A stretch of 64,000 bases of DNA from Chrysoperla carnea. Its lineage: Eukaryota > Arthropoda > Insecta > Neuroptera > Chrysopidae. Within the stretch, counting starts at the first letter, position 1, and each line of letters starts with the position of its first letter. Shown piece by piece: positions 1 through 64,000 of this stretch. The notes below the pieces were generated by a model, which saw only the letters and a list, made by a program, of their open reading frames with translations, had not been told where the DNA came from and ran no database searches. The DNA lies in assembly GCF_905475395.1 (NCBI RefSeq), contig NC_058339.1, positions 18,484,001 to 18,548,000 of the forward strand. Reading direction: 5' to 3'. The position numbers and the translations under genes are program-made.

Positions 1-509
1 AATGTCAAGTTGCTCTCAATGAATAGTATTCGACTAATACTCGATTTCGTAACCCTAATTATGGAGAGGATATAAACCCCCAAAATTGAAATAATTTCAG
101 GGAGGCCTTTTCAACATGGCTACATCGCAAACAATTTACAGATAGGTAGTAATAAACCAATCTGGCTGACACAACACCAAATTTCTCGCAGCTATCTTGG
201 TGAATCTTATGATTTTTGTAAAAACTTTGATGGCATATAACTTCCCTTTGAATGAAGGTAGGTGGGAGAAATTTGGAGCATAATTGGTACCTAAATTAAA
301 TAATTTATTAAAAATAAAACATCGCTACTTATTTAACCATGTTTTGCGGTGCATAATCTCTTGATTAGGACTGGGAAATCGACTCTTCGTGCAAAATGGC
401 AAATCAAACAATATATTTAACTAGCATTAAAATCTCTCGCGAATTTTTCCCGTGTATTTCCCGGACCATTTGTATGTTTGCTAAGGTAAAATTTGTCATT
501 AATATTTAG
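1..509. other. Probable dynein intron, no exon seen
   Basis: This stretch ends at the acceptor of the first visible dynein exon. No dynein-like reading frame was seen in it, so it is read as intron sequence. It is AT-rich and holds no recognisable repeat. Confidence 0.5.
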
Positions 510-3500
510 AATGATAGAAGAAGGAGTGGAAAAAGGCTATTGGGTATATTTAGCCAACTGTCATTTATCCTTAAGTTGGATGCCTGCTTTGGATAAAATC
601 ATTGAAAATCTTCAAACGGCTAAAGCACATAAGCGTTTTCGATTATGGCTAAGTTCAAATCCAACACCAGAATTTCCTCTATCTATTTTACAAGCTGGTA
701 TAAAAATGACTACAGAACCTCCAAAGGTATTCTCAATTTATTATCGAATTACTTATTTATAATTTTAATACTTTGAAAACGATTGGATGACAGCTTATAT
801 TCAAATTATTTATTTTGAAATGTTATTTGATGTCAATACCTTATTTTTACAGGGTTTGAAAGCAAACTTGAGAAGATTATATAATGTTATAACTGATGAA
901 CAATTTTCGGCTTGTCAATGTGCCCACAAATATAAGAAGCTGTTATTTACATTATGCTTTTTCCATGCTATTTTACTAGAAAGAAAAAAGTTTCAACAAT
1001 TAGGATGGAACACTATTTACAGTTTTAATGATTCTGATTTTGAGGTAAAGCACGAAAAAAGGGATTATGTACAAATCTGACGAGTATTCGAAGACGGGTG
1101 TATCTCTAATGCCGGTTTTCCACTAAACGGGCAGTTATTTTTGTTGAAAAACAAAACAAAACAAACTGTAATGGCCTAAACTAAATATACAGGGTATATT
1201 TAGTTTAGTTCCGAGATAGTAACGCTTAGAAATACGATGCTATAAATTTTGTTTAACCCAGTCAAATGTTTATTTTTATTTGCTAAATTATGGATAATCA
1301 CAATTAGTTTATTTAAACCTCATTTACAAATTTTTAGATTTCACAAATAATATTATCCATTTACTTGGATGATTATCCAAACACACCATGGGATGCCTTA
1401 AAATATTTAATAGCTGGTGTTAATTATGGTGGACATGTAACTGATGATTGGGACCGGAGATTACTAACAACATACATAAATCAATACTTCTGTGAAGATG
1501 CGTTAAATGTACCTTTGTATCGAATGTCATCGTTAGCCACATATTATATACCAAAAGATGGATCTTTGGAGTCCTATCAAGATTATATAACAATTTTACC
1601 GAATGTTGATCGACCAGAAGCATTTGGACAACATCCAAATGCTGATATAAGTTCACTAATTGTAGAAATACGTGGTATGCTAATGACTTTGGTGTCCATT
1701 CAAAGTGGAAGTAGTGGGAGTGTAGACGAAAGTGAAAGCAAAGAAGACAAGGTTTTGTATTTCAAACATAGTTTAAATCTTTGAAAACTCGATTTCGATG
1801 GGAAAAACAAAAACTGAAATTATAGATTTGATTGATTTAGCCAATATCGACTTATCGCGATCTAAATTAATCGACTTTGAGTCTTATGTCTCCTAACTTA
1901 TTGGCGCGTATCTTTCAGTCTTTATTTTAAAATATTTGGCCTATAACAATAATAATGAAGGAAAACATTAAAGGGGGAATGAAAGGATTTGAAAAGTTCT
2001 CAAAGAAGTCGAGTTATTGAGGCTCGACTATATTTGCTTATAAATTAAGGACTATGGCATTAACCTAATCTTTATAGGTAACTAAACTGGCAAATGAAAT
2101 TTTATCAAAAGTACCAAAACCAATCGATTACGAACAAACTTACAAAAATTTGGGTGTAAATAAACAACCATTGGATATTGTTTTATTACAAGAGATTTTA
2201 AGGTTTTTTTTTTTTTTTTTAATATTTTATTCCAGGGGCGGATGCAAAAATCTTGGAGTAAAAAAATCGGTCTATTTTTTAAATTCTAAAAAACCGGACA
2301 GTTTAATTATTCTAAATGTAGAAAGGTGTATCAATTTTATAGGGATGTAGCGATTACTTAAAATTGAGGCACAGTAATTCCGCAACACTTTAACTTTAAC
2401 CGATTGACGCAAATTTTTAGCTTTATATATTATTTCAATAAATTATAAACTGAAAGCAAACTTGATAGCATGAAACTTTTCCATTGAAGACGATTTACTT
2501 CAAGGTGTCTTGATCTGCCCTTTATATATGCGCTACTATTTGGTTCAGTATTTTAAATAAAACGTCAATAAAATTGTATTTATTATATTCATTAGATATA
2601 ATGTGTTATTACATTCCATTACCGATAGTTTGATAAATGTACAGAAAGGTATCAAAGGTTTTGTAGTAATGTCTCCGGAGTTAGAAGAAATATTCCAATG
2701 TATGTTTGAAGGACGTGTACCACAAGTATGGCTAAAAGGTTATAATTACTTATAATACTTATTAAGGTTGTGCAAAAAAGCGTAGATACAAATCTGAATT
2801 TCTAATATTTTGTTGATCAATAGTTTATACATTCTTTTTCTTGAGAGATAGTTGTTTTTCATTGAATAGTCATAAAAATTTCATAATTTTAGTTTGCTAA
2901 GGCCAGCATCAAAAATTTTATTTCATTTTGTTAAAAATACCCCCTTCCGGATCCAAACCGAAAATTTTTTTTGCTTAATATTTTTATTGTTGGTCTTGAA
3001 AGGGATACTTTTTAACAGAATGCATAATTCAGTCCACAGAAATGGCCATCTTAATTTGAATAATAATTTAATTATTTGAAAATTTAATTAAAACCGAAAA
3101 TAATTGGCATAAAGTTATAACCATAATTAAATTTTTTGTTTTAAATTAATTTATAGCCTACTGGTCTTTAAAAGGATTGGGATCATGGACTCGTGATTTA
3201 GTAATGCGTGTTGAACATTTTGCAGTATGGGCCAAAACGAATAAACAACCACTTCTCTTTTGGTTAGCTGCATATACTTTCCCTACAGGATTTCTCACTG
3301 CTGTACTTCAAGTAATTTCACGTTTTTATAGTCCAATTATTTTAAGCAAAAAACGATCCTAACCGATCAAAAATTTGGTGCTTATATTTTGCAAATTGTT
3401 TGTTTAATTTTGTAGACGGAAGCGCGAAGAACTCATACTCCAATTGATAACCTAGGTTGGGAGTTTTCTGTATTTACTCAAGGAGAACATACAGTACAAG

Positions 3501-4282
3501 TGAGACCTGAAATAGGTGTATATGTTCGCGGAACTTATCTCGAAGGGGCTGGATGGCATATTAAAAAATCTATGTTAATTGAACCTGAACCAATGAAATT
3601 ACTTTATCCAATGCCATTAATACATTTTAGACCCACAGAACAAACAAAGAGACGAACAAGAGGTAAAAATTTAATAATTTTATAAATAAAAATAGTTCTT
3701 CAATAATTTAAATCAATCAAGAATTTTGGGAAAAATAATGCTTATTTTAAATTTTCCTTTTGCCGGTTTTCCGAAAAGAAATTTCATTTTTAGAAGACTT
3801 ACTTGACTTATTTCCTTCATATCCTGTGGGAGCATAAGTCATATAAAAGAGATCTCCACCTGTCCCCGACTCCACCAAGTGCTTTCAGCTTGCCCCAAGT
3901 CTTGTTCACTTCCTCGCTTCTCTCTCAATTGTCCTCTTCCATGTTGTATTTTTAGAAGAATAACTATGTTGAAACAATTACATAATTTTAATATAATTCA
4001 AAAGTACAAAAATTTCTAGCTAACAATACGTTCTTATTTTCGAAAAAATATTTTTTATTTTCGTAAAAAAAGTTACAATATAGTTATAGTTATATTAAAT
4101 TATAATAACTATAACAATATTTTATAGGTATGTACAGTTGTCCCTGTTATTATTATCCCATTCGAACAGGAGTGCAAGGAAAACCATCATTCATTGTTGC
4201 TGTTGATTTAAAGAGTGGTTACGAAAATGCTGACTATTGGATTAAAAGAGGAACTGCCTTACTTTTAAGTTTAGGAAATTAA
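510..4282 (+). CDS. Axonemal dynein heavy chain, C-terminal part (last eight exons; 5' part outside the window)
   Basis: The exons I assign are 510-726, 853-1044, 1338-1751, 2078-2202, 2596-2738, 3157-3311, 3416-3662 and 4128-4282. They join in frame into 548 residues ending at a TAA. The protein begins in the last AAA module with ANCHLSLSWMP and continues through NYGGHVTDDWDRRL, FGQHPNADI, FPTGFLTAVLQ and YLEGAGW. It ends with CPCYYYP and WIKRGTALLLSL. These are hallmark motifs of the AAA6 and C-terminal region of axonemal dynein heavy chains, the ATP-driven motors that bend cilia and sperm flagella. The ending resembles the DNAH2 (inner-arm I1 beta) class as I remember it, but the paralogue is not certain. 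The protein should be about 4,000 or more residues, so most of the gene lies to the left. Two donors are weak (GTTTTG at 1752 and GTTTTT at 2203). A polyadenylation signal follows 73 bp after the stop. Confidence 0.95.
1187..1255 (+). repeat. Truncated copy of the dispersed GGGTCCGTAGGACCC repeat family (5' end only)
   Basis: The fragment lies in the dynein intron between exons 853-1044 and 1338-1751. It starts with tacagggtata, then tagtttagttccgag and agtaacgcttagaaata, which line up with the first 70 bases of the copies at 23670 and 62895. The palindromic core of the family is missing. Confidence 0.6.
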
Positions 4283-4354
4283 ATATAAAATATACTTAAA
4301 TATCATAATTAAAGTATCAATTATTAATTGGAATTAGAACTTTAGTTAAAATTG

Positions 4355-4360
4355 AATAAA
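4355..4360 (+). promoter_or_regulatory. Poly(A) signal AATAAA of the dynein gene
   Basis: A canonical AATAAA lies 73 bp after the dynein stop codon on the same strand. Placement is by position only. Confidence 0.5.
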
Positions 4361-4429
4361 ACTTTTTGTTGATCGGGCTAAATTTTTTTTATCACTACAG
4401 ATGAAGGATTCTCACTTCATGAATAGAAA

Positions 4430-4600
4430 AGTGAAGTTGGTTTTTAAAAATCTTTTACCAGTATGCAAGATACGAACGTTTAAAATTCCTACTACAAAGA
4501 GAAAGATACTCACTAATGACGTCATACGAAGATATCGCCATAGAGATTACATATAAACCTTTGTTTTGCTAAAAGGAGATGGGCAACATTTGATTGCTTA
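4430..4600 (+). repeat. Dispersed repeat, copy 1 (other copy near 53115-53290)
   Basis: Shared blocks include agttggtttttraaaatctt, aagatact, a tgacgtca palindrome and tatcgccatagagattacat, in the same order and at similar spacing as in the copy at 53.1 kb. The two copies are clearly diverged. The element type is unknown. Confidence 0.6.
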
Positions 4601-4913
4601 TAAGTTCTTCGTTTTTTAATCAATTTTAATTTCATTTTCAATTTTTGTCATGGTATCAAGTCTAGTTTTACATTTTTATGGGTAATATGGCCAAGCCAAT
4701 TCGATATCAGGATTAGCCCCTGTTATAACTTTGGGTACGCTTGATTTTTTAATTTATTTAATGCTTGAAAATTTGAGAGCTTAAACTTGTTTGTACCATC
4801 ATTTAATGTAAAAAATGGCCATCCCTGTTTTTCGTGCAATTACCGAGAAATAACAATAAAAATCTGAACATTTTTTTTTTGAAAATTCGCTTGAGCATAA
4901 ACGGTGATCCAAA

Positions 4914-5135
4914 ATGGAATATGTTTCGGATGACATCACAAATTTATTGTTTAATCTGGACATCAACTTTGGACTTTTTAAACTGGATACCATTCAAATT
5001 ATTCTTCTGCCTGTCTATTTGGTTATACAGAGTGGTTGTGAATTGCTTCAGGATACCAAATATCACGAGCCATCCTGTTGTCTGCCCTGGTCTGCATCTA
5101 CGTTCCTTTATTTTGAATATAGCACAAGTGTGTAG
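4914..5135 (+). other. Unrecognised 73-codon open stretch, possible exon relic
   Basis: An ATG-to-TAG frame of 73 codons sits in DNA of clearly higher GC than its surroundings. The peptide begins MEYVSDDITN and has a hydrophobic middle (IQIILLPVYLVIQ) and a Cys pair. No family was recognised, there is no clear signal peptide, and other frames are also open here, so coding status is doubtful. It could be a transposon or pseudogene remnant. Confidence 0.2.
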
Positions 5136-7072
5136 TATGCAAGCAGCTAAAGGATACAGTACAGATGAAAAAATATAAAACAAAATTACCTTAGTTAATG
5201 TTTTATTTTAAATTATAATGTTTATTATTGTCGAATTCACTTATATAACAATAATAAGTATAATAAATTAATTAGTCTAACAGTAAGTTTGTTTACAAAT
5301 ATTATGTTATGTATTTGTTTTCCTACCAGCAAAATTTCTTTTCTTTTCGCACAAGGATTCAAATTCAATTCATGTATTGATATGTGGTATAAAATTACAA
5401 CGTTTTTTCTTTATAAAAAAACTTACATTTTTGTTTTCGTAAATATAAAAGTTTCGACCGTAACATTATATAAAATTATACTTTCAATTGTTCTTTCATT
5501 CGAATTTTATCGAAACTCGTTGGTTCTTTCTCTATCTCTTATCTTTATTTTTTCCAGAACTTGAATACAAAAACAGTTATTCATGTAAGACTAATTTTTA
5601 CAGTTAATTTTCACAAAGTATATTCGGTTTCGAAAAAACGTTTCCAAAAAATGGATTGACGAAACGATGTAACCTTGGTGCTATTTTATACCTTTTTTGC
5701 CAATATACCCACGAAATTTATCATTATATTTTTTCAAATTTGCATGCACTAATTAAAATCCGACAGCATTAATTTGCTCGAATATTATTAACCACGTACC
5801 AATACAGTAACTATCATTTTTATAAATGCGATTTTTGAATCACTCGCGAAAGATTTTGTCTATTTTTATTGATTTTTTTTAAAACTGTTTTGTAATTGCA
5901 AAGTAAGATTGTTTTTTGTGTGCAAAATTGTTATAACGATACTATAACTTCGATATCATTTCATTATATTATTAATTTGAATTTTCTCACAATGATCTCA
6001 TTATTTATGTATATTGCCTATATCTATAAATAATTATTAAAAAAATGCAGGCAATATTTTAACATGAATGATATAAGCATTGTGTGAAAACTCAATAATA
6101 AAATGAAACGATACGCAAATTATAAATATTTCCGCTGAATTCGATTCCGTACGCGGTTCTTAAAAAACAAACTAAGAACATCTTTAAAAAATTTATAAAA
6201 AACTTTACAAAAAATTTGAAATGTCTTAGTTCCTCATTCGTTAATTATTTACTAAATGTTACTAATTTCATTTAGAGCAAACGAGGTTTATATTTTTTTA
6301 CTTAATTATTATTCAAATATGAAAATACGATCATAATATTCATAACCATCGCTTTCTATCGGTATTAATGAAATTTCGACAGTTACTAAACATTTCATCT
6401 TCTTCAGCAGACATCTTCTTCAGCAGAGAACAAAACATATTTTTTAATTAAATTCAAATAAAATTTAAAATTTCATTTTTTTTATAATATCAAATAAATT
6501 TTTTATTAACAGAAAGTCTGGAAAAATAAACGAACTTTGTTTTATCAAATTCACTAAAAATTATTTCATTGTAAACTTTTACCTTCTGTACAACGTACTT
6601 TCTTCGGTCTAATTTTTATAATTTAATTGTTCTAAGTAATTTTATTTATTCAAACTTAAAATTCTTACCGGAAGTAAATTAAAATAATTTCAAGAGCAAT
6701 TTAATTTGATATAAAAATTAAATTGGTCCATTATAATAAATTTCAAAATAGTGTAAATCACATTTATATAATATTTTTACATTTTTTTATATAAATAAAA
6801 TCATATTATACAAAAAAAATTATATATTAGTTGTTACTTCTAATATAAGAAAAATTTCAAGGAAAAACTTCTGATTTATTTCTTTAAAATTAATTTCATA
6901 TAATTTTACCTTTCAACATTTCGTAAACGATACAGTTTTTCGAATTAACGTAGATTAAACTCTTCAAATAAAAAATTTGAGACATTTAGATGCGTAAAAT
7001 AAACTTTGTCAGCCATAATCCAAAAAAACGTTATAGTAGCCGTCTACTTGGTGCCATTATGCTCGGGTTATT

Positions 7073-7256
7073 TTAGAGAGGCCAAACTTGAAAAAAAACA
7101 AAGTACGTTTTTAAAGCACAGTTTAATTTAACTAGTTCGATCTTTTAATTCTGATTTAAAATTACTTACATTTAACAAAATTACAAATTCGAATCAATTA
7201 AATTGTACTACTAGACTCGAAAATACACTTTGAAGTTCCCAAGGTTGGCCTCTCTA
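7073..7256. mobile_element. Small inverted-repeat element (MITE-like)
   Basis: The left end begins tagagaggccaaact and the right end finishes ggttggcctctcta, which are near-perfect inverted repeats of about 16 bp. Weaker complementarity continues inwards (acaaagtac against cacttt). The body of 184 bp has no reading frame. No clear target duplication was identified. Confidence 0.55.
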
Positions 7257-10174
7257 ACGGGTAACCGATTAACCGATATAGTTTTGAAATATTTTAAAAT
7301 AATGAGATACATTTTTTTTTAAATTTATTATTCCAAAAGTCGATATTTATGTGTGCGTAAAATAAAAATATTTCCCAAGTAATGTAATTGATTAGTTATC
7401 TCCAAAACAAGTCATTGTCGTTCCGAATATATGTTTTAGTTAAATCATGTGCACTTATAAAGCAATATTATTAAATCATTCTTTATATTAAACCATTCTC
7501 CCCCAAACTAAAAGTTATTTCCTTGAAATTAAAATTACATGTTATAATCATATTTTCCACGAAAATATAGACTTGTTTCCATATATACAGAAACATCCTC
7601 AAGAATTATCTGATAATATTTTTACTTATGATGTTTTTCAGAGTAGTGCTTTACAAAGAGTACCAATGTTAAAACTTTGATACGTATTTTACAAAGTGTA
7701 AAGTGAAAATTTTATCAAATATGCTAAACAATAAACAATCATTCTATTCCAATGCTAATGTGCTAAATTAGAAAGAATTTATCATTATGCTACAATTTAT
7801 TTTACAAAGGAAATTTTTTTTTTATCAATCATTCAATGAAGATATTCCAATTTTTTTTTTAGTCATTAATTTAATAATAATTTACAAAATTTTTAGTGTA
7901 AGTTAGATTTCTGAATTTTTATTTACATCAATGAACAAATTTTCATCGACAATTAAATCGCTACTTTCATAAAAAAAATTATGATTACTTTTTGATTTTT
8001 GATGTATTACTCAAAAAGCCTTAAGTTTTAATTAATTAATTTTTCATATTGAAAGCAGCCATTTTATATTAAATTTAAACAAAAAAAATGTTTGCCTTTC
8101 AACATAATTGATTTTAAAATTGTTTATTGTCGAATAAAACCAAGAAAATTCCATCACGGATATAAAAAATTTCAGTTATCCATCTTGAAAAATGTAAGTA
8201 CATTTAATTATATTTTAATAATTACAATTATTTTTTTAATAATGATTTGATATGTTTAAACTGGAAATGTTTTTATTTAATTAATAATAATTCTAATTTT
8301 TTTTTATATTAAATATGATGAAATTTTATTATATTTTTTGGCAAAAATATGTTTGGTCCAAAAATTTTGGAATTTCAGTTCAAAGAAATGTGTTTTACGT
8401 GTTTTTAAATTGCTGCTGCATATGAATAACTTTATATTTTGTTATCAGTTCTTTTTTTTACGTGAACATATTGTCTGAGATAATTTTTTTTCTTATTTTG
8501 AGAATTAAACTGCTTTAAAATTAATTTTTATATTTAATTTTTTTAGGCAATATATTATATTGAATTTTTGCATGAATGTAAAGTTATTTAAGTACACATT
8601 TTCATACAAACATAAATTAAGATAATTTTTCGTTTTTTTTTTTTTGAGAGTATGAAAACAATTCCAGATAATAAACATAGGAAGAAAATATAGCAATCAT
8701 GCCTTGGCAGAAAATATACAATTATTTTATTATTATTAAATATAAATAATCCGAATTGTTTTTTTAGTCAATTTTTATCACAATAATTTCAAACAAGATA
8801 AATTTAGGAACTTATTTATTTATAAAATTTCTTTAAATGAAACAAGTTTTTTTTTTTTAAATTATAGTTCATTCATTTAATTTTGAATAACAATTCAGAC
8901 TAATTATAATTATTATAAATTAATTCGATTTATATATATTTTTTTTCTTTAAAATTTTAATAAGAAGCCTATGGTGTATATTTCTTTCATATTTTTTAAA
9001 ATATTAAGACAGTATACAATTTATTTATTTTTATAAAATTATTATATAGTTCTAAACAAATAATTTTCTTGCATAATTAACAATTTATTGTTTACATACA
9101 GAAACTAAATATTAATATACTCTATTTTACATGAAAAAAATAATGGCAAGTTAAGGCCATGTTATTTATACAAAGTAAATATTTCAGGTGAAATACAAAT
9201 AACATTTACGTTAATTAATAATATTATCTTACTATAGGATAAAATCACAGTCAAGTATCAAAGCTAAACTTAAACATTAATTTCATTGCATACTTTTAAA
9301 ATACCCCTACAATTTTTGTATCGTCGTGTCTAGTCCCTAGCTAACTGAAAAGTAATTTTCTGTTCGTTTTTAACGCATATCATATATAATTTTAAAATCA
9401 AAATAAATTTTATTATTTTTGTTATTTTTAAAAGTGTAAATCATGAAACGTGGCTCTTCTCCAACTTTGTAATCTCCGTGATAACTTTAAACTAAGTGTA
9501 CTGAGCGTAAACTCTAGAACTCATTAAAATAATCCCGATATTAGATTTAAGTCAAATACAATTTTTTATTTTTTACGCCACGGTTCCACATATTTTTTCT
9601 TAATGGGTATTGATATTCAAGGCTAGCGTTAAACGTCAGCTTGAAAAGATGCTCAAAGACTATAAAAAAATAAACTACCCTAGAATTAATAACCAAACTT
9701 AAACTCAATATAAAATTTCATTTCGAGTTCATGAATGTGAAGTAAAAATTATTCTATGCTTTATCTTAGATAATACGCTTTGATTCTAAGATAGTTTATA
9801 ATAATTTATAATAATATAATTTGTTTCAATATTAATTTTATTTTTAAATTTACACCACAGGCTCATGTTTTATCTTATGAGAAAAATTAGATGAATTATT
9901 TAGTTTATTATTGAATTTGAGTGAATTAAGTATCCATAATCAATATTAATAATAATTATATCACAGTATTTTTAATAATTATTATATTTATAAGTTCTTT
10001 AAAATTGAATAATTTGTTTCTAAATCACATTTCGAATTTTTGAAATGTGTGTTTGCTTTAAATGACTATTTTCCATCGCTTTGAAATTTATCCTGCACAG
10101 ATCGCGTGTCTACGGTCTCTGGTAATTAATACATGGTCTCAATACGGTCTCTGATAATCAATACAATCCCTTAG

Positions 10175-10260
10175 TCTGCTTAGATCTTTAAAATTACGCA
10201 ACGGATTTTGATGCGGTTTTTCCTAACAGATAGAATGATTCAAGAAAGAAACTTTCTTAA
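10175..10260 (-). repeat. Dispersed insect repeat, reverse copy (shared with 28758-28840)
   Basis: The reverse complement carries tgaatcattctatctgttag, accgcatcaaaatccgttgc and a following ttttaaagatctaagca, matching the copy at 28.8 kb at most positions. The class of repeat is not known to me. Confidence 0.65.
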
Positions 10261-13200
10261 TTTTTCTAACATAATCTCAAAATATACTCTTTTTCATTTT
10301 CACAATATTGAAAAAGATACTGCTTTAATACTGCGATTAATTTACTTTTAAAAATTAAATAATCCATTTAACTTACTCAAATAGAATTCGTTTTCAGTGA
10401 ATATGGAGTACTGTTGACATTTGAATATTATTTATTTAATTTACATTAATTAATAATGAATGTACGTTGACATTCGATTTTTTTTTTTTTGTATTTATGG
10501 CTAATATAATAGAAATCTTATATCTATTCTAATAGAAAAGTAGTATTTGTTTTTTCTTTTTACAAAATGGCTTTTTGTGTATTTAATTAGGTACTGCAGT
10601 TAAAAGGTAATTACTAATAAGCTCAGATTATTTTCATTTTTATGTAATTTCTAATTTAATGACTAAATATAATTATTATATCTACCAAAATATTTTAAGT
10701 TTATTTCAAAAGTTTGCTTGTACACCAATAAACAAAACAAAACCTTTTTTTTAAATTTTTGAATCATAAAATATGCCAACTGTCCTCAAAAAGAAAGTGG
10801 AAGAAATCTATTTACAGTTTTGCCTTATACAGGGTGTGTTTAAAGTTGTCATATGTTCGAAACTTAATCAATAAATTTAATCGAAAAAAAATTAAAGCAT
10901 CACTCTGATTCATAACTGACACTAGATGAACGCTTTAAATTAGAAATTGAATAAATTAGACAGTAATTAATAGCAAAAATCTACCTTTTTGTGAGTTTTT
11001 TCAAATTTTGAAAAAATTTTTCAAATTTTTTTTGTTTTCCAATTGATTCTGTTAATAAGTTTATACCAAAAACATTTAAAAAATATTTTAATATTTTCTG
11101 TTTTGTTTATTAGAGTATTGATAAATGCCATGAAGACATTAGGCAAATATTTTCATATGATTACGGCCATTGATGATGCTTCATGTAGTAATTCTACTAA
11201 ATTCTTATAACATTCATTAAACCACCAAAGCCACTATTAAAGCAAAGATATAAAAATTAATTAGGTACTCTAATAAAAAAAAAACCGGTTATTTGCTTTA
11301 GGCCAGAATGTCTTCTTGACAACGCACAAACGTCATAAAGGCAAAAACTCAAATTATAAAATCTAAATTAGAATCTATACACAATATTTTATTATTTGAG
11401 TTTTAAATTTGAGAGTTTTGAACCAGGGAAATTATAACAAAGAAGTGCCTCGATTAAGAATGAGTTGAAGAAAAACTTGAAAACATTTGAATTACTTGCT
11501 TTGAATTTTAGTGCATTGTTCGCACTTTTCTGTTGCAGAAATAGTCTACATTCAGATTAACTAACTGATAAGGAAGCAATTATTTACCATTTAGAAATCG
11601 GTCGTTTTACTTAATGTCATAAAATGGAAAAATTTAAATGAATTATTCAATAATAGTTTCTTTTTTGAATTTTGAAACATTCAGCTTTTTTCAAGTCGAT
11701 AGCTATTTTCGAACTAACTAGAAAGCATTCTTTTCAAAATTAACATAAAGTTGATCAAAGACAACAATTAAAACTTTGTAATTTAAAATAATAAATAACA
11801 GAAGTCATAATTTCTCTGGATTAATATTCTATGCGATTTTAGAAGTATTGTTAAGAAAATTTGTTTTAAATTTCTAATACAAAAAAATATGTTTCAATAC
11901 TCCAAAAATTAAAAGATTCAAAATTGTATTATTATTTCTTAATTGACATAGATAACATTTTATTTTGGAAGTTCATATTTAATTGCTAAATAACTATAAA
12001 ACTACAGTGCTAAAAATTCATTTACAAAAATGGCCACTTAACATTTTTTTTTTAAATTTTTTGTTTGTTTTTACAAATGTTAGTGTAGTTTTAAAAAATC
12101 CTGCATTAGATTGTTGCGATACAATAGTTTAGATCGATTGTTAATAAAAATATTAAAAAAATTATTTATAATAAATTAGTTTTAACAAAAAAAAAAAATT
12201 GTACAATACTTTAATGCTGACTAAATTAAATGGACAGAATTGTTACTAATTAATTAAATAAATAAATGCAATTATGGCTGTCTGCATTGTGTTTCTTTTT
12301 ATATATATTTTTATTTGCGACTCCAAAATACTAAGCTGCCCTCTACTGATTTAAATATAAAATAGAGAGGAAGGTGTACAAATTTTCTTAGATTCTTAGA
12401 ACATATAATTAAATGACATAAAAAGAGAATGTCTACTAATTGATTTACGAACTAGAATTGTGAGTCTATGGTTGTGAATAATATAATATATGGTTTTTTG
12501 TTTGTTTATACCCTCTTCAACCACCATTAAAGTGCCATCTGTAGTTTCTTGAAGTCGCGAATAGCAACTACAGTATAAAAAGAAGTGTAGCCGAAATGTT
12601 TGTATTTTTTATTTATCATAACGGATTGTGATTTTATAAAATTTGTTTCAAATAAAAGTTAGGCCGTCATTATGTCCTAAATCAAATCATTTTAATAATT
12701 ATGGAGAATGATTTATGGTATTTTAAAGCAGCCTAACATTTGTACAATACTTTAAAAGTCTAGGTAACAAAATAAATAAATATAAATTTCGTGCGTAACA
12801 CTAGGGCAAGTATTCGAAGTAAAAAAAGTAAAGCAAATAATTTAATCTAAAATAACAAATTTAAATTATGTCTGTCTAATCGAATAAATTCCTGCATTTC
12901 AAGTAATAAATTGATATAGTATACTAAAACACTGAGGATAGAATACTAATTTAGACATAATTTTTCGATTAGTTTTTGATACTTTTGTAGTTACTAGTTT
13001 AGCTATTATAGAGTAGGGCATCAGGCTATTGAAGATATTTAAAACTATGAAAAATACATAGACTTTTGTGTTTGTTAAGTGTAAAATTACTCTAGAGCAC
13101 TTCAATTCTAGTGACATTAGGTTAATCTTACAACTGAAGTAAGAGTTAGGATAGCGATTGTTGATTTTTTATCTAACAGGATTACTCTCTCACGACTAAA

Positions 13201-15230
13201 TTTTTTTTTTAAGTTGTTCGAACTCACTTATTATGTATAAAACACACCTTGTACTGTGTTTGAAACGTAAGGTGCAGATACACAAACCGCAAAGTGTGGA
13301 TAGAAGATTAATTAGAATAGAATTTCTAAATAGAACGGTTTTATAAAATTAATATAATATCCCACGTAAATATGTATACTTTATGCCAATAAAATGGCAC
13401 CAATTCAAAAATTCTTTTTAACTGGTAGGATTTAACGACATAAAGCAAGGGTGGCAAACCTTTATGTCTTTATATAAATTTAACAGCCTTTCAAAATAAC
13501 CCACTTCAACAGAATAAACACCCTAAGCTCTTCTACTTACATTTGGTTTATATTTATAATTTCAGTTTTTGATAGAGACGTACACTTTGTTCATTGGCTA
13601 TTAAAAATGGAAGAGCTATCCCAACTCTGACTAAAGAATTATTGTTTTTACAAAACTATGACTTTTATGGGCAAATATCAGGAGTGACTATACACTTTGC
13701 GATAAAACTATGAACATAGCAATCATTACGCCCGCTAACAGCGAGCCAAAGTCTGGCACTTGCCAAAAAATGCAAAATCATTCCTTATTTTGTCCTTAGC
13801 AGCCCTATTAATTATTTTGACAATGTAAAATAAGTAAGCTAATATGTAAATAAAATTTTTTAAATAAGTATAAAAAAAACAATCATTAGACTTAAATATT
13901 CAAATTTTATAAATAAGTCATTAATTTTATGAAATATTTGTAATTTAACAAATTTATTAATTTATTTTTGAAAATTATAATCCAAGGAATATCACAAGAG
14001 AAAAATTGTATTTTCATTTCACCAAAAATTTATATAAAAATAACAATAAATATTCAAATAAATAATTTAATACACAAACAATCAAATTTATGTTAACTAC
14101 CTGTATTTTTTTTTATGTTGTAATTTTCAGATTGTCTTTGACAGTATTCAACAAAAACGTATTTTTTTTTTACTCAAAAATCTTTATCAATGTCGTCGAT
14201 TTCTCACAATGTAAAATTTTCTAAGAGCAGAACACAATATTTATAAAATATAATTGTAAACATGATGAAGTAAAGAATAATCAAAATGTAATATTTATGT
14301 ATTAATTCATGAAGAACAAAAATAAAAATTGCAGAGAAGTCGGAGATTTTTGAGAGAACTCTTCGTTAATTTTTGATTATACTAATCTAAATTAATAATT
14401 TCATTAATGAATATGGCTTTTTATGTACCTTGGCTACATTCCCATTTAATATCAATACAGGGTGATAGAAAAAGATTGTTTCATTAGCTAGATCTAGCGG
14501 ACGCATTATAATTTATAAGCTAAATCTAATAATGAAATTATTGATATAATTAATTAAAATTAACGAAGAATTATATTCTCTGTGTTACTGTACCGCCGGA
14601 TTCGATCGTCACGGGACATCTCTAGAGAATTACCACTTTATTACAAAGAATACATCTTACAATTGTTTAAGAAAAAAATTATTAAAATTCTATTTCACGA
14701 ATTCTGGAATAGCTTAATTTCCGTAAGTTTATAAAATGTTTGTGGAGTGTTTTAACAAAACTTTCCAACTACGTCAAATTATCGATTAAATCAAATCGCA
14801 TCGTCTCTCATAACACGATTCAAATAAAAATATTTATTAACAATTATAAAAACTTAATTAACTGAATCGTAGTTACAATTAGCAACCACGGTATTTGGAA
14901 GGCGTATGCTCATTGATGAAGCAACATTCATTAAAATTAAGCCAATGGTTTTCCCAATATTTTTTTCCAAGCGTATTTCTAACTTTTTTCCTTCTTTAAA
15001 AACGAAAAGATTTAGAAGCCTTTCATATATGTATTAAATTATAAACGGTATAAGATTTAATTATAGAAAATAAACAATAATATTGTGACTACTCTTAAGA
15101 AAGTTTTTACTTCTTATCTTAAGAAAGATTTTACTTTTTATCCAAAACCTTGAACAATTTTGAGAAAAATGGAAAATTACATTTTCCAATTTTAAACCAC
15201 ACGAGTAGAAAATGAAATTTCAATCGCTAT

Positions 15231-18036
15231 TCAATTGTGAGACGCTCTTTTTCCACTCATATAATCTAACCATCGTTCTGCTGTATTTTTAATTAAAGGG
15301 TCATTATCAATAGTGGCAAGAAATAGTAATTGATTAACATGTGTAGCATGATAATCCCAACGAGCTAAATTTGGTGCAATACCAAGTGTAAAATGACGTA
15401 AATCGTATGTTGTCCCTGAGCCAGTATCATATAATAACAACATACCTTTCAAAGATGACCAACCTTGTTCAAACAATAAATTTGCTTCTTTAGCTTGACC
15501 AACGGGAGCGATGCTTTTTAAATCATACAAACCCAACAAAGAATAAATAAAACCATTTAAAACAAACGATGCTGGTTTTGTTGGATACTCTTCATACCAA
15601 GCATACTTTCCAAGAAACGTGGCTAAAACACCACCCTGCCAACTTGGTATACGAAATGGACGCAACCCTTCAATTGCTGCACGCAAATATTGTTTGTCAC
15701 CAGAATGGTAATATGCTCTGGATAAAACCGAAATGGCATGCCCTTGCCCCATTGCTGAATACCTGAACAATTTGGAAAATTATAATGTAAAGAATAAATT
15801 ACAGAAATTTTGTAATATTTACCATCCAGGTTCAAGATCCCCAAATCCTAGAGCTACACGGCGTCTAACTGGATTTGCCCAACCTCCTGTCGTAGGATCT
15901 TGATGTTTAACAAACCAGCGAGCAGCATCATAAAACTGAGCCATATGCTCACTAGATGATAAAGTTAGATTGTCAATAGCACCCATACCATGAAGCGATA
16001 TTCCGATCACTTTTAATTTAGATCGAGATAATTTTCGTTTTGGTTTATCAAGTAATGCTAATCCTTTTTGTAAGTCTACAACTAAATCACGTGTTATTTT
16101 TCTCCATCCACTTGTTAATCCAATTCCATGATATATATTTTCACCCTACACGTAATTAAAAAGAAAATGATTTTATATAGAGAATACTTGAGGGAAATAA
16201 TGAAACAAATTTATCCTCGGTCAAACTAAATCAACAAAACAAACCACTTTTTTTTAACAGTTGTTGAGTTCGCCAAATGCAACAACTTATTATATGAATT
16301 ACGATACGATTAGTCAAAGCAAAATTTTAATCGTTGAAATAACTATTTAACTAAGAATTATGAAGACAGTTTTTAAGTAGTGTTTGGAAAATATGGCAAC
16401 ATTGTCTTTTTTCACAGAGCTATTGGAAGTCTGGATACATTCGTTTACCTACTTGAAAAGATACGCACAGAAGTTGGTATAGATAAATACGGAAGTAGAA
16501 CGCAATATAATTGACTTTTCTTTAATAGTTAATGAGATAGTGACAAATACAACAATAAAGCCTCAAATAAAAAATTAAAAATCATGGTTACCTGTATAGA
16601 AATCATAACATCCGATGTAATATAATGTAAATTAAATATTTCCTTTTTCTCTCGATTTTGCAACATCACACTAATACTGCCATTCCCTTTTAAATTCACA
16701 TGCATACTCAATACAAAATCCAACACATGATCAAGTTTTAATGTCACAGCACTTGAAAGTGATTCAGGCGTTGTAAATTCAAGATAATGAGTCCATGAAT
16801 GTTTATCAGTACGATTTATGGTAGCACCGATTGGTACAGTCCATTTTGCGTACTTGTGATCACTATCTTCGATTACTTTACGGCTTGGTTCTGGATCTGT
16901 CAAATTTTTACTATAATGTGACAATCCAAATTGGGCTATTTGTGTGGGATAATAATATCCTTGTACTTCCCATTGTGTAGATACAGGTACACCTTCGGTT
17001 CCACTTACACATTTTACACGATCACGTGGTTCAACATTATAGTTTTCAAAGAACATGAACACACCACGAGGATCATATTTTCCCTTTGGGCGATACACTT
17101 TACTATGGCTGTGAGCCCATTCGAATCGTTCATATCCGTCATTGTTTGTTATTTTTCCATATATCTGTAAAAGTCATGTCTACTTGTAATTATTTGCAAA
17201 AAAATATACCTAAACGCTAATAATAATAGTAGTAACAAAGTAGTACAATTTCTAAATACAAGCAAAGCTAGTGTCACTCTATTGAGGATTACAGGGGTGT
17301 CGCCAGCCAATGGGCTGGATGGGGGCAACCTGAAAGATACAAAGATACAAATGGGGCAATTAGAAAGTACAAAATTTTAAAACACTCTGATTGCTAAAAA
17401 GTCAACAAGAATTTTTGCGCTTTAAACCCAGCTCATAGTTCTCTTTTCTGCCACTGACTGTGCAAGAATTCAGGCCCTATCTCCCCCTAAATTGAAACCA
17501 TTCGTTCAACATTAAGTTCGGACTTCTTGTATCTATACTTTGTGTGGTTGTTGATAGAAAAACAAAGACAAATACCAAGTTAAAAAAATTAATTAAAAAA
17601 AACTGTACAATCAATCTTGTTGAAATAATAAATATAAATTTGAGACCTTACTTACTTCGAAATATCGATGAAGGAATGAAAAAGGGACATAAACTTCATC
17701 ACCTTCCTTACGACATCCAATTGTATATTCGCCATTAATATGACATTCAATCTCATGAATTTCTTGATTGTCTTGTTGTGGAAATATTGAGCCTATAAAA
17801 ATTAGTTATTGTTTTCGTTAGTGTGTTCTTTTTTGTTTACGGTCCTATTTTAAATTACCACTTAATCTTGAGACAATCGCTGCAGATGATGATGAAGATG
17901 AAGATGATGATGACGATGACGCATATGTTGTAGAACTACCTCCAATTCCCCCACATTTAGTCCATAATGATAAAGTTATTAAAAACACTGCTGTACACAT
18001 ACATAATAATGCTACTTTCAAATTTATTCGCATCAT
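15231..18036 (-). CDS. Hsepi: D-glucuronyl C5-epimerase (heparan sulfate C5-epimerase)
   Basis: Coding exons on the minus strand are 18036-17859, 17792-17656, 17164-16592, 16145-15823 and 15762-15231. They join in frame to 580 aa. The enzyme converts D-glucuronic acid to L-iduronic acid in heparan sulfate chains in the Golgi lumen. Residues 1-25 form a short cytoplasmic tail and a single membrane anchor (type II topology), followed by a run of 12 serines. The catalytic body carries [50 protein letters not shown] and ARWDYHATH, and it ends in KRASHN. As I recall the human 617-aa protein, the functional tyrosines 500, 560 and 578 correspond to Tyr463, Tyr523 and Tyr541 here, with a constant offset of 37. 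An acceptor just upstream of the ATG (exon edge 18057) implies a further non-coding first exon to the right. An ATTAAA-type signal lies near 15056 on the minus strand. Confidence 0.96.
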
Positions 18037-18408
18037 CAGTAGAAATAGTGGAGGACCCTATAACATACAAAATATATAACTACATTAGCCAGTTATTAAA
18101 TTTAAATTATCAAAAATAGTTAATGAGAACTTTCGATATTGGAAATAGAATTTCAAATTCATACCAATTCCACGGAGAGATATCATACTTGTTGTTAATT
18201 TGGTGCATAATTCAAAATTTTTGTTTTTCTTTCTATCTTTTGTTTATTTGAAAGGTCATTCTTTTTTGCTTTATCTGTATTGGCATAAATATTGTTATCA
18301 TGATTCACCAATTTATCAACAATTAACATGTCTCCGGAGAATAATTACGATTAGCTAATTCGTACTGATGGCGACTAGTCGAAATAAGTGTTACTATTAT
18401 TTAACTAT

Positions 18409-18610
18409 TGAAAACGGGTTCACTTCTGTTTTAATTAGTATGAATTATTATCGAAAGTTGGCGAGATTTATTTGATTTTTGAATATTTCGATTGGCCTTT
18501 AAAAATGGTAAGTAGAAGTATTGCCATCTGGTAGTCTAAAATGAAACTGCTGAAAACGGGCCCACTTCCTGTTTTAATTAGTACGAATTATTATCGCCAG
18601 GTGGCAGGTT
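18409..18610 (+). repeat. Direct duplication of a ~60-bp block (period about 142 bp)
   Basis: The blocks at about 18409-18470 and 18551-18610 share gaaaacggg, ttttaattagta, gaattattatcg and a following gtggc or ttggc. They lie about 0.4 kb upstream of the first coding exon of Hsepi. Confidence 0.6.
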
Positions 18611-19917
18611 GCAAGCGTCAGTTATCAATCATATAATGATATTCTTTATTGCTATTTGAGATTTAATTTAAATGATGATGTTTATTTTGAAAATTGGCAT
18701 TTTAACACCAATATCACAATAACCACCAACGTTTGAATCAAAACTCTACTGACAACGTTGCGAATGCCATCGTAAAATAATTACAGAATACCGGTATTGA
18801 AAACTTCTGGCACTGAGTTTCAACCGTGCTGCCATCTGGATAAAAACTTAGTTTAAACATAGTTTAGATTTTTATTCTCAGGATTGATTTTTCAACTATC
18901 TACTAGAATCTAGATAGTAGATATAACAATTTAAGACATGGCACCCATACAATTTTTCACCAATTATTTTTTGGCACTGATAAACCCACAATTGATAATA
19001 ATATTATATTAATGAAAGATTATAGTTGAATTATTTTTAGTATGTATATCTCGAGATATCGACTTTAGATATTGATAAACTTTTTGTCGCTCATTTTTAC
19101 AATTTGTCGCTGACGCTTGACATAACTCTATTTTGTTACATTTTAAGTAAAATAAAATTTACAATTCTGCAAAAGTTAGACTATGTCTTCAGGTACCTTA
19201 TTAGTAATGTCTAAGCACTGTTAGTCATTTCCGGTATATCTTGAGCATTAGGAATGACAAAAATTCTACCAAATTCATCTATTTATCAGTGAGTAAATAA
19301 AATCAGATTTTCCAGTTTTTTTACCTATTCTTGATGGAAAATCACAGCAAACATCAAGTTATGATTTTCTAAGAATAAAGAGGGCCATACTCAGATATTA
19401 ATTTTCACCATACTCAGTTTTTAAAATGCACTTTCACATCACAAATGAAACACTGACTATTGTGGATAAAAACAATACGAGATCACGATAATTGGAATAA
19501 AAGACCGATTAAACAATGTAATGTATTCCATCCATAGAATTGGGCATATTTTCAAATTTTTTGCAATGATATTATATGCATATTTTCATATCAATAAAAG
19601 TTGGAAAATGATTCGAATATACCCACTCTCGCAGAATCCCCTTCCACTTATTTCATAGTAGAATGCATAATGGTAAGAATGGGATATTAATATTAATATG
19701 TTTCTTAGTAATCTAAACATTTAACGTTAGAATTTATAAAAACTTCACGAAAAACATTCACACAACTTCCATATACAGATACAATTAAAAAAATTTTGCT
19801 GATTGCAATCTTCTCTACGTACGAATAAGAATAATATTTGTAATTATATAAGCCGGATTAACATAACGCCACAAATAGCACACAAAATTATAATGTTATG
19901 TGTAATATTGTACATTT

Positions 19918-20234
19918 TAGTGATGCGGCAAATATGCGTATCCAATTCCACGAATATCCATAAATAAAATATCCGTATCCATTTCATAAATCACATAAAT
20001 CAGTAAAAAAAACTAGATATATCACAGACTGCAATATTGTCTATCAAAAACAGTATTTTAGTATTTTAATTTTATACTATATTTCTATCTGAACTAGTTT
20101 ACGCCAACAAAAAAAGAAATTTGAAACAAAGATTCGTATTCGTTTCTGCGTATCTTAAAAATGATGATCCATATTCTATATCCATATCCACGGATATGGA
20201 TACGCGGTATTTTTGATGATCTGGCACATCACTA
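19918..20234. mobile_element. hAT-like non-autonomous element with subterminal GGATA inverted motifs
   Basis: The ends are tagtgatgcggc and, inverted, tagtgatgtgcc. Both sides then carry gcgtatcc and multiple tatccgtatcc or ggatatgg motifs in opposite orientation. Short TAGTGATG ends fit hAT superfamily termini in general. No 8-bp target duplication was found, so the assignment is tentative and there is no transposase. Confidence 0.4.
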
Positions 20235-20500
20235 ATATACACACATACTATTTTTATAGTTTCATTCCAATTTTTAATTCAAATTGAGCTATTATATCTG
20301 AATAACTGTAATATTAAGTGTAACTGTTATTTAATTAGCAAAATAACACAAAAATACTCGAAACAAAGTTTTATAATCGAAATATTTTACATCTAGACTC
20401 CGATATTTCCATTATATAGTACATTTAATAAGCTGGAAAATGTGGAAAAGCTCCGATTTCAAAAATTTTGTGTGTACATGTTTCTTAGACCTTCAGGAAT

Positions 20501-20905
20501 ATTCAGTTGCCTTTTGACCTCAAATTCATGATCAGCAACTCCGAAAACCACAGAGAGACAATTTCTGAGGTGAAATTCAGAATTTTCAAAATATTTTTTA
20601 TCATTGACACTTCTAGAGGTAGTTTTAACGGGGTTACAACTGTACTCAGTTGCTTTTTGACCTTGGATTCGTGAACAGCGAACCTAAAAGCTCCACGATT
20701 TCTGAGGTAAAGTTTTGAATTTAATACATTTTTTATCTTCACTTTCAAGGGTAGTTTTAATGGGGTTGCAACCGTATTCAGTTGCTTTTTAACCTTGAAT
20801 TCATGATCATCAAAATCCTCGGGAGATGATTTTCGAGGTAAAATTTTGATTTGTTTTCACTGTTACTATTTGGAGTGCTTTGGGGATGGGAAAACTACCC
20901 TTATT
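20501..20905 (+). repeat. Tandem repeat, about three units of 130-145 bp
   Basis: The phrase attcagttgc or actcagttgc, followed by a ttttgacct-like run, starts units at 20501, 20644 and 20776. Each unit then has a ttcatgat or ttcgtgaa motif, a ttctgaggt or ttcgaggt motif and, at its end, agttttaa(c/t)ggggttgca. The units are diverged, so the array is old. Confidence 0.75.
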
Positions 20906-21399
20906 TTCTTAGTTTTCTTTGTAATGCCGAGGTTGCTGTATATATTAAAATCAAGTCTTAATAATAATTTTTTTAACTGCCAACGTTCATTTTGTGCCAC
21001 CCTGTAATTTATTCATTCGAAAAAACAAAGGAATAATACCATTCTGAATCAGAATCTTATCAAACGTATTAATCGGTACGAATGAACATAACAGTTAAAA
21101 TTAATTATGAATTAAGATCCGGTATACGTCTAGGTCTACGTGTAAAAAGTCATTTCAACAAACACCAACATTTAAATATAACGTAGTTTGCATATGTTGT
21201 TTTAAACTAAAACATGACATCATTAAATGACGTGCATATTATTTTAAAATGGAAGCACGTGTTTTTTCAATTGAATATAAAATTATTTGCTATAATTTAC
21301 AAATTCTATTAATTAAAATTGCATTGCAAACAGAAATAATTGTTGGCAAATAGAAATTTCTTATAACTTTAATGCAAGACACAAACATCTGTGGTATTT

Positions 21400-21530
21400 G
21401 CACTAGAGATGAAACGGATATTCGATAACTATCCGGTATTCGACCTATCCGGCCTGTTTTCCATTATCCGGTCGGATACCAGATAGTAATTCAGTATCCG
21501 GCCGATTTCCGGATAGTAAAATTCCAAAAA
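21400..21530. repeat. CCGGATA-motif cluster, possible hAT terminal region
   Basis: The stretch begins ctagagatgaaacggatatt and contains repeated tatccgg and ccggata motifs in both orientations. This resembles the subterminal motif arrays of hAT-type elements. A matching far end was not found. Confidence 0.35.
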
Positions 21531-22334
21531 TTCTCATTACCTTACACAAATTTATTTAAATAATCGTACGTCAAAATTGTTTGTTTTTTGAATTATTTTA
21601 GTACTCGGAATTACCAAGTGGCAAATAAATACCAAATTTTCCGCATTTGTTGGTAAGGGGCGACTCTGCTTGGCTTCATATGCCAGGCCAGATTCTGAAA
21701 ATAGCCATTCGCTTTAGCTGCTGCCAGGTGCAGAAAGATAAATTCTAACAAAAGATAAATTCAAATTAACTGACCACCAAATGTATGGGTCGTGATTGCG
21801 ATCAATTCGAGATGAATTTTGAATTTCTCGGATTTTTTTATTGTGTATTTTATGATCCTTCACCTCCGGTTTTTTAACCCCCAAACCAAAAAAAGGGGTG
21901 TTTAGCGCCTAAACGGATGAACCGATTTTGATTTTTTTTCTTTCGTTTGAAAGGTAATTTAATGGAGAATCTTTTTAGCTATGTTTTAAGTACGAATTTA
22001 AGATTCCGTAAGTTAAATAACCTATGTTTTAGCCTTCAATGGTATTTCAGAAACTTAAAATTATCGATTGGCTTTAAGCGCGTCACAAATACGTTTTTAA
22101 TAATTTTACCTCTTAATCACTGATGATTACACTTATTTCAATAACAACAACTATCATTATTATTTATAAATATTGCAAACTTCCTTAAATTTATTCATAT
22201 GTTCAATTTTATAAGATCTACCACTGCTAATAATAATTGATAACAAAACAAAATCACATAAAATTGTAATAGAAATATCTTTCATCGGATTTCAAGTAAA
22301 AAATTGCTTTATTAGTATACTTCTGGACTAAAAA

Positions 22335-22710
22335 TTCGGGTCACCAACATTTACTATACATTTAAGCTTTCGTTCTATCTCTAATGGTTTACAAGATGGG
22401 TCCTACGGACCCAAGATCCAATTGACTTATCTTGCTCATTGACGAATTCGACCTCATTTTTTACGTCATAAGAACGCTATAAATTTCTGCTGCATATATC
22501 ATTTTGTTATTGAGTTATCGCGTCCAATGTCAACTCGATATTTTTTTTCAGACAGACAGACAGGTGGACAGCCGGAAATGGACTAATGAAGTGATTTTAT
22601 AAACACCTATACCAAAATTTTGTTCGTTGCATTAATATTTTTAAGCGTTACAAACTTGGAACTAAACTTAATATACCTTGATTTATTTCGTATATACATG
22701 GTATAAAAAT
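22335..22710 (-). repeat. Reverse copy of the GGGTCCGTAGGACCC repeat family
   Basis: On the minus strand the copy runs from tatacatgg and agttccaagtttgtaacgc to acccatcttgtaaacc. It includes the gggtccgtaggaccc palindrome near 22396-22410 and a cagacagacag tract. The segment after the palindrome is shorter than in the 62.9-kb copy. Confidence 0.8.
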
Positions 22711-23531
22711 CATCGAATACAACATGTGTTTATTTTAGCAGAGATTACAAAAAACTAATAATTTTAGATAAATTCTAAAAATAATTTTGTGATTTTGAAA
22801 TTAAATTTAGCACGTAAAATATATAAATAGTGAAAACTTTAACCTTTCTAGGTTAATTAGTATTTAACCCGGTATAATTTAAGTGATGACCTCTTAATAT
22901 ATTGCATGTTGAAAAATTAAATTATTTATTTTTTAAATTGGACAAACTTAAATAGGTGTAATTTGAAACCGACTTTAAAAAAAGATCGTTTTATGTTTCA
23001 TCTGTATGTATGTTTGTTGTAACGTGTGATTTTCTCAAAAACTACATGACAGATACTTAAAGGCAATTTTCAGAACGTAATTCGCGAATCCCAGCAACTA
23101 AGGCGGTTGAAGGTTCGGTTGAGGATAGGCCTTTTGGGGTGCAAACTATCCAGCACCTTCATCCTCTTTTTTATTCTACAAAAACATGTTTTTTTGTTTG
23201 TTTTGATTGAAGCTAAATGATTTCAAATATTAGATGAACAAGAGACTTAATAAAAAGAAGACGATCGAATTCGATTCATACCGATATCTTCTTGTCCTTG
23301 ATTACAATTATAAAAAATGATGACTCGATTTTTTTGTCCGTTAGTGTATATTCATTTTATCTGAACGAAAACCTTGACTTCAGAAGGTGCTAATTATAAT
23401 TATAATACTGACATAAACATGACAAATGTGTATATCTCATAATCAGCATATTTATTTATAATCATATGTCAGAATTCCTTAGTTCTTTTTCAAAAAAATT
23501 TCATTCACGATTATAAACTAAGCCGATCCAT

Positions 23532-23623
23532 GAAACTATGTATCTCTGTGTCACAAAAACGCACATTTTAGTATAGTCTAAGTATATCCGTGCAATTTTT
23601 GTGACACAGAGTGTACATGTTTC
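23532..23623. repeat. Imperfect hairpin (inverted repeat with ~33-base arms)
   Basis: The left arm gaaactatgtatctctgtgt continues into cacaaaaacgcac and pairs with the reverse complement of gtgcaatttttgtgacacag and the bases after it. Only a few mismatches are seen, with a loop of about 25 bases. No reading frame. It may be a tiny MITE. Confidence 0.6.
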
Positions 23624-23669
23624 AAATTTTCTTCTAGCTACAAAACAATTTTTCCTGAAAACACTATCA

Positions 23670-24275
23670 TTATACTATGTATATGAAATATACATAATAT
23701 ATTAAGTTTAGTCCCAAGTTTGTAACGCTAAGAAATATTGATGCAACGAAAAAAATTTTGGTTTAGGTGTTCATAGAATCACATAATTAGTCCATTTCCG
23801 TATGTCTGTCCGCTGTCGTCTGTCCGTCTGTCATCACGATTACTCAAAAACGAAAAGAGATATCAAGCTGAATATATTTATAGTGTGCTTAAGACGTAAA
23901 AAGTGAGGTCGAGTTCGTAAATGGGCAACATAGGTCAATTGGGTCATGGGTTCGTAGGACCCATCTTGTAAACCGTTAGAGATAGAATAAATGTTTAAAT
24001 TTAAAAAATGTTCCTTATAAAAAATAAACAACTTTTGTTTGAAACATTTTCTTGTTAGCATCACTGTTTACCCACGAGGGCACTAATTAGGTGAAAATTT
24101 TGTAGTATGTATTAATTTGGGAATATCAGTTATGTGTGTGTGTGGCTATTTAAGAATTGAAAATTTTCTTTATTTATGTGACGTCAAAAAACAAACGATT
24201 ACGTCATCAAAACTGTCTATACATGGTATTTCAACATTTAACTCAGTCAATTGTTTGTTTTCACTTGTTTGACTA
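23670..24275 (+). repeat. Long copy of the GGGTCCGTAGGACCC repeat family
   Basis: The copy runs from the tatactatgtatatga left end through tttagtcccaagtttgtaac, a gtccgctgtcgtctgtccgt tract and gatatcaagctgaa. It then passes a mutated core (ggttcgtaggaccc) and acccacgagggc to tctatacatggtatt and the caattgtttgttttcacttg tail. It aligns nearly end to end with the copy at 62895. Confidence 0.85.
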
Positions 24276-26999
24276 TATTTTTAATACCATATTCTTTATA
24301 ATATATGTAATTTAAATCTACATTTCGGCTTGAAAACAAAATTAATGCCTTTACTTTGAGTTAATAGTGAAACATTGAAAACTTAAACGTCAAGGCCTGT
24401 TTTACTTATGTCTATCAGACGGACGTAAAAGTTGTTCAAAAATCCAACAAACGATTAACAAGTATTAAAATTTTGTTAAAAAAATTCAGTATAATTTCTT
24501 ATTTGTTTGTTCAAGAATATATTATTAATACAGGAACATGATTTCTGAATATGTAACAAAATTCAAACAAAAATAAGAAAATTAATATTTAATATGTAAA
24601 TATTTCAAATCTCGCCGGCATGATCAACAAACTTATAAATAAGTTATTTTAAATTTTATGATAAACATTCAGATTAAGTTTTTATTTTGTTTGAAATGTA
24701 AATGTAGGTGTTTTATAAACAATAAGAAAGTTGTTTATAATTTATTTTAGCAAGTTACATTAGAAATTACATAAAAAGATTATGTTTTCTTTTACAGTGT
24801 ACAACCAATACAAAATTTAAAGTATTCGATTTCAGTTTTGGAATTTATTTTCTTAGTGGCTCAAATTTTTTATTAATTACTTCGATTACTCAAAATTATA
24901 AACATTTTTAGAGCATATGATATATTATAAATAGCTTAAAACTAAAAATTTTTTAATAAATAAAAATAACCACCTTTTTAGTAGGATATGCAGGTAGGTT
25001 TGTAATTTGTACAGCCCTAGGATTGAAAATCCTAAGAGGGCTCTGGTACTTAACCATGGATCTCAAATTCACATTTTTCTATACATTGTATTTGAAAAAC
25101 ATACAATTTTTTTTTTTGTTAATTCTAATGATGATAATTGTTTTAACTATATTGTATTATTCGCATTTGTAATTTATCCCTTTCAAACATTTTCACAATA
25201 AAATCATAACACATTATTAATTCACTTTCTTTTTGTTTTTTTTTTTTAAATTTACTTTTTCATTATTAAAAAATTTTTTTACAGGTGATTTTGACGTACC
25301 ACCTTTACTTAACCAAGTTATAAATATTATCCAAATAGGTGTGCCTGTCGTCTTTCTCGTATTCATTTCCTCAAAAAGAGATAGCATAATACATGTACAG
25401 GTTTCTCACCTATCTCCATTTCAAATAGATAAGAGAGTTAAAACCAAAGTTAACATTGATAAATCTAACTTTTCATTTAACTTAGCTCAGTTATATTTAT
25501 TTTACTATCTTTTTTTATTCTTTGCTCACATTATATTCACATAGGTTTCTCTTTCTAATAGAAGTAGACTGAAAACATAAATATTAAACATATTTCGTAA
25601 TGATTCCTATGAAGAGTGCCTTCTTGAAGCATCTGCCATCTACAGGCGTTTTGTAAAAAAAATTACTACATTACCATCCGATTTTAAATATTATTTTTCT
25701 ATGTTTTATTTATAATTTAAAATTTAATTTAAATTGTTATTTTTATCCTTGAATAAGTAAAACAACAACTTATTTGAAATTATCCTACTATTTTTATTAA
25801 ATTTAAGATTTTTTAGAAAAAATTAGTCTTTAATCTCTTAAAAATTAATTGTTTTTATAAATAAAATAAAAGAGACTTGCTTCAATAATTTAAAAATTAC
25901 ATTTTATTCTTTCAGGTAGAGTTATTAAGATTAAGAATTTATAATTAAATTTAATTACTACCAAGAATATATGAAATTTATAATCCCGCCATTTTGTAAG
26001 AATGGTATTTTCTCATAATTCGGAAAATGCATAACGTATTCGTTAAAATCCTGCGCATATATATCATTGTTCCAGGGCGGTAATGCAATTCGTTAAAATT
26101 TATAATAAATACAATGTTATAGGTAAAATTAATTTAAATATTTTTCGATTTTTGTATTAATTTGAATTTAGAATAATATAAATAACATGAATTTATTTGA
26201 GTATGTTTATACAGATAAAAAATTATGAACCTTTTAATTTTTAATACCAAATTAATTATTTTATTTGGAAATTCTCTTTTTCAAAAATTTATTCGGTTAT
26301 GCTATTGGAAACGGGGATCTTATTTAAGAAGCGTATAAATAAAAATGATGAAAAAAATTTGACAAAAATAAAAATCAAATAAATAACATTTTAATATGTA
26401 AATAGAGAAAGTATTTTCGATAAAAAATAAGAAAAAATTTCTTTTTTTAAGTATGGTATTCATAAAATTAAACAGTAAAAAAAATACAATAGTTAAGATT
26501 TGATACGTGTGGGTTGAAAGCTCAGATAATACGGCACTGTGTGGGTGGTTGTCTGTTAGCGGTAAATTGTGAGCAGTTGTGCTAGGAGATCGATCGTGGA
26601 CTCGAGGCGGAGCGGACTCGAGGAGTCGCCGCAGTAAAGAAGGGGGCACCATCTGACCTGCCCTGTTATACACTTAAATATATTACAATAATATATATAT
26701 TTTAATACAAAATTCTCCATAAACGATAAAAAAACCAAAATGTATATTTATAAAAAACGATGGATTAAAAATTTTATAAATGAAATATGTTTACGAATTT
26801 ATCAAGAAAACACCAAAAGACAAGTGAACTATTCTACAACATTTACTACTGCAATGTTTGTTCGATTTTTATCGTGGTACAATTGAAATATTATAATAAT
26901 ATTATTAATTATAATAATAATTATTATAAAAGTGGTGCTATTGTGTTTGTGTTTTGGTGTTTGTTGGTGGCGAACAAGTTATTATTGCTGACTTTGGGG

Positions 27000-27266
27000 T
27001 GTAAATCATCATTTTATTCAAGGTATATCTATTCCTATTGTTGCGGATACGAATGTTGTAGAACAACTGGGGACAAACAACGATGCAGAAGCGGACGACA
27101 AGACAACAGATCTGCCAACTCCGTCCCAATTTGTTATAAGAGACGTCCGAAATAATTTTTTTATTACAACAATTTATCAACAAATCATTCAAAATTTTTG
27201 GATATCTTTTTAACATTTTGTGACGAGGCTACTTCGCCGCGTCTGTCCTAAAGGGGACATGCCGTA
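27000..27266 (+). promoter_or_regulatory. Probable 5' UTR and promoter-proximal region of Drep2
   Basis: GC content rises here compared with the flanks, with segments such as gtgacgaggctacttcgccg directly ahead of the Drep2 ATG. A second GC-rich island lies at about 26530-26680 (ctcgaggcggagcggactcg) and could be an upstream exon or core promoter. The transcription start cannot be fixed from sequence alone. Confidence 0.4.
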
Positions 27267-30200
27267 ATGGCAAGAGAGGTAAGAAGTTTGGAAGAAAATT
27301 CTTAAAATTATTTTCATATAAAAATTAAGAATACACCTAGATTCAAAAATATGTCAAAAATTCCGTTTCTTAAAAATAAATGCATAAAATTTATTCAAAG
27401 CTTTATAATAAAATTTCGATTCAAAACTTTCTTGAATTAAAACTATCACAAAAAAATAAAAATTATGAAAATGAAATTGTTAAGTAAAACCCAACAAAAA
27501 TTACTTAAAACTAAATAGTTATTAAAATTTATCTCGAGGAAGCACAAATACCTGATAAAATAAATTTATCTAGCGTAAACCGTAAAGACATTTAAAAAAA
27601 AAATACATTTTTAATTTACCACCTTAGAAAACTTTTAAAATCATTGTAGTTAAAATTCATTGAAGTTACAATAAATTCGTGTAGTTAAATAAGACAACAA
27701 TCTTATTGGTAGGTCAGACATTTTGCAAATCAGAAAAATAAATTTTTTTAATTGATATCGACACAACCATTAAGACATTAAATTTTTAAAATTCATTGCA
27801 GTAAAATTTCATCCAAGCTAGAATAAATTAATCAAAGTAAAAACCTTAATTTCCTGTCATAGAGAAATCAGACGATTGTAAAAACCAAATTAAGGTCTGG
27901 TACGAAGAAAAACTATCGATGTGCAGGATAAGTATTAGATAATTTTTCTCTACGTGACTTTATGTCACTATACCTACATTGATGTTAAGGAAAATTATAT
28001 CAATTAAAATTTAATTATCAGTTAAAGATTTTTAAAAAAATACAGAAGGATGCATAAGAAGGTGTATCAAATAATATACAGGATGAGGAAAAAGTAATGT
28101 AATATGGTCTTTTGTAATTTTGAGAATGTCTCGATTAAGCAAAGTTATAGAAAATAAAATTTATTACAATTTATTCTCTAAGCATTTTCTCAACCTATAT
28201 CAAACTAGTTATTAGTATTTAGTAGCAATGATAAAGAGGCTGCAAAAATCAGTCTTCTTTCTTGAAAACAAGTCTTGGTAGACTAGTGGATCTAAATCAC
28301 CCATAAGAACTCTTTTGGTACCCGAACTAGGCTAGTAATTTTGTAACCGAAATCGAACATAGATACTTTATTAGTTGAAACTTTTCAACTGGTGATCCAC
28401 ACATTTGAACTCAGCAGTAGAAATACTCTTAAATCTTTTTTCGTTTTCTAAATAATCCTAGGGTATACGTTACCTATCAGAAAAAAAACTATAGAGTATA
28501 CGCGCGTATATCGCCATATAGGTACCTTCCATTACAGCACTGAGTATATGATACAGAAAATATTGAATTTAGAATATCAAATACTAGCTGTGAACTACCC
28601 GCTTCGCTTGACAGCTTCAATTTTGAATACAAAGGTTATTGTGTTATAATCTTCACTTCATAGGTCGTCACTTACCCTCCTTTTGTTCACAATTTCGTTT
28701 AACCTCTAAAATAATCAGTGTTTCTCTACTATATTATACATGTATTATACATAAAATCCTTTCTCTTGAATCACTCTATCTATTAGAAAAACCGCATCAA
28801 AATCCGTTGCGTAGTTTTAAAGACCTAAGCATACATAGGGACATAGGTTGAGACACCGGGATTGTTTTATAGTATACTATGTTTATGATATTGAATGATA
28901 TATCATGAAACCATATATCACTAAATTTTATATTTTCGCTGCGCCAATAAAAACAATAAACATTATTTATGAAAATCGTGATAAAAATTTTGTTGACAAA
29001 TATGAAATTATGTTAAAATAAAAGCTAAGTATAAGAAACAACTAACGTCTTTTATAATCGTATATACCTATGCCTATGCACCCCCCTGTATAATAATAAA
29101 TTAGAGGTGGAGAAACAGATTTTATCCAAATCGATTTTGATGTATATATTCCGAGCAAGCTAAAATTTCGTTCTTCCAAATACAGGTTAAATTCATAAAT
29201 TTAAATATTTTAATCGATTACGAGGTTTTGGTAAACTTAGAAAAAATATATCCACGTGGATGAAGTTCAACATTCCAGTATCTCTGCTGACGAGGAAAAA
29301 TTAGACGAAAATTCAGAGTAAAATTTTTCGATATATTTCAAAGTTTTTTTAAATATTGATACCTAAAGATTTAGAGAAAATCACTATTATACGAAATAAC
29401 ACACTAATGCCCTGCATCAATTTAAATGTATTTTATGGAAAAACGATTATATTTTTATTTATAGGAAAATATTGTTCATTCATTTAACTAATGAATATCA
29501 GTTTTCCAAATTAATCTTAAGAAAATTAGCGTTGTTACATAATAAAGCATACCTTTAAAAACACTTCAATTTAAGATTTATATGTTAGAAACGCAAACTT
29601 TAACAGGACAAATCTAAAGATTTAACACTTTGAGGTATTAAGAAATTTATGTGCTTGTAAAAGCCATTAATGAAAATGCATATAAACGATTTAAAGATGA
29701 TCCTAAGAAAATGTTATTTTTAAGGAACGGGCTTAATTGTTTTGGGAATGTCCTATAATATTATCCTCTGATATAGCTGTAAGCTGTAAGGCTCTTTAAT
29801 CAGAAAACCTCTTAACCAAGAACAATTTCCCCAATAATATAAAATCTAGTTTTACAAATAAAACTTATACCATAATGTAAGAAAATTATTAAAATTATTT
29901 GTCTGTCTATGGTTATCGTAGACCTAATTGAATGGGTGATTTCAACGCTGGTCTATTTTTATGATTCTTGCCTTTGTTTAATGAAAATGAATGAATTTTC
30001 TACATCATTCAAGACCAAAAAGGATTAGAAATATTTAATTTTAAATATATTATAATTTTTAACAGCTGAACTAAATTGCTACATTATGACGACGATTTCT
30101 TAAAATTTTTGCAAATTTCACTTGTTCTCAATATTTACTTAAGGTGATTGTAAACCTAAAGTATTGTAAAAAAATTTTGGTTTATTGCACGGTACACAGA

Positions 30201-33200
30201 TATAAACCAAATACATGCTTTGTAGTCAAGTAATGAGTTACTTTTGGCTTTATAATACCACGCAACTACAAAAATACATAATATATTGTGTGCAAGTGAT
30301 GCTTATAAATTTGATAGTATAGATATCGCTCTTCAATCATCAATACTCTAACTATGGTCGTCTCTGTTCATCAAATGATGGATGGATCTTCGATGAACTC
30401 ATAATCAAATTAAAATTTTGTTTTTATATCATCGGCAACCTTTTATTTTTATGGTATTATTGTAAACTACAAGATTGTCTAAATATTTTAGACAGTTTTT
30501 TTTATCACACTCTTTAGATTTTTTGATATAGAAATATCCAATTGAAAAGGATAACCTATATTATTCATCATTTTTTCAGCCAACTTTTGAACGATAAAAT
30601 AATAATAAAAAACCCGATGACCTAGAAATTTTTTGTGATTTTTGGAAACTTTGTTAATCAAAAAATGTATTTATAAAGTATTATTGAAATCCCTAGTATT
30701 ATTCAATCCTTGCATATCTCCTTAAATGAAGTTTTAACACAAAAATCAAATTTCACTTTTTCTCAATATTTATTTAAATGAAGTTTTAACACAAAAAGCT
30801 TCGTTTCGAGTATTATGGTATAAAATTTGTCTGAAAAAAAAATTTGTTTAAAAAAAATGAACTATTTATAAAGACTATAATATGATGCACTTATTACAGA
30901 TAATAATTTGTTATAAGTTGTTGATTATATGTATTTATATATACAACAGAATAAAAGTATATAATTTACAATAATCACGTGTTAAAAGTGAATATACAAC
31001 CACCTCGACTCGAACGAATGCTATATGTAGTGCTCACATTTTCAAATGAATAGGCTTTTCCCATCATATACATATATATAACTAACAGTAATATAGTATA
31101 GTATATATATTATATATTATATATATATATGTATATACTACATAGATATAAGCATAGTGGTATATAAATGCACACGTAAAATCAAATATAGCACTGAGAA
31201 TGTTGTATCAGGGTGATGCAGCAAGCAAAATGAGGTCACCATCGCACTAGGACACCGGGGCACTACCCTATTCCACTCATATATATATACATACATACAT
31301 AGATACACATATTAAGTGTTGAGATAGTATATGTAATATGTATTTTATTAATATACCATCTTCCACGTTATGAGAGCTGCAACTCGCCCCTATTTTATTT
31401 GCACTCCATCGGCAAATTTTTAGATAACTATTATTACTTAAGGGGGATAAAATTTTATTTTATTATATTCAAGTCTTAGATTTTATGCTCATTTTGAAAA
31501 CGTAATGAGATAACGGATTGAAAATTTTTTGACTTATTGAGAAAAATTATGGTTTAAACTTGATAAAATGCAGTTGTGAACTATTATTTATTACGATTAT
31601 ACAAACTAGTACCTATATAACATTAAAAAATTCGCATTCCATTTAAAATATTGTAAATTTTCTTTAATTTTATACTGGTTTCTAAAAGTCACTTTGCACC
31701 TTTATCGGCATTAAATATAGATTCTTTAAGGGGGAGTACGAGCGCCAAGGGAAGTTTAGATTTGTGTTTGAAATTATTTGTATTTTATTTTCAACTTTGA
31801 TGATGAATTTTGTAATAACTTTATGGATGTAGACGAAAAATAAGAATACAGTTTTTTCGATATCTGCCTTGACTTTCGAATTATCGATTTTCAATTTTCA
31901 ATATTTTGAAAATTACTCCAGATATCGAAAAATTTATTCCTACTTTTCGTCTTATATTGTCAAGTTGTAACATAATTTACCATTAATATTGAAAAAACGT
32001 TAAGAAGCGAAAATTTAATGATGTTCCTTATAAGAATGTTAACAACTTTTTTTCTGAATATTTTTTTGGAAAAATTTATCTAACTGGAAATCAAAATAAA
32101 TTTATTAATAATGTAAAATTTGATTTTAATTAGGGCAGATCTTTTAATCCATTTTAAAAACGTGGAATAATATAAAATAAATATTTTTTTAATATAAAAC
32201 TATAAGTACATATCAAAAAATGGTGGAAGCGCAAGGAATAAAAGAGCAATATTGTTATACAAGCCTTCGAATTATGTTTTTATTTTTGTATTATATCTTA
32301 ATAATGTATTGTCATCCGACTTACGAATTTTCTACGATTTTGAGTAATCTATCCCACCGGGAAACACTTAATTTTCAAATAATTTCATGTAATTTTATAA
32401 TTGAAAATGATTTTTCTAAGTTGTAAATTCAAACACCAGTGACGTAAACATATCGCTTTGGTAATGCCACCATACGGAAAAATGATAAAATAACATGCAA
32501 GATGATAAATGGTTTGTGTCTCAACTTATTTTCAATATATTATGACATAATTTTACATGGAAACAAGGCGAAAAATGTGAATTTAGCTCGATTCCACAAG
32601 TTGTTGTTACTTTATCAAAACTTTAACTACTTTTTATTAAGAATTAATAAGAAAGGAATGATTAATTAGAAAAATTACTAGAGATGAATTATTCTTTCAT
32701 TAATAAATGAATTTGGCAAAACAAAAAAAGAATTAATGCAACTTCTGTATTTTTTATCAATTTTGGCATCAATCTGATATTTTAATATATTCTGTCATCG
32801 TAATTTTCGTCTATGAAAATACACTTTGAATAAGCATAAAAAATAAGGGCGAGTTATAGTTTTATTACGTGGAAAAACAACTTTTTAATAATCAATTTCA
32901 CTTCTATCAAATAATTAAGATTAAAATTTTTTATGGAAAATTTGCACAATGTATTTTTAGACGAACTTTTTTTTCTTCTAGAGTGGATGAATTTTCTAGT
33001 TTCTTCTAATCGGTTGATATTCAAAATAAATTTTATTTAAGATAAAAAAAACGGCTAATAATGTATTTTTGATTCTAATAAAATAATTAGATTTATAAAA
33101 AAAAAAAAAAACGTTATTAGTGTGAGATAAAAAGAGAAACATAGTCATTATATCCATCTTTTACCCTCGTGCGATGATTCTACCATTATTATATAGTACA

Positions 33201-35736
33201 AGTTAGAATCGTTCTAGGTATATTTAGTGAAACAGTCCGTGCTCCAGATTCAAACAGAACGTTTCACAATAATTTTTTTATTATTTATCCAGTGAATTCG
33301 TTCATTGAATCTTCAATTAAATATAAATATATTAATACCTATACTTTTTAATTATTATGTAATGAAAATGAATTTAAAATACAATGTATTAAATCAGGGT
33401 TCATTGTTTGATGTTTGTGCCTTTTTTATGAAGAATAAATCAACTAAAAAATTAAATGTTTTTATAAAAATAATTAAAATTATTTATAACAATTACTCTT
33501 ACTATTGTTGGTGTTATTTTTTTGATAAGATTTTTCGTGTGAATTTTTTAATATAATCTATTTTACACATATTTATTTTTTGAAAAAAAAACAACAATAA
33601 AATAAATTAAATAATATTTTATAAATATTTTTATTAAATTTTTTAAATTGTAATTATATTTTATTAAATTTTATTAATTATGTGTTTGTCAAGTGTACGT
33701 ATTTATGATAAAATAATTTTTATATGAAATTTTTTGATCAAATGTGTGAAAAATGTCTGATAATATATAGTACAAACTTATACTTGTACTATATATTATA
33801 CCGAGCTTTGTATATAGATATATTTGTGCTGTGACCTACATTTGTTCAATAACCCCAGGAAAAGTTCTGCTGTAAAACAAAGATAAAATAATCATTTATT
33901 GAAAATTATCTTTTCTTTTTATTAAGAATTTTAATTTTTCTTTTTTTAATTAAAAAAAAAAATGTGTACAAATTGGATATTTTTAATTTTTTTTAGGAGG
34001 CACGCGGAAAGAGACCTTTTAAAATATGGGATAGTTGGCGAAATGTCCGTAAAGGTCTCGTAGTTAATAGTTTTGAAGAATTACTTCTTCGTGGTAAAGA
34101 AAAATTAGGTGTGCCGGTGGGCGAGCCAGTTCGTCTTGTGCTCGATTCAGACGGCACCCAAGTAGAAGACGGTGAATATTTTCGAACTTTACCAAATAAT
34201 ACAGTCCTTTTATTGCTACGACCTGGGGAACGTTGGTTTCCCACTGGTGTCGATGTTATACGTGCTGGTAAGTTATTTTTTTGTATTTGTATTAAAAAAT
34301 ATCCGTAGAAAAAGGGTTGACTAATTTTGGGTTGAGTTACCACGGATTGACTTATTTGATAACTCAAATTACAAGAGTGATATATGTAAAAAATTGAATT
34401 TTTATCAAAATGATATAATTTCTTTTGGATATTTTTTCGGAATCTTTTTTACAGAGATCTGTAGTTTCGTAGCCGTTTGTTTTTTATTGTATTTTAAGTA
34501 TGAAATTACAACGATTTGTATTTTTTTGTTACAGCAATATCTGCTATTCCAAAAATCGTATGCGAAACAATTCACGCTTTAGAATTACATGATGAAACAC
34601 CATCGTGGAAAATCATGGACAACAAAGGACGTGTCACTGTGGTACTTCACTGGGACCAACGACAAGGTCGAGGAGGAGATCGAGGATCTAGCGAACCCAG
34701 TCCTGGCGGTCCAAAATTTTCACCAAGTAAGAAGTCATCCGGTGAAATGGCAGGTGGTCCGCGTCCATCTTTAGTCATCCAGACCAGTCTGGATAAAATT
34801 CAAGGTATTCATGATTCACCTGGTACTATAATAAGTAGTGGCGGTAAAAGGGAGACTTTGATTAATGATATATATGCTGGGGCAGGGGGTAGTGCCACCA
34901 GACTTTACACCTCTAGTCCTCAGATAACTGTGATAAACCACGATGATGTGACACCAGCGAAAGGTGTCACAAGTTCCTATGGTGTTCACCATCCTCGACT
35001 GCACAAGCAGGGTAGTTCATTTGAGTCAACGACGATTCATATCCATACACCAGAATGTGCCAATCATGCGCATCATCCAGCAGCCAGATCTGGTAGTCCA
35101 ACAAGCAATGGTGTTGTTGAATGTGATTTTCACTGTTGTGCATTGCATGAAGAAGGTCGTAAAATAGCAGTGCATAAAAGTGTCGCAACATCACCAATAC
35201 AAGATGCTCAACAACAAACATCACCACAGCCACCTAGTTCATTATCAGATGGCTCAAAAAAAACTGGGCAGGTCACTAAAGGTACGGGCCATGTACGTTT
35301 TTTGGACGTGGATGATGGTGGGAGCAGCGGTAGTGGTGGTCTTAGCCGTCATTCACAAAACGAACATGATAGTTCGGAGAGTGAAACGGAGAATACAATT
35401 ATGGAAGATGAAGCAGTCACCTCGGAAAAGTTTTTATTATTGATAGATCAATTAAGTGTCGATCAAAAACGACATCTAACAATAAAAGATATTGGTATTA
35501 TATTAGAGCGATTAAACTCAAAAATTTTAGATGTTGAAAAATTGGAGAGAGATTATGAAGCGAATGATTGTTATAATTGGACGATAAAAGCAACAATACG
35601 AGGTGATGTGCTTCGTGAATTAGGCGTTATATACAATGGTAATTATTATGCTATATCAGAACATCCTGGTTACAAAGAGGATAGTGAAGAGAACAATGAA
35701 GAAGCTGAAGAAGAAGAAGAAGAAGATATTATTTAA
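27267..35736 (+). CDS. Drep2: Drep2, CIDE-N domain protein (DNA fragmentation factor-related)
   Basis: Three coding exons are assigned: 27267-27278, 33997-34267 and 34535-35736. The first encodes only Met-Ala-Arg-Glu, followed by a strong GTAAGA donor, and is joined over a 6.7-kb intron. Total length is 494 aa. Residues about 9-85 are a CIDE-N domain (RPFKIWDSWRNVRKGL, GKEKLGV, RLVLDSDGTQVEDGEYF, NNTVLLLLRPGERW). Residues about 388-474 form a second conserved block (LLLIDQLSVDQKRHL to YYAISEHPGY) resembling the C-terminal domain of the DFF45/Drep group. Between them is a low-complexity linker rich in Ser, Gly and His. The tail after 476 is highly acidic. Related insect proteins either inhibit the CAD nuclease or, for Drep2, act at synapses. 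The role here is inferred from family only. The first exon is the least certain part. An AATAAA follows 5 bp after the stop. Confidence 0.88.
28758..28840 (+). repeat. Dispersed insect repeat (shared with 10175-10260)
   Basis: The segment contains tgaatcactctatctattag and accgcatcaaaatccgttgc, then gtagttttaaagacctaagc. It aligns with the reverse copy at 10.2 kb. A weaker relative lies near 50335-50510. The upstream part (gtgaactacccgcttcgctt, near 28590) is shared with that third copy. Confidence 0.65.
30150..30365 (+). repeat. Dispersed repeat, copy 1 (other copy 49365-49580)
   Basis: Shared blocks in the same order are tattgtaaaaaa, gcacggta, atataaaccaaatacat, tgtagtcaa, taataccacgcaact, attgtgt, tatagatatc and aatactctaactat. 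Identity looks moderate, over about 210 bp. Confidence 0.75.
31060..31140. repeat. TA-rich microsatellite
   Basis: Runs of tatata and variants such as tagtatagtatatatatt occupy this stretch in the Drep2 intron. A second, CATA-type simple repeat follows at about 31279-31310. Confidence 0.8.
33757..33798. repeat. Short AT-rich hairpin
   Basis: ataatatatagtacaa pairs perfectly with ttgtactatatattat across a short spacer. It lies about 200 bp before the CIDE-N exon of Drep2. No function can be assigned. Confidence 0.6.
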
Positions 35737-35741
35737 AAACA

Positions 35742-35747
35742 AATAAA
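35742..35747 (+). promoter_or_regulatory. Poly(A) signal AATAAA of Drep2
   Basis: The motif begins 5 bp after the stop. Overlapping AATAAATAAA copies about 50 bp further on are equally plausible. Confidence 0.4.
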
Positions 35748-36915
35748 TTAGAAAAAATTTTAGGTATTTATTAAAATATTAAAAAACAAAATAAATAAAT
35801 AAAAATGATTTAAATTCAATCAGTTTTACTTAACAATCGTCAATGATGATCTTACGTGGTTGGAAACCATTTTTAATACGTCATCATTTTACTGAATATA
35901 TAAAAAAACAAACAAAAACGAAGCAGCAGCGGGGAGATTTAAATAAATTTCTTAGTTAATAATCAATTTATACACGGGTTGTTTCACTCATAATCATTTT
36001 CAACACCAATTTTCATCGATAATTGGCGTTATATTTTTATGAGATTGCTCTGTATATAAAAAAAAAATTATCATCTAGTCAATATGAATTGGTAACAATT
36101 TTTAAAAAAAATTTTTGAAACCAGCAAAACAAAAATATCCCGATAAATTTTTATTGTTTCAATTCAAAACAATATTTAAAAAATTTTTCTACCAATTATT
36201 CTTAGAATGTTCAATACAGCCCATAACCAGTAAATAACACAATAGGTTCCTTGACGTTTTTTGTAGGGATACAGCATTTTGTAGGGATATTTCTTCTGCT
36301 ACCAGTGATGGGGACCTCGTGACAAGGGACCTAAATTAAATCCTCCAAATAAAATGGTAGATTTAAATTAGGTTAACTTGTTTTACTATTTTGACCCTCG
36401 AATTACCTCACTGTGGTTATCCCTTATAACGAATGGGTACTCTATCCATAATCTTCAGTATAAATCGAGATATGTCCGTGTATTAATTAAGATGAGGAAA
36501 ATATATAGAATTTATGTCGAAAATACTATTATAGATTAATTATAATATAAAATATTTAAAGAAAACGAAAAGAAAATATAAGCTCATTAATTTCTAAATA
36601 TCAATTTTGTCTAAAAAAACAAGGAATCTTGGAATTGACTATTTTATACATACCTACTTATAAATTAAATTTAAAAAAAAAAATCAATTTAATTTTTTAT
36701 TATTATTAAGAAAGATATAAATATATTTTTATTTGGGAATAGTAAAATTAAACTGATTGCTGTGATAAGTGAATTGTCGTTAAAGCAAAATTAGTACAGG
36801 AATTATATAAATACGGTAACAATCGCTAAAACATCGTTGGAAATAAAAAAATAAATACCTTGGTAAAAGAGGTTCGGGATGATAGATCCCTGATTAAAAA
36901 ATAAATAAAAATTTC

Positions 36916-37178
36916 TAATTAATTCGAAGGAAATAGGACTAGGAGAATAAATGAATTAATTTAAAAAAATTTAATTAAGACTTCGTTTCGTAATTTATTT
37001 AAGACTTCCTCAGTAACTAAAAATTAAAACAATCGTTTTAATTTTTTTAATTATTATTCATTTAATTTACTTAGGTTAATTCTTAGTTACTGAAGAAGTC
37101 ATAAATATATGACGAAACGTTGAATTTATTCAAATTAATTCATTTATTCTCCTAATCCTATTTCTTACGAATTAATTA
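36916..37178. mobile_element. Palindromic MITE or foldback element with ~105-bp arms
   Basis: The left arm starts taattaattcgaaggaaata and continues through ggagaataaatgaattaatt, acttcgtttcgt and gacttcctcagtaact. The right arm is its inverted copy, ending in tttcttacgaattaatta. Mismatches are scattered, and the unpaired centre is about 50 bp. There is no reading frame. Confidence 0.75.
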
Positions 37179-40100
37179 AATGTCCGATAAAAAAAAATTC
37201 GCCAAAGAATTCTCAAGTCACAACCTAAATAAATTCGAGTGCAATTTGATTACAAGAGAGTCAAAAATCCGTAAAATCGATTAAGTTTTAACATCATTAG
37301 CTTCAATTGAGTATATTTTACTCCGAGAAACTTTTTTCTCAAGCAAAATTTGTTCGCTGATTTTTTTTTTGTCGTGGCCATTTTTTTCAAGGATCTGTAC
37401 CTGAATCCTGATTTTGCAAAGGAAAGCTTACACGCGTTATGTCAAGTACAGATTGTGTTAAATGTGTATCAATACGAAGGGTACAATGCGTATAATAGTG
37501 CTGAGGTCATGGTATCGATATCTATACAAAGTAGTTCACTAACACAAAACGGTCAAGTGCAAATTATGGTGTAGAAACAAAAATTGGAGAATTCGTTGAT
37601 TGAACAATACTTTAAACGAACTCATTTAAATAAATTCAATTAACTATTCAATTTTTGTTCACTCTATAATCGATTTAACAAGACCATTTAATTTTTAACA
37701 GTTTATGAAGTACAAGGTGTCTCAAAAGTCATTTTTCTTTCTATTTTAGAATCTGAACAGTTTAAAAGTTTAAATTCTAATTTTGATTGTATTTTTCGGT
37801 TCTTTGGACAGTTTGGGTTGTACTTCATCGATGAATAAATAGTTAATGCTCTTCATTAATTCTTTTTGGACAAAATAACTATTGATAATAATGGCAACTT
37901 ATTATCGAATTTAAAAAAAATATCATGTGTTGTAATTCAGATACCTACAGAAGTTTTTCTAAATTTTTCGATAATTTTTAATCGCATAGATTAATTAATA
38001 TCGGAAAACACATCATTACTAAAAATTATATTCGTTTTACTAGTAACCATACTAAGTTTTTGCCAAGTTATGAAATTTTGTTCAATGCTTTACTTTTTTA
38101 TACACTACTTTGTATCGATCTTGAAACCTACACCACCTCGGTGCCATAGTTACCCTAAAGGTATTTATTTCAATATAAAGCAAAGCTGAAAGTATCAGAA
38201 AAAAATAGTTGGAGATACGTATCTTCTCTATAAAATCAATAACTAGTTACTTTATGGTTATTGTATTTGGCTCGAAAAAATAATATTAATTCTACTTGAC
38301 TTGCTCGTATTGAATTATAAGTTTCGAGAACTTGTAACCATCTCTTTCAATTGTAAAATATATGAAGATCGCTTTGCACCAAAAATGATAGGTTTTTTTG
38401 TATGGAAACATAAAGATAATACGCCGTATAATACAATGGGTTTTCGGATATATTCCACAATTTATTCCACCAAAAATGATTTCGGACTTTAAAAAACAAA
38501 ACTGAGTACTTTGATACCCTTAGGCTCTTAGTCTTTTGATACACGCGACACGAATGAAAAGATTTCACAGTACATGCGTTCTTAGCGTGCGTTGTTAGAT
38601 AAAAGGCTAAAGTTATAATACGAACTGCTCTATTAAGCACAAAATAAGGCAAATGTTCTGGACATACGAACGAATTTAGACTATCTACGTAAAAATATTT
38701 TAGCAGGAAATGGTCATTTTTCACTAATTTGTCCCACTTTCAGAACTAATAAAACCTTGTGCCTTTTTGAGGACCCTAAGCAACTTTGCTTGTAAAAAAA
38801 TGAAACTTTTATTATTAGGGAGAGATTAATACATCCAATCCTTGTCCCGTTTCACTTAGTGGGCAACTTTGAACAGCTATTTCTACCTACGTTGGCACAT
38901 ATCGTAGACACATAATCGTAAACGTAATTCACGTTCTGACGTAAACAAGCGTTAAAGGATTAAATATGTTTGATATTCATATTCGTGAAATCAGTTTTTG
39001 AAATAGCTGCCAGTAAAGGAGAAAAGAAATTTTTAACGAACGTGATTCCATACCGCGTGTAAAGCTAACATCAAAAAAGTTTATTTTTTGTTCATTCCAA
39101 ATCTGTATAATTGCGAGACAAGCATAGAGCATACTAAGAATAGTTTGTAGAATGATTAATTTAAAATAAATAACAAAAAAACAAATACGTACTAAATATT
39201 TTAAGTACACAGAACAAAAAATATATAAATTAATTAAATTTAAACAAAAAAAACATTGTGCTTTTAAAAACTACAAATAAAAATAATTCACTTCCAAAAA
39301 AAATTGAAATATTAATTATTGTTGCAAAAAAAAAAAAATTTAATAAACAAATTTTATAAAATAAACTGCAGTTTAGTACACCAGAAGTATTAAAAAAAAT
39401 GAAGAAAAAAAAATTAAAAAAACTTATTTAATTAATCAACGTTATTATTACCATATTTCCCCCCTCCAAAAAAATAATCGAGATAATTTGTAATCCATAA
39501 AAAAATATGTCACTTAGAAGCCTAATGCAAACAAATAAAAAATACGATTAAAAATAAATTTAAACGATAGAAAAAAAGACTATATAATCAAATAAATCGA
39601 AATTTAGTAGACCCAAAGTGTAACTTTTCAAAACAAAAAATCGTAGTAAATTAATTAAAAAAAAAAAATTATAAATCTTTAATTGTTGACATTCTATTGT
39701 TAGAGCTGACTAAAACTGCCAATGCCAGGTATATGGAATGTTTATAAAAACTTTAGTTCCAACCTTTTTTTTAGTTTTTTTGGGCTCAATGGGCATAAAT
39801 TATATGGGAAGTTTAGAGCAATTTTTGAATACAAAAATTCCTGGCATACAAAACGTAGTTATATACAAATTACACTATTTATTTAACGTGTCATAAAGCA
39901 CAAACAAGAAAAAATAATAAATATTAATAAATAAAATATTAATTAATTAAAAAAAAAAATCAAATCATTTACATAAACATTAAACCATATATCTCTCAAA
40001 ATATTTCATTAAGTGCACATTCGGAAAATAAAACGAAAACGGCAGCGATTATGATAAAACAAAGTGTGTAATAAAAAAATTAATTATTAAATTCTTTAAT

Positions 40101-41122
40101 TATATAATTATTAAAATCTATTCGTGTAACCGTTATACTTCCAAATGAAAAACTTTACGATATAAAACTAATTAAGATGGACAAATTCAAAGCTAAAAGG
40201 ACGTTAAGAAAATGAATTATTCGTTTCGATAACAAAACAAAAAAATATATATTTAAGAATAACAAAGTTCTAAGTGATTAAATTTGTTTTTCAATTTTTT
40301 AATTTATTGTTATTTTGATACTATTTTCATATTATTTTCCATATGATATGTGGATATTTAGAATATAAGATTTGTGAAAATATATAAAAGAAAATTTCAA
40401 AAAAATATATATATTAAAAAAAAGTAAATGTATAACATTATAATTGTTTCTGTTCCATATGAAGCAAAAAAAATCGTATAACAAATAACAATAATTGTGC
40501 CAAATTTTTATTGAAACAATACTGTTTGTTTCATCGTTATTATCGTGCCAAATAACTATGTAATGCGATGAACTGAGAAAAATGCTTTTTCAAATTTTTT
40601 TTTATTACCCAAAAATATATTTAACTAGTTTTTTTTTAGTTAATTTAAATCAATTTTGATGTGGAACTTTCTTTATTTAAGGCTAGATTTAACTTCCATT
40701 ATCTAAATAACGAATCTGTATTAAATTATTTTTTTGTCAATTTACTTAAATTTTCTGAATAAAAAATTAATTGTTATATTATATCAAAGCTTATATAAAT
40801 AATTTGAGCTTAAAAGTTTTACTATCGATAAATATTTTCCAAAATAAATTACGAAATTGGTCTGTAATGGATTATTGACTATATAATTTTATAAAAATAT
40901 AGTTTTTCCCAGTTTAGAATATTTGTGGAAATAAAAAATAAAAAAGAATGATTACCAATTTTGTTAAATAGTCAGATTTTAATAAAAAAAATTTACAAGG
41001 GTTATATAATCTTGAGGATAAGATCACTTTACTCGTTTAAAAATTATAGAAGTTTTTTGTCTGGAAAAATTGACAATAAACGAAATAAATAAATTTTTGA
41101 AAACAAATAAAAAAAAAAACTG

Positions 41123-41830
41123 GGCCGATCAATCGAACAAGTGGGATGGATGGTTTATCAAATAAATTCCTATCAAGGTGTTTCAGCAGAATTGTGTTCC
41201 TTGTAGTATTTAAAAAGAATGTACTCCAATCCCAACAGCAGGAAAATGTCTTTTTGCTTCTATATTTTTCCCGCACATTTAAGGAAGAAAAGTCTTATAC
41301 AAATGTTCTAGGCGTTACAAATATCTGCGAAATTACGGTGTGTTAAAATTCATTTTATACTTTTTTTACAAATTGCAAAAAACCGCTGTTTTTTAATTTA
41401 ATTTTACTTACCAAACAAAATAACTCAATAAATATCAATGTATTTCATTTAGCAAGGAAGCAAATAATTTTGAATTTTGTCCCCGTTGAAAGAATCGATG
41501 TTCCATAAAAGCCGACAAAAAGCAATTCTTAAGGAAGAAAAATAAAATAGCGATTTTGAGCGTTCTTTTTGCTATTTGTAAAAAAATCACAAAATGAATT
41601 TTAACGCAACGGGTTTCATTTTTTAGATATTTATAATGCCTACAACTTTTGTATAAGACTTTTTTTCATAAAATTTGCGGGAAATTTGTTAGAAGCAAGA
41701 AAAAATTTTCCAGCCCTTCAGCGGCTCATAAAAAAATGCGGAAAAATCAACTGTTGGAATGAATATAATTCCGCTGAAACATCTTGTTTGGCATTTATTT
41801 TATACGAAAGCCCCCAATAAATCGGTCTAA
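41123..41830. repeat. Diverged inverted duplication with ~265-bp arms
   Basis: The left arm (about 41123-41391) and the right arm (about 41561-41830) match in opposite orientation. Matching blocks include gtttcagc(a/g)gaatt, aagtcttatacaaa, aaatatct, gttaaaattcatttt and ttttttacaaat. Both arms carry similar short open segments. The element type is unknown. Confidence 0.65.
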
Positions 41831-43016
41831 TGTGTTTACTATCAATTTTTAGAAAAAAGTAAGTTGTAGCCTGGAAACCTAAAAAAAGTTTCACTTCAAA
41901 TGATTATTTCATGTGATATTTATTCTTAGAAGTATATAGTTTTTTAATTTTCTTTTAATTATATTGAAAATATATATATATATATATTGTTAAATTATTT
42001 TTGTTTAAAAATATGGTAAAGAAACAAATATAAATTAGCATTTAAAATTCAATTTATTGACGGAAGATTCAAAAAACACAAAATATAAGGTTTTTCAAAT
42101 TTTTAAATATTATAAAAATATATAGATATAAATACAAAAGATATACATATTTATATTATATATATATTAAATATTATTCATTTAATATTTATATATTATA
42201 TATGTATATTAAAATGAATCTACCGTCAAAATAAATATACCGGTAGCGAATGAAGCCGGATTCGAAAAACTATAATTATAATACTTTCGAAACTATAAAC
42301 TTTATAAATTAATTTTGTTTTTTTAAATTATGACACCATGTTTGACGAACACAAAATATCGTAGCATAAAAAATTTATTAAAGATTATAGTTTCGTTAAA
42401 ATAATGTACTTTATTAGAATAATATTAATATTATAATATTGTTATAAACACTGCCCACTTCGCAACGGGTTTTATATTGAATGTATAAATAGATAAAAAA
42501 AAATAATTACAAATAAATAAATAATTTAAAAAAAAAAGGGAAAAAATGAAAATTGTAGATATTAATGAAAAACAATTGTATGGAGACAAAAGTAAAATAA
42601 TTTATTGTAGCCGATTAATCAATGGCTACAAACAAATTTCAAAAAAAAGTCTTTAATAAAGCAACCAAATTCAATATTCTATGAAAAAAAAATCAATCCC
42701 AAATAAAAAATCGTTGTTTTTATATATAGAGTGTCTTAAAAAAAAAACGTGAACTCGATAAAAAAAATTGTACTTAATTCTGGTTTGTCATTTATTATTT
42801 TCATTTGTGAGGATTAAATCTTTTGGCTTCTTCCACAATCTTAAAGATTTAATAAATTGAACAATATTCCGATTATGAATTCATCTATATATATAAAAGA
42901 AAGTCGTGTTAGTTACTCCACTTATAACTCAAGAACGGCTGAACCGATTTAGCTGAAAATTGGCAGGGAGGTAGTTTAGAGCCAGGAGAAGGACATAGGA
43001 TACTTTTATTTTATTT

Positions 43017-43343
43017 TACTAGCTGACCCGGCGAACTTTGTTCCGCCTTAATGGCAATAAATAAGAACATTCATGTTTTTCCCATGGTCAATTATACGTG
43101 GCATGTTCACGGGTCGGAAGACCATCTGCGTTGTTTGTTTTTGCGCCTGATAATAAAACAAAAAATGTCGTGTATCACAAGGTACTTAAATGAAGAGCAA
43201 CCTATGTACTAAAATACAGAAATAATTATGAATGATTAATGTAGGTATTTAATTTTTTTTGTATTTTTTCCAATTAAAAAAAAAAAAAAAACTGCTTATT
43301 TATTGCCATTAAGGCGGAACAAAGTTCGCCGGGTCAGCTAGTA
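43017..43343. mobile_element. MITE with perfect 49-bp terminal inverted repeats
   Basis: The left end 43017-43065 (tactagctgacccggcgaac onwards) is an exact inverted copy of 43295-43343. The total length is 327 bp with no reading frame. Directly upstream, 42890-43016 carries another common insect repeat signature (aactcaagaacggctgaacc). The motif agctgacccggcgaac is familiar from insect repeats, but I cannot name the family. Confidence 0.85.
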
Positions 43344-43708
43344 TAACATAAAGAAAAAATTTTATAACCCACAAAAACTTGGTAATAAAGAGTAAGCATT
43401 CACATAGATTGCTTACGCCTAGTTTATCAGTATAAGCTTAAGCGTGACCTTAGATTTCATACTTTTCTTTGAAATTTATCAAAATTATAACCATAAAAAA
43501 TTGGAAAATTATTATATTTCGTTACGAAAGTTTTCATACGGAAATAAGCGAAATTATTTAAGCAGCTTTTGTTTAATTACGAATAAATTAAAAATTTATT
43601 TTTAATCAATCAATTTTTGATTTGTCTCAAAATCACGACGCTAATCAGTTAATACAGTTCGCTCAAATTAAATCTATTTTTCAGATAGAAAATCTTTTTT
43701 TCACTCAA

Positions 43709-43794
43709 GTGTTCATTCAAGTACCTATAAACTGAGAAACAGAAACTTGGAGTGTTCATTCAAGTACCTATAAACTGAGAAACAGAAACTTGGA
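43709..43794 (+). repeat. Tandem duplication of a 43-bp unit
   Basis: Two adjacent units start at 43709 and 43752 with gtgttcattcaagtacctat. A third, partial relative occurs near 43967-43998. Confidence 0.85.
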
Positions 43795-43806
43795 CCTTAA
43801 TAACCA

Positions 43807-43965
43807 AAAGAGAGAATTATGTTCGAATACTCGAAAAAAGGAGAAGACTAAAAAAATGAAAATATTTTACCATAATTTCGAATTTTAATTTCATTTAAAT
43901 TTAAAACTGGCCCCATTTGACCATGAAATGGGCCACTTATAAAAAGCTCGATATCTCTTATTAAG
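43807..43965 (+). repeat. Dispersed repeat, copy 1 (other copy 45152-45305)
   Basis: Shared blocks are aaagagagaattatgtt, cgaatactc, gaagactaaaaaaatg, attttaatttcattta and ggccacttataaaaa. Both copies have the same orientation and lie about 1.35 kb apart. Confidence 0.75.
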
Positions 43966-45151
43966 TGCTCGCTCAAGTATAAACTGAGAAACTTGGACCT
44001 AGTATGGTAAATTTCAGACAATATATTGAATATTAATGGTTTTAGAAAAACTGCTAATTTTGGAAGTAATATACATACAGATACCTACCAAATTTTATTG
44101 CTACGTGATGGTTTCAAACAATTTAGTTACTGAAATATTTAGACAAACCAGATTACAAAACATAAATAAATAAATTTATACAAAATTAACGATAATTTGT
44201 TTGAAAAGCGGATTAACTAATTGGCGAATTAAAATGCAATATTAATTTAAAAGCCAGTACTAATAAAGACACTTTATATGGAAAAATACAATTAAAAAAG
44301 TGGGAACATTTTACTTCCAAAATAATAAATTTATTACAAGTACAAGTTATTCAAAAGTTAAAACAACGCAATTTCGTATTTTTAGCATGATCATTTTTTG
44401 GTACTAATATAAAAAAAAAAAGCATTAATTACGATTTTTTAATTAGAGCTAAATTCACATACAAAAACAACTCAATTTATTAAAAAAAAACAAATTGTTA
44501 TCTCAGTCAGTATAAAATAGAAAAATTGATCGGAATGTTTAATAATTAGTGATTTTCCATAAAAATAAAATTTTTATTTTGCTCTACAGATTTTTTTTGA
44601 TTGTTATTTTCAAAATATTTGTACCATAAAATATTGAAGATGAATAATAATTTCAAAATATGATTTGGTATAGAGACATTTCATTATAAAAAGTAATACT
44701 CTTAAAAACAAAAAAAAAATATTTATTGCCGAAATATTTAATTAGTTTAAATTATTAACATAAATTATTTATTATTTTAAATTATTATTATTATAAACAG
44801 AAAAAACAAAACACTTTATACTGGTAATTGTCAATTTTCAAAGTAATACTTAAAAGAAAAAAAAACAAATTTATAAACCTCATTTGAAAATACTTAAAAT
44901 ATATTTAAATAAAAATAGGTGATTTATTCAGTATGGGTACAACATTTTTTCTTATCACACAAAAAAAGGAAGAATTTTATATGTAAGTCATTTTATATTA
45001 ATACACATCGGAGATCTTTTCAAATTATGTATTTTGTGTTAATTGGATTTTTACTCGAAATAACTCAAAAAAATTGAAAAAAAAAAAAAAAAAAAAAAAA
45101 ATAAGACCGTGTTAGAAATACAGTTCCATCTTCAGACAAAATAATAATCTA

Positions 45152-45305
45152 AAGAGAGAATTATGTTTCGAATACTCATAAAAAAAGAAGACTAAAAAAA
45201 TGCAAATATTTTTTACCAAAATTTCAAATTTTAATTTCATTTAAGTATAGAACCGGCCCTCATTTGGCCATGAAACCGGCCACTTATAAAAACCTTGATA
45301 TCAGA
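45152..45305 (+). repeat. Dispersed repeat, copy 2 (other copy 43807-43965)
   Basis: It begins aaagagagaattatgtttcg and ends ggccacttataaaaaccttg, in the same block order as copy 1 with a few indels and substitutions. Confidence 0.75.
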
Positions 45306-47425
45306 TATTTCCCCCCTCCAAATGACGAAGCTTTTGTACACAAAAATTTTAACTCTTTTTAAAAAGTTGAGTGTTACAAGCGGAGAGGCATAGCTGGGTA
45401 ATCACAAGGTTCTGGTGCAAAAAAAAACTGGGGCCCTAACATAACTGTTTAGGTTTTATGATGTAACTGCAACAATAACTATGTCTCAACTCGAAGTCAA
45501 CAAGAATTCATCCTTATACTTCTTCAGTAAGTTTCTTCAGCTTCTCAACCGGCAGTTTTGAGAACTGTCCCAAAAATATTTGGGATAGAAATATTTTTTC
45601 TGACGTTGTTTGCGTTTGAACGCACCACTATAAAAGATTGAAATCCGCTAAATGTGACCCCGAATTTTTCAAGTTGGCAACATAACACTGCACAAACAAC
45701 AGAAAAAATACAGGGGGGGTTTCCCACAAGTTTCGAATAGAAGTCAAAATTTGTTGGAAATTCTCCTGTATTCTTTCAAATGAGTTGCCATGGTTAAAGT
45801 CGTGTTGCAACCTATTTCATTTAAATTCCGAAGGTACGAAGATTTTAGCTAGCTCTCGATACGAGGTTTGCTGGTCAGGGTCCAAGGGCCCCCTAAACTT
45901 GGAAGTCCCGGTTCACGGCACCGTCTAGCTCTTTGGTAGCTATGCCACTGGACAAGCGAATATACAGAAATTATTATCTTTCCTTTCTATCGTTTTAATT
46001 TGTGACAAAAGCACAATATTAATTTTATATGTCTTAAAAATGTTTAAGATAAAAGTTGTAAGACACAAATAAAAATTATCTTATTATTTTTCCATCGTAC
46101 TATCCATTTTTCATAGCCCTTTATAGGTAAAAATTGAAGCTTTACCTTCTTCTATACTGTTTTCATACTTGAAAGATAACTTTTTAATTTGATTTTTTTA
46201 TACATATTTTTGAAAACGATCATCTTTGTTTATTAATATAAAATGCTATTAAGTCCAATTTTTCATTATTTCTTTAAAAAATACGTACAAAAAAATCCAA
46301 GTATAAAAAGATGAAAATGATAAAAAAAGCCACGGGAATGTGATAAATATAAGTATTAAAATTATTCAGAGACATAAAAAGTTAAAAATCTTTTTCAAAA
46401 TACTATGTTCTGTCTGAAAATTTTGCTAAGGTAGGCCAAATTTTTTCTTCTGCCCTAATAAAATTCATTTTTTCTAAGGCAGACTAGTTTTTCTGTATAC
46501 CAGACACTATTTTTTATAGAGTAAATTTGATAATTAAGTTGAAAATTAGTTACTTTGTCGGCGTTATCACATTTCTAACCCATAGATACCATCATTTTCA
46601 TCTGTTTATTTTTAGGGTTTTTTATGTATATTTTACTGCCATGGGAGCTAGGACTATTACAGATTACAAACAATACAAAATAAGGCAAGTTTTTCCACTG
46701 TGAATTAAATGGGGGTGATAAACACTAAAGGGATGGTAAAGAATATTTGATAAGTAATTTTTGTAAAAAAAAAAAATAATTAAAAATCATATTGAAAAAA
46801 AAAACTTTTAAATAACTAGTAAAAAAAATTAAAGACATTTATTAATTAGATCTGACAATCGATTGAAAAAGAAAAACAATTTTAAAATCGATTATACACA
46901 ATTTATAGTTAATTTTGTTTTAGTTTTTCAAATACAAATAATTAATTATTAATTAAAAAAAACTGTTTTTATTTCATTATTTAACCGACGTACAATACAT
47001 ACACACATATTCTCATCACCAAATTGAACACTACCATAAAATGAAAATATTATACTTTGGCTGTATAATATTTTATTAATAAAACTACCACACATTTTTT
47101 TGTATAAAATCGAAAAATTTAAAAAAAATCAATTTTTCTGTTATTAAGGGAAAACAAAACAAAAACAAACGTATGTAAAGTGATTTATAAAAATAAATAA
47201 AAAAAATATTTCGCTTGAGAATGTTGATTATGAAAAATAAGCGAATTTTTATGTAGATGCCTTTTTTTAAATTTTTTTTTATAATGAAAATCTTTTTATT
47301 CCTTTACATTTTTTATCCTTTTTGTTTGTGCATTTTAACAGTTGCCATAATTTGAAACAAAGTATCTACTTCAACACTTAACAGTTATAAACATCGGAAA
47401 CAGTAAGTATCTTCTTTTTTTTTAA

Positions 47426-48366
47426 ATTGACAACACAGCTGAAAAGAATGACCCAAAATTAGTGGGTTTCAAAAAAAATTCAATAAGATCAGATCAAGTT
47501 TGCCTTTGTTATCAAAAAAATCGAATTTTTTATCTTTATGACGTCATCAGAATCCAAAAAATTTAATTTTGCTCTATCACATCCAAATTTTATCCGATTT
47601 TGATAAACCAAGTATGTAATCCTACGAAATTTGGGTCATACTTTTCAAATTTGTAATCAAAAGTAACCTAGCTCTAATAGGTTTCAAAAATGTGGAGTCC
47701 TGGTCCAGGAATTAAGCACATAGGTGATAGCTAGGGAAAAATTGACATCACAGCCGAAAAGAATGACCCAAAATTAGTGGGTTTCAAAAAAAATTCCAAT
47801 AAGATCGGATCAAATTTGCCTTTGTTATCAAAAAAATAAAATTTTTTAACTTTATGACGTCATCAAAATCCAAAAAATTTAATTTTGCTCTATCACATCC
47901 AAATTTTATCCAATTTTGATAATCCAAGTATGTAATCCTACTAAATTTGGGTCATAATTTTCAAATTTGTTATCAAAATTAACCTAGCTCTAATAAGTTT
48001 CAAAAATGTGGAGTCCTGGTCCCGGAATTAAGCAAATAGGTGACAGCTAGGGAAAAATTGACATCACAGCCGAAAAGAATGACCCAAAATTAGTGGGTTT
48101 CAAAAAACATTCCAATAAGATCGGATCAAAGTTGCCTTTGTTATCAAAAAAATTAAATTTTTTAACTTTATGACGTCATCAGAATCCAAAAAATTTAATT
48201 TTGCTCCATCACATCCAAATTTTATCCAATTTTGATAAACCAAGTATGTAATCCTACTAAATTTGGGTCATACTTTTCAAATTTAAAATCAAAATTAACC
48301 TAGCTCTAATAGGTTTCAAAAATGTGGAGTCCTGGTCCCGGAATTAAGCACATATGTGATAGCTAG
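47426..48366 (+). repeat. Satellite array: three head-to-tail units of about 315 bp
   Basis: Units start with attgacaacacagct at 47426, attgacatcacagcc at 47741 and again at 48057. The last ends at 48366. The units are very similar over their whole length. Each contains gaatgacccaaaattagtgg, a tgacgtca palindrome and aatgtggagtcctggtcc. The flanks show no further copies, so the array may be a short remnant of a larger satellite family. Confidence 0.93.
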
Positions 48367-49364
48367 AAACTCACTCCTTTAGGAACTGATAAATATTAGG
48401 ATCAGGATACCAAAAAGGGTAACCAGAAAAATTAATAATAATTACTCCTTCACGAAGCAAAAAAGTGCGGCATATCAGACCGTGTATTAGTTGTATTTTT
48501 TGTATAGAGTACTTGATAGATTAAAACATATGACTAGATATAGTAATAGAAAATTTACAAAACTTCGCGTTTTGTGACAAATTTAATGTAAGAAAAGGAA
48601 AATATCACTTTTTTTTACGTTTTACTTCATATTAATTTTTATACCACATTGAATTCGAGTCGACGCATATCAACGACAGATTTGAAAGTATTTGTAGTTG
48701 CCTACATAAATGCAGAATGCAGTTATTCAATTTCTTTCGTGTTTTCTTCTATTTTTCTCATTTATAGGTCAACAACCTGATAAGGCACATGCATGACAAC
48801 ATATAATAAAGTAAGTATGTATAAGTAGGTCAATAAATAAATAAAAACATTGGTCAAGTTTTCATCGACTAATCGAAAAGTTTAATTTTCTTTACTAAAT
48901 TTCTGCCATTTCCGGAAATATAAAAAAATTGTATGTTTTTGTTTGAGAATTTTTAAAATTTAAAAATTTCACCTTATTAAAGATTGATCAAAAACAATTT
49001 TTTGTAAAGAATTTCAAAAACTTATTAAGTGAAAAAAAAATTACGTGGACTTGGAACGATAAAGGTTACTATTATTTTTTTTACAATAATTTGATTTACA
49101 ACTAGAAAGACTTGTACATATTGTATACATACGATACGCGTACGTATATAATTAGGTCACTCGGTCACCAAAGTCAGGGTGTGTTACAGGCGGGTGTGTC
49201 AGTGCCATTGCCCTTACTCAGAGCTCTTTGACTACAAATTTTTGCTACCCTACTTGAACTTACTTGTTCAAGATGCAATCTGTACAATTACACTATAATG
49301 TACTACATATATTATCACAAATCCAATTGCACATAGTAGAGAGTGAGTTTTATTAAGGTGTTTG

Positions 49365-49580
49365 TGTCTCCCTACAGTATATTGTAAAAAAGTTTTGATT
49401 CATATGCACGGTATATGGCATATAAACCAAATACATATTTGTAGTCAAATAATTTGTTATTTTTAACTTTAAAATACCACGCAACTATTTCTTACAATAT
49501 TTATTGTGTACCAAGTACTGTTTACAGTTTTGTTAATATAGATATCTCTCCTCAACCACTAATACTCTAACTATAATATT
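49365..49580 (+). repeat. Dispersed repeat, copy 2 (other copy 30150-30365)
   Basis: It shares gcacggta, catataaaccaaatacat, aaaataccacgcaact and aatactctaactat, in the same order, with the copy in the Drep2 intron. It directly abuts a degraded copy of the GGGTCCGTAGGACCC family. Confidence 0.75.
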
Positions 49581-49855
49581 TCAAACAAAAGTTGTCTATT
49601 TTTTGATAAGAAATATTTTTTATATTTAAACTTTTGTTCTATCTCTAACTGTTTAAAAGATGGGTCCTACAGACCCAAGACCAATATCTCAGACAGACGG
49701 GCAGACAATCGGAAATGAACTAATTAAGTGATTTTATGAACACCTAAACCAAAATTTTGTTCGTATCATCAATATTTTTAATGCGTTACAAACTTGGGAT
49801 TAAACTTAGTATACTTTGATATATATTAAATATATACAGGGTATAAAAATAATTT
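49575..49855 (-). repeat. Internally deleted reverse copy of the GGGTCCGTAGGACCC family
   Basis: The minus strand reads from tataccctgtatata through atcccaagtttgtaacgc and gtctgcccgtctgtctgaga directly into ttgggtctgtaggacccatc. About 110 bp present in full copies is missing between the last two blocks. Confidence 0.75.
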
Positions 49856-50039
49856 CCCCTGAAAATTGACTCCATCCACTGCCTTCATATTATCGAGTGG
49901 ATTTAAAATGAAATTAGAATCAGACTATGTGAAGCTACATATAAATTTTCAACTACTAATCTTTTATAGTTTTTGATCAAATAGGAACTTAACTTTTGCC
50001 CTAATTTGGACCCTAATGGGAAAATAGTGATATTTACGA

Positions 50040-50300
50040 AAAAATTTTCCAACAAATATTGCTTACTATTAGATAAAAGAATATTTTTTTGTATTTGAAT
50101 TTTTGTTCTATTTATTACTGTTTAAAATGTATTATATTGCTCGTTTACAATCAAATTTTTACGTTCTACACACGTTTCAGAACGATAAAACTCGTTTTGG
50201 AGTTATCGCGTTCACAGGATGACAGACGGGTGGGCGGACATACGAAAATGGAATAATTAGTTGATTTTATGAACAGCTATACCAAAGTATTGTTTATTGC
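50040..50300 (-). repeat. Strongly diverged reverse copy of the same family
   Basis: The order of recognisable pieces (cacccgtctgtcatcc, a gataactc-like block, then aaacagtaa) follows the family, but the palindromic core is lost. It is followed by a weak copy of the repeat seen at 28.6-28.8 kb. Confidence 0.5.
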
Positions 50301-50894
50301 AATTTTTGAAAAAAATGTATAGTTTACTAGATGTGAACTACTCGTTTCGTTGGGCAACATCCTTACTTTCATCCCTCCCTCCATATCCCGTAGGGGTTAA
50401 AGTATTGTAATGTACACGTCATGTTCTTTTATTTGATACCCTACTTGGGTATATTTGAGAATATTCGATTATTCCGTTGCATAGTTTTAAAGTACGCAAG
50501 TAACTATTGCCAGATTTACTATCAATATTTTTATTTTTAAATATTTTTTATTATATTAAAGTGAAGTTAAACTTTATAAAGTAAATGCAACACAGAAAAT
50601 TAACGATAGTTTGTATGATCATTTATTTTTTCAATTAATAATCATTTTGAATTGAGTTGAAATGATAAATATAAAAATAAACTTACCTCTATTTGCAACA
50701 ATATAACGCTAAACACACGCTCAAGTTCTACTGATAAGTTTTCTAATAAAATTAGAATTAATACTAATTAAATAAATAAAACAAATGCCGGCTGATGATA
50801 TGATTAATTATATCAAACTAGTCGTAACATGAATATTATTTTGGGGAAATATATACAAATTGCAATGACCCAAAACATAACATGGATAATAATC

Positions 50895-50900
50895 TTTATT
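50895..50900 (-). promoter_or_regulatory. Poly(A) signal AATAAA of MyD88
   Basis: TTTATT on the plus strand lies 70 bp beyond the MyD88 stop codon and reads as AATAAA in the direction of MyD88. Confidence 0.5.
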
Positions 50901-50969
50901 TATATAGGTTAAAAAAATATAAAATATCTGAGTAGTGTATACATAAATTTCTAAAATATCAATCTGACC

Positions 50970-53900
50970 TTAATTTTCTTCCATTAAAGCTGTTTGTACT
51001 TTCTTCTTTACAAATGCTTTTTTAATTTTTTTCCATACAGTTTTTTTCTGTGTTCTTTTATTCTTGACTTTATTTATTTTATCATCTTTTTGATGAGATT
51101 CAATATTATCTATATTTATATTTTCTTTATTGGTTATTGTATTACTTATTAAATCGGTATTTGTAATAATTCTATTGATATCACCTTCAACTATAGAATT
51201 ATCAGATTGTGGCTTAGCGATGTCTATCGTTGGCCTGTAAAATAATTAAAATCAATGTAATAATTATCTCTTTATAAGATTGGGAAAAGTTATTCATTTT
51301 TTTTAGCCTAATATTATATTTCTTATTAAATTAAAATATAAATACAAGGATGAAGATAGTTTTAAAAATTTTGGATTTCCAGCGTCATTGAAAATACTTA
51401 TAGGAAGCCGGTAGGTCGGTAGGTAAATTCGATGGTGGCCGATTGAATTGGTGTCATAAAATTCAGTGAAAAATCTCTCAGTAAAAAAGTCCCATAATTA
51501 TGCGAAAAATACAGAAATATTTAATTTGCCTAAAATTTTGATAAAAACACTAGGTTAGGTTAGAGTGGCTGTCCTGGGGTGAGACACATTTAGACCATAG
51601 GGTCCGTTGTGATACCGTGAATGGGTTGGCCCATCCCCGGCCACTACTCCATGAACCATTTAGAGCTGTTTAAGAATAGCAGGAGGGCTTTGACGTCGAC
51701 TGACTTTAGGTAGGAGAGGTCGTCAAATAGAGGCTAGTTCAAGTAAGTCCATCTCCTCATGACAAGAGCTGGGCAGTGACAGAGAAGATGAGACATTGTC
51801 TCCTCCTCGTCACCACTGTGACAGCTCTTGCAGTAGTCGTGATACACTTCCAGGCCTAAGCGTTCAGCATGCTTACCGCCCATCCAGTGCCGTGTGATAG
51901 CCGCAAAAACTTTGCGAACAGGCCTTTGGAAGTGATATGAGAACTTCGGAACGCCTGCGATTGTACTCAGACCATATCTGCGTTGTAGTACCACAAGTAC
52001 GTTCTTCCCTTCATCGATTGTCCTTTTGGCCTAAAAACACTAGCACGAATAAAATATAAAATAACCCATTTTCAAAACTCCCGGAAAACTTCCCAGGTAA
52101 AACTACCAGATGACTATACTATTAACTTTCATATTGTGATTTATTCAAGAAAATGCTGACTTTTAATATTATACCACAAATTTTCTTACGGATTTAATAT
52201 TTTATTTTTAAAACCCCAAAAATACTTGACTTGATCACCTACTTCTATTTATATTAGCTTTATTAATATCTTTTAAATGAATTAAGTTAATGAAAAAGGC
52301 TTATTGATTCATTTTGACAGAAATTATTAACATATTTGAACAAAAAATTCTAAAACTCTTGATGAATGCATACCTAGGCTGGTTTTTTTCAACAATTCGT
52401 TTGTCTGTAATTTCTGGAATGTTTACTTTTCGTGCAGGTACTTTAGTATTTTCTATTTGGGGTATGTCTGGATTAATTGAACGACATACTCGAATCAATT
52501 GAGCATTATAATACTCATCTATTGTTCGTGTTGCTTCTTTAGTAAAATCAATCATATAATAAAATTGTAAACGTTCTGGTACGTCACATTTTTCGTATCT
52601 CAACGGTATTAACTTATTTGTACCTCTTTCTGTAAAAAAAAAGAATTTTTTATTATAGAAATAGAAAACCGAAAAAGAAGGCCCTCTCTTCAACATGTAA
52701 TCTTTACAGTTCACTCTAGAAAACAGCATCATAGAATGTATTAAAGTAATTGAAATATTTAAAATTGGAATGACGACTAAGTTCTTTTTTATCACTTCAG
52801 GCGAAGAAGGGTATTATCGTTAGTCAAAAATAAATCATGAAATTTAAAAAAATTAAAATTTATGTAAAAATATACTTAAATATTCTGATTTCGAGTCATA
52901 AAGGCACATTTTTCTTTAAAAATATTAAAATTAAAAATCGTAATTTTTAAACTGTATATCACGTGACCTAAAACGCGGGTAAGCCTTAATTTAAGTATTT
53001 GGCAAGAAAGCGTGTGTATTTTTCCGAAATAAATTTTTGGTGGCTTTCTATTAGCAAAATCAACATTTTGAAGTACTTTTTCAAAAATAGTGGAATACCC
53101 TATCTCAATGTACAGACAGAAAGGTTAAGTTGGTTTTTGAAAATCTTTAGAAGTACGCAAAATAGGAAATTTTACAACTCCTAATTAAACAAAGAGTAAG
53201 ATACTTTAACAGTGACGTCATTGTTGAGTATCGCCATAGAGATTACATATAAAATTCGGTTTTGCAAGAAAGAGAAGATAGTCATTTACACAAGGGGTTA
53301 ATTAAAAAAAAAAATTAAATACCTATTCCAAGTGCTTGTGCATATTTTTCAATATATGTAAATAAGGCAGACTTTAAAAATGATTTCGTAATTAAAATAA
53401 CTAATTTTGAACAACGTTTTGAAATTAAGGTGGTAATAGCGTCATGTTGAAATTGTGAAATTAATAAATCTCGATCAATTGTACAACATCGTATATTTTT
53501 ACTTTCTAATCCTTTAACAAGTTTTTCTCCATCTTTTTCATCATTGTCATGGTACAAAACGAAGGCATCATAATTTTCTTTACTTATAGTTAAAGCAGAA
53601 GGATCATCTTCAATATACGGCTCATTGTTGAATAATTCGTTTCGAGAAATTGATTTTTTTTCTACATACAACCGAATATCTTCATCTAAAATTAAATATT
53701 ATATTACTATTTAAAATTAAATTGGTTTGCCACCTAATAGGGAATATTCATGAAATTTAAATTTGGTTCAAATATTTTTCTTCCGTAACTTTAACGACTG
53801 GACATTTCAACTAAACCATTATTTTAGTAATTAATATCTTTTTAATTACTTAAAGTAAAAATTCAGAGAGGGCATTTAAAAATTTCTAAAACGAAAATTC

Positions 53901-55002
53901 AAATTTTTATACGAACGTGACATCAAAGTACGGGCTTGTCAAATTTGTTGACATACTGTATGATATTAATTACTTACATTTTATATGGTATTTCATTAAA
54001 TTATACTATTCTACGGCTTTTTATTAGAAAACTTAATAATAACGAGTGTAAATTCTGTGTTGTAAATTCATTTTTTTAAAGTGTAAATTATACATTGAAC
54101 TGTCAAAAATTGGCAGATCACGTACTTATACGTCAAAAACAAAGAGCGCCAAAAAACTGCTTTTAAATAGCTCAAAATTATAATGTATTTTAAATATTTT
54201 TTTACACTTAAATACATCATTTTTAAGCAGTGTTTATATTTTTTACTTTGTTATAACGGTGTAAACAACGAATTAAAAATATAAAAAAAAATACATGAAT
54301 ATTCCCTATTATGGGTGTTTATTTCGTTTGATGAATGCATTGCATACAATAAATCTAAAAATAATATTTGTTTTAGTACACATACCTATAAATTCTAGAA
54401 TGTCATCGATAATATCCCAACGATCAAGCTGTTTTAAATAATTGAGTAAAGATTCTACATTGTACGTCTCAGCTAATTCTTTAGAAAATTGCCATATTTC
54501 TAAAACCTTCTCAGCAGGATAAGGATTTACAGGTGATATAGATCCAATATCTCCTCCTATATAGTGTAATAAACCTCGCCAATCTCTGAAAAATAATATG
54601 ATTATTCTTTAATCTTTTCAGGATAACAAACGCGTATTTATTAATATCAATAGACTAATGAGATCATAAAATTGGTTTTCCTAAATCCGATACTTTCCAA
54701 AACTTTTAAGCATAGCAAATAAATATTTTCTGAACATATGAAAATTGAACGATTTATTCGTTATGAAACCAACCAAATAATGTTATTTTGAAAGGATATT
54801 TTAGAAATATTATGAAACCTCTATATTAATATAACAACAGTAGGGAAAAGCAAAATATAAATCAAATATTAAATCATACTTACTTTTGCACTCCTTCATC
54901 ATTTAGAGTCGCTCTTGGTATGTTTAATGCTTCTACCAATATTTTTTTGGATTTATTCAAAGCATTAATTGATGTATTGGAATAATCCAAATTAGATTCC
55001 AT
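50970..55002 (-). CDS. Myd88: MyD88, Toll-pathway adaptor with death and TIR domains
   Basis: Exons on the minus strand are 55002-54884, 54585-54386, 53685-53323, 52629-52374 and 51234-50970. They join in frame to 400 aa. MyD88 links activated Toll receptors to the kinase Pelle in innate immune signalling, in the cytoplasm at the membrane. Residues about 20-105 form a death domain (DWRGLLHYIGGDIGSI, LLNYLKQLDRWDIIDDI). Residues about 145-285 form a TIR domain (YDAFVLYHDND, TIDRDLL, CSKLVILITKSFLKS, NKLIPLRYEK, LQFYYMIDF). The stretch after DRDLL lacks the Pro-Gly usually seen in the BB loop. The last 90 residues are unique and end in a lysine-rich stretch (KKTVWKKIKKAFVKKK). The death-then-TIR order rules out a Toll receptor or SARM. 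A retrotransposon fragment sits in the last intron. Confidence 0.94.
51554..52031 (-). mobile_element. 5'-truncated non-LTR retrotransposon (Jockey/R1-type ORF2 3' end)
   Basis: The 478-bp insert sits in the last MyD88 intron, in the same orientation as the gene. It is flanked by a 12-bp direct repeat, taaaaacactag (51542-51553 and 52032-52043). Its reading frame (51994-51734) contains ITRHWMGGKHAERLGL and YCKSC...HLLCHCPAL, typical of the region after the RNase H domain of such elements. The 3' end reads ctctaacctaac, a short TTAGG-type tail. It is a dead fragment. Confidence 0.85.
53115..53290 (+). repeat. Dispersed repeat, copy 2 (other copy 4430-4600)
   Basis: It carries agttggtttttgaaaatctt, a gtgacgtca motif and tatcgccatagagattacat, in the same order as the copy downstream of the dynein gene. 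It lies in the MyD88 intron between exons 53685-53323 and 52629-52374. Confidence 0.6.
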
Positions 55003-55721
55003 GTTTTGAAAAACTAACCAAACACAATAATGAATTCCGATTTTAATTAAAACAAAACACTTCTAACAAAAACAAAATCCAGTTGAAACAAAAATAAATA
55101 AATAAATCTTCGTTATCAACAAAACAACATCCAAAACGTTGACCTTCAATTGTTCATTTTTAATCAGTCAGTTTTGTTACCGAACTTATTATTAAGGTAC
55201 ACCCAATTATTTTACTTCAACTTTCCTGGTGTAACTTCGATCGAAAAGTTATTGTTTTGTATTAACCAGATTGGTCATTGGGTATTCCACGAATTTAACA
55301 GATAGCCTTTGACATCACGGTGGTCACTAGTTTGACAAATACCAGGATGACGTATTTATTCAGGTTTGTTTATAATTCTACGTTTTTAAACTGCGTTCAA
55401 TTTCCCATTAAAGCCCAATAAAGGAAATGAGCAACTGCTTAGAGTTTTTATTGGTTATCAAGACCAATAATCATTTTAACTGAATGTATTTAAATTTTCA
55501 ATGAAAATTTTCGATAGTATTAATTTTTCTTTGATGTCATGATGAAAAAAAAATCGTCCCAAATGCAGGCGAGAACAAACCTAATGTAAAATAAACAAAC
55601 ACAGAAATATAGAGTGTCACTATATTTTAGTGTATATTGATATGAATATTGACCATAACATAACCTTGTTTTACAGATTGACAGATATGTTTCTAACCTA
55701 AAAATAATCATTTAGTTTAAA
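55003..55721. promoter_or_regulatory. Shared 5' region of MyD88 and Elp2 (head-to-head)
   Basis: Only 719 bp separate the two start codons, which point away from each other. The region should contain both 5' UTRs and both core promoters. I see no obvious TATA box or NF-kappa-B-like GGGRNNYYCC site that can be assigned with confidence. Confidence 0.5.
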
Positions 55722-58700
55722 ATGTCAGATACACGTGTAAAAACAATTTATACGTCTTGTGGCTCTAATAAAACTCCAAATGTTCTGGATTGGGGAACAA
55801 ATAATTTAATTTGTTATGGTGCTGCAAATGCAATTTGTATATGGGATCCAAAAGTAATACAATTTTATTATTTATTAATAAAGGCCTAACATGTGATTAG
55901 TGCTTGTTATTTACTTTACTCCCGTTTGTCACAACAAAACTTAATTCTTTCAAAAAAAATTAGATTTGAATACATGCTTTGTAAAGTTCGTCAGGTACAA
56001 TAGGTCAAATAGGTCACCTCGGTTTACAGTCGCTTTACATCGGTTTACAGTCTAACCGGCTTGACGCATTTCAATTGATTATTATGTTTACAAAATTTCA
56101 ATCTCAACAAAAATTTAAAGAAACTTTATCGCAATATTTAGAGACAAATTAACTGAAATTTGTTTGAGTATACCGAAAGTTCTTTCTTAATATTTATTTG
56201 CGACTTTGAACGACGAAATGATTAAAATAAATATTTATGTCAGTTTTATTTACATATTTTAGGCTACACAAGTTATTTGTACTCTATGCAAACATACAGA
56301 TCGTGTGAATAGTGTATGCTGGATTCGAAAATGTGAAGAAGATAATGGACCTCTAGATATACTATCGGGATCAACAGATAAAACAGCCATTTTGTGGAGA
56401 AATATTGATGGAAAATATATACCACACGTTTTGGCAGGCCACGAGAATGGTGTGACAGTGGTTCATGGAATATATGTCAATGATGTATTGTATTTGGTGA
56501 CAGCATCGATTGATTCAACTGTAAAAGTTTGGATAGAATTAGATGGTAATTATTATTGCAGAATTGAATTGAACGATTATATATTGGTTTAGTAATAGTC
56601 CCGGAGCTGACCGTAAGAACGCGAGCCGATCAGCGGTACGCATAAAATATATTTTCCCTACTACTACTAACCATAGTCAATAGGATGGGGCTTTAGTGCC
56701 TCAACGCAGTGGGCACATATAACATGGGTGCTTTCTTGAAAGTAAAATTTTTGTTGACGAACTGTACCAACTTTGTCCTGCTTGGTAATTACTTTAAAAT
56801 CTTCTATTCATTGAATAGAACAAAATAATATTTAAGTGCCTCGACGCAACCGGTGATAACACGGTGGCACGGATTTTTCAATGAATTTTCCCGTGTGCAC
56901 GAACTATACCCATTCCGATCCGCTTAAAACTTTAACCAAATGAAAATTTAAACAATTTTATATACAAAAAAAAATAAGTGCCTCATTAGTTGCGGTTCTA
57001 TATGCCTGGCAGGACGCCTAACATTTCGCGAGCTCCTATGCTACTATGTAGATAACTCTTCCGTCCGTCCGTCCGTCTGTGGTCACGATTACTCAAAAAC
57101 GAAAAGAGATATCAAGCTGAAATTTTTACAGCGTGCTTAGGACGTAAAAAGTGAGGTCAAGTTCGTAAATGAGCAACATGGGTCAATTGGGTCATGGGTC
57201 CGTAGTACCCATCTTGTAAACCGTTAGAGATAGAATGAAAGTTTAAATGTAAAAAATGTTCCTTACAAAAAAATAAACAACTTTTGTTTGAAACATTTTT
57301 TTGTAAACATCACTGTTTACCCACGAGGGCGTTAATTAGGTACAAATTTTATAGTATGTATGTATTAATATAGGAATATCAAAGTGAATATCTTTTGTTA
57401 TTTACATGACGTCAAAAAAAAACAAACGATTGCGCATCAACACTTGCGCATTATATGAGAATATCAGTTAAATATGTCAGATATGTATGTATGTATGTGA
57501 AATGTGACAGAGTTATCAACACTGCCTATACATGGTATTTCAACAATTAACTCAGTCAATTGTTTGTTTTCACTTGTTTAGAGTGCTTTTAATATTTTGC
57601 TCAATTAAAAGCCTTATAAAACGATAAAAATGAAAAATCAGTGCTTTTTATGCCGTTGTGGTGAAAATTTGGTACCTTTTGATCAAACTCATTTCGAAAA
57701 GGCCAGACGAATGGCAATGTATCGAAAATATAAAAACCATAAATACGGAGACATTGATTTTCCTACAACAATGGAAAACGCTATGTATCATCCTGAGTGT
57801 TATGGAAAATTCGTGGTATTGAAAGCAAAATATAAAGAAGAATTTAACATGATGTTACAACGTGAAGGTGTAAGTATGATTTTGAAAATATATGAACTTA
57901 TTAATTATGATATTATTATTTTCGATAATTACTGGTTCATATTTTACACTGATTGAAGTGTCATAATTAAATAATTCTGAAACTAACTACTTCTTTCATT
58001 ATTATACCTAAGATATTCGATAATTTTTTAGCTTCCCGATAATGCTGCTGCTGGTAACCTTGAACAACCAGAAAATAGTGGAGCCAGAGGCGTATTAGGC
58101 CATAAGCAAAGGGCCTCCACCAGTAGTTCTCATAATGCATATCTGACATATTTAACTGATATTCTCATATAATGCGCAAGTGTTGATGCACAATCGTTTG
58201 TTTTTTTTTGACGTCATGTAAATAACAAAAGATATTCACTTTGATATTCCTATATTAATACATACATACTATAAAATTTGTACCTAATTAACGCCCTCGT
58301 GGGTAAACAGTGATGTTTACAAAAAAAATGTTTCAAACAAAAGTTGATTATTTTTTTGTAAGGAACATTTTTTACATTTAAACTTTCATTCTATCTCTAA
58401 CGGTTTACAAGATGGGTACTACGGACCCATGACCCAATTGACCCATGTTGCTCATTTACGAACTTGACCTCACTTTTTACGTCCTAAGCACGCTGTAAAA
58501 ATTTCAGCTTGATATCTCTTTTCGTTTTTGAGTAATCGTGACCACAGACGGACGGACGGACGGAAGAGTTATCTACATAGTAGCACAGGAGCTCGCGAAA
58601 TGTTAGGCGTCCTGCCAGGCATATAGAACCGCAACTAATGAGGCACTTATTTTTTTTTGTATATAAAATTGTTTAAATTTTCATTTGGTTAAAGTTTTAA

Positions 58701-61700
58701 GCGGATCGGAATGGGTATAGTTCGTGCACACGGGAAAATTCATTGAAAAATCCGTGCCACCGTGTTATCACCGGTTGCGTCGAGGCACTTAAATATTATT
58801 TTGTTCTATTCAATGAATAGAAGATTTTAAAGTAATTACCAAGCAGGACAAAGTTGGTACAGTTCGTCAACAAAAATTTTACTTTCAAGAAAGCACCCAT
58901 GTTATATGTGCCCACTGCGTTGAGGCACTAAAGCCCCATCCTATTGACTATGGTTAGTAGTAGTAGGGAAAATATATTTTATGCGTACCGCTGATCGGCT
59001 CGCGTTCTTACGGTCAGCTCCGGGACTATAAGAGGTTTGGATACTGAAACACAACCACCCTTGAAGCCATTACGCATCAATAAGTCTGTATCCTTTCTTC
59101 AAGTGATATCGATTTTCGAGCAAAACCAATTTAGGATTTTAATTCTTGGAAAAAATAGAGCGTAATAGGTGGCGTTTAGAGAAAATTTTTCTCTCTACAG
59201 CCATACGAGCCTACTTTATCTGTCTTTATTTGTCTCTCTGCACTCTGCAGCTATACGCGCCTACCTTATCTGTCTTTATTTGTCTCCCTCCTGCTATACG
59301 CGCCTACTTTATCTGTCTCTTTCTTTACTGTGATCAGTTTGGGCGGCGACTTTGTGATCTCTATGGCTTGAAATGACATATTTATTTTCTATATTCTTTT
59401 TCAATGCCGAAACAGTATCGAATATCGATAAATAGATATGTATAAAAAAATACACGGCTATGTTACATAATTTGTTGATTAACTGAGAATTTTTAAAATT
59501 AAAATCCAATACGATTGGGTTATTTGTAAGAAATTTAATGACTAATTATGATTTTTTAGGAACATTTTCCTGTATACAAACCATTAACTTTCCATCTGGT
59601 ATCTGTATATCTCTGCGAGCACACAAAATAAGTATCAATAATGTCGATGTACCTTTATTGGCTTGTTCTGCATCAAATTCTAAAATTTTGCTTTATAGTG
59701 GACAGTTAAATAACGAAAATCGTTATGAATTTAAAATAATCGAAACTTTAGTTGGTCATGAAGGTTGGATTAATGGAATGGATTTTTCAACTGATGGTAA
59801 TATCAATTTTTAATGTAAAACATGAATCAGAACTCTGATCCTGACGTCACTTCAATAATTGTTTTGATTGCTTCAAATAACTTTTCTAGCCTACCTTGAT
59901 AAGTTTTCACGTTTCCTTCAAAATATAATAATTTGAAAAGTTTTTTTCTCAAATCTGAACGATAAAAAACCTATAAAAGTATTGGGCTAGGCACTTTAAT
60001 TTGCATGAATGAAAACATTAACATCATAATTAGCGTGAGCGTCTCAGGTTTTGATTCCTGGTCAATGTTTCTGGTTAAATATTCGTCTGTTAATTTTTTA
60101 GTTATCATAGAGAAAGCATTTATATATTTTTTATTTCAATAGATAACGGTGATATTCTGTTAGCTAGTTGTTCAAAAGATTCGTACATTCGAGTTTGGAA
60201 ATTGAAAAAAGTTGATGTATCAGCCGATACTGTTGAAAACGAGAAAGGAACAATTCAAATTGATAAAAAGTTAATAACTATTTCATTAAATGAGAAAGCA
60301 CATACATTTACTGTTTCTTTGGAATCCGTATTAGCTGGACATGAAGGTTGGATTTATGGTATACATTGGCATCCACGAATTAATGGTAAACAACCAATGA
60401 AATTACTTTCTTCGTCAATGGATAGAACCATTATATTATGGAGTCAAGATCCAAATTCTGAATTGTGGATAGATACGGTTCGAGTGGGTGAAGTTGGTGG
60501 AAATACTTTAGGATTTTATGGCGGTAAATTTTCACCAAATGGAAATCAAATTCTAGGATATGGATATCAAGGATCATTTCATTTATGGTCTTTTAATGAT
60601 GTAAGTTAAAATATCAGACTATCAGAAAAATAGAAATATATTTGTGAAAACGAAATTAGTTAATTAATCATATTTAATTGATATGCCTTTATTAGGTTGA
60701 ATCTACCTGGAATCCGGATGTTATTGTCGGTGGACATTTCAATGAAGTTGTGGATATTGCTTGGGAACCTCAAGGTCAATTTCTATTGTCTGTCAGTACA
60801 GATCAAACGACAAGACTTCATGGTTTATGGATTCCAAACGATGATGAACGTTGGCAATTTACAGTAAGTTTAGTAGTTTACCTTGCCAAAGCGATTGAAT
60901 TTTGTAATATTAATTGAAAAAATTGTATTTTAGAGTTGCTGGCATGAAATTGCACGACCACAAGTTCATGGATATGATATGTCGTGCATTGCAGTTCTTT
61001 CAAGATATCAATTTGCTTCAGGAGCTGAAGAAAAAATAATTCGAGCATTTAAAGCACCTACAACTTTCGTAAAAAATTTCCATAATATTTGTAAAATCAA
61101 AGATGATATTGAAGGAAATGAAATTAAAGGTAATGAATGAACAATTATGTTTATACCCTGCACTCATGTAGTACATCAGGAGTTAGTTAAATTTTGTAAC
61201 TCTTAAAAATGCTGATAGAGATATTTCCGAGATATTTAGGTGTATAGATTAAAATGGCCACTCTCTATAACACATTTATCAGTCTTAATAATATTAATAA
61301 TATATAAGTTTTACTTTATTCATAATAAAAATAATATATAAATTAAAATTACGTTGCTTTTTGTAAAAAAAAGGTAATGTTGATGAATTTAAACAACAGC
61401 TGATCATTGCATTTGACAGTTAAATTTTATTCAAGTCAGTTTTAAAAAATGTTTTTATGAATTATTATTAATACGTATTAAATTTGATCAATTTTTTTGT
61501 ATCATTAGTTGTAAAAAACAATTAAAAATGATAACTGATTTGACTAGACTATTTTCCGACTCGATACTGCTATACTACCTTAATATGCATGCTTATGGAT
61601 ATTAAGGTAGTATAGCAATATAAATAGTTCCAACATGAATATTCAAGTATATGCAGTATATTTAAATATATAATTGATTTGTTGTTATCTTCTCTTCTTT

Positions 61701-62669
61701 TTAATTGTGATTTGCTCTTGAAAATATGTTTTAGATTCAATATTACCAAAAGGAGCATCTGTTCCATCATTGGGCTTATCAAATAAAGCTGTTTATGAAT
61801 CTGATCAAAAAGAAAATATAGAATCTAATTCAAAGGAAGCATATCCTGATACATCTTTCTTTAATGAAATAGAATTAATAGAACCACCTACAGAAGAAAA
61901 TCTAATACAGAATACATTGTGGCCAGAAGTACAAAAATTATATGGCCATGGATTTGAATTGTATTCAATGGCTTCCACTTCTGATGGTCAAATTTTAGCG
62001 TCTGCATCCAAAGCAACAAAATTAGAACATGCTGCTATATTAATATGGGATACAACTGAATGGAAATTAGTGCAAAAACTTCTTTCTCATAATTTAACTG
62101 TAACACAATTATCATTTTCACCAGACAACAATCGATTGTTATCCGTATCACGAGATCGAAGATGGTCGATATTTCAAAAGATAGAAGGAACTAAAAATCA
62201 ATTTCAATTAATTGCTTGTACAGATAAAAAAAGTGCTATTCATTCTCGTATCATTTGGTGTTGTTCCTGGTCATTTGACTCAAAATATTTCGGTACGGGA
62301 TCTCGAGATGGAAAAGCTGTAATTTGGGAGGCTGATAAAGTAGTTGCTATGAAGGAGGTAAATGGAAGTATCCTAGAACAAAAGAATCAATCTATTACTG
62401 CGTTATCCATTGCACCTAAATGTATTAATGGAAATTACTTGGTGGCAGTTGGTTTTGAAATTGGTATTATTGTTCTATACAAATGGTCTTTGGAGAATGG
62501 TTGGACGCATTGGAAAGTTTTGGAACAAGAAAATGCACATCATAAAACTGTCAAAAGATTAACATTTCGTCCGTTATCAGCTTCAAATAATGAAAACATT
62601 TTATATTTAGCTAGTTGTGGATCTGATCATATGGTCCGAATATTTGAAATAAATGTTTCAGAATTATAA
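55722..62669 (+). CDS. Elp2: Elp2, WD40 subunit of the Elongator complex
   Basis: Exons are 55722-55853, 56263-56545, 59560-59796, 60143-60600, 60696-60863, 60934-61129 and 61735-62669. All join in frame to 802 aa, close to human ELP2 (826 as recalled). Elp2 is a scaffold of the Elp1-Elp2-Elp3 core, which modifies wobble uridines in tRNAs. The sequence is a double WD40 propeller with repeats such as [48 protein letters not shown] and [13 protein letters not shown]. Family signatures are [47 protein letters not shown] and [17 protein letters not shown]. The start is the first ATG, giving the expected N-terminus ([15 protein letters not shown]). Intron 2 (3.0 kb) is inflated by a foldback transposon. 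Without it the intron would be about 0.6 kb. Confidence 0.97.
56596..57485 (+). repeat. Left arm of the foldback element
   Basis: Subterminal motifs occur at about 56695 (agtgcctcaacgca), 56834 (aagtgcctcgacgca) and 56976 (aagtgcctcattag). The inner half, from the ccgtccgtccgtccgtctgt tract at 57061 onwards, is homologous to the repeat copies at 23670 and 62895. Its core reads gggtccgtagtaccc. Confidence 0.93.
57630..58172 (+). CDS. Two-exon passenger frame in the foldback element, CxxC..HxxC protein
   Basis: Exon 57630-57869 ends at a strong GTAAGT donor. Exon 58032-58172 follows a TTTTTTAG acceptor. The join is in frame and gives 126 aa, with the stop inside the right arm. Residues Cys5, Cys8, Cys10 and then His54 and Cys57 ([21 protein letters not shown]) look like a metal-binding N-terminal module. 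Similar openings occur, as I recall, in large uncharacterised arthropod proteins often linked with transposons. The downstream half is Ser/Asn-rich. I read it as a captured gene fragment or a remnant passenger gene. Expression is unknown, and its function is unrecognised. Confidence 0.55.
58138..59028 (-). repeat. Right arm of the foldback element
   Basis: It is the inverted copy of 56596-57485, differing at only a few positions I could see (for example gcgcatcaacac against gtgcatcaacac, and one base in the aaataaacaactttt region). The low divergence implies recent insertion or gene conversion between arms. Confidence 0.93.
59195..59335 (+). repeat. Minisatellite, three units of about 45 bp, in Elp2 intron 2
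   Basis: Units begin at about 59201, 59249 and 59292 with (c/g)(c/t)(c/a)tacg(a/c)gcctac, followed by tttatctgtct. They lie just right of the foldback element, in unusually C/T-rich DNA. The unit sequence does not occur in the foldback arms. Confidence 0.75.
61568..61617. repeat. Perfect 19-bp hairpin in Elp2 intron 6
   Basis: tgctatactaccttaatat (61568-61586) pairs exactly with atattaaggtagtatagca (61599-61617) across a 12-base loop, gcatgcttatgg. It lies about 120 bp before the last Elp2 exon. Confidence 0.8.
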
Positions 62670-62730
62670 AAAAAAATTGTAAATTTATTTTAAAAATCAT
62701 TTTGTAAAACTATTAAAGATTAAAACAAAA

Positions 62731-62736
62731 AATAAA
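62731..62736 (+). promoter_or_regulatory. Poly(A) signal AATAAA of Elp2
   Basis: A canonical AATAAA lies 61 bp after the Elp2 stop codon. Confidence 0.6.
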
Positions 62737-62894
62737 ACACAGTTAAATGTTGAAATTTAATTTTTAATTTTTTGCTAAATCTTGAGGTTTTGCGATAAAA
62801 GTTGCACCGTTTGATAATAGAGTCTTTCTTTTTAAATAACAAGACGCTTTTTTAATTTACACGCAATTAACACGTGTCTCTTAATTGTATTTGT

Positions 62895-63480
62895 ATACCA
62901 TGTATATATGAAATGAACATAGTATATAAAGTTTAGTCCCAAGTTTGTAACGGCTAAAAATATTGATGCTACGAAAAAAATTTTGGTATAGGTGTTCATA
63001 GAATTACCTAATTAGTCCATTTACGGTTGTCTGTCCGTCTGTCTGCCAACACGATAACTCAAAAATAAAAAGAGATATCAAGATGAAATTTTTATAGCGT
63101 ACTCAGGACGTAAAAAGTGAATTCGAGTTCGTAAATAAGCAACATAGGTAAATTGGGTCTTGGGTCCGTAGGACCCATCTTGTAAACCGTTAGAGATAGA
63201 ACAAAAGTTTAAATGTAAAAAATGTTCCTTATACCAAAATAAACAACTTTTGTTTGAAACATTTTCTTGTAAACATCACTGTTTACCCACGAGGGCGCTA
63301 ATTAGGTGAAAATTTTGTAGTATTTATTAACATGGGAATATCAGTTATGTGTGGCTATTTTAGAGTAGAAATCTTTCTTTATTTACGTGACGTCAAAAAA
63401 CAAACGATTGCGTCATCAAAACTGTCTATACATGGTATTTCAACAATTAACTCAGTCAATTGTTTGGTTTCACTTGTTTT
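62895..63480 (+). repeat. Best-preserved solo copy of the GGGTCCGTAGGACCC repeat family
   Basis: It runs from ataccatgtatatatga through tttagtcccaagtttgtaac, tgtctgtccgtctgtctgcc, a perfect gggtccgtaggaccc palindrome, cttgtaaaccgttagagata and acccacgagggcgctaatta to tctatacatggtatttcaac. The end motifs ataccatgtata and tatacatggtat are inverted to each other. There is no reading frame of note. Confidence 0.85.
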
Positions 63481-64000
63481 TATATAAGATAGAACACTGT
63501 ATTGTTTAAGTTATTGAAAAAAGCTTACCATTTAGAATCCTGTAAAAAAACGCTCATAAATAATAATTAATAATTTTATTATAATAAATATTTCAGGATT
63601 ACTATTTTAAAATGTACCTATATTCGAAAAAATAATATAATTTTCGTGTAAACAATCGTTCTATATATAGTATATACCTACTATTTGTATATCATTAATT
63701 TAATCGATTGTGTTATAATTTAAAGCTTTCTCATATGGTGGATACTCGGGGTAGTACATTCATAAAAGCTTGTAGTAAATAATGAGGCGATTGCGCACAG
63801 CATCCTTATCCATATCTTTCTAGTTCTAGATTAGATGATATTTTAGCAAAAGTTCACTAGAGGGCATCAGTGACGTAGGTATTTTATTGAGCCTTATGTC
63901 AAAGACATTTCAACTTGCGTCGACTATTCAAGTCGATATTAGACGTGAAAATATATTATTCTTATTTTTTCAAACACACCACTCTATAGGACCTTTTATT
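63481..64000. other. Intergenic DNA downstream of Elp2, nothing recognised
   Basis: This is AT-rich sequence without a conserved frame. A gtgacgtagg-containing stretch and an imperfect palindrome near 63918-63938 (cgtcgactattcaagtcgat) are visible but have no assigned role. Confidence 0.5.

Follow-up and report, generated by a model that had tools for sequence, protein, structure and literature searches.

A foldback transposon in an Elp2 intron of Chrysoperla carnea: likely derivation from an Academ-like DNA transposon and copying between arms in its family

Introduction

The stretch of Chrysoperla carnea DNA analysed here (64,000 nucleotides, hereafter the window) contains an intronic insertion whose two ends are nearly perfect inverted copies of each other. 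An earlier note on this DNA described it as a foldback transposon with termini of its own around the core of a dispersed family, and took the low divergence of its arms as the mark of a recent insertion. The locus raises the question of where such an element comes from, and of whether the likeness of its arms can be used to measure its age.

The element and its host intron

The element, its flanks and the surrounding intron are the following:

56546..59559, forward strand: Elp2 intron housing the element (exon matches; GT/AG read by eye)
56593..56595, unstranded: left target-site duplication TAA (flank inspection)
56596..59028, forward strand: whole foldback element, 2433 bp, with ends TAGTCCCGG...CCGGGACTA (self-comparison, terminus and flank inspection)
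59029..59031, unstranded: right target-site duplication TAA (flank inspection)

Self-comparison confirms the general shape that had been described. Inverted arms of 890 bp each (56596-57485 and 58138/58139-59028) enclose a centre of 652 bp (57486-58137), so that, as in foldback-type elements, the arms make up most of the length and the centre is small. The arms differ by three substitutions (57038, 57277 and 57433) and one 1-nt indel (57295), and their ungapped match consists of 708 nt at 100% identity and 222 nt at 93%. The TAA direct repeats and the position inside an Elp2 intron, both pointed out in the earlier note, are likewise borne out by the flanks and the exon matches. Judged by these matches, the host gene is Elp2: the top PDB sequence match of positions 61722-62666 of the window is Elongator complex protein 2 (8ptx; E 4e-79), and the exon ending at 56545 gives WD40 matches in general, the top ones to proteins other than Elp2, with Elp2 chains at 2.7e-12 (residues 50-143). 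Without the element and one TAA the intron, in which the insertion most likely rides as a passenger, would measure about 0.58 kb.

A family of rearranged copies

A genome-wide search, which the earlier note had proposed for each arm, was carried out with the terminus, allowing up to three mismatches to the search pattern, and yielded 32 matches (16 forward and 16 reverse) against none in the control; 28 of them show no mismatch and four show one. The TAGTCC termini of the family are found at 17 loci, namely 14 long paired elements spread over five of the large contigs, a 108-bp palindrome with TTA duplications (L061) and two single arms. In other members of the family the arms reach 1.7 kb, and two elements (L015 and L016) are near-complete palindromes. 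Full 466-bp arms (n = 30) are 98-100% identical. Perfect 3-bp target duplications flank 13 of the 15 paired loci, where 0.35 would be expected, and no matching duplication was found at the remaining two, L015 and L023. Paralogous empty sites were looked for at the 15 loci in six sequences, namely the initial 56.3 kb of the window and five loci of the dispersed repeat. L018 alone gave such sites: its joined flanks match uninterrupted sequence, at one site in window positions 23997-24162.

One of these loci, L023, is laid out over its 7826 bp like the parent, with a gene that is broken. Mapping on this copy and on an abundant dispersed repeat resolves the window element into a mosaic: parental terminus (466 bp), dispersed repeat (518 bp) and sequence from the 5' part of the parental gene (566 bp) follow one another, after which the terminus and the repeat return in inverted orientation:

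56596..57061, forward strand: left terminal repeat, L023 element 1-466 (98.9%; mapping on L023)
57060..57578, forward strand: dispersed-repeat fragment (positions 153-667 of 667 bp), inner left arm (mapping; shares 2 bp with the terminal repeat)
57574..58139, forward strand: parent segment, L023 element 1364-1929 (98.6%; mapping on L023), 5' part of the parent gene
57630..57869, forward strand: predicted first coding exon of the parent gene, Cys/His-rich, 80 aa (GT splice donor at 57870)
58033..58139, forward strand: predicted start of the second exon, truncated by the rearrangement junction (splice acceptor by eye, AG 58031-58032)
58127..58564, reverse strand: inverted dispersed-repeat fragment, inner right arm (mapping; apparently shares 13 bp with the parent segment)
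58563..59028, reverse strand: right terminal repeat, inverted L023 1-466 (98.7%; mapping on L023)

Termini and core alike come from the family represented by L023. The idea that the termini are the element's own does not hold, given their 98.7-98.9% identity to a parent-like copy in the same genome. The chimeric build that had been noticed is real, with a different layout: the inner half of each arm is dispersed repeat, and the centre consists mostly of 5' gene sequence of the parent. The spliced reading frame reported in the centre is plausible (exon 57630-57869 with its donor at 57870, acceptor at 58031-58032), and at other places in the genome relatives of this exon precede long ORFs.

The chimeric junction is present in 12 of the 17 loci (11 among 13 mapped elements, and in addition L013), and these loci show several rebuilt layouts. 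At L021, an intermediate, the dispersed repeat is still whole. Identical inner junctions recur at several sites, as in the window element with L009, L010 and L011, in L012 with L017, and in L015 with L016. Among the mapped elements, inner junctions overlap by 7, 8, 3 and 2 bp, with one apparent overlap of 13 bp; others have no overlap (0 bp at L018, a 1-base gap at one junction of L012/L017 and a 3-base gap at L021), and L018 has a 16-base gap within its repeat. At L014-L016 the final 146 codons of the L023 transposase ORF (residues 415-560) are present as inverted copies, six in all, one of which stops at 548 rather than 560.

The gene of the parent-like copy

The gene of L023 has an in-frame stop and, relative to its relative L059, a frame change and a missing stretch; with L023 itself broken, the 17 loci yielded no intact transposase between these termini. 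The stretches examined at L059 and L060, which may stop short of the element ends, contain no inverted repeat or matching terminus. All seven aligned family members have invariant acidic residues in common and in order. Comparison of the family by hhalign with the EXO1-, FEN1- and XPG-like pieces of this genome aligned the GCDY motif with a score of 34.1 and a probability of only 18%; none of 300 shuffled controls scored as high (maximum 25.4), and the motif-order pattern that went with this comparison was composed after the alignment had been seen. With the EXO1-like protein alone, the probability was 1.1% (E 0.048). A Pfam scan and a PDB sequence search with the proteins of the parent family gave no relevant family or match. 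Taken together, these alignments make an XPG/FEN-like nuclease domain in the L023 gene family probable.

An XPG-type nuclease domain is a defining trait of autonomous Academ copies. AcademH and AcademX are described as having genes for a helicase and a nuclease, and AcademX target duplications as measuring 3-4 bp (PMC10045372). The perfect 3-bp duplications at 13 of the 15 paired loci fall in this range, and the L023 family fits AcademX transposons, to which it is likened by described features (duplication length and nuclease).

Origin of the foldback layout

The reading that we prefer is that the window element is very probably a foldback descendant, itself non-autonomous, of a cut-and-paste DNA transposon of Academ-like type. 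Its history would have begun with the insertion of the dispersed repeat into a parent copy near position 1364 of the latter, followed by a deletion that joined terminus position 466 to position 153 of the repeat. After excision or breakage, gap repair may have switched template, frequently where short homologies occur, to the opposite end of the same element, and the left end would thereby have been copied in inverted orientation onto the right, giving rise to the several foldback layouts. The resulting foldbacks would be mobilised in trans by the transposase of a related element, which would recognise as little as ~60 bp of terminus, and their arms would go on converting each other. Template-switching gap repair is probably the way in which the foldbacks were formed; in the P superfamily, gap repair has been described as inefficient, with abortion, slippage or template switching (PMC4168063, excerpt).

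Other origins have been considered. Replication slippage or hairpin-primed copying, instead of repair after transposase cuts, is a somewhat unlikely source of the layouts, and the short inner-junction overlaps would suit any template switch; breaks made by a transposase are favoured because all the layouts share the ends of a single transposon family, an argument that comes from this family alone. Membership in a classical foldback family unrelated to L023 (FB, Galileo and the P superfamily, or Mutator-like foldbacks) is very improbable. Target duplications measure 9 bp in the FB family of Drosophila and 7 bp in Galileo and the P superfamily, against 3 bp here, and the proteins of L023 and L059 have no Pfam transposase match. 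The long arms, small centre and structural variety do recall Galileo (PMC4168063) and Tetris (PMC4079207), as described in excerpts of both papers, but Tetris has duplications of 8-10 bp, and the window element has termini and core 98-99% identical to L023, in whose gene family an XPG-like domain is probable. That the assembler simply duplicated one arm in inverted orientation is extremely improbable: L015 has no target duplication and near-palindromes are difficult to assemble, but a local inversion artefact would hardly account for the 14 long paired loci that have these termini and are spread over five of the large contigs. The left flank of the window element is, moreover, single-copy, its arms differ in sequence, and 3-bp duplications accompany 13 of the 15 paired loci.

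Copying between arms and the age of the family

The similarity of the arms was evaluated in eight of the 14 long paired elements over 822 bp. Arms differ on average at 1.25 positions within an element and at 4.75 between elements, and none of 10,000 random arm pairings was as tight. This first statistic took in a five-column cluster of L017 at the alignment edge; when it was repeated without that edge, pairings as low numbered 0 in 10,000, rising to 1 in 10,000 when L017 was also removed and to 3 in 10,000 without L016 and L017. Among the 24 variable columns, 14 vary in a single one of the eight elements, where both arms have the change, ten occur in one arm only, and none is common to two of the eight elements. 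The arms of one element have been homogenised by copying. This homogenisation is uneven across elements: L016, L020 and L021 have arms with 5, 5 and 6 differences over the 466 bp of the terminus, and many arms belonging to other elements are equally near.

The notion, in line with the earlier note, that the arms are alike solely through very recent insertion, with no copying between them, is improbable. The full 466-bp arms are so similar that the family is young either way; the private changes of the window element are confined to its right arm, and the lowest difference between elements is 0, that is, arms of different elements can be identical. However, the window element with L009 and L010, L012 with L017, and L015 with L016 carry different substitutions in both arms despite having the same junctions, so copying went on after the layouts had formed, and the signal survives removal of the alignment edge and of the most divergent elements. 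The likeness of the arms is thus due at least partly to the ends copying each other, and arm identity is no clock. Dating by arm divergence was accordingly rejected, both-arm substitutions being absent from sister elements. What stands of the earlier dating is that the family looks young, as its high overall identity suggests (arms at 98-100%, all 32 termini with zero or one mismatch). The mutation rate in flies is near 3e-9 per site per generation; with this rate, 4.75 differences in 822 bp give a crude age of the order of a million generations, which carries no weight beyond "young".

Comparison with known systems

By description, these elements resemble AcademX in their 3-bp duplications and, in the L023 family, in a large protein for which an XPG/FEN-like nuclease domain is probable; the window element differs in being non-autonomous and foldback-shaped. 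No foldback derivative of Academ was found in the literature covered, which includes excerpts of PMC10045372 and PMC10294476 and leaves most subscription papers outside. Galileo, of the P superfamily in Drosophila, resembles these elements in having long, foldback-like terminal repeats and copies with structural defects (PMC4168063, excerpt), and differs in its transposase family and duplication length.

Mu killer of maize is a partial inverted duplication of a transposase gene with terminal repeats, which L014-L016 resemble, and silencing by hairpin RNA has been proposed for it (PMC3440606, excerpt), whereas the C. carnea foldbacks are known here from DNA alone. It is improbable that they serve as natural genes for hairpin RNA directed at the transposon family to which they belong; if they did, the Elp2 pre-mRNA would contain a nearly perfect 890-bp terminus hairpin, and read-through of the inverted transposase-ORF copies of L014-L016 would produce siRNAs silencing the autonomous element in trans, in the way suggested for Mu killer.

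Tetris of Drosophila virilis is likewise a non-autonomous foldback of modular, rearranged build that shares its ends with a miniature element; it differs in its 8-10 bp duplications and in the tandem repeats inside its arms, and exemplifies foldbacks that turn up without a known parent, no autonomous copy having been found (PMC4079207, excerpt). In C. carnea, by contrast, a parent-like copy is present, though broken, and the same genome holds the intermediate L021, several distinct foldback layouts and, as an end product, the palindrome of 108 bp. With such stages side by side and full-length termini 98-100% alike, one can trace directly how foldbacks arise and how their arms copy each other, and the lesson is that foldback insertions should not be dated by arm identity.

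The element in the Elp2 intron

The foldback transposon of the window occupies positions 56596-59028, and the earlier note's placement of its parts was borne out by sequence inspection and self-comparison:

56596-57485, left arm
57486-58137, centre (652 bp)
58138/58139-59028, right arm
either side, TAA direct repeat

Between the two arms, 890 bp long, there are three substitutions and a single 1-nt indel. The naming of the host gene as Elp2 also holds, as this is the best match of a downstream exon; the exon adjoining the element matches WD40 proteins, Elp2 among them. The element takes up most of an intron of about 3 kb (56546-59559, boundaries placed by eye), in which it is most likely a passenger, and a genome search with its left flank returned a single match, itself. 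Just downstream, at 59193-59332 of the same intron, lie three imperfect copies of a 47-bp pyrimidine-rich unit, 43-50 bp apart.

Family census and target duplications

A search for a 31-base pattern of the terminus, tolerating at most three mismatches, gave 32 hits in the 559-Mb genome (16 per orientation; none in the control). The match is perfect in 28 of the 32 and has one mismatch in the other four; since this genome-wide search found no terminus with two or three, the sequences point to a recent expansion of the family. A search with the 466-bp terminus (equivalent to positions 1-466 of L023, a parent-like transposon), in which all 32 candidates were scored, gave 30 full-length arms with 98-100% identity. 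The family comprises 17 loci, listed here with a further fragment:

Window element, L009-L012, L014-L021, L023: long paired elements (n = 14)
L013, L022: single arms (n = 2)
L061, 263-370: palindrome of 108 bp built from the terminus, with TTA on either side
L062: further fragment, 88% identical over 99 bp

The palindrome is a miniature end product of the foldback family. Perfect 3-bp duplications flank 13 of the 15 paired loci (0.35 expected by chance), the exceptions being L015 and L023. Once joined, the flanks of L018 match unbroken copies of a dispersed repeat, one of them in the window (23997-24162, 92.8%), and the element boundaries are therefore confirmed. Two loci carry additional sequence that looks, by eye, like retroelements: a long insertion with two large ORFs in the right arm of L011 (2357-6516; non-LTR type), and ORFs beside the single arm of L022 (3119-8573, minus strand; BEL type).

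Mosaic build of the elements

Mapped against L023 and the 667-bp unit of the dispersed repeat, the window element reads, in order:

L023 1-466
repeat 153-667
L023 1364-1929
repeat 590-153, inverted
L023 466-1

L021 keeps the whole repeat directly after L023 position 1368, and beyond it the parent sequence is deleted up to 5226; because of this, a single entry of the repeat near position 1364, ahead of the other changes, seems likely. Terminus 466 is joined to repeat 153 in 12 of the 17 loci (11 of 13 mapped, plus L013), a count that includes L012 and L017, where the join falls at repeat position 163 instead, inside a tetranucleotide array. The layouts are as follows:

Window element, L009, L010, L011: identical inner junctions; L009 and L011 have in common an extra left-repeat deletion
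L012, L017: second layout
L015, L016: third layout, close to L014
L018 and L019: a layout each
L020: the parent's first 1.7 kb folded back, dispersed repeat absent

Overlaps at the inner junctions measure 7 bp (L012, L017), 8 bp (L014-L016), 3 bp (L019), 2 bp (L020) and an apparent 13 bp (window group). L018 has none (0 bp), plus a 16-base gap inside its repeat; gaps of 1 base at the second junction of L012 and L017 and of 3 bases in L021 are also present, and the L014-L016 centres gave no clean mapping. Template switching during gap repair could leave such inner junctions, and the junction data are also compatible with other copying routes.

Further copies of the dispersed repeat that forms the inner parts of the arms, 80-94% identical by piece, lie in the window at 22346-22526, 23817-24270, 49575-49682 and 63029-63479. 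Genome-wide, with the whole arm as query, 4504 candidates appeared at first look, of which 40 were scored; the repeat is probably very abundant.

Homogenisation of the arms

Eight of the 14 long paired elements have complete chimeric arms on both sides and were compared over 822 aligned bp; in L011, L018, L019, L020, L021 and L023 this stretch is missing or interrupted in at least one arm. Two arms of the same element differ at 1.25 positions on average, arms of different elements at 4.75; 10,000 random pairings produced none as tight as the true arm pairs. Of the 24 columns that vary, 14 show a change carried by both arms of a single element among the eight (five being an L017 cluster at the alignment edge), ten show one in a single arm, and in no column do two of the eight share a change; one L009 variant also occurs in both arms of L011, which is outside the eight. 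Cutting the alignment before its edge gives means of 1.25 and 3.25 (0 of 10,000 pairings), removing L017 as well gives 1.29 and 3.00 (1 of 10,000), and removing both L016 and L017 gives 0.67 and 2.33 (3 of 10,000). Sisters that have their inner junctions in common carry different both-arm variants, so the arms copied each other after each of these layouts had formed. Homogenisation does not extend to every element. When only the 466-bp terminus is compared, the two arms differ by 5 in L016, by 5 in L020 and by 6 in L021, and are no closer to each other than to many arms of other elements; the window element has private changes in its right arm only.

The parent-like copy and its protein

L023 is 7826 bp long, with terminal repeats of 797 bp and long ORFs. 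Aligned with the 1398-aa ORF of its relative L059, it shows an in-frame stop, a frame change and a missing stretch, and is therefore unlikely, as assembled, to encode a working protein. Genes related to that of L023 are numerous and varied in the genome (at least 80 matches, 78 scored of 491 candidates), and several uninterrupted frames span 1378-1588 aa; an intact gene bordered by these termini did not turn up in the genome. The 80-aa first exon of the window element has relatives that precede long ORFs, one of them at C5:66306027, ahead of L059. Four uninterrupted 1533-aa frames of the gene family with equal scores (C3:8845463, C3:16663027, C6:10694308, C6:10894834) suggest another recently active lineage.

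Academ elements encode an XPG-type nuclease. Pfam scans of the L023-family proteins gave no relevant family match. Seven aligned members, L023 included, have in common invariant acidic residues in the order D...D...ExD...DxD...GxD. The family profile was compared with pieces of the Pfam XPG_I matches in the same genome, which we take to be EXO1-, FEN1- and XPG-like genes, and the GCDY motif aligned (E 0.0014, probability only 18%); with the EXO1-like protein alone the alignment was weaker (E 0.048, probability 1.1%). At 34.1, the alignment score is above that of each of 300 column shuffles (maximum 25.4) and above the reversed control (14.1). A motif-order pattern was matched by none of 20,000 shuffles, a result that is only supportive, as the pattern was composed once this alignment had been seen. 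This putative nuclease signature and the 3-bp duplications would fit AcademX, for which a target duplication of 3-4 bp is given (PMC10045372).

Mobility and known systems

The same layouts stand at different sites, each with its own duplication except L015, and on this sequence evidence the foldback is itself mobile. Judging from one locus, L061, some 54-60 bp of terminus may be enough for movement. L014-L016 hold inverted pieces of the transposase gene and would be better candidates for a silencing hairpin RNA than the window element; Mu killer, as described in PMC3440606, offers an analogy for such pieces. The family is of interest to transposon biologists and establishes no new principle. 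The nearest precedents for its structure are Galileo (PMC4168063) and Tetris (PMC4079207), from which, as described there, it differs in having another parent family and in that a parent-like copy, an intermediate and products are found together in one genome.
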